A DNA stretch of 25,145 nt from a virus. The translations under genes were made by a program, and so were the position numbers. The notes under the pieces are model-generated. The model was not told the DNA's origin. It ran no database searches and worked only from the letters and a program-made list of their open reading frames with translations. Location of the stretch: positions 1-25,145 of the IMG/VR virus record IMGVR_UViG_3300021135_000037. One strand, 5' to 3'. Position 1 is the first letter of the stretch. Each line of letters starts with the position of its first letter. Positions 1 through 25,145 of the stretch are shown here, piece by piece.

Positions 1-15
1 TCTCCTGGACATTCA
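1..15 (-). repeat. Linker copy 1 at left edge
   Basis: Read leftward, the TGA stop of the first gene is followed by ATGTCCAGGAGA, which matches the core of the linker at the next gene junctions (TGTCCAGGAGA). It provides the Shine-Dalgarno sequence for a gene that would start beyond the left edge of the window. Confidence 0.5.
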
Positions 16-201
16 CAGTTCTTGGTAAGTGGTGTCTACGGACTTGATGAAAACTACCAAGTCGCAGGCATCGCAGGAGAGATAGCCACCTTCGGTGCAG
101 CCAACCTCATCGAAGGCGTGGATGTTCCTCCGGCAGAAGACCCGCCTCCAGAGGGGCAGAAGCCATCCAGGGCATGGGTGGGTGATGCCGTGGTAATCCA
201 T
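13..201 (-). CDS. Small Cys-rich protein of early leftward operon
   Basis: A 62-residue protein starting at the ATG at 201, six bases after AGGAGA; a longer reading from a TTG at 219 would run through that ribosome binding site and is less likely. The sequence has an early HPCPGW, then FCRR, GCTEGG and a closing CDAC pair, a spacing that fits a small zinc-binding fold. No family is recognised. It is the last complete gene of the leftward operon in this window and is separated from its upstream neighbour by the repeated linker. Function unknown; its place among several Cys-pair mini-proteins suggests an accessory host-interaction role, which is inference. Confidence 0.6.
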   Translation of the reverse strand: MDYHGITHPCPGWLLPLWRRVFCRRNIHAFDEVGCTEGGYLSCDACDLVVFIKSVDTTYQEL

Positions 202-207
202 CGGGTA

Positions 208-224
208 TCTCCTGGACAAGATCA
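208..224 (-). repeat. Linker copy 2 with SD
   Basis: Leftward reading TGATCTTGTCCAGGAGA. The first TGA is the stop of the upstream gene (222-434) and AGGAGA is the Shine-Dalgarno for the gene starting at 201. The same junction recurs at 441-458 and 624-641, with shorter forms at 1-15 and 850-860. Confidence 0.7.
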
Positions 225-434
225 GTTGCGGTTAAGTGCTTTACGCACGATGGAATCTTCTTCATCCCAGGCGGGACCATACTTCCATTCCCAGCCTTCG
301 CTGTATCCTCGCCGTTCCCCCATCGCCTCGGCTGCGATTTTCAGCGCCGCCTCCAGTTCCGCGACACGGGCCATTAGGTCGCTGCGCTCTTTGACGAAGT
401 AATCTCGCGCCAATGTTTCACGCTGGTCATCCAT
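222..434 (-). CDS. Small coiled-coil early protein
   Basis: A 70-residue protein with an ATG start at 434 preceded by AAGGAG five bases upstream. Residues 5-40 are rich in Glu, Ala, Leu and Arg with heptad-like spacing (MARVAELEAALKIAAEAM), suggesting one coiled coil; the rest contains GWEWKYGPAWDEED. It resembles the small phage proteins of coiled-coil type whose role is unknown. It lies between two linker repeats, so it behaves as a separate cassette. No catalytic motif is seen. Confidence 0.6.
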   Translation of the reverse strand: MDDQRETLARDYFVKERSDLMARVAELEAALKIAAEAMGERRGYSEGWEWKYGPAWDEEDSIVRKALNRN

Positions 435-440
435 GTGGGC

Positions 441-458
441 TCCTTCTGGATAAGATCA
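441..458 (-). repeat. Linker copy 3 with SD
   Basis: Leftward reading TGATCTTATCCAGAAGGA. It begins with the stop codon of the 53-residue gene and ends in the Shine-Dalgarno of the gene starting at 434. It differs from copy 2 by a few substitutions and an inserted base or two. Confidence 0.7.
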
Positions 459-617
459 ACAACTGCCGTCGCAGGGACGATCACCGCAGACTTCGCAGAT
501 ACAGGGTGAGTAATTGCAGCCGGACTGTGCGCTGCCATCAACGGTAGGACCGCCACAGGCGGGGCACTCTCCATTCACGGCTTCATCAGGCTCCCACCAG
601 CCATCACAGCAAGACAT
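456..617 (-). CDS. 53-residue Cys-rich zinc-ribbon-like mini-protein
   Basis: An ATG at 617 with AAGGAGG four bases upstream opens a 53-codon frame ending in TGA at 456-458. Translating by hand gives ten cysteines in 53 residues: CC at 3-4, CPAC at 18-21, C34, CIC at 39-41 followed by C44 (CEVC), C49 and a final C53. This density and the CxxC pairs suggest one or two zinc ribbons. The frame fits exactly between two linker repeats, and both its start and stop are part of them, which makes it a real gene despite its size. Family and function are not recognised. A nearby longer frame (374-574) crosses two linkers and is a shadow. Confidence 0.7.
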   Translation of the reverse strand: MSCCDGWWEPDEAVNGECPACGGPTVDGSAQSGCNYSPCICEVCGDRPCDGSC

Positions 618-623
618 GGGACC

Positions 624-641
624 TCCTTTTGGACAAGATCA
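624..641 (-). repeat. Linker copy 4 with SD
   Basis: Leftward reading TGATCTTGTCCAAAAGGA, continuing GGTCCC to the ATG at 617. It starts with the stop codon of gene 639-845 and supplies the Shine-Dalgarno for the 53-residue gene. Confidence 0.7.
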
Positions 642-845
642 GGTGAGTTCAAGGTAGGTGTGCAGGGCGTCCTCCAGGTCAAGCTGTGCCTGGTTCACGC
701 CTTCCTGCGGGGTGCCAGCCAGATACCACTTCGCCGCGAGATCCACGATTGGCTCCAGCTTGGCGATGCGGAGTTTGAGGTTATGAAGTTCCACGGCTCG
801 GTTGTGGTTGTCGAGTTGTTCCTGGGTTTCAAGATTCAGGGACAC
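639..845 (-). CDS. Small helical early protein
   Basis: A 68-residue protein from a GTG at 845, chosen because AGGAGA of the linker lies four bases upstream; an in-frame TTG at 905 would place the linker inside the gene. The sequence is helical: an amphipathic N-terminal half (ETQEQLDNHNRAVELHNLKLRIAKL in outline) and a C-terminal segment with LAAKWYLAGTPQEGVNQAQ. No cysteines and no known family. Stop TGA at 639-641 is part of linker copy 4. Unknown function. Confidence 0.55.
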   Translation of the reverse strand: MSLNLETQEQLDNHNRAVELHNLKLRIAKLEPIVDLAAKWYLAGTPQEGVNQAQLDLEDALHTYLELT

Positions 846-849
846 TGGA

Positions 850-860
850 TCTCCTGGACA
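850..860 (-). repeat. Linker copy 5 (short form)
   Basis: Leftward reading TGTCCAGGAGA, the linker core without the TGATCT part. It is four bases before the GTG at 845. No gene stop overlaps it. The 88 bases between it and the next gene (end at 934) hold no frame I can support. Confidence 0.5.
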
Positions 861-933
861 GTGGCGGGTTGGTTGGTGCAAACCCGCACGGTTGCTGTGT
901 TTCAATGTTCCGCTCCGCAGAATCCGCAGACAC

Positions 934-1215
934 CTAAGCCGCGCTTTGCTTCTTGCGGATCAGTTCCTGGATCACCTGCAACGCAGGGTCTCGGCTAGCC
1001 CTCAGATGGACATGGCACAGGTCTTCACCTTCAGCGGCGGGGAGTCGGCAGGGCCGGTCATACATCCCCTTGGCTGTTGCGGAGCACCTGGGGGAGGCAA
1101 CCATGCGGACCCGGTGACCCTCTTCGATCTGGTCCAGGTGGTAATCACACAGGAACTCTCCGGTGATGGCTTCGTTCTGGCACTGGCCTTCGATCTCGGA
1201 TGCGCGGCACCTCAT
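934..1215 (-). CDS. Tandem zinc-binding (C-C-CxxH) protein
   Basis: A 93-residue protein from ATG 1215 with AGGAGA eight bases upstream; ATGA overlaps the stop of the gene upstream. It is an internal duplication: C3-x8-C12-x10-C23-x2-H26, and C44-x11-C56-x10-C67-x2-H70. Both units have ten residues between the second and third Cys and end in CxYH or CxVH followed by L, so each probably binds one zinc through Cys3His. The tail (residues 75-93) is helical with RKKQ. No family recognised with certainty; similar CxxH units occur in small phage proteins. A nucleic-acid or protein binding role is inference. Confidence 0.65.
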   Translation of the reverse strand: MRCRASEIEGQCQNEAITGEFLCDYHLDQIEEGHRVRMVASPRCSATAKGMYDRPCRLPAAEGEDLCHVHLRASRDPALQVIQELIRKKQSAA

Positions 1216-1451
1216 GGGGCATCTCTCCTAGCCTTCAGGTCTGCCTTGTTGGCTAGGGCTTCTTTAGTGCAGTCCTGGCACCGGACCAGACCAGGGAGAG
1301 CGTCAGACAGTCGACAGATGACGCAGATACCCAGGCTCTTGAGATGCCGGTAGCGTTCTCGGCTTGCCTTGGCGATGGCCACGGCATGGTTGATCCGATA
1401 AAGCCGCTGATACTCCCTGCGCTTTTCGAGTGTGGCGGGACTGTGGCTCAT
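1212..1451 (-). CDS. Small zinc-ribbon protein
   Basis: A 79-residue protein. The ATG at 1451 overlaps the TGA of the preceding gene (ATGA), so it is chosen over an ATG at 1493 inside that gene. An N-terminal basic helix (LEKRREYQRLYRINH) is followed by CVIC and CQDC pairs about 22 residues apart, a layout common in small phage and plasmid zinc-ribbon proteins related in outline to HNH precursors, but the catalytic His residues are absent. Probably a zinc-stabilised nucleic-acid-binding protein; the exact role is unknown. Its own stop overlaps the start of the tandem Cys/His protein. Confidence 0.6.
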   Translation of the reverse strand: MSHSPATLEKRREYQRLYRINHAVAIAKASRERYRHLKSLGICVICRLSDALPGLVRCQDCTKEALANKADLKARRDAP

Positions 1452-1660
1452 TCCTGCACCCGTGGACGGATGATCTTCCCCCGCTCCATCCAATACCCGG
1501 TTGCCCTCTGGCGGTCCTTCGCCATGGCCTTGTGATACCTCCGCAGAGCCTCCTGCTGCCTACGGTGGATGATGTCCTGGTCGGACTCGGTAACGATGTC
1601 CCAGATGCCTTTGAACGCGAAGGCACAGAGGGTAATGACAACAATGGAAACCAGAATCAC
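1448..1660 (-). CDS. Small single-TM membrane protein
   Basis: A 70-residue protein starting at GTG 1660 (GTGA overlap with the upstream stop). Residues 2-17 are a hydrophobic segment (ILVSIVVITLCAFAF), followed by an acidic stretch and a highly basic tail with RRQQEALRRYHKAMAKDRQR. This is a single-pass inner membrane protein with a soluble charged tail. It is paired with another small TM protein directly upstream. Phage early membrane proteins often act in superinfection exclusion, but nothing here proves that. Confidence 0.6.
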   Translation of the reverse strand: MILVSIVVITLCAFAFKGIWDIVTESDQDIIHRRQQEALRRYHKAMAKDRQRATGYWMERGKIIRPRVQE

Positions 1661-1860
1661 TTTGCAGCCCTCACAATCTGACGTTCACGCTCAATGATTC
1701 GGTTCATTTCCTCAATGCCCCGGTTGTATTCCTGGACCTGGGAATCAGTTACCTTGCCTGTTCGATGGTTCTCCACCGCACAACTCAGAACCCCGAAGCA
1801 GAACACCACCCAAAAGGCCGTGGTGAGCGTGATAAAGGAGGCTTTCAGGAAGCGGATCAC
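1657..1860 (-). CDS. Small single-TM membrane protein
   Basis: A 67-residue protein from GTG 1860, overlapping the TGA of the 59-residue gene upstream (GTGA). Residues 6-28 are hydrophobic (ASFITLTTAFWVVFCFGVLSC), then a soluble helical tail with NRGIEEMNRIIERERQIV. The VLSC could be read as a poor lipobox, so a lipoprotein is possible but the Leu at -2 is unusual. It forms a pair with the next small TM gene. Role unknown. Confidence 0.6.
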   Translation of the reverse strand: MIRFLKASFITLTTAFWVVFCFGVLSCAVENHRTGKVTDSQVQEYNRGIEEMNRIIERERQIVRAAK

Positions 1861-2036
1861 TTGGCCCCCAGGCTGTATCTGACGATCCCGGATGGAGTAA
1901 CACGAACCTCAGCCGTTCCCTTTTGAGTCTTGAGGGTCAGAATCACACCCCACTTGGGATCAGAGGCGCAACGCTCGATCAGCACCGGACCCCATTGGAA
2001 TCCGTATGGCGTTTCCTGGTAAGGGAAGTTGCTCAT
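1857..2036 (-). CDS. 59-residue small phage protein (PYGFQWGP type)
   Basis: An ATG at 2036 overlapping the TGA of the upstream gene (ATGA) opens a 59-codon frame that ends in a TGA overlapping the next GTG (GTGA). Hand translation starts MSNFPYQETPYGFQWGPV and contains KWGVILTLKT and EVRVTPSGIVRYSL. The gene links two others through overlaps on both sides, so it is real. Its pattern (a PYGFQWGP segment with I-ER, followed by WGV-L-L-T-K and VRVTPSG) is one I associate with short conserved phage proteins of no known function. A small beta-rich fold is likely. Confidence 0.7.
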   Translation of the reverse strand: MSNFPYQETPYGFQWGPVLIERCASDPKWGVILTLKTQKGTAEVRVTPSGIVRYSLGAK

Positions 2037-2299
2037 GGGACTTGCTCAAGAGTGATAGCCGTTTCTTTGCGGAACGGGAGAGTGTTAATAGGCATCTTCC
2101 CGAGTGATTTGACTTCGCCATCCATCTCCTGGATGTAAACCCAAGCCTTAATCTCAACCTCGTAAGCATTCGCAATCTGAGCTGCGATCTTAGCCGTTGC
2201 AATCCCACGCGCAGGGTCCATGTGCCCATATCGAACTTCGTGCATTGTCTCGGCAAGCATCCGGCGAAGCTCTCCCAGGTTCTTCGGTGCATCCATCAT
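2033..2299 (-). CDS. Small early phage protein
   Basis: An 88-residue protein from ATG 2299, with GGGAG six bases upstream. The N-terminal two thirds is helical (LGELRRMLAETMHEVRYGHMDPARGIATAKIAAQIANAYEVEIKAW in outline), a pattern shared with small phage proteins in which GxMxP..A..I.K.A.qi.NslkvE.k recurs. The tail is extended. In related phages such proteins sit near recombination genes and act in gene regulation or have no known role. ATGA overlap links it to the next gene. Confidence 0.6.
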   Translation of the reverse strand: MMDAPKNLGELRRMLAETMHEVRYGHMDPARGIATAKIAAQIANAYEVEIKAWVYIQEMDGEVKSLGKMPINTLPFRKETAITLEQVP

Positions 2300-2300
2300 T

Positions 2301-2873
2301 TCAAGCTCCCTTCGCTAGTTTTTTGAGTTCACGGATTAGGCGTTTAACTTCTTTTGCTTGATTTAGTTTTGATATGGATTTGTTTTCAGACTTGATGCAC
2401 TTCAAACAAACATGCAACTTATTCCATCTCTTAATGTCTTTGTATGGCTCACCATCACATTTGATGTATGGAGTAGGGATCTTATGATTAGCGACTTGTC
2501 CCCATTTATGGCATTGGCTACATTCACCGAATGGCTTATCAATCCATCCCCAGGTGCGTTCGGTTCTCCAGTTGAATGCCGTGAAATCAACTCTGAATTT
2601 TTTATTCCACACCATTGTTTTGTTTACCCAGTGATAATCCTTCTCCATCCTGGGGGTTACTTTTACGGATGCTGAGAACATTCCATCCCATTGCCATGGA
2701 GGAAGTCCGCAGCAGACCGGACAGCATAGATCGCGGCATTTATCGTTCAGGTTGAAGCCATTTATTGGCAATCCTCCTGAATGCAAATCGCGGTGGATAA
2801 GTTCCATGTTGTGCGTTTCTTCTGTTTTAGTTGTTGCCAGAATGAAAAGGATCATGTGTTCAAATGAGTTCAC
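2301..2873 (-). CDS. Cys-rich unknown protein, AT-richer insert
   Basis: A 190-residue protein. The GTG at 2873 is chosen because it overlaps the TGA of the gene upstream (GTGA) with GAGG eight bases before it; a TTG at 2894 lies further up. Three Cys clusters are seen: CRDLCCPVCC near residue 46-55, CSQCHKW near residue 118, and CLKC near residue 156; plus many Trp residues (WQWDGM, WGWIDK). This looks like a multi-zinc protein, with a Lys-rich C-terminus. The DNA is clearly more AT-rich than its neighbours, so it is probably a recent acquisition. No family recognised. Confidence 0.65.
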   Translation of the reverse strand: MNSFEHMILFILATTKTEETHNMELIHRDLHSGGLPINGFNLNDKCRDLCCPVCCGLPPWQWDGMFSASVKVTPRMEKDYHWVNKTMVWNKKFRVDFTAFNWRTERTWGWIDKPFGECSQCHKWGQVANHKIPTPYIKCDGEPYKDIKRWNKLHVCLKCIKSENKSISKLNQAKEVKRLIRELKKLAKGA

Positions 2874-3139
2874 GATGCCTTCCTCTCGTAGCAATGAGCG
2901 TGTGTATTGAACTCAGCCGTGGGGGTGCAGGCTTTGGGGTTCTTTGGGTAGGGTTGAACCAGGGCGGTCATGCCGTTGATGCACTCAGTCAGCAGTCGCT
3001 TCCGGTTGACGTAGGCTTGAAAGTCCTTGTGATACCGGATCATGCGCGGGTCATCAGCCTTGACTGCGCCGGGGCTGGTGGGAGGAACCAGCGAGGCCAG
3101 TTCCTCCCGGTAGTTCTTCAGCCGGGTAGCGTCATTCAT
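2870..3139 (-). CDS. Small early protein next to annealase
   Basis: An 89-residue protein from ATG 3139, overlapping the stop of the bet-like gene (ATGA). Predominantly helical and basic (TRLKNYREELASL, RMIRYHKDFQAYVNRKRLLTECING), with a proline-rich, partly disordered end. No known motif. Being translationally coupled directly after the annealase suggests a helper role in recombination, but that is inference from position only. Confidence 0.55.
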   Translation of the reverse strand: MNDATRLKNYREELASLVPPTSPGAVKADDPRMIRYHKDFQAYVNRKRLLTECINGMTALVQPYPKNPKACTPTAEFNTHAHCYERKAS

Positions 3140-3984
3140 GACGCTTTCTCCATCTTCTTGGCGGCTGCGGTTTCGAGCTTCGCCACGAATGTTTCCATGG
3201 CAACCAGCACTGGCCCAGCGGGCTCAGACTTGCGGGCCTTCCACTTCTCAGCGAATGCGGCAAAGGCTTCTGGCTTCCCACCACGGCCAAAGGCGGTGTA
3301 TGCGCGGTCCAAGATGCCCTCAAACTCACTCATCGCGTCGATCCCCCAGCCATCGGTAACGGGGTGGATCGGTTCGACGTTATGAACAGACTCCGGGGTC
3401 TTTTTCGAGACATAAACCGGCTCAAGCGGCTCGATACCTGCCTGCTCCATCTCATCAGAGGTATAGAGTCCAGCCATCTCATTGGGGTAGGCACGGCGCA
3501 GGGCCAGGGCCTCGGCACACTTCGCGGTCATGTGATCGCCAAGGTTCTGCCAGACGTTGTTAGGGTTTCCATCCTTCTTCTTCTGGACGTAGCTTTCATA
3601 CTTGGCGATGCCGGAAAGGCCGGTCCTGAACCCCTTGCGGTGAACCAGCACCTTGGCCGCAAAGCAGGGCGTGGGCTGGGTCCATACCTCATGCCAGACG
3701 CCATCCTTCCCGCACCACCAGGGGCCTTCCTGGCCCTCGTAATCGCCACTGTCCACGGCGATCTTTCGGAGTCCGTCGATGGTCACCAGCCAAGTCCAGA
3801 CCGTTACCCACTGACCGTTCTTGTTGACGTTGCGGCTGGAGGCCATGATCTGGCGGGCGAAGGGATCAAGGCCGGTTCGCTCACAGGTAGCGATGAACAG
3901 GGCCAGATCATCCTTGCTGGCCTCAGCCATGAAGGTGCGGTGAATCAGGGCGGTTTCTTCGGGAGTGAATTTACGAGTGGTCAT
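3136..3984 (-). CDS. bet: Phage recombination protein Bet (RecT/Redbeta-type annealase)
   Basis: A 282-residue ssDNA-annealing protein. It pairs complementary strands during phage recombination, normally with a 5'-3' exonuclease. Hallmarks of the Bet family are seen: TGLDPFARQI near residue 37, VTIDGLRKIA with DSGDYEGQEGPWWCG near 67-90, KVLVHRKG near 111, and the core DHMTAKCAEALALRRAYPNEMAGLYTSDEMEQ near 150-180. The C-terminal third is variable and ends in a Lys/Ala-rich tail, as is usual. Start: ATG 3984 (GAGG seven bases upstream) or the GTG just before it; both overlap the upstream stop. No exonuclease gene is visible beside it, so the partner may be the coiled-coil protein upstream or lie outside. 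Confidence 0.92.
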   Translation of the reverse strand: MTTRKFTPEETALIHRTFMAEASKDDLALFIATCERTGLDPFARQIMASSRNVNKNGQWVTVWTWLVTIDGLRKIAVDSGDYEGQEGPWWCGKDGVWHEVWTQPTPCFAAKVLVHRKGFRTGLSGIAKYESYVQKKKDGNPNNVWQNLGDHMTAKCAEALALRRAYPNEMAGLYTSDEMEQAGIEPLEPVYVSKKTPESVHNVEPIHPVTDGWGIDAMSEFEGILDRAYTAFGRGGKPEAFAAFAEKWKARKSEPAGPVLVAMETFVAKLETAAAKKMEKAS

Positions 3985-4775
3985 CACTTCACCTCAATGC
4001 GGGAGAACACACGGATTCCAGGGATGCGGCATCCGTCTTTGCCAGCCTTCACATCGCGGGCGATGGAGGCATGGTCAACAGGGCGGTAAGCCATGGGAAT
4101 GAGGCTTTCGTCCTCAACCTCATACGTCCAGACGGTGAATGTCTTGGAGGCTGATCCAGTGACCTTGGGGGCGGTGTATTCGGGGATGACCTCGATAGTC
4201 GCCATGTCGCGGATAGCCTGCTTTGCGGTTTCGGCCTGCTCATTGGCGCGGGCCTCAGCCTCGGCAGCTTCCTCCTCAGCCAGTGCAGCGGCAAAGGGAT
4301 CGTCACTCTCGGCTTCTGCGCGGGCCTTGTCGGCTTCCTCACGGGCCAGCTTGGCGGCGGCAATCTCGGCATCGGCCTTGGCGCGGGCCTCGGCTTCCAT
4401 GCGAAACTGTTCCTTCCTGGCAAGGGCTTCCGCTTCCTGACGCTGGCGGGCCAGTTCAGTCTGATAGGCGGTCATGGGGCGGCGGTAGGCATCCAATGCG
4501 GATTCCAGGGCGCTGGTTACATCCTTGAAGCCTGCGTTGATCTTCTTGACCACCGTATTTAGGGGCCGGACCAACTCATCACGGCGGGCCTCAACCTTCT
4601 TAATCTCCCCCTTGATGGCAGCGCAGGCTGAATCAGAGGCGCGGTAATCGTCATCCGACTTGATCACCACGGCCTTGGCGCGGGTGACTACCTCCATCGC
4701 GTGGTTCAGGGCGGCAGCGGCTTCCTGCTCAGGGGTAAGGGGTGCCACTACTTCGGCGGTTAGGACTTGGCTCAT
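3984..4775 (-). CDS. Coiled-coil protein of recombination module
   Basis: A 263-residue protein from ATG 4775 (ATGA overlap). Residues 20-190 form a long charged helix: an N-terminal region with two predicted helices (AIKGEIKKVEARRDELVRPL), then an Ala/Glu/Arg-rich coiled coil from about residue 100 to 185 (QRQEAEALARKEQ). The C-terminal 70 residues are globular: TFTVWTYEVEDESLIPMAYRPVDHASI and a closing CRIPGIRVF. That C-terminal pattern is frequent in phage proteins next to recT/bet and single-strand DNA genes. Probably a partner of the annealase. No exonuclease motif is visible. The opposite-strand frames here are shadows of the low-complexity coil. Confidence 0.7.
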   Translation of the reverse strand: MSQVLTAEVVAPLTPEQEAAAALNHAMEVVTRAKAVVIKSDDDYRASDSACAAIKGEIKKVEARRDELVRPLNTVVKKINAGFKDVTSALESALDAYRRPMTAYQTELARQRQEAEALARKEQFRMEAEARAKADAEIAAAKLAREEADKARAEAESDDPFAAALAEEEAAEAEARANEQAETAKQAIRDMATIEVIPEYTAPKVTGSASKTFTVWTYEVEDESLIPMAYRPVDHASIARDVKAGKDGCRIPGIRVFSRIEVK

Positions 4776-5095
4776 GCTGCGTTCCTTTTAAGAGATTTGA
4801 TGGCGTCCAAAATGTCTGATTCAACGAAGCCACCGCCAAAGACTTCCTTGACGCCAAGGGCCTCAGCGATAGCCGTCACGAACTTCCCCATGGCTTCGGT
4901 CTCACGCTCAAAGGCAACCTCAAGCTCATAGCGGAGGTCCTCATAGCGGGTGCAGGAGTCACCCTGGCAGTTGCGGTCCCCGCAGTTGTTGGAGTCCGAT
5001 CCCTGGAACTCCCCACAGTCGGGGCAGTAGGAAACATCGGAGCCGTGGGTTTGGAAGGCATCCAGAATCTCGGAGGCGGTGAACTTGTGGCTCAT
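4772..5095 (-). CDS. Early protein with zinc-ribbon insert
   Basis: A 107-residue protein from ATG 5095, overlapping the upstream TGA (ATGA), with GGAG eight bases before; an upstream in-frame TTG-type start is not needed. After a short N-terminal helix (TASEILDAFQTHG) comes CPDCGEFQGSDSNNCGDRNCQGDSC, that is, one CxxC pair followed by three further Cys, consistent with a zinc site. A helical second half (YELEVAFERETEAMGKFVTAIAEALG) follows. No family recognised. One of six leftward genes with Cys pairs. Confidence 0.65.
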   Translation of the reverse strand: MSHKFTASEILDAFQTHGSDVSYCPDCGEFQGSDSNNCGDRNCQGDSCTRYEDLRYELEVAFERETEAMGKFVTAIAEALGVKEVFGGGFVESDILDAIKSLKRNAA

Positions 5096-5334
5096 GAGGC
5101 CCACTCCTGAGTGCAGATGGCACGAAGCGCACGGGCTCCGGCGTTGCACTCGGCCTGGATCTGGGCTTCGTTCTCAGCCTCGAATTCCTGGTTGCTCAGG
5201 TTGATCTGGTGTTCGATCTCGCCCTGAAGTTCGGTGATGCGCTCCCATGCCATGGCGGGAACGGTGGGCATGTCGCAGATGTCGGCAATCTGCTGGCTCA
5301 GGCCCTTGATGATGTCTAGGCGGGTGGTGGTCAT
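5092..5334 (-). CDS. First gene of leftward early operon
   Basis: An 80-residue acidic helical protein starting at ATG 5334, preceded by AGGGGAA five to six bases upstream. It follows the leftward promoter with a leader of about 48 bases. The sequence (LDIIKGLSQQIADICD, ERITELQGEIEHQINLSNQEFEAENEAQIQAECN) is amphipathic with two helices. No known domain. As the first gene of the delayed/immediate early operon it may regulate or protect the rest, but nothing in the sequence shows how. Confidence 0.65.
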   Translation of the reverse strand: MTTTRLDIIKGLSQQIADICDMPTVPAMAWERITELQGEIEHQINLSNQEFEAENEAQIQAECNAGARALRAICTQEWAS

Positions 5335-5388
5335 GGGTTCCCCTGGTTCGCTCAGTGGGTTGGAAGGGTTGTTTGCTTGCCTGGACTA

Positions 5389-5417
5389 ATTCTGTATCAG
5401 CGATACAGAAAAGTCAA
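5389..5417 (-). promoter_or_regulatory. Leftward early promoter (PL-like)
   Basis: Reading leftward: -35 TTGACT (5412-5417), a 17-bp spacer and -10 CAGAAT (5389-5394), with a predicted start near 5382. The spacer holds the operator at 5390-5410. The rightward promoter at 6693-6720 has the same -35, the same operator position and the same -10, which supports both. Drives genes from 5334 leftward. Confidence 0.75.
5390..5410. promoter_or_regulatory. Operator OL (perfect 21-bp inverted repeat)
   Basis: Left arm TTCTGTATC (5390-5398), centre AGC, right arm GATACAGAA (5402-5410). The arms are a perfect 9-bp inverted repeat. The site covers the promoter spacer and touches the -10, so bound repressor would exclude RNA polymerase. 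The matching site at 6699-6719 differs by one arm position and the centre. Confidence 0.85.
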
Positions 5418-5437
5418 CAGCCTACATAAAAAAAGAC

Positions 5438-5465
5438 AAAAAAAAAAGCACTCCAAAGAGTGCTT
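5438..5465 (-). terminator. Rho-independent terminator of immunity operon
   Basis: Reading leftward: AAGCACTC, loop TTTG, GAGTGCTT (8-bp perfect stem, 5446-5465) followed by a run of about ten T. It lies 22 bases after the stop of the exported-protein gene and before the leftward promoter, so it separates the immunity operon from the early operon. Confidence 0.92.
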
Positions 5466-5486
5466 CTGTGAAATCTATGGGGTGTT

Positions 5487-5963
5487 TTACAGGCCAGACA
5501 TGGCATTCCGAGGCTTGTATTCAATCGAAAAAATAATCAATCCGGGGACCATCGTCATCGTCCGTGTCTTTACCGTCATGCCATCCAATACCCATTCGGG
5601 GTCCAATCTTCCCCCAGTGGGCACTCCATATTTATCCTTCAGCAAGTTTTTAAGCCTTGAAACATTTCGCATGGCTGCAAGCATTTGGTCCGAAGTTCCT
5701 GCGCGGGAATTGGCCATGGCTACTTCTGCGCTGGAAAGGTGGTCATCCTTGAACCTCAATACCACCTCAACATCTATGTCATCAATCTTGGACATGCGGC
5801 AGATACCATCCGACAGCACATGCCCATTGATTCGGACATCTGACCATTGAATGCCTGGGTAAGCTGCGCGGGCCTGGGCCTCCGTCATCCCCCAGGTGGT
5901 TTTGTCGTATCCCTGCCCCATGAGGGCAACCGACATGAAGATGCAGGCGATAGGGATTCTCAA
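5487..5963 (-). CDS. Predicted exported protein of immunity operon
   Basis: A 158-residue protein from TTG 5963, chosen because AAGGAG lies seven bases upstream and TTGA overlaps the previous stop. The N-terminus is a short signal peptide: Arg, then IPIACIFMSVALMGQG, with likely cleavage around residues 18-19. The mature part begins YDKTTWGMTEAQARAAYPG, a WGM-T-xQ pattern typical of small periplasmic proteins, then a mixed alpha/beta domain ending FSIEYKPRN. No lipobox. It is co-transcribed with the repressor, so it should be expressed in the lysogen: a candidate conversion or exclusion protein (inference). Function unknown. Confidence 0.65.
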   Translation of the reverse strand: MRIPIACIFMSVALMGQGYDKTTWGMTEAQARAAYPGIQWSDVRINGHVLSDGICRMSKIDDIDVEVVLRFKDDHLSSAEVAMANSRAGTSDQMLAAMRNVSRLKNLLKDKYGVPTGGRLDPEWVLDGMTVKTRTMTMVPGLIIFSIEYKPRNAMSGL

Positions 5964-6190
5964 GCAACTCTCCTTTCGGGGACCATACCCCGCATGAACT
6001 CCGCTAGGATGCGCCCTTGCTCCGCTGGTGAGGCTGAAACAGGGATGAAAATAAACACGACAACTCCATCCGTTGTTGTGGCCGGAATGTCAGTTGTAAC
6101 GGATATCACCGCTATCCCAAAGGTCTTGGCGAAAGCGGCAAGGGCGATAATTGAGTCTGGCATCTTGAACCTTTTCCTGGGGTCGTACAT
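5960..6190 (-). CDS. Small unknown protein of immunity operon
   Basis: A 76-residue protein from ATG 6190; an internal ATG nine codons later (MPDSII) has AAGG six bases upstream and is an equally good start. The sequence alternates hydrophobic strands (SIIALAAFAKTFGIAVISVTTDIP, DGVVVFIFIPVSAS) with a C-terminal helix (AEQGRILAEFMRGM). It may be a small alpha/beta protein; the hydrophobic strands are short and broken by polar residues, so a membrane protein is less likely. Lies between repressor and exported protein and overlaps the latter by 4 bp. No family recognised. Confidence 0.55.
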   Translation of the reverse strand: MYDPRKRFKMPDSIIALAAFAKTFGIAVISVTTDIPATTTDGVVVFIFIPVSASPAEQGRILAEFMRGMVPERRVA

Positions 6191-6220
6191 TGAACCACTC
6201 AGGATTGGACAGCGGGTGCC

Positions 6221-6646
6221 CTATTTTGTCACATCCTTTTTACCGGCTAGGATCGCTGCTTCCATTGATCTTGCTTGCGTCAAGAGTTGGTCGAGCAACA
6301 TTTCCCACACCTGGGGCGATAGGTTAGATCCATCAATCCCACGAAGGTTCCGCTGGAGCAGATCACGCTGCCATTGGGGCATGTCTGCATAATTTTCCAG
6401 CCCAACGGCATCTCCTACCCTTGGATCATCCATATAAGTGAACGGGGATTTCCCTACCATGGCCGCAAACTTCCGAATCACATCCTCGGGAGGAATGCTG
6501 CCGCTTTCACCCTTGCGCCGGTATGTGGCAATAGCATGGGCGCTCTTGCCTAGCTTTTCGGCTATCTCATCGTGGCTGAGGTCTGACCCCTTGTGGAAGG
6601 CCAGATAGTCAGCATTGAAGGCATCTCTATATTTCCAGCGCGGCAT
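6221..6646 (-). CDS. Phage repressor, HTH only (CI-like)
   Basis: A 141-residue protein; ATG 6646 gives a sensible start, while the open frame further up crosses the operator region. Residues 22-46 form a helix-turn-helix: LSHDEIAEKLGKSAHAIATYRRKG. Then PPEDVIRKFAAMVGKSPFTYMDD and a helical C-terminus, which may dimerise. There is no S24/LexA-like Ser-Lys peptidase domain, so it is not expected to be self-cleaved on RecA activation. It is divergent from the Cro-like gene and first in the leftward immunity operon, the place of a CI repressor. The Shine-Dalgarno is weak, which fits low expression. Predicted to bind the 21-bp operators. Confidence 0.75.
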   Translation of the reverse strand: MPRWKYRDAFNADYLAFHKGSDLSHDEIAEKLGKSAHAIATYRRKGESGSIPPEDVIRKFAAMVGKSPFTYMDDPRVGDAVGLENYADMPQWQRDLLQRNLRGIDGSNLSPQVWEMLLDQLLTQARSMEAAILAGKKDVTK

Positions 6647-6653
6647 GGGCTCA

Positions 6654-6674
6654 TTCTGTGCTGACGGTCCAGAA
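6654..6674. promoter_or_regulatory. Possible degenerate third operator
   Basis: Arms TTCTGTGCT (6654-6662) and GGTCCAGAA (6666-6674) around GAC: the same 21-bp spacing and the same outer TTCTG/CAGAA, but only six of nine arm positions pair. It lies 8-28 bases upstream of the repressor start, where it could give autoregulation. It could also be chance. Confidence 0.35.
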
Positions 6675-6692
6675 TCTGCATCACGAACCCCC

Positions 6693-6720
6693 TTGACTTT
6701 CTGTAACGATGATACAGAAT
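6693..6720 (+). promoter_or_regulatory. Rightward early promoter (PR-like)
   Basis: -35 TTGACT (6693-6698), a 16-bp spacer, -10 CAGAAT (6715-6720). The predicted start is around 6727-6728, which is the ATG of the Cro-like gene. Same architecture as the leftward promoter; the operator occupies the spacer. Confidence 0.75.
6699..6719. promoter_or_regulatory. Operator OR
   Basis: Left arm TTCTGTAAC (6699-6707), centre GAT, right arm GATACAGAA (6711-6719). Eight of nine arm positions pair. Matches OL at 5390-5410 in length, spacing and right arm. It overlaps the -10 of the rightward promoter. Confidence 0.85.
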
Positions 6721-6727
6721 TTGAAGC

Positions 6728-6970
6728 ATGGGTATCGACGTAAGCCAACTGATCTGGGATTCCGGCCTCTCCATCGTGGAAGTTGCCCGGAGGTGTGGAC
6801 AGGATGACGCCTACATTAACCGTCTGATACATGGCAAGTTGCCCTTGACGAAGGCAATGGCTTTGAAGATTGAAGCTGCTGCGGGTATCCCACGGCTTGC
6901 CGCAATCATGATGGGCTTTGATCCGATCCCCGGCCCTCACGGCTCTGACTCACTAGAGGCGGCATCGTGA
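6728..6970 (+). CDS. Cro-like HTH regulator, possibly leaderless
   Basis: An 80-residue XRE-type protein. Residues 14-36 hold the helix-turn-helix: LSIVEVARRCGQDDAYINRLIHGK, followed by ALKIEAAAGIPRLAAIMMG, as in Cro/CI-type folds. It is the first rightward gene and faces the repressor across the operator, so a Cro role is the natural reading. ATG 6728 has only GAAG one base upstream, too close for a Shine-Dalgarno, and the predicted transcript start coincides with the ATG. It may therefore be translated from a leaderless mRNA. The C-terminus (FDPIPGPHGSDS) is likely disordered. Confidence 0.8.
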   Translation: MGIDVSQLIWDSGLSIVEVARRCGQDDAYINRLIHGKLPLTKAMALKIEAAAGIPRLAAIMMGFDPIPGPHGSDSLEAAS

Positions 6971-7098
6971 GGACGTTCCCGTTCCTGTCTCTGGATCTGC
7001 TGGGCTGCGGCTCTCCATTCGGGAGTAAGCCCGAAATTCACCTGCCAACTCAGATTCAGGAACTCGATCACTTGGGCCATGGGTGCCACCGTGCATAA
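6967..7098 (+). CDS. Possible 43-residue overlapping small protein
   Basis: GTG 6967 overlaps the Cro-like stop (GTGA) and has AGAGG seven bases upstream; the frame runs 43 codons to TAA at 7096-7098, overlapping the next gene's start. The residues (MRTFPFLSLDLLGCGSPFG and then PTQIQELDH) give no recognisable domain. It fills an otherwise empty gap of about 110 bases. Supported only by the overlap and ribosome binding site, so weak. If not translated, the gap has no clear content. Confidence 0.3.
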   Translation: MRTFPFLSLDLLGCGSPFGSKPEIHLPTQIQELDHLGHGCHRA

Positions 7099-7378
7099 GG
7101 TCGCGCACGACACCTTGAAGGTCAAACGCTGGCTCAGGACGGCCGCTGATCGCTTGGAGCGTATGCCCCAAGACCTATACGTCCCGCTGGGTGTGGACGC
7201 GGGCACATGGAGTCGCTGGGAGTCGCTGAATGACGAGCGATTCATTCACCTGGGGATGTTACCCACGGTCATCCAGGCCCTCAGCGAAGAAGAAATGGAA
7301 AACCTCTTTGACCTGATCCGGAATCTCTCCGGTCATGGGCAAGAAAAGACCCCGAAAGAGCGACCAATCGGGGCCTAA
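7079..7378 (+). CDS. CII-like HTH protein (candidate)
   Basis: A 99-residue protein. A central helix-turn-helix-like region reads MPQDLYVPLGVDAGTWSRWESLNDERFIHLGMLPTVIQAL; the GVDAGTWSRWE part and the following FIHLGMLPTVI resemble in outline the lambda CII DNA-binding segment (AVGVDKSQISRWKRDWIPKFSMLLAVLEW in the same order). Position, directly after the Cro-like gene, is also that of cII. The match is by eye and other small regulators are possible. Start is uncertain: ATG 7079 or GTG 7091, neither with a good Shine-Dalgarno, so translation may be coupled to the frame ending at 7098. Confidence 0.55.
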   Translation: MGATVHKVAHDTLKVKRWLRTAADRLERMPQDLYVPLGVDAGTWSRWESLNDERFIHLGMLPTVIQALSEEEMENLFDLIRNLSGHGQEKTPKERPIGA

Positions 7379-7412
7379 ACCGCAACCGGCTATCCATAGA
7401 GGAGTCAAGCCG

Positions 7413-8147
7413 ATGTCCCAATCTAACCTCAATACCTTTTCCTTTCAAGGTCTGGCTGTCAGGACCGTCACCGGGCCAGATGGGGAACCCCGATGGGTTG
7501 CCAAAGACGTAGCCGAGGCCCTGAATTACCGCTGGCAGAAAAATCTGACCGCCCATATCCCGGACGAATGGAAGGGTAGTAATCCGATTAACACCCTTGG
7601 AGGAATGCAAGATATGGTCACGCTTACCGAAGCGGGCATGTTTTTCTTCCTTGGCCGGTCAGATAAGCCGCTGGCTCTCCCCATGCAGAAGTGGATCGCC
7701 GGGGAAGTCCTGCCCGCGATTCGCAAGACCGGCACCTATTCGGTAAAGAGTCTCAGCCCTGCCGAGATGCTGCTGTCCCAGGCTCAGGTGCTAGTGGACC
7801 ATGAGCGGCAGATCCAGACGCTCCAGACTCGCGTGGAAGCCATTGAAACCCGCACTGAGGTCGCTCTCCAGTCGCTGACTTCGCTTCCAACCCCAGATGT
7901 TCATCCTGCGGACCTAAGCACACGGGCCAAGGTTAATCGTATCGTCCGAGACCATTGCTATTCCAGCGGCATAGAACACCGCGAGGCATGGGTCAGCCTG
8001 TATCGGGAGTTCCGGGATAGGTATCACTTCGATCTGGTGGAACGTGCCAAGCATCGTGGGCTTAAGGCGCTTGAAGTTGCAGAGCTTGAGGGCCAGCTTG
8101 AGAACCTTTATGCCGTTGCCTACGCGATCTTTGGGCGGGTGGCATGA
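7413..8147 (+). CDS. ant: Antirepressor, Bro-N plus ORF6C-type domain
   Basis: A 244-residue protein from ATG 7413, chosen for GAGGAG eight bases upstream; the frame extends 26 codons further up but without such a site. Residues about 5-105 are a Bro-N domain: FQGLAVRTV, GEPRWVAKDVAEALNY, AHIPDEWKG, MVTLTEAGMFFFLGRSDKPLALPMQKWIAGEVLPAIRKTG. Residues 135-160 form a coiled coil (VLVDHERQIQTLQTRVEAIETRTE). The C-terminal 80 residues resemble the ORF6C domain: KVNRIVRDHCYSSGIEHREAWVSLYREFRDRY and LEGQLENLYAVAYAIF. Such proteins are phage antirepressors that bind and inactivate the repressor. Since the repressor has no self-cleavage domain, this may be the induction route. Confidence 0.85.
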   Translation: MSQSNLNTFSFQGLAVRTVTGPDGEPRWVAKDVAEALNYRWQKNLTAHIPDEWKGSNPINTLGGMQDMVTLTEAGMFFFLGRSDKPLALPMQKWIAGEVLPAIRKTGTYSVKSLSPAEMLLSQAQVLVDHERQIQTLQTRVEAIETRTEVALQSLTSLPTPDVHPADLSTRAKVNRIVRDHCYSSGIEHREAWVSLYREFRDRYHFDLVERAKHRGLKALEVAELEGQLENLYAVAYAIFGRVA

Positions 8148-9508
8148 GCTATCAAGAGTTCATCGCATCCAAGGCTATCAAGGCGATACCTACTGGGCTC
8201 CCATCCCCTGGCCCGGTCCCCTCCATGCTATTCCCATTCCAGGCCGATATTGTCCGTTGGGCGCTCAAGCGTGGCCGCGCTGCCATCTTCGCAGATTGTG
8301 GAATGGGCAAAACCCCGATGCAGCTTGCTTGGGCGGATCAAGTTCCCGGCAAGGTGCTGATTCTCGCGCCTCTGGCCGTGGCTCAACAGACAGTGCGCGA
8401 GGGTAAGAAGTTCGGCATCGACCTGGAGTATTCCCGCACCCCTTGCGATGCGCGGATCACGATCACCAATTACGAGATGCTGGATCACTTCAACCCTTCG
8501 GATTACACCGGGATCGTCCTGGATGAATCCAGCATCCTCAAGAGCTATGACGGCAAGTTCCGACAGCAGATCATCGAGTCGTTCAAGGAAACCCCGTTCA
8601 AGCTGGCCTGCACGGCCACCCCAGCCCCAAACGATCACATGGAGCTTGGGAATCACGCGGAGTTCCTGGGGGTTCTGACCCGCACCGAGATGCTGTCCAC
8701 GTTCTTCGTCCATGATGGCGGGGATACGGCCAAGTGGCGTATCAAGGGCCACGCTGAGAACGACTTCTGGAAGTGGCTGGCTTCCTGGGCTGTGATGATC
8801 CGTAAGCCTTCAGACCTGGGCTATGAGGATGGCAACTTCATCCTGCCCGAACTGATCATGCACCCCCACATCGTCCAGGCGGAGCACACCCCCGATGGGC
8901 TCCTGTTCGCCCTGGAAGCCACCACACTCCAGGAACGTCAGCAGGCCCGCAAGATCACTACCCCGGAGCGTGTGGCCCGTGTTGCGGAGATTGTGGCCAC
9001 GAAGCCCAATGAGCCCTGGCTGATCTTCTCCAACCTCAACGCTGAATCAGAATCAGCGGCTTCGGCCATCCCCGGCGCTGTTGAGATTACCGGCTCCGAT
9101 TCCATGGAAGTGAAGGAATCCAGGATGCTCGGGTTCCAGGACGGATCGCATCGCGTGGTGGTTTCCAAGGCTTCAATCTGTGGCTTTGGTATGAACTTCC
9201 AGCATTGCCCTAACGTGGTTTTTCTTGGCCTTTCCGACTCATACGAGCAGTTCTACCAGGCGATCCGCAGGTGCTGGCGCTTTGGGCAGATCAAGCCCGT
9301 CCATTGCCACGTCGTGACCTCTGATCTTGAGGGCGCTGTGGTCTCCAACATCGAACGCAAAGAGGCCGATGCCCAGCGCATGGCCGAAGGGATGGTTTCT
9401 CACATGCACCAATTCAATGAGCAGGACATTCGGGGCACGGTTAGGTCAAACGACGAATACAACCCGCAGATGGACATGATTCTGCCTTCTTGGTTGGTGG
9501 CCTCATGA
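8144..9508 (+). CDS. SNF2-type superfamily 2 DNA helicase/translocase
   Basis: A 454-residue protein, ATG 8144 overlapping the antirepressor stop (ATGA). Motif Q-like PFQADIVRWAL near residue 31, Walker A DCGMGKT 51-57, motif Ia APLAVAQQ, motif II LDES 126-129, motif III TATPAPND 157-164. The C-terminal RecA fold holds WLIFSNLNAES, VVVSKASICGFGMNFQHCPNVVFLG and a motif VI QAIRRCWRFGQ. It matches the phage SNF2-like helicases often next to a DNA methyltransferase. It translocates on duplex DNA; a role in replication or in relation to modification is inferred. Confidence 0.88.
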   Translation: MSYQEFIASKAIKAIPTGLPSPGPVPSMLFPFQADIVRWALKRGRAAIFADCGMGKTPMQLAWADQVPGKVLILAPLAVAQQTVREGKKFGIDLEYSRTPCDARITITNYEMLDHFNPSDYTGIVLDESSILKSYDGKFRQQIIESFKETPFKLACTATPAPNDHMELGNHAEFLGVLTRTEMLSTFFVHDGGDTAKWRIKGHAENDFWKWLASWAVMIRKPSDLGYEDGNFILPELIMHPHIVQAEHTPDGLLFALEATTLQERQQARKITTPERVARVAEIVATKPNEPWLIFSNLNAESESAASAIPGAVEITGSDSMEVKESRMLGFQDGSHRVVVSKASICGFGMNFQHCPNVVFLGLSDSYEQFYQAIRRCWRFGQIKPVHCHVVTSDLEGAVVSNIERKEADAQRMAEGMVSHMHQFNEQDIRGTVRSNDEYNPQMDMILPSWLVAS

Positions 9509-10029
9509 TCTGCGAGTTCACTTGCGTAGTCTGTGGCAAGGAATCCAGGAAACGGCGTAGCCCTGCCAATGTGAAGTCAGACCCCAAGTATTGCAGCCAG
9601 AAGTGCCATGGTGAGGATCGCAAAGGTAAAGGGCCTGGGAGGGCTAAGACAGCCATCTTTGATTGTGCCGTTTGCGGTAAGCATGTCGAAACTTACCGAT
9701 CTCCCGCACAGGTAAAGGAATCGAAGTATTGCAGCCTTCGGTGCCTTGGACTCGCCCAGTTGGGTGAGAACAATCCGGCCTATTCGGGTGGACGGGTTCT
9801 TTTGAATACTGGCTATTTTGTTTGTCTAGTCCCACTTCACCCCAGTTCTGATACTCGCGGCTATGTGCTGGAGCATCGTCTGGTCATGGAAGATCAAATC
9901 GGGCGGTTCCTAACTAAGAAAGAGGTTGTGCATCACATTGATGGCAACCCATGGAACAACCATCCCTCAAATCTGCGGCTGTTCGCCAGCCAAGCTGAGC
10001 ATCTGGCTCATCATCGGGAGTCGAAATGA
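9505..10029 (+). CDS. HNH homing endonuclease with tandem zinc fingers
   Basis: A 174-residue protein; ATG 9505 overlaps the helicase stop (ATGA). Residues 3-30 and 50-77 are two copies of one zinc motif: CVVCGK, RSPANVK, KYCSQKC and CAVCGK, RSPAQVK, KYCSLRC. The HNH domain is C-terminal: EHRLVMEDQIGRFLTKKEVVHHIDGN, then NPWNNHPSNLRLFASQAEHLAHH, with His-His, Asn and His as in HNH_3-type phage endonucleases. Such genes act as mobile, self-spreading nucleases. Here the gene sits between helicase and methyltransferase with perfect 4-bp overlaps on both sides. Confidence 0.9.
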   Translation: MICEFTCVVCGKESRKRRSPANVKSDPKYCSQKCHGEDRKGKGPGRAKTAIFDCAVCGKHVETYRSPAQVKESKYCSLRCLGLAQLGENNPAYSGGRVLLNTGYFVCLVPLHPSSDTRGYVLEHRLVMEDQIGRFLTKKEVVHHIDGNPWNNHPSNLRLFASQAEHLAHHRESK

Positions 10030-10916
10030 AGGTAATCAATCAGGAATTTGGTAAGAAGTGGGCGATGTATCACGGTGACTGCGTTGAAGTCGTGAAGGGT
10101 ATTCCAACGGACAGTATTGGATACAGCATCATGAGTCCCCCGTTTGCCAGCCTCTACACCTACTCGGCTTCAGACCGTGACATGGGCAACTGCCGCGATG
10201 CTGACGCTTTCTACGAGCACTTCCGGTTCCTGACCAAGGAACTGCATCGGGTGATGATGCCAGGTCGGAATCTTAGCTTCCATGTGATGAATCTGCCGTT
10301 CTCCAAGGAACGGGATGGGTTCATCGGCATCCGTGACTTCCGTGGTGATCTGATCCGCATGTTCCAGGATGAGGGCTTCATCTTCCATTCCGAGGTCTGC
10401 ATCTGGAAAGACCCCGTGACCGCCATGCAGCGCACCAAGGCCATCGGGCTGCTGCATAAGCAGATTAAGAAGGACAGCACGATCAGCCGCCAGGGGATTC
10501 CTGACTACCTTGTGACCATGCGGAAGCGCGGGGCCAATCCTGAGCCTGTGACCCATACCAATGAGACGTTCCCAGTCCAGATGTGGCAAAAGTATGCCTC
10601 CCCAGTTTGGATGGACATCAACCCCAGCGACACGCTCCAGAAAGAATCAGCCCGCGAGGAAAAGGACGAACGGCATATCTGCCCTCTCCAGCTTCAAGTG
10701 ATCCAGCGGGGCCTGGACCTCTGGAGCAACCCGGATGATCTGGTTCTGTCGCCCTTTGGTGGGATCGGATCCGAGGGATTCATGGCCGTGAAGATGGGCA
10801 GGCGCTTCGTAGGTGCTGAACTGAAGGAATCCTACTGGAAGCAGGCTTGCCGGAACCTGAAGGCGGCTGAGCAGACCGAAGGCGGCTTGTTTGATGCTGA
10901 TGAGTGTGTGGTATGA
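10026..10916 (+). CDS. Beta-class DNA methyltransferase (N4/N6 type)
   Basis: A 296-residue protein, ATG 10026 overlapping the HNH stop. Motif IV comes first: SPPFASLYTYS (residues about 38-48), after MYHGDCVEVVKGIPTDS; motif I is near the C-terminus: SPFGGIGSEGFMAVKMGRRFVGAELKESYW. This order is the beta class. SPPF is the form more common in N4-cytosine enzymes, while N6-adenine enzymes usually have DPPY or NPPY, so the target base is not settled. Probably protects phage DNA from host restriction. No target domain is identified between motifs. Neighbours are two SF2 helicases. Confidence 0.88.
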   Translation: MKVINQEFGKKWAMYHGDCVEVVKGIPTDSIGYSIMSPPFASLYTYSASDRDMGNCRDADAFYEHFRFLTKELHRVMMPGRNLSFHVMNLPFSKERDGFIGIRDFRGDLIRMFQDEGFIFHSEVCIWKDPVTAMQRTKAIGLLHKQIKKDSTISRQGIPDYLVTMRKRGANPEPVTHTNETFPVQMWQKYASPVWMDINPSDTLQKESAREEKDERHICPLQLQVIQRGLDLWSNPDDLVLSPFGGIGSEGFMAVKMGRRFVGAELKESYWKQACRNLKAAEQTEGGLFDADECVV

Positions 10917-12451
10917 GTGCTGACCTCGATCTTTGGGAAGAGCTCCAAGGCTATCCAGAGCCTAAAAGTTTCACGATGCACCCCTACCAGGAGAAACTGG
11001 TAAGGGGTTGCAGGAACGCCATAGCTAACGGCCAAAAGCGGGTGATTGCTTACCTTCCCACGGCGGGCGGAAAAACCGTGGTAGCTATGGGCATCGTCAA
11101 GAACGCGCTCGAAAAGGGCAAGCGGATCGCCTTTGTCTGTAATCGGGTTCAGTTGATTCAACAGACCTCTGAAAAGTTCAATACCTACGGCATTCGGCAC
11201 GGAATCATTCAGGGTTCCAATACCCGCGATCCCAGGGCTTCCGTGGTGGTGGCAAGCATTCAAACCCTTGATAAGCGGGGCATGGATGACTATGACCTTC
11301 TGATCTTGGATGAGTGCCATGCCTGCGCTGGGACGAAGGCTTATGCTGAGATCATGCGCGGGAAGATCACTATTGGTCTCACGGCTACCCCTTATCAAAA
11401 GGGGCTCGGCAGAGTGATCCCGTCCCTTGGCGGGCCATTGTTTGAGGGCATCGTAGCTGGCGTGACCATGCGGGAACTCATTGATACCGGCTATCTGGTG
11501 GACGCCGATGTGTGGGCACCTGCTGACCCCGATCTGCGGGGCGTCAAGGTGGTAGCAGGCGACTATCAGGAAGACCAGCTTGGGCAGGCTATGGATAAGG
11601 CTCCGCTAGTTGGTGACATTGTTTCTCACTGGTTCAAGCTATCTCCCAATCGGCAGACGATGGTCTTTGCCGTCAACATCGCGCATTCCAAGCATATATG
11701 CGCTCAATTCCTGGCTGCTGGTGTGGCTGCTGTCCATGTCGATTACCACATGACCGATGAGGAAAAACAGGCCATCTATGCGGACTTCAAGGCGGGGCGA
11801 TCCATGGTTCTGTGCAACTGTGCCTTGCTCTCAGAAGGTGCCGACTTCCCAGCTTGCGAAACACTGATCCTGGCCCGTCCTACTAAATCCAAGGTGCGCT
11901 ATGTTCAAATGTTCGGGCGGGTGCTGCGGACTAGCGTAGAGACCGGGAAAACCCGCGCCATTGTCCTAGACCATTCCGGCACCGTTAAGCGGCTCGGATT
12001 CCCCTGGGACTTTGCCGTTACCCACCTGGACGATAGAAAACACAAGGAATCCGCAGCGTGTGAGGCAGACAAGCCCGAACCGCTGCCCAAGGCTTGCCCC
12101 AAGTGCCATTTCGTGAAGCCGCCCAAGACTCCCGAGTGCCCATCCTGCGGGTTCAAGGCCGAAAGGCCCAGCGATGTCGAAACGGCAGAAGGTGAACTGG
12201 TTCAGGTGCGAGGCAAGAAACCCAAGGCCCAGGTTCAGCTTCATGACATGGGAAAGTCAAGCATTTATGGTCAGCTTTGCCAGTTGGCACATGACCGAAA
12301 GAAGTCTGAAAAGTGGGTCATCGCCAATTACAAAGGCATCTTTGGGACTTGGCCTAGGCAGGAATACCACCTCGTAACTCCCACCCCTGAGCTATTGTCA
12401 TGGATTCACTCCAAGAATATCGCGTGGGCCAAGTCTAAGAGGGCTGCGTGA
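10913..12451 (+). CDS. DEAD/H-box helicase, RadD-like, with zinc ribbon
   Basis: A 512-residue protein from ATG 10913, which overlaps the methyltransferase stop (ATGA). Motif Q HPYQEKLVRG near residue 23, Walker A PTAGGKT 49-55, motif II DECH 133-136, motif III TATP 157-160, motif V-VI ALLSEGADFP and QMFGRVLR near residues 304-345. A C-terminal zinc ribbon is seen at about 385-405: CPKCHFVKPP and CPSCGF. This order matches RadD-type and type III restriction-like SF2 helicases of phages. Probably acts as the replicative or recombination helicase, as no DnaB-type helicase is seen in the window. Confidence 0.85.
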   Translation: MSADLDLWEELQGYPEPKSFTMHPYQEKLVRGCRNAIANGQKRVIAYLPTAGGKTVVAMGIVKNALEKGKRIAFVCNRVQLIQQTSEKFNTYGIRHGIIQGSNTRDPRASVVVASIQTLDKRGMDDYDLLILDECHACAGTKAYAEIMRGKITIGLTATPYQKGLGRVIPSLGGPLFEGIVAGVTMRELIDTGYLVDADVWAPADPDLRGVKVVAGDYQEDQLGQAMDKAPLVGDIVSHWFKLSPNRQTMVFAVNIAHSKHICAQFLAAGVAAVHVDYHMTDEEKQAIYADFKAGRSMVLCNCALLSEGADFPACETLILARPTKSKVRYVQMFGRVLRTSVETGKTRAIVLDHSGTVKRLGFPWDFAVTHLDDRKHKESAACEADKPEPLPKACPKCHFVKPPKTPECPSCGFKAERPSDVETAEGELVQVRGKKPKAQVQLHDMGKSSIYGQLCQLAHDRKKSEKWVIANYKGIFGTWPRQEYHLVTPTPELLSWIHSKNIAWAKSKRAA

Positions 12452-13371
12452 TGGCCGTCTATTGCGATAAAACCCGAGACATGGCCCGTGGGAAGTGGCG
12501 CGGACTTCTGACTCAGCTTGGCGTGGATGAGACCTATCTGAAGAACGAACATGGCCCCTGCCCGATCTGCCGTGATGGTAAGGATCGTTTCCGATTCGAC
12601 GATGAGAACGGGGACGGAACATACTACTGCAACCAATGCGGTGCGGGTTCAGGCATCCATCTGGTGATGAAGATCCGCAATCTGACTTTCCCTCTGGCAT
12701 GTAAGGAAGTGGATGCCATCGTGGGAACCGTCCAGGCGGCTCAGCAGCAGGTCAAAAAGACGAAGGACGATGAACGGCGCATTCTTACCAAGATTTGGAA
12801 GGAAGCCCGTCCTGTGACCCCTGGAGACCCCGTGTGGAGGTATCTGGAGTCCAGGTGTGGGAACCCCGAGGGCTTTCTTCAGGACATCCGGTATCACTCC
12901 AATCTTAAACACAGCATCGACGGGGGCACACATCCGGCAATGCTGGCCTTGTTACGGCCAAACGAGGGCAAGGCAACCGGCATTCATCGGACCTACCTTA
13001 CCCCGGATGGACGGAAGGCTGCGGTCAACCCGGTTCGGATGGTGCTGGGGGAATGCTCCCAGGTGCGACTTGCTGAGCCTGGGATAGCCCTAGGCGTAGC
13101 GGAAGGGCTGGAAACGGCTCTGTGTGCGTCCAAAGCCTTCGGGCTCCCTGTATGGGCCGCCTTGAACGCTAACGGACTAAAGGGCTGGGAACCTCCTGCG
13201 GGCGTGGAAGCCGTGACCGTGTTTGGTGACAATGATCCCAATTACACGGGCCAGGATGCCGCCTTCGCCTTGGCCCATCGGCTGGCACTCAAGGGGATCA
13301 AGGTCGATGTTCAGATTCCGTCGATTGTTGGGGCGGATTGGGCAGATCGCATCGTCGCGGGGGTTGCCTAA
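12451..13371 (+). CDS. P4-type DNA primase (zinc finger plus Toprim)
   Basis: A 306-residue protein. Start ATG 12451 overlaps the helicase stop by one base; a GTG just before it is also possible. N-terminal zinc finger C37-x2-C40 (CPIC) and C60-x2-C63 (CNQC) with RDGKDRFRFDDENGDGTYYC between, the pattern of P4-type primase zinc-binding domains. The C-terminal half is a Toprim_3-like domain: GVAEGLETALCASKAFGLPVWAALNANGL, VFGDNDPNYTGQDAAFALAHRLALKG, IPSIVGADWADRI, with catalytic Glu and Asp residues. It makes RNA primers for replication. No helicase domain is fused. Confidence 0.9.
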   Translation: MAVYCDKTRDMARGKWRGLLTQLGVDETYLKNEHGPCPICRDGKDRFRFDDENGDGTYYCNQCGAGSGIHLVMKIRNLTFPLACKEVDAIVGTVQAAQQQVKKTKDDERRILTKIWKEARPVTPGDPVWRYLESRCGNPEGFLQDIRYHSNLKHSIDGGTHPAMLALLRPNEGKATGIHRTYLTPDGRKAAVNPVRMVLGECSQVRLAEPGIALGVAEGLETALCASKAFGLPVWAALNANGLKGWEPPAGVEAVTVFGDNDPNYTGQDAAFALAHRLALKGIKVDVQIPSIVGADWADRIVAGVA

Positions 13372-13763
13372 TGGCCATCTGCCCCATGCCGTGGTTTCCC
13401 GTCTATGCGTCCGAGTTGCTTTCGGATGAGGACTTCGCTTCATGGTCCCCATCTGCCCGTGGATGCTGGCTTGTGCTAGTAGCACGTTGCTGGAAAGACG
13501 GATCAATTCCCGCTGATTTGAATGCCATTGCCCGACTGTGTAACGAAGATGCCCAAGCTATGCGTGAGCATTGGGAATCCATTGGCTCCAAGTTCGCAGC
13601 CGTTCCCGAAGTCCCCGGAAGGCTGTTCGGAATTCGCACAGAACAGGAACGGGATCTAGCCATCCAGAAGGCCGAAAAGCTCACCAAGCGTGGGCAGGCA
13701 GGCGCAACCGCACGTTGGAAAAGTTCCGACAAAGTGCTTAAGCATTCCTCAAGCATTGCTTGA
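13371..13763 (+). CDS. DUF1376-like replication protein, N-terminal part before an in-frame TGA
   Basis: A 130-residue frame from ATG 13371 overlapping the primase TAA (TAATG), with GGGGG upstream. It resembles DUF1376 proteins: PWFPVYASELLSDEDFASWSPSARGCWLVLVARCWKDGSIPADLNAIARLC, and a C-terminal KLTKRGQAGATARW. In that family a polar, low-complexity linker follows this ARW. Here the frame ends at TGA 13761-13763 inside such a linker (LKHSSSIA) while the same frame continues past the stop into AFLKVCQMMQPHPHPKDKEPG. So the gene is either cut by one nonsense change, read through, or restarted. Replication initiation role is inferred from family context. Confidence 0.7.
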   Translation: MAICPMPWFPVYASELLSDEDFASWSPSARGCWLVLVARCWKDGSIPADLNAIARLCNEDAQAMREHWESIGSKFAAVPEVPGRLFGIRTEQERDLAIQKAEKLTKRGQAGATARWKSSDKVLKHSSSIA

Positions 13764-13764
13764 G
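13748..13764 (+). repeat. Hairpin-forming repeat containing the in-frame TGA
   Basis: CTCAAGC (13748-13754), ATT, GCTTGAG (13758-13764): a 7-bp perfect inverted repeat containing the TGA at 13761-13763. It lies in a run of related units with GCATTCCT, GCATTGCT and GCATTCCT, spaced about 11 bp apart. These low-complexity repeats are a likely source of the change in this linker. Confidence 0.6.
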
Positions 13765-13784
13765 CATTCCTTAAGGTATGCCAG

Positions 13785-13991
13785 ATGATGCAACCTCACC
13801 CACACCCAAAAGATAAAGAACCCGGACCAGGACGGGAAAAGTGTCAGTTGGAACCATTACTTGCCCAAGAAGACTGGGACTATGCACTAACTGAGCGGAT
13901 CGGCATCATCGGAGACGGAGAAAACCTCTCCAGTGCTGAGTCTGCGCTTGCCTATTCCGACACAATCAATAACCACGGGCCTCGGCCATGA
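13785..13991 (+). CDS. C-terminal continuation of the DUF1376-like gene
   Basis: A 68-residue frame from ATG 13785, in the same frame as 13371-13763 and separated by TGA plus seven sense codons. AAGG eight bases upstream (13773-13776) could allow restart. It begins MMQPHPHPKDKEPGPGREK, a Pro/His/Lys linker, and continues LEPLLAQEDWDYALTERIGIIGDGENLSSAES, an acidic helical part. By itself it has no known domain; it reads as the tail of the preceding protein. Overlaps the next gene (ATGA). Confidence 0.5.
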   Translation: MMQPHPHPKDKEPGPGREKCQLEPLLAQEDWDYALTERIGIIGDGENLSSAESALAYSDTINNHGPRP

Positions 13992-14305
13992 GCAGCCCCC
14001 TGGAACAGACTCTCGCGTGGCAGATAAAGGCGGCTGGGTTGCCTCAGCCATGCCCTGAATACCTGGCGATCCCTGGCAGGAAGTTCCGCTTTGACTTCGC
14101 ATGGCCCGAAATCAAATTACTGGTGGAAGTCCAGGGCGGGACGTTTGCCAAGGGCAAGACCGGGCACTCCTCTGGCCTGGGCATCAATCGGGACTGCGAA
14201 AAAACAGTGCTTGCCCAGCTTGCCGGGTGGCGTGTGTTCCCCCTGGATGAGAAGCACATCACCTCGGGCAAGGCGCTCGTCTGGATTCAGGAGGCTATGC
14301 GATGA
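13988..14305 (+). CDS. PD-(D/E)XK-type nuclease (VSR/DUF559-like)
   Basis: A 105-residue protein, ATG 13988 overlapping the previous stop (ATGA). The core reads FRFDFAWPEIKLLVEVQGGTF, with Asp in FDFAWP and Glu/Gln in VEVQG as the active-site signature, then NRDCEKTVLAQLAGWRVFPLDEKHI, where the conserved Arg/Asp/Lys and GWRVF follow. Such small nucleases occur in the phage position where Holliday-junction resolvases lie, and may act in DNA resolution. Family assignment between VSR-like and DUF559-like is uncertain. Function in junction cutting is inference. Confidence 0.7.
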   Translation: MSSPLEQTLAWQIKAAGLPQPCPEYLAIPGRKFRFDFAWPEIKLLVEVQGGTFAKGKTGHSSGLGINRDCEKTVLAQLAGWRVFPLDEKHITSGKALVWIQEAMR

Positions 14306-14592
14306 CCACCAAGGCAGAGCATGACCACCTGGACCGCGTAGCATCCCTGGGCTGCATCGTGTGCCGTAGATCCGGCCATGGATTCGTTCCAGCCCTCGTC
14401 CACCACCTGAACACCGGGGGCATGAGCCAGCGGGCCTCCCACTTCATGACCATTCCGCTGTGTCCAAGCCATCACCAAACCGGGCCATTCGGCCACGCGA
14501 TCCATAACGGCAAACGGACCTTTGAGGCTACCTATGGCACGGAGGCTGAGCTACTAGCCCATGTCCAGGGGCTTTTGGAGTTGGCATCGTGA
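14302..14592 (+). CDS. Ref-like RecA-dependent nuclease (HNH fold)
   Basis: A 96-residue protein, ATG 14302 (ATGA overlap). It carries CIVC (residues 18-21), a double His in VHHLNTGG near 34, PLCPSHHQTG near 52-61, and HAIHNGKRTFEATYG near 65-79. This C-C/HH/C-HH layout with closing GK-FE-YG is that of phage P1 Ref, the recombination enhancement function that cuts DNA in a RecA-directed way. Placed between a nuclease and NinB in the recombination part of the rightward operon. The family call is by eye. Confidence 0.72.
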   Translation: MTTKAEHDHLDRVASLGCIVCRRSGHGFVPALVHHLNTGGMSQRASHFMTIPLCPSHHQTGPFGHAIHNGKRTFEATYGTEAELLAHVQGLLELAS

Positions 14593-14981
14593 AAACCTTC
14601 ATACTGAGAGAAGATCGCAACGCACAAGCCCTGTGGGCGTTCCTGAAGTCCAACTGGAAGGCCAGCGCCGAGGCTGGGAAGCCACTCCAGATCACGATAG
14701 GCCCTGAAAAGACCTCGCGTAGCCTCCAGCAGAACAAACGCTACTGGGCCATCCTGCGGACCATTCAGGACACCGGCTGGATTCACGGTAAGCAATTCAC
14801 CCAAGACGCATGGCACGAATACCTAAAGCGGCAATTCATCGGATGTATCGACCTCCCGAATGGTCAGGTGGTCGGCATGTCCACGGCAAAACTAACCGTC
14901 GAGGAGTTCCAAACCTACATAGAACAGGTTGAAGCATTCGCGGCAACCGAACTCGGCATTGAACTTCTGGAGGTAGCGTGA
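14589..14981 (+). CDS. ninB: NinB-like recombination protein
   Basis: A 130-residue protein from GTG 14589 (GTGA overlap). It has the NinB core: SRSLQQNKRYWAILRTIQDTGW near residue 43, WHEYLKRQFIG near 75 and a C-terminal helical region with MSTAKLTVEEFQTYIEQVEAFAATELGI. NinB/Orf proteins of lambda assist recombination, taking over RecFOR functions by binding single-strand DNA and SSB. Start is GTG with the 4-bp overlap; no other start fits better. Confidence 0.85.
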   Translation: MKTFILREDRNAQALWAFLKSNWKASAEAGKPLQITIGPEKTSRSLQQNKRYWAILRTIQDTGWIHGKQFTQDAWHEYLKRQFIGCIDLPNGQVVGMSTAKLTVEEFQTYIEQVEAFAATELGIELLEVA

Positions 14982-15208
14982 GCTACAACGTGGCATACAA
15001 GCGGATGAAAGCATTGAACCCGGCTCTGATCTGCAAGGACTGGTTCTGGTTCGTCCTGAAGGATCGCAAGGGCAAGGTTCGGGACTGGGCTCCTGGCGTG
15101 GATGCCAAGGATGCCCTCCGTGTATTCAACCAGTTCCGAGACTACGGCAAGGTTCCAAAGGGCTACACCGTCGAAAAGCGCGGCCCTGTGACTCGGGAGA
15201 ACTGGTGA
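14978..15208 (+). CDS. Small unknown phage protein
   Basis: A 76-residue protein from GTG 14978 (GTGA overlap). Basic: YKRMKALNPALICKDWFWFVLKDRKGKVRDWAPGVDAKDALRVFNQF. Aromatic-rich centre (WFWFVL) with a short beta-like pattern. No known family and no catalytic motif. It lies between NinB and the MazG-like gene in the same operon, with 4-bp overlaps on both sides. Confidence 0.6.
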   Translation: MSYNVAYKRMKALNPALICKDWFWFVLKDRKGKVRDWAPGVDAKDALRVFNQFRDYGKVPKGYTVEKRGPVTRENW

Positions 15209-15465
15209 ATCAGGACACATACTCAAAGGCGCTTCGCCACTTCGGCCACAATGCCCAGGTTCTAAAAGCCGTTGAGGAGCTGGCTGAGCTTCAGGTCGAA
15301 CTCATGCACCACCTGGGCGATAGGGGCGATATATCCCGGATCTGCTCCGAAGTGGCAGACGTTTGGATCATGGTCCACCAACTCCGAATCATGTTCGGGG
15401 CTCAGAAGGTGGACGGGTTCATTCACTCCAAGGTGAACCGGCTTGAGGAAAGGATGGCATCGTAA
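15205..15465 (+). CDS. MazG-like NTP pyrophosphatase
   Basis: An 86-residue protein from GTG 15205 (GTGA overlap). It has the all-alpha pyrophosphatase signature: EELAE at residues 24-28 and EVAD at 49-52, in VEELAELQVEL and SEVADVWIMVHQLRI. These Glu/Asp residues bind metal in the MazG/dUTPase-2 superfamily. Such phage enzymes cleave nucleoside triphosphates and may adjust nucleotide pools or the alarmone level. Length is typical of the short phage forms. Confidence 0.82.
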   Translation: MNQDTYSKALRHFGHNAQVLKAVEELAELQVELMHHLGDRGDISRICSEVADVWIMVHQLRIMFGAQKVDGFIHSKVNRLEERMAS

Positions 15466-15980
15466 TGGCTGGCAGACCTTCAAAACTCACAGAACGGCAA
15501 TGGAGCGAGATAGGCCGGAGGCTTGCCCTGTCTGAAAGCGTTTCCTCGCTGTCTAGAGAGTTCAAGGTCGCTCGATCTGCCATTACCGCCAGGTATTCAG
15601 ACAGGCTAGAAAATATCAAAAGCGTTGCAAATAGGATTGTTGAAACAGACTGCGCCATTGAGGCCCTTCCAATTTCTGACAGGGTGTCTGCAATTACCCT
15701 GGCAGATCGGGTCAAGTCCATGAATAACTCCGCAGCCAATGCGGGGCAATCGGGACTCAATGGTGCCTCACGGCTCATGAGCATGTTTGAGCGTAAGTCC
15801 ATGGAACTTCCCGAGGATCACGACACCGAAGACCTCAGACCACTGGCAGCACTTGCCGAGGTCGCACAGAAGGGCGCATCAATCGGGCTGGCCTTGATGA
15901 ATGCCAATAAGGATGCCAACAAGGGCGGAGATGGCCGGGACTTGGAACCCTTCATCATCAGGAGGCCCAAGGTTGGCTGA
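15465..15980 (+). CDS. terS: Terminase small subunit (HTH)
   Basis: A 171-residue protein from ATG 15465, overlapping the TAA of the MazG-like gene (TAATG). N-terminal helix-turn-helix: GRPSKLTERQWSEIGRRLALSESVSSLSREFKVARSAITARYSDRLENI. The middle and end are helical with a polar tail (LMNANKDANKGGDGRD). It directly precedes the large subunit, the normal small-subunit position, and would bind the packaging site and load the motor. Identity rests on HTH plus position, not on a strong family match. Confidence 0.75.
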   Translation: MAGRPSKLTERQWSEIGRRLALSESVSSLSREFKVARSAITARYSDRLENIKSVANRIVETDCAIEALPISDRVSAITLADRVKSMNNSAANAGQSGLNGASRLMSMFERKSMELPEDHDTEDLRPLAALAEVAQKGASIGLALMNANKDANKGGDGRDLEPFIIRRPKVG

Positions 15981-17193
15981 GATAACGCCAAGCCTTCCCC
16001 AGCTTGAGGTGCTGGAACATCCTGCCCGATTCCGGGTGGTCTGCGCTGGCCGTAGGTTCGGGAAAACCTTCCTGGCCATCCTGTTCCTCCTGAACCACGC
16101 CACGGCCAAGGATCAGACTTGCTGGTATATCGCGCCCACCTATCGACAGGCAAAGCAGATTGCCTGGAAGATGCTGAAGCGCATTGTGCCCATGTCATGG
16201 GCTGTGTCATGGAATGAGACTGACCTAACCGTCCGGCTGGTAAATGGCTCGGAAATAAGCCTGCGTGGGGCCGATAACCCCGATTCCCTGCGCGGGGCCA
16301 GCCTTTCCGCTGCTGTGCTGGATGAATACGCGGATATGGATGCCGATGCCTGGACTGAGGTTCTACGGCCTGCCCTTGCTGATCAGCAGGGGGAAGCCCT
16401 GTTTATTGGGACTCCAAAAGGCTTCAACCACTTCCACACGCTCTGGACCGCTGCCCATGACCGTGAGGACTGGCAGGCTTGGCAGTTCACTACGGCAGAC
16501 GGTGGCAATGTCCCCCTGGCTGAGATTGAAGCGGCACGGGCTGAACTAGATGACCGAACCTTCCGGCAAGAGTTTCAGGCCAGTTTTGAGACGCTGGTGG
16601 GCAGGGTATATCAGAACTTTGAACGCTCCGTCCACGTTAAGGAAGTCGCTGATAACCCAGGCATGGTTCTCATGGTCGGGTTGGACTTCAACGTAAACCC
16701 CATGTCGGCTGTGCTGGCAACTGCCCCAGGTGGTCAGCTTCATATCTTTGGGGAAGTTGAGATTCCCAACGGAAACACTGAATTGATGGCGGCTGAGATA
16801 CGGCGCAGGTATCCGACTAGGCCAGTCCAGGTCTATCCAGATCCATCGGGCAACGCTCGGAAGACCTCCGCACCTGTGGGGCAGACGGACTTCAGCCTGC
16901 TCAAGTCAGCAGGGTTCAAGGTCATTGCACCCCATGCCGCGCCTCTTGTGGTGGATCGAATCAATGAAACGAATGCCCTATTCAGGAACGCAGCCGGGGA
17001 TCTTCGATGCTTTGTCAGTCCCAAGGCAAAGACACTCATTCGATGCCTGGAAGGTCTGACCTGGAAGGAAGGAACATCGGCCCCGGATAAGTCCTTGGGC
17101 CTCGATCACATGCCCGATGCACTTGGATACCTGATCCATTCGGAATTCCCCATCATCTCCCGCAAGGCAACTGCATCGGAGCTTCGCCTATGA
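15973..17193 (+). CDS. terL: Terminase large subunit
   Basis: A 406-residue protein. Start TTG 15973 is chosen for a perfect AGGAGG seven bases upstream, with eight bases of overlap with the small-subunit stop; the upstream ATGs lack this. Walker A GRRFGKT 26-32, Walker B VLDEYAD 115-121, coupling motif IGTPKG near 150. The nuclease domain has VGLDFNVNPMSAV, YPDPSGNARKTS and LDHMPDALGYLIHSEF, carrying the Asp residues of the RNase H-like fold. It drives DNA into the head and cuts it. Length is a little short compared with the usual 420-500 residues. Confidence 0.95.
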   Translation: MAEITPSLPQLEVLEHPARFRVVCAGRRFGKTFLAILFLLNHATAKDQTCWYIAPTYRQAKQIAWKMLKRIVPMSWAVSWNETDLTVRLVNGSEISLRGADNPDSLRGASLSAAVLDEYADMDADAWTEVLRPALADQQGEALFIGTPKGFNHFHTLWTAAHDREDWQAWQFTTADGGNVPLAEIEAARAELDDRTFRQEFQASFETLVGRVYQNFERSVHVKEVADNPGMVLMVGLDFNVNPMSAVLATAPGGQLHIFGEVEIPNGNTELMAAEIRRRYPTRPVQVYPDPSGNARKTSAPVGQTDFSLLKSAGFKVIAPHAAPLVVDRINETNALFRNAAGDLRCFVSPKAKTLIRCLEGLTWKEGTSAPDKSLGLDHMPDALGYLIHSEFPIISRKATASELRL

Positions 17194-17501
17194 TCACGGA
17201 ACGCGATGCCATCGACATAATGGTGATTCACCAGATCAATGCCCTAGTTCGCTGTGGCAGACCTGTTGAATCTGCACGGCATGAGGCTGAGGACATCGTT
17301 TCTATGATCCTTGAGGACATGGCACGGATTGGGCTAAGGGATGTCTATATCGGCGTGGCGTTGAGGCGGGCCAGGGTTTACAAACTGCGTGACCAGGGCG
17401 TCACTTCGATTGTGGTATCCGAGCGAATGGGCATCTGTTTGGCCCAGGCCAAGAATGATTACAAGTCAGAGATGATCAGGCGCAGGCGTAACGTGGCGTA
17501 A
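17190..17501 (+). CDS. Small HTH-like unknown protein
   Basis: A 103-residue protein, ATG 17190 overlapping the terminase stop (ATGA). Residues about 68-98 (GVTSIVVSERMGICLAQAKNDYKSEMIRRRRN) look like a helix-turn-helix with a basic tail, and the N-terminal part is helical (EAEDIVSMILEDMARIGLRDVYIGVALRRARVYKLR). This outline recalls Mor-type regulators, but the match is weak. It ends with TAA at 17499-17501, where the first structured element starts. A late regulator is possible; not proved. Confidence 0.5.
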   Translation: MITERDAIDIMVIHQINALVRCGRPVESARHEAEDIVSMILEDMARIGLRDVYIGVALRRARVYKLRDQGVTSIVVSERMGICLAQAKNDYKSEMIRRRRNVA

Positions 17502-17565
17502 AGGCTACTCCTGATAGCCTGACCTGGACCAACCCTGAGAGTCGCAGGGGGACACGTAAAACGCA
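17499..17565 (+). ncRNA. Structured element copy A (before lysis genes)
   Basis: The sequence GGCTACTCCTGATAGCC (17503-17519) begins two bases after the TAA stop and forms a hairpin with GGCTA and TAGCC arms. A second possible hairpin has GAC (17527-17529) and GTC (17541-17543) around ACCCTGAG, followed by GTAAAACGC. The copy at 21559-21622 has the same first 21 bases and the same later blocks (AACYCTGAG and GTRAAACGC) in the same order, while other bases differ; the arms of the second hairpin change together (GAC/GTC against GCCC/GGGC). This suggests a conserved RNA structure. No known class is recognised. Confidence 0.6.
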
Positions 17566-17622
17566 GCCAAGGGCTTCTGCCCATTTCACCAAGAGCCCCC
17601 TGCCCTTGGTGCCCTGTGTCCC
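17549..17622 (+). promoter_or_regulatory. Long-range RNA stem covering the GTG start of the endolysin-like gene
   Basis: GGGACAC (17549-17555) pairs perfectly with GTGTCCC (17616-17622), which includes the GTG start codon. Inside it CCAAGGGC (17567-17574) pairs with GCCCTTGG (17602-17609). Competing local hairpins exist: GGGC/GCCC around TTCT (17571-17582) and CACCAAG (17587-17593) with CTTGGTG (17605-17611). No Shine-Dalgarno is present upstream of the GTG. The two forms are mutually exclusive, so a translational switch is possible. Pairings are by eye. Confidence 0.45.
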
Positions 17623-17990
17623 TTACTCTCACCTTCCAACAGTCAACCGGCCTCATCACAGATGAAGCCGGGGAAGTCGTGGCCCATGCTTGGGCTGGTC
17701 ATGGTGACGGGCTGAACAATCCAGCCATGCAGGAGATTCATGAGGTTGGACCGCTGCCACAGGGCGTCTATGAGGTTCGGCCTTGGGAGGACAATCATCC
17801 CCCCCTTGGTCCCATGGTTGCCCATCTAGTGCAGATCGAGGGTGAGACGTTTGGTAGGGATGCGTTCTACATCCACGGGCCTTCGTCCACCCATTACATG
17901 CAGGAATCCAAGGGCTGCATCGTCGTTCCTCATGTCATGCGGCAGAAGGTTCACGATCTGGCCCCTGACTTCATTCGGGTGGTGGCATGA
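17616..17990 (+). CDS. YkuD-like L,D-transpeptidase-fold protein (endolysin position)
   Basis: A 124-residue protein starting at GTG 17616. It resembles the Tlde1/DUF2778 type: LTFQQSTGLITDEAG at the start, WAGHGDGLNNPAMQEIHEVGPLPQGVYEV, RDAFYIHG (H87, G88) and a catalytic SKGC (98-101) in ESKGCIVVP. These are the His and Cys positions of L,D-transpeptidase-like enzymes, which act on peptidoglycan peptides. No signal peptide is seen. It is followed by a holin, so it is likely the cell-wall lysis enzyme; a cutting role instead of crosslinking is inference. There is no Shine-Dalgarno and the start lies in a predicted RNA stem. Confidence 0.75.
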   Translation: MSLTLTFQQSTGLITDEAGEVVAHAWAGHGDGLNNPAMQEIHEVGPLPQGVYEVRPWEDNHPPLGPMVAHLVQIEGETFGRDAFYIHGPSSTHYMQESKGCIVVPHVMRQKVHDLAPDFIRVVA

Positions 17991-18400
17991 GCATGGACCT
18001 GACAGGCATCGGTTCAGTTGCAGACCTGGCATCAGGTATCATCGGTAAGATTTGGCCTGATAAGACGCAACAGGAGAAGGACCAGATGGCTCAGGCCCTG
18101 GCCCTGCTTCAAGGTCAAATCGCCATGAACACTGGGCAGATGGACATTGATAAGGCTGAGGCGCAAAGTCCTCGCCTGTTCGTCAGCGGCTGGCGCCCAT
18201 TCGTTGGCTGGGTGTGCGGGTCTGCCTGCGCCTGGAACTGGGTTGGACTTCCCGTGGTTCTATTCGTTGCCAGGGCTGCGGGCCATCCAGTGGACGTAAA
18301 GCCAGCCGATCTGACTCAGATGCTTCCCCTTCTCATGGGGATGCTGGGCATGGGTGCCCTTCGCACATACGAACGACTCAACGGCGTCCATAACCAGTAG
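17987..18400 (+). CDS. Holin of GTA 3-TM type
   Basis: A 137-residue protein, ATG 17987 overlapping the previous stop (ATGA). After a helical N-terminal part with an amphipathic helix (QQEKDQMAQALALLQGQ) it holds FVSGWRPFVGWVCGSACAWNWVGLPVVLFVARAAG at about 65-98, the hallmark of GTA_holin_3TM proteins, then a further hydrophobic segment (LTQMLPLLMGMLGMGALRTYERL). It would make the inner-membrane lesion that lets the wall enzyme reach its substrate. Its location right after the YkuD-like gene makes a two-gene lysis core. Confidence 0.85.
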   Translation: MSMDLTGIGSVADLASGIIGKIWPDKTQQEKDQMAQALALLQGQIAMNTGQMDIDKAEAQSPRLFVSGWRPFVGWVCGSACAWNWVGLPVVLFVARAAGHPVDVKPADLTQMLPLLMGMLGMGALRTYERLNGVHNQ

Positions 18401-18408
18401 GGGGAACC

Positions 18409-18486
18409 ATGTTCAAGGCCATTCGCAAGACCACCAAGGGATCTGCCTGCAAGACCTGTGGATCAAAAACCGGCTGTTCCTGCTGA
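18409..18486 (+). CDS. 25-residue Cys-rich microprotein
   Basis: ATG 18409, preceded by GGGGGAACC with a good spacing, opens a 25-codon frame ending at TGA 18484-18486. It has a basic start (MFKAIRKTTKGS) and four cysteines at residues 14, 17, 23 and 25 (CKTC and CSC). The strong ribosome binding site and the tight fit between the holin and the next gene (whose ATG is at 18488, one base after this stop) support it. It may also act as a leader for coupling translation of the next gene. Function unknown. Confidence 0.55.
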   Translation: MFKAIRKTTKGSACKTCGSKTGCSC

Positions 18487-18487
18487 C

Positions 18488-18829
18488 ATGAGCGAATCTG
18501 GTTCGCACCGTTGCCCTGTGGATGGCCGGAAGGTCACGCCTCAGCCTAGGCGTTGGTGGAGTCCAGAGGTTGAATTGGCTGTGACATTGGTCCTTCTTCT
18601 GTTGACGTTCCTGCTTGGTGCCGGTGTTGGGATGACTATGCACTCACACCGGATGGATGAGGCTTATCTAAGCGCAATCAAAGAGCGTGACCAGTGGAGA
18701 ACTGCCTACGTCACCCTGCATAACGATGTTGAGCAGGTTGTCAGGCACTTTGACGCTAACGATTCCATCCTGATCAAAAATGATCAGGAAATCCTTGCGG
18801 AACTCCGCAGCCAACGGAGGGGCAAGTAA
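18488..18829 (+). CDS. Single-TM protein, spanin-like candidate
   Basis: A 113-residue protein from ATG 18488, one base after the microprotein stop and without its own Shine-Dalgarno; a GTG at 18458 is less likely. It has a cytoplasmic basic start, a TM segment at about 28-50 (VELAVTLVLLLLTFLLGAGVGMTMH) and a polar helical remainder (IKERDQWRTAYVTLHNDVEQVVRHFD) of coiled-coil type. This N-in layout with an extended helical periplasmic domain resembles inner-membrane spanins (Rz-like). No outer-membrane partner is seen, so the assignment is a candidate from topology and position. Confidence 0.55.
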   Translation: MSESGSHRCPVDGRKVTPQPRRWWSPEVELAVTLVLLLLTFLLGAGVGMTMHSHRMDEAYLSAIKERDQWRTAYVTLHNDVEQVVRHFDANDSILIKNDQEILAELRSQRRGK

Positions 18830-19161
18830 TGGAAACAGGACTTCAGGTGAATATCAATCAGATGATCGGGGCATTCGGTGGCCTCTGTGCCCTGTTTCTT
18901 GGTGGCTTATTCGGGCTGTTGAAATACTTTTTCACCAAAGATGCCTCTCGTATTGATTCCAAGTTCCTAGAGATTCAGACAGAACTAGGCGATCTGAGAG
19001 AACAACTATTGAATGAGACCAGGGCGCTGGATAAGCGGGTCCAGCAGGTGGAAATTCAAATCGTGCGTGATTATGTGCCCAAGATCAGCTACGAGAACGC
19101 ATTGGGGAGAGTCCATGACCGTCTGGATGAGGTTTTAGCTGCCCTGAAGGGGACTAAATGA
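18829..19161 (+). CDS. Single-TM coiled-coil protein
   Basis: A 110-residue protein from ATG 18829, overlapping the TAA of the previous gene (TAATG), with GGAGG upstream. A TM segment is at about 10-35 (NQMIGAFGGLCALFLGGLFGLLKYFF), followed by a charged coiled coil (SRIDSKFLEIQTELGDLREQLLNETRALDKRVQQVEIQIV). It may be a second holin-like or spanin-like lysis protein. No other function is visible. ATGA links it to the portal gene. Confidence 0.6.
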   Translation: METGLQVNINQMIGAFGGLCALFLGGLFGLLKYFFTKDASRIDSKFLEIQTELGDLREQLLNETRALDKRVQQVEIQIVRDYVPKISYENALGRVHDRLDEVLAALKGTK

Positions 19162-20555
19162 ATCCCGTAGGCCAACAGACGGACACCCAAAAGCACCTGG
19201 AATCTAAGCGTCAACTACCGGCTGCACTTATGGATGGCACAGACGCCATGCGGGACGCTGGCAAAGCCTATCTCCCTCAGCATCCAGCCGAGTCCTCTGA
19301 GGCGTGGAAGTCTAGGCGCGATGGTTCTGTCTTGCTGCCCGCCTATCGTGATGCCGTGGACCTTGCTTGCGGGTTGATCTTTCGTAAGCCGGTAGAACTG
19401 GGCCAGGACGTTCCCCCTGATGCGGAGGAATGGCTGGAAAACGTGGATCTTTCGGGCCGGGACATTACCCAGTTCGCACAGGACGTTCTACGTGACGCCT
19501 TTATGGGCGTGACCTATATCGTGGCCGATTATCCCAGGGTGCCAGTGGGCGGGACTCTTGCCACTGAGCAGGCCATGGGGGCGAGGCCCTACCTGATCCA
19601 TGTGAAGGCTGAGCAGGTATTGGGCTGGCGTTACCAGATGGTTAATGGGAAACCAATGCTGACCCAGTTCCGCTATATGGAGACTTGCACGGAACCAGAT
19701 GGCCCCTTCCTTGAAAAGACCGTCCAGAAGGTTCGGGTGCTTGAGCCTGGAATGGTTACAGTCTATGAAAAGGAAGCTCTGGATGCTGACTGGGAACTAG
19801 AACCTGAGGAATCGGGCATTGTGAGCCTTCAGGAAGTCCCAGTGATCCCTATCTACACCGGCAGAACTGCCTTCATGGAGGGTGTGCCTCCGCTGCGTGA
19901 TCTGGCTTGGAAGAATGTGGAGCATTGGCAGAGTTCCAGTGACCAGCGGAACATCCTTCATGTGGCCCGTGTGCCGTTGCTTGCCACTATCGGCGTGGAT
20001 GCTGGCGATCTTGTGATTGGACCTCAGAACATTCTAGCGATGCCTGTGGGGGGCGATGCTAAGTGGGTGGAACACACTGGGAAGGCTATCGAGGCAGGCA
20101 GAACTGACCTCCAGGACTTGGAAGCTCAGATGCAGCGTATGGCTGGGAAGATGCTGGATACCGGCACAGTCAAAACCGCGATGGAGGCTGGGGTTGAGTC
20201 TACGCAGGCGATGAGCCGAATCATGGCCTGGGCTGTTGGGCTTCAGTCTGGTCTGAATCAGGCATGGGGTATGGCCGGGAAGTGGATCAACAAGGAACTA
20301 GGCGAGCTTTCAGTTAATACTGATGTGGACGTTTCCAAGCCCGATGCCACTTTCTTAACTGAGATTAGAAACGCTGTGATCGCGGGCCTTCTGACCAAAG
20401 AAACCTATCTGAACATCATGAACCAAGCCGAGGTTTTGCCTGCCGGGTTCGATGTGCAGGATGAACTAGACAGGCTGGATATGCAGGCACCTGACCCAAT
20501 GATGGTCAAGCAATTGACCAAGAAAATACCAGTGAAGCCAGATGAGCCTAGCTGA
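19158..20555 (+). CDS. Portal protein, DUF4055 type
   Basis: A 465-residue protein, ATG 19158 (ATGA overlap). It shows the DUF4055 outline: YLPQHPAESSEAWKSRRDGSVLLPAYRDAVDLACGLIFRKPVEL at 35-75, ITQFAQDVLRDAFMGVTYIVADYPRV near 112-135, PVIPIYTGRT near 230 and the stem-like LAWKNVEHWQSSSDQRNILHVARVPLL near 250-275. The DUF4055 proteins are the portal of this type of phage, forming the dodecamer ring of the head vertex. Its place between terminase/lysis and Mu F-like gene supports this. Confidence 0.88.
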   Translation: MNPVGQQTDTQKHLESKRQLPAALMDGTDAMRDAGKAYLPQHPAESSEAWKSRRDGSVLLPAYRDAVDLACGLIFRKPVELGQDVPPDAEEWLENVDLSGRDITQFAQDVLRDAFMGVTYIVADYPRVPVGGTLATEQAMGARPYLIHVKAEQVLGWRYQMVNGKPMLTQFRYMETCTEPDGPFLEKTVQKVRVLEPGMVTVYEKEALDADWELEPEESGIVSLQEVPVIPIYTGRTAFMEGVPPLRDLAWKNVEHWQSSSDQRNILHVARVPLLATIGVDAGDLVIGPQNILAMPVGGDAKWVEHTGKAIEAGRTDLQDLEAQMQRMAGKMLDTGTVKTAMEAGVESTQAMSRIMAWAVGLQSGLNQAWGMAGKWINKELGELSVNTDVDVSKPDATFLTEIRNAVIAGLLTKETYLNIMNQAEVLPAGFDVQDELDRLDMQAPDPMMVKQLTKKIPVKPDEPS

Positions 20556-21561
20556 TCAGTTCCACTCCAGCATTCTCAAAAATTCGGTCCAGTGGATGCG
20601 CTATGAGGCAGGCATCCGTCAGGATATTGACGCGATGATCCGTCAACTTGGAAAGGATCTGGTTGAGGAATTGTCGGGCTCTGGCATCGACACGCCTAGA
20701 ACGGACTGGCAACGGGCACGGCTACGGAAGCTGCTGGACGAAGCCCAAAGCATCGTGGATGACTCATATACGCAGATTGCAGCTCATGCCTCGGATGGCC
20801 TAGCCGCTGGAATCGAGGCTTCCACAGCTAACCTGCTGGCCTCCATGAATGATGCCGTGGGCGTTGAACTGCTCCAGGGGATCAAGTGGAGTCCCGGACT
20901 GCTGAAAGCCCTAGTCGATGACACCCTAACCGTGGGCGCTCCATCGGCTGAATGGTGGGCAAGGCAGGGCGAGAGTCTGACCCAGGGATTCACAGACCAG
21001 ATGCGCCAAGCCATGCTCCAGGGTGAAAACCTCCAGAGCATGGTGGCCCGCACCAAGGATCTGATGATGGTCGGAACCCGGAACGCTGAGGCCCTGGTCA
21101 GGACTAGCGCCATGGCCGTGAACAATGCGGCCCAGCTTGCTCTCTGGAAAGAGAACGCCAATAGCCTGGATGAACTCCAGTGGGTTGCTACGCTCGATCC
21201 CAAAACCTGTCTGGTGTGTGGTGTGCTGGATGGTCAGACATGGCCGATCAATGACACCCATGAGGTGCCCCCTGCACATTGGAACTGCCGATGCTGCACA
21301 GTCCCGATCCCTAAGATGTGGGATGAACTGGGGATCAAGATGCCCGTGGGTCAGCGCCCAACGTCCACAGATACAGCCAACGGCACAGTATCCGGGGACA
21401 CCACATGGGAATCCTGGCTTGGGAGTCTGAGCAAGTCTGAGCAGGAATCCATTCTTGGCCCTGGACGCTTCCGACTTTGGAACTCGGGCAAGTTAAGCAT
21501 TCGGGATCTGACTGACCAGCGTGGCAATGTGCTGACTCTGGACCAGCTAAAGGCGCTCTAA
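20542..21561 (+). CDS. Head morphogenesis protein (Mu gpF-like)
   Basis: A 339-residue protein from ATG 20542, overlapping the portal end by 14 bases. The Mu gpF-type minor head domain is at about 165-255: RNAEALVRTSAMAVNNAAQLALWKENANSLDELQWVATLDPKTCLVCGVLDGQTWPI and PPAHWNCRCCTVPI, with the CxxC and CRCC that bind metal. The C-terminal part carries TWESWLGSLSKSEQESILGPGRFRLWNSGKLSIRDLT, a motif frequent in proteins of this family. A minor head protein needed in early assembly. Stop TAA at 21559-21561 begins the second structured element. Confidence 0.88.
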   Translation: MSLADQFHSSILKNSVQWMRYEAGIRQDIDAMIRQLGKDLVEELSGSGIDTPRTDWQRARLRKLLDEAQSIVDDSYTQIAAHASDGLAAGIEASTANLLASMNDAVGVELLQGIKWSPGLLKALVDDTLTVGAPSAEWWARQGESLTQGFTDQMRQAMLQGENLQSMVARTKDLMMVGTRNAEALVRTSAMAVNNAAQLALWKENANSLDELQWVATLDPKTCLVCGVLDGQTWPINDTHEVPPAHWNCRCCTVPIPKMWDELGIKMPVGQRPTSTDTANGTVSGDTTWESWLGSLSKSEQESILGPGRFRLWNSGKLSIRDLTDQRGNVLTLDQLKAL

Positions 21562-21637
21562 AGGCTACTCCTGATAGCCCCATACCGCCCAACTCTGAGG
21601 GCAGGCAGGTGAAACGCTTGCCACCGCGAAATGCGGA
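21559..21637 (+). ncRNA. Structured element copy B (5' UTR of scaffold gene)
   Basis: Starts at the TAA of the head morphogenesis gene with the same GGCTACTCCTGATAGCC hairpin (21563-21579) as copy A. Further pairs: GCCC/GGGC (21587-21602, loop AACTCTGA), GGCAGG/CTTGCC (21604-21622, loop TGAAACG) and CCGC/GCGG (21624-21636). It occupies the 91-base gap before the scaffold gene, whose GGAG is at 21642-21645. Likely an RNA leader acting on the scaffold/coat genes. No known class recognised. Confidence 0.6.
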
Positions 21638-21652
21638 CCTTGGAGATTCCCA

Positions 21653-22324
21653 ATGGCGCTGAAACACAAGATCGACTCTCTGGAAGGGCTGGATGATGCC
21701 CTGAAACCGCTATACGCCAAAAGCGAAGATGGCCGTTTCACCCTTCAGGTTGACGATGCTCCCGCAACCAATACCATCGCCAAGCTCAAGTCGGACCTGG
21801 AAAACGTCACGAAGACGTTGAAGGAACGTGAAGCAGCGGAAGCAAAGGCTATTCGAGATGCGGAAACCGCCAGGGATCTAGCGGCTGGCAATTACGAGAA
21901 AGTCAGCGCAGCCGACAAGGCCGCACTGAAAGCCGCTGAAGAAAAGGCAGCACTCCTAGAATCCAAGATCCTGAATGGAACCCGCGAACGGGCGCTCATG
22001 GAAGCCATGAGTGATCCCACCGTCAAGGGTATCCCGAAGGCTCTGCTTCCCCACATCCAGGATCTGGTGGAAGTCGTTCCCGATGGGGACGGATTCAAGG
22101 TGGTTCCGAAGGGCAACCCGGCTCAGAAACTTACCGATTTCGTGTCTAGTTTCAAGAAAGACATGGCGTGGGGTTTCGAGGCTTCGGGAGCTTCGGGGAG
22201 TGGTTCCAGCCAGAGCAACGGCGGCAAGTCCGCAGGCAAGCCCATGTCTCTAAATGATTTCAACAAGCTCACAATCCGCGAGCGTGACGCCTTCATTAAA
22301 GGCGGCGGCTCCTTCACTGACTGA
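21653..22324 (+). CDS. Head scaffold protein
   Basis: A 223-residue protein from ATG 21653 with GGAG seven bases upstream. It has the outline of phage scaffold proteins: short N-terminal segment, a long charged coiled coil at about 45-110 (IAKLKSDLENVTKTLKEREAAEAKAIRDAET), a middle region and a Gly/Ser-rich linker (GASGSGSSQSNGGKSAGK) before a short C-terminal helix (LNDFNKLTIRERDAFIK) that probably contacts the coat. It sits directly before the coat gene, the normal position. Scaffold proteins direct head assembly and leave the head before packaging. Confidence 0.82.
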   Translation: MALKHKIDSLEGLDDALKPLYAKSEDGRFTLQVDDAPATNTIAKLKSDLENVTKTLKEREAAEAKAIRDAETARDLAAGNYEKVSAADKAALKAAEEKAALLESKILNGTRERALMEAMSDPTVKGIPKALLPHIQDLVEVVPDGDGFKVVPKGNPAQKLTDFVSSFKKDMAWGFEASGASGSGSSQSNGGKSAGKPMSLNDFNKLTIRERDAFIKGGGSFTD

Positions 22325-22334
22325 GGTCTAACCC

Positions 22335-23480
22335 ATGAGTAACGTCCTTACCGCCCTTGCACCCGTTCTCTATACGGCTGCACAGGTTGTCTCCAATGAA
22401 CCCTACGCCTGTCTCAAGGGCATCACCACCAGCTACGATGACAAGAGCGTGGCTAAGGGCGACACCGTTTATGTGCCCGTCGCCCCTGTCCGTGCGCTGA
22501 CTGACTTCGTTCCTGCTGCCGTTACGGTCCAGGGTGATGACTCGACTCCTACCAACGTGGGAGTCAAGATCACCTTTGCCAAGAAGGCCAGTTGGTATCT
22601 GACTGGTGAGCAGGTCCAGAGCCTTGAGAACGGTGGCGACAATGCTACCGAGATGGCCCGCCAGTGGATTCAACAGTCCATGCGCTCTCTCCGCAACTTT
22701 GCCGAGGCTGATGCTGCTGTCCAGATCAAGTCCGGTGCTTCCCGCGCCTACGGCACCGCTGGCACCAACCCCTTCGCTACTGACCTCAGCGGCTTAACCA
22801 ACCTCTATAAGATCCTGAAGGACAACGGCGCTCCCATGGCCGACCTCCAGTTGGTCATTGACACCACGGCTGCTCTCTCCCTGCGTAACCAGTCCATCAT
22901 TCAGATGGCCTATCAGGCTGGTAGCGACACTGAACGGCGTAATGGGAACTTCCTGGAACAGTTCGGTTTCACCATCAATGAGTCGGCTGGAATCGTTCAG
23001 CACACCAAGGGCACCGGCGCTTCCTATGTGTTCAACGGCGCCCACGCTCTAGGTGCTCAGGCGATCACCGCCAAGACTGGCACCGGCACCGTTCTGGCTG
23101 GTGACATTATGGCCATGGGCTCGGATACCAACAAGTATGTTGCCGTGGGCGATCCTTCCGCTGCCCTGATCAGCGCCCCTGGCACCTTCAACATTGGCCG
23201 CCCTGGTCTGAAGGTGGCCCGCGCCGATGCTGACACCATGACCATCGGTAACAACTACACCCCCAACGTGGCTTTCGAGCGTAGCGCAGTGATGGGTGTC
23301 TATCGTCCTCCCTTCATGCCCGAGAATCCGACCATCACTCAGATGAAGATCAGCGATCAGTCCGGCCTGACCTTCCTGCTCTGCGAAATCGCGCAGTATG
23401 GCCAGCGTTCCTGGGAACTGCACCTCGCGGGTGGCTGCAAGGTGGTCCAGGGCGAGCACGTGGGCATCCTGCTCGGATAA
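22335..23480 (+). CDS. Major capsid protein, P22 coat-like
   Basis: A 381-residue protein from ATG 22335 with GAGG upstream. It resembles the P22 coat family: LTALAPVLYTAAQVVSNEP at the start, the strand VAKGDTVYVPV, FAKKASWYLTGEQVQSLENGGD, an insert with TNPFATDLSGLTNLYKILKDNGAPMADLQLVIDTTAALSLRNQ, and a C-terminal VMGVYRPPFMPENPTITQMKISDQSGLTF. It forms the icosahedral shell. Codon use is regular and rich in C-ending codons, as for a highly expressed gene. Followed by a stable UACG hairpin. Confidence 0.88.
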   Translation: MSNVLTALAPVLYTAAQVVSNEPYACLKGITTSYDDKSVAKGDTVYVPVAPVRALTDFVPAAVTVQGDDSTPTNVGVKITFAKKASWYLTGEQVQSLENGGDNATEMARQWIQQSMRSLRNFAEADAAVQIKSGASRAYGTAGTNPFATDLSGLTNLYKILKDNGAPMADLQLVIDTTAALSLRNQSIIQMAYQAGSDTERRNGNFLEQFGFTINESAGIVQHTKGTGASYVFNGAHALGAQAITAKTGTGTVLAGDIMAMGSDTNKYVAVGDPSAALISAPGTFNIGRPGLKVARADADTMTIGNNYTPNVAFERSAVMGVYRPPFMPENPTITQMKISDQSGLTFLLCEIAQYGQRSWELHLAGGCKVVQGEHVGILLG

Positions 23481-23491
23481 ACCTCAACCAA

Positions 23492-23515
23492 GCCGGGGGG
23501 CTACGGCTCCCCGGC
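23492..23515 (+). terminator. Stable UACG-tetraloop hairpin after coat gene
   Basis: GCCGGGGGGC, loop TACG, GCTCCCCGGC: a 10-bp stem with one G-T wobble, closed by C-G around a UACG tetraloop, which is a very stable loop. It lies 12 bases after the coat stop. The following bases (ATTTCTC) are only weakly T-rich, so it is more likely a partial terminator or a 3' mRNA stabiliser than a full stop. Confidence 0.6.
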
Positions 23516-23534
23516 ATTTCTCTGGAGGTTCGCC

Positions 23535-23732
23535 ATGGCGCGACCTTATAAGAAGGCCAAGGTTGAAGAAATCGAGGCCGTTGAAATCGCCCCTGACCAG
23601 CTTGCCGTTCAGAATGATGAAGGCGAAGTGATTGTGATTGCTCAGGGCTCTCTTGAGGACCACATCAGCCTGGGATGGATTCCTGTGGTCAAGACTGTTC
23701 AGGTCGAATCCGTTTCTGATCCTCTGGAGTAG
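23535..23732 (+). CDS. Small head/neck-region protein
   Basis: A 65-residue protein from ATG 23535, with GGAGG before it at a good spacing. It is acidic: basic start (MARPYKKAKVEEIE), then AVEIAPDQLAVQNDEGEVIVIAQGSLEDHISLGW and an acidic end. A small protein often found between coat and neck genes, with no known motif. Function unknown; may help head completion. Confidence 0.6.
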   Translation: MARPYKKAKVEEIEAVEIAPDQLAVQNDEGEVIVIAQGSLEDHISLGWIPVVKTVQVESVSDPLE

Positions 23733-23734
23733 CC

Positions 23735-24220
23735 ATGTCCTTGGATGTGACGGTAGGCGGAACAACTGCACAGAGCTACGCCAGCGTAGCCGAGGCAGAC
23801 GCTTATCTGACCTTCCGTGGGTTCACTACTGCCTGGACCGCACTCACTCCCACCCAAAAAGAGCAAAACCTTCAATGGGCTGGCGTCTTAATTGACTCCA
23901 TGTATTTCATTGGGACCAAATGTAGCCTGCTCCAGACGATGGAATGGCCCCGGTTCGGGGTGGTGGATAAGAATGGATACTTCCCCCCTACCACTTCGAT
24001 TCCTACTCCAGTTAAGAATGCTCAGATTGAGATGGCTTTCCAGTTGGTCACTACTGACTGGAGCCAGGGCCTTGGATCTGTTGAGGCTGAGACGATCAAG
24101 GTGGGAAGCATTGAGCAGGGCCATAAGGTCCATAGAGCTTTCCCGGCTCCTGTGGTGGCCCAGTTGAAGCAGTTCCTCCGTGCCTCGCCTAACAGCGGCG
24201 GCATGTTGGTGCGGGGATGA
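23735..24220 (+). CDS. Neck/head-completion protein, DnaT-like annotated family
   Basis: A 161-residue protein from ATG 23735 with GGAG five bases upstream. It has SYASVAEADAYLTFRGFTTAWTALTPTQKEQNLQWAGVLIDSM at 14-56, which is the signature of the phage DnaT-like putative ssDNA-binding family, then EWPRFGVVDKNGYFPPTTSIPTPVKNAQIEMAFQLVTTDW and FPAPVVAQLKQFLR. Position between coat and closure genes indicates a head-tail connector protein rather than a replication factor. The name DnaT is historical. Confidence 0.75.
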   Translation: MSLDVTVGGTTAQSYASVAEADAYLTFRGFTTAWTALTPTQKEQNLQWAGVLIDSMYFIGTKCSLLQTMEWPRFGVVDKNGYFPPTTSIPTPVKNAQIEMAFQLVTTDWSQGLGSVEAETIKVGSIEQGHKVHRAFPAPVVAQLKQFLRASPNSGGMLVRG

Positions 24221-24591
24221 GTGTTGCTTCCAGTGTCTTGGATCTATTCGCCAACCTTGGCGAGTTTGTTGTATCCGGGACTCTGACTCAGAACTCCGCT
24301 GGAAGTTACAACGTGGCCACGGGTCAGCAGACTGGGCGCACTCCTACGGTGACGCCTATCATCCTTTTTCTGGATGCTGTGGGTATGCGCGGGCTCGGCT
24401 TCAAGTATGGAGAGCAGGGCTTGATCCAGGTTGGTGATATTGAGGCCACTATCCCAGCGAAAGGGATCGCTACCCCAATCCTTCCCGGTGATGTGGTCAG
24501 CGCCAATGGGACCAATTACCGCGTGGTGCTGGTCCGTCCTACCTTCACTGGTGCTACTCCAGTTCTCTATCAGTGTGTGGTGCGGAAATGA
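24217..24591 (+). CDS. Head-tail joining protein (candidate)
   Basis: A 124-residue protein, ATG 24217 overlapping the previous stop (ATGA). Beta-rich: GEFVVSGTLTQNSAGSYNVATGQQ, VTPIILFLDAV, GLIQVGDIEATIPAKGIATPILPGDVVSANGTNYRVVLVRPTFTGATPVLYQCVVRK. The end matches the beta-barrel type of head closure proteins by length and pattern, and it stands just before the gp10-like gene. Family identification is not certain. Confidence 0.65.
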   Translation: MSVASSVLDLFANLGEFVVSGTLTQNSAGSYNVATGQQTGRTPTVTPIILFLDAVGMRGLGFKYGEQGLIQVGDIEATIPAKGIATPILPGDVVSANGTNYRVVLVRPTFTGATPVLYQCVVRK

Positions 24592-25121
24592 GTGGGGATT
24601 TCACTCTGGCGATTGGACGTTTCTGCCAGTCCGTTCCCATGAAGGCGGCTTCAGTGGTCCAAGGTGTGGTCCAGCAACTCGGGCAGGATGTGGTTCTAGC
24701 GACCCCTGCAAATACTGGGTTGCTTCGTGGCGCATGGCAAATCGGCATTAACTCCGTTCCTGAGTCATCCCCTGTGAGGCTTGATAAATCAGGTCTTGGG
24801 ACTCTCCAGAGCATCAACGGCGACTCTCTGAAGATCAAAGCCGGTGATGTGGTGTATCTGGCTAACAATACGGTTTACGCGAACATGGTTGAATTTGGAG
24901 GATGGGTTCCTCCCAAATACATGCCTGGGATGCCTCATAAATACAAGGGCGACACGGTAGCGAAGATCAGAACCAACATGGATGGGTTCAGTCTTATGGC
25001 CCCAACCGGAATGGCCCGAATCGCTGTGACTCGATTACATGCAACCTTCGACAAGGTAGTAGCTGATGCGGTAGCGAAGATGCCGGATTTCAATGCCTCT
25101 GACTTCAAGGGGCTGGTATGA
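24588..25121 (+). CDS. HK97 gp10-like neck/tail-completion protein
   Basis: A 177-residue protein from ATG 24588 (ATGA overlap), chosen over an upstream start in the previous gene. It has the gp10 outline: TPANTGLLRGAWQIGI near 42-57, VVYLANNTVYANMVEFGGWV near 93-113, PGMPHKY and a C-terminal helical segment (MARIAVTRLHATFDKVVADAV). Proteins of this group join head and tail. Its order after the closure gene is as in siphophages. The next gene starts by ATGA overlap at 25118. Confidence 0.78.
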   Translation: MSGDFTLAIGRFCQSVPMKAASVVQGVVQQLGQDVVLATPANTGLLRGAWQIGINSVPESSPVRLDKSGLGTLQSINGDSLKIKAGDVVYLANNTVYANMVEFGGWVPPKYMPGMPHKYKGDTVAKIRTNMDGFSLMAPTGMARIAVTRLHATFDKVVADAVAKMPDFNASDFKGLV

Positions 25122-25145
25122 GTTCCGCATTCTCGGACATTCAGA
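25118..25145 (+). CDS. Partial CDS, probable tail terminator
   Basis: ATG 25118 overlaps the previous stop (ATGA); the frame reads MSSAFSDIQ to the window end. Too short for family assignment; its place after a gp10-like gene suggests a tail-terminator protein, by order only. Confidence 0.45.

Follow-up and report, generated by a model that had tools for sequence, protein, structure and literature searches.

The stretch of DNA analysed here (hereafter the window) is an IMG/VR virus record of 25,145 bases in which the late genes are oriented rightward. The late run starts with the TerL gene (15901–17193, plus strand) and continues with g103 (17190..17501), the first copy of a repeated element (copy A), a gene with a Tlde1/YkuD-like domain that opens the lysis group (17616..17990, plus strand; PF10908, E 3e-10), a GTA-type (3TM) holin gene directly after it (PF11351, E 2e-21), the portal gene, the gene for a MuF-like head protein, the second copy of the element (copy B), the head scaffolding protein gene (21653..22324, plus strand; phrog_206, E 1e-22) and the gene for a P22-type major head protein. 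The ORF that precedes copy B (20542–21561, plus strand) ends at the TAA of that site. The gene at 17616–17990 occupies the position of an endolysin gene, and its Tlde1/YkuD domain is L,D-transpeptidase-like.

The two copies have TAAAGGCTACTCCTGATAGCC in common, which occurs exactly at 17499–17519 and 21559–21579 and whose first bases are in each case the TAA that ends the ORF before it (17190–17501 and 20542–21561). We found this repeat just as the initial annotation had described it, together with the blocks AACYCTGAG and GTRAAACGC, which are present in that order. The 21-base pair belongs to a family of 58-nt direct repeats that are 72% identical, the similarity runs beyond the first 21 bases, and the repeat is real, with chance excluded.

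Relatives were gathered by searches for the portal, MuF, TerL and head proteins. The informative ones are L046 with L080, L081, L082/L084, L085, L086, L097, L117 and the prophages G067 (= L145) and G066 (= L146). L046 and L080 come from one sample and their MuF pieces are consecutive; L117 is a contig of an Acidobacteria MAG, and both prophages lie in genomes of the order to which L117 belongs. Contigs near-identical to the window carry copies identical to its own. Homologues also occur outside this genome: in some six lineages of phage and in two prophages of Acidobacteriota, homologous sites stand before the lysis and scaffold genes. In each informative relative, as far as its contig extends, a type A element stands before the lysis gene and a type B element before the scaffold gene. 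The lysis enzyme encoded after type A varies by genome as judged by sequence (Tlde1/YkuD-like in the window, other families elsewhere), and this ties site A to the lysis function. The placement of both sites, before lysis and before scaffold, matches the targets of Mu-type control, and we infer the control itself from position only. A pattern search of viral contigs for AAAGGCT...AGCC...AACYCTGAG returned 29 stretches, of which those in L046 and near-identical contigs are real and the others chance; among cultured phages there was no near match to the element at the DNA level.

Elsewhere in the window, a 24-nt inverted repeat pair with TTCTGTATCAGCGATACAGAA-like dyads (5388–5411 and 6698–6721) flanks repressor-like genes. 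These dyads are probably lysogeny repressor operators, distinct from the GGCTA dyad of the repeat. The latter is absent near the repressor genes, and a CI-like operator was rejected for it on this ground.

Dyads, hexamers and predicted start sites

The core of the repeat is a 17-bp dyad composed of two 5-bp inverted repeats and a 7-bp spacer, GGCTA-CTCCTGA-TAGCC, identical at site A before the lysis gene (17503..17519, no strand assigned) and site B before the scaffold gene (21563..21579, no strand assigned). We propose both as activator sites. With up to one mismatch allowed, GGCTA-N7-TAGCC occurs in the window at these two places only (shuffles average 0.38 matches). Homologues in the relatives have genome-specific arms (the variants are GGCTA, GGCTC, GTCC(A), GTAAA, GTAAC, GTGAC and GTCCC), which are the same at A and B within a genome and differ between genomes. 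For seven genomes the within-genome agreement of the arms is 70/70 bases, a value reached by the true pairing alone among 5040 permutations. The dyad loops agree partially within genomes, and the 13-base linkers show no within-genome similarity beyond permutation. Main-clade genomes have 5-7-5 dyads at both sites, with exceptions in L081 (4-bp arms) and L097 (8-nt spacer), and records scanned whole contain the dyad once before each of the two gene groups and nowhere else, excepting an extra degenerate site in L081. The stop codon lies tens of bases away from the dyad, or inside it, in several relatives; the adjacency of the repeat to a TAA is, as judged from this comparison, incidental. At the end of the L097 contig (L153:18559-18596), a g103-like ORF is followed by GTCCTG-N6-CAGGAC and, after an 11-nt spacing, by GAGGCT, which may represent a tandem paralogue or an assembly variant.

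Each dyad is followed by a hexamer of the form NANNCT, which we propose as a -10-like element: AACCCT at site A (17531..17536, plus strand; also the AACYCT block) and AACTCT at site B (21591..21596, plus strand), both 11 nt after the dyad. A2, C5 and T6 are kept in 20/20 sites. The spacing, for which the L117 dyad was re-registered, is exactly 11 outside the two prophages; there it is 12/12 and 13/13, equal at A and B within each prophage. An A stands seven bases past the hexamer T in 10 of 11 type B/C sites, and the corresponding A21603 (plus strand) is where transcription of the scaffold leader is predicted to start. In type A, a GC-rich stem begins at approximately the same place, 7–8 nt after the hexamer T, in nearly all elements, which puts the predicted start of the lysis leader at 17543..17544 (plus strand). 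When six records were scanned blind for perfect dyads that recur with the same arms and are followed by NANNCT, 5/6 genomes came up at spacing 11, with one case each at spacings 2 and 12 that we attribute to chance; NANNCT was derived from the same sites, and it is the other spacings that serve as the control here, in place of independent data.

As a -10 element the hexamer is poor, being G+C-rich and sharing A2 and T6 alone with TANNNT, and a sigma-70 promoter scan returned nothing at these sites. The dyad centre falls near -32 relative to the predicted +1. A hairpin resembling an intrinsic terminator precedes site A by about 60 nt in prophage G067 (L145:5560-5620). In Mu, C and lys are likewise separated by such a hairpin, and the arrangement in G067 fits a fresh transcription start. 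L081 contains a third site right after its g103 gene (L081:2125-2180), with a degenerate dyad, the 11-nt spacing, GAGTCT as hexamer and an A at +1; it is separated from the lysis gene by extra genes.

G-U pairs account for 1 of 103 pairs in the dyad versus 21 of 179 in the RNA stems (Fisher p 8e-4, uncorrected for relatedness). Because the arms are shared within genomes, G-U pairs are scarce, the spacing to the hexamer is fixed and a candidate Mor/C-like gene adjoins the first site, it is more probable that the exact repeat is a DNA activator site than mainly an RNA element. The dyad, its spacing and the hexamer fit a promoter or DNA site better than an RNA hairpin, and the existence of paired DNA sites is well supported by the genome comparison. 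The earlier suggestion that one factor could act on both sites fits well with the arms shared within each genome.

The g103 protein as a candidate activator

Directly upstream of site A, g103 (17190..17501, plus strand) encodes a 103-aa helix-turn-helix protein, our candidate for a Mor/C-like activator. Its AlphaFold2 model (pLDDT 91.8) has a C-terminal HTH, and its orthologues have HTH matches in Pfam. Profile-profile alignment of g103 with Mor/C using hhalign gave a probability of 80.5 (E 1.3e-5, 82 columns). In the comparison with Pfam Mor, g103 did not reach the cut-off; since the profile-profile match is its only link to Mor, we have not filed it as a member of that family. Fold searches (Foldseek/VIA) matched Mu C and Mor with E above 1 and a VIA Z of 6.8 for C, and were unspecific, with sigma region 4 and DeoR-like domains ahead of both. 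In the prophages, the ORF between TerL and site A of G066 is identified as Pfam Mor over the cut-off (PF08765, E 1.9e-7), and a weaker Mor match lies about 1 kb upstream of site A in G067. We regard g103 as a candidate remote relative of phage Mu Mor/C and as the likely reader of the dyad; this putative activator has diverged very strongly in the clade of the window. A phage-encoded T7-type RNA polymerase was also considered, and PF00940 was found in no record, a result that is uninformative given that the control genomes were equally blank.

Leader RNAs of the lysis and scaffold genes

The type A and type B leaders have H1 (the dyad as a hairpin), the spacing and the hexamer in common, whereas downstream type A forms a GC-rich stem instead. 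In the lysis leader of the window this stem, P2, pairs GCAGGGGG (17544..17551, plus strand) with CCCCCTGC (17596..17603, plus strand). Inspection, to which no statistic was attached, indicated that the GC-rich strands of P2 vary in sequence by genome and keep their complementarity. Several type A hexamer regions would also be able to pair with the downstream ribosome-binding region. A first MFE for copy A (17499–17566) was no better than that of shuffles (z -0.65).

The scaffold leader (type B) of the window comprises two hairpins with GNRAN pentaloops, P3 (GGCAGGU-GAAAC-GCUUGCC, 21604..21622, plus strand; 98.2% of cells paired, three pairs with double changes) and P4 (CCGC-GAAAU-GCGG, 21624..21636, plus strand; 100% of cells paired, two pairs with double changes). 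Across the relatives the corresponding pentaloops are GUGAU, GCGAA, GUGAC, GAAAC and alike. In the enclosing helix P1, the anti-Shine-Dalgarno strand CTCTGAGG (21593..21600, plus strand), upstream of the predicted +1, pairs with CCTTGGAG (21638..21645, plus strand), which contains the scaffold Shine-Dalgarno sequence. P1, joining CYCUGAGG to the Shine-Dalgarno, is the weakest of the four helices (78.6% paired), with double changes in its inner part. Over eight type B elements, pairing holds in 92.4% of cells, against 76.2 on shuffling and no more than 47.7 on sliding, and double changes occur in 12 of 23 pairs. The covariation score of 0.536 compares with 0.225 on shuffling and no more than 0.16 with slid partners. 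These values are to be read with the alignment fitted to the model, several of the sequences closely related and H1, which is possibly a DNA feature, counted in the totals.

The covariation that the initial annotation had proposed to look for is present, and its idea of RNA structure is supported for the scaffold leader; support is lacking for the repeat itself as mainly an RNA element, its arms being genome-shared and its G-U pairs scarce. The hairpins that it had taken to covary, GAC/GTC in A and GCCC/GGGC in B, can form in the window and are not conserved among relatives, the arms GCCC/GGGC recurring in L046 only; GTAAAACGC in A and GTGAAACGC in B occupy non-equivalent positions, and the supported helices are others. 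A covariance model built from seven type B elements matched copy B of L097, which was outside the model (E 1.6e-7), copy A of L080 (7.5e-4) and copy A of the window (0.011). A weak match (0.068) was obtained in L136 directly before the scaffold gene, where inspection identifies two pentaloop hairpins and a strand able to pair with the Shine-Dalgarno. On this comparative evidence, the P3/P4 leader before the scaffold gene is well supported as a covarying structured RNA.

Two or three GNRAN pentaloop hairpins also lie directly before the scaffold gene in L128 (L128:8650-8750), L129 (L129:8705-8805), L136 (L136:8713-8813) and L125 (L125:8459-8559), which are distant phages or prophages of other phyla; the background of such hairpins is about 0.1 per 100 nt. 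They are possibly a wider scaffold-leader motif. The cultured phages with P22-type coats (P22, HK639, PS-1, Pm86, P106B, DMCA and qsb1) have scaffold leaders with other hairpins, the element being absent from them. In PS-1, Pm86 and HK639 (L165:8640-8765, L168:3550-3686 and L169:3500-3731), an intrinsic terminator is followed by hairpins before the scaffold gene, and those of PS-1 and HK639 have GGAU/GGAA loops.

No known riboswitch or ribozyme class had been recognised in the element, and Rfam agrees: no covariance model matched at gathering score, and up to E 10 there was a single chance microRNA match (E 4.7). That reading needs amending in one respect, as known counterparts do exist in the Mor/C late promoters of Mu and in T4 gene e. 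A hammerhead or other ribozyme was dismissed, no core being seen by eye, as was mimicry of an anticodon stem (5 bp plus a 7-nt loop), the loops varying freely; a tRNA search of the window returned none.

In P1, the 5' strand (21593–21600) is upstream of A21603, the predicted start, which P3 follows directly, so that read-through RNA alone would be able to form the P1 helix. In RNA reading through from the upstream genes, the promoter strand CYCUGAGG would pair with the Shine-Dalgarno and early translation would be damped; RNA from the late promoter would contain P3 and P4, lack the anti-Shine-Dalgarno strand and be translated. Predicted accessibility agrees with such occlusion in L046, L081, L097, L136 and L146 (about half of the elements), gives no clear occlusion in the L082/L085/L086/L117 set, and changes little or in the wrong direction in copy B of the window. 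Occlusion of the Shine-Dalgarno in read-through RNA is, on these folding calculations, a hypothesis of moderate strength. The folded leader RNAs may also keep the lysis and scaffold genes from being used too early.

Probable twin late promoters and their known counterparts

We interpret the two elements as probable twin late promoters with structured leaders, served by a g103-type activator and subject to read-through damping like that of T4 gene e, and we give this reading a probability of about two in three. The Mor/C-like HTH protein g103, encoded just upstream of site A, would bind the 17-bp dyad as a dimer and let RNA polymerase start about 7 nt after the weak -10-like NANNCT, and the lysis group and the scaffold/head group would be switched on together. 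More tentative, and in our estimate somewhat short of even odds, is the fuller proposal that a single strip of DNA serves a Mor/C-type late promoter as its -10 element and, in read-through RNA, becomes the anti-Shine-Dalgarno strand, and that its use at two places in each genome times lysis together with head assembly in uncharacterised siphophages, some of them in Acidobacteriota.

The features of the leader could also be explained at the level of RNA only, with the repeat folded into the hairpin H1 of a long late transcript and H1 plus the three-way junction forming a translational operator bound by a protein, for example free scaffold protein, which would repress its own synthesis as reported for phage P22. 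We judge this unlikely, while noting that the pairing of H1 as RNA fails in hardly any copy and involves many double changes, that P1 covers the Shine-Dalgarno and that the pentaloop hairpins are conserved and resemble the GNRAN hairpins before the scaffold genes of the distant L125, L128, L129 and L136. A stem shared within the genome with a freely varying loop is, however, the reverse of usual RNA hairpin recognition; the dyad avoids G-U pairs, the hexamer spacing is fixed also in type A leaders, whose RNA differs, and the gene adjoining the first site is a Mor-type candidate.

The adjoining gene, Mor-like in the prophages, and the fixed spacing to hexamer and +1, which a road-block would not need, likewise make it improbable that the dyads are repressor or road-block operators ("stoperators") that silence the lysis and structural genes in the prophage rather than activator sites. 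Short intergenic dyads that are genome-specific and number two per genome would be expected of a fast-evolving repressor, but no copy lies near the repressor-like genes of the window, whose own dyad (5388–5411, 6698–6721) differs. Scarcely credible is a functionless recent duplication of a short stretch, to which the identity of the first 21 bases within a 58-nt stretch of just 72% identity might point: relatives down to about 40–56% portal identity carry paired copies at the same two places, with arms changed together, and the comparative data already contradict it.

How late genes are controlled is known for almost none of the phages seen in metagenomes only. For the group studied here, comparison by itself yields a candidate activator open to testing, the sites it would bind, the likely points of transcription start and a pair of leader RNAs, and the pattern suggests that lysis and head genes are under control of the Mu C type far beyond Mu-like phages. 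If true, transcriptional and translational timing would be joined in one element. The combination of a repeated dyad, a fixed distance to a hexamer and an adjoining Mor-like gene offers a recipe for locating late promoters in the genomes of other phages.

In phage P22, the scaffold protein is reported to repress its own synthesis when free. This autoregulation resembles what is proposed for the window in that the scaffold gene is a point of control and the coat protein is of P22 type; unlike the window, P22 has only 13 bases from the portal gene to the scaffold gene and lacks a comparable leader. Our literature search returned nothing usable on P22 scaffold autoregulation or on Mor-type late promoters in other phages.

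In Mu, C activates lys, I, P and mom, and I is needed for head synthesis, possibly for scaffolding (PMC4461284), while the 16-bp element to which Mor binds, made up of two 5-bp inverted repeats and a G/C-rich hexanucleotide spacer, replaces the -35 element (PMC4390567). The C-dependent Plys and PI and the Mor-dependent Pm correspond to the window in several respects: a candidate Mor/C-like gene directly before the lysis gene (in Mu, C before the endolysin gene), a site in which a G/C-rich spacer separates two 5-bp inverted repeats, poor promoter elements, and the lysis and head scaffold gene groups as targets, in the window by position. The Mu element spans 16 bp and the dyad of the window 17 bp, and the Pm site is centred at -43.5 whereas that of the window is at about -32 from a predicted start. 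The window further differs in its NANNCT hexamer, its structured leader RNA and its very divergent activator, and its group consists of siphophage-type genomes with P22-like coat proteins. The parallel with Mu appears close, with a different distance and a weak hexamer.

For the leader, the counterpart is T4 gene e, in which late promoters lie within the region encoding the 5' strand of an inhibitory structure and the long early RNA yields about 100-fold less lysozyme (PMC3014915). As in the predicted layout of the window, the late promoter of gene e, soc and I-TevI lies in the strand that pairs with the Shine-Dalgarno region in the longer early RNA, and good translation is confined to the late RNA (PMC3014915). 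T4 uses its late sigma where the window would use a Mor/C-like activator, and the helix of the window, in contrast to that of gene e, encloses two conserved pentaloop hairpins, with occlusion of the Shine-Dalgarno partly supported by folding. By analogy, the system would work like a Mu C-type late promoter pair with a T4 e-type leader.
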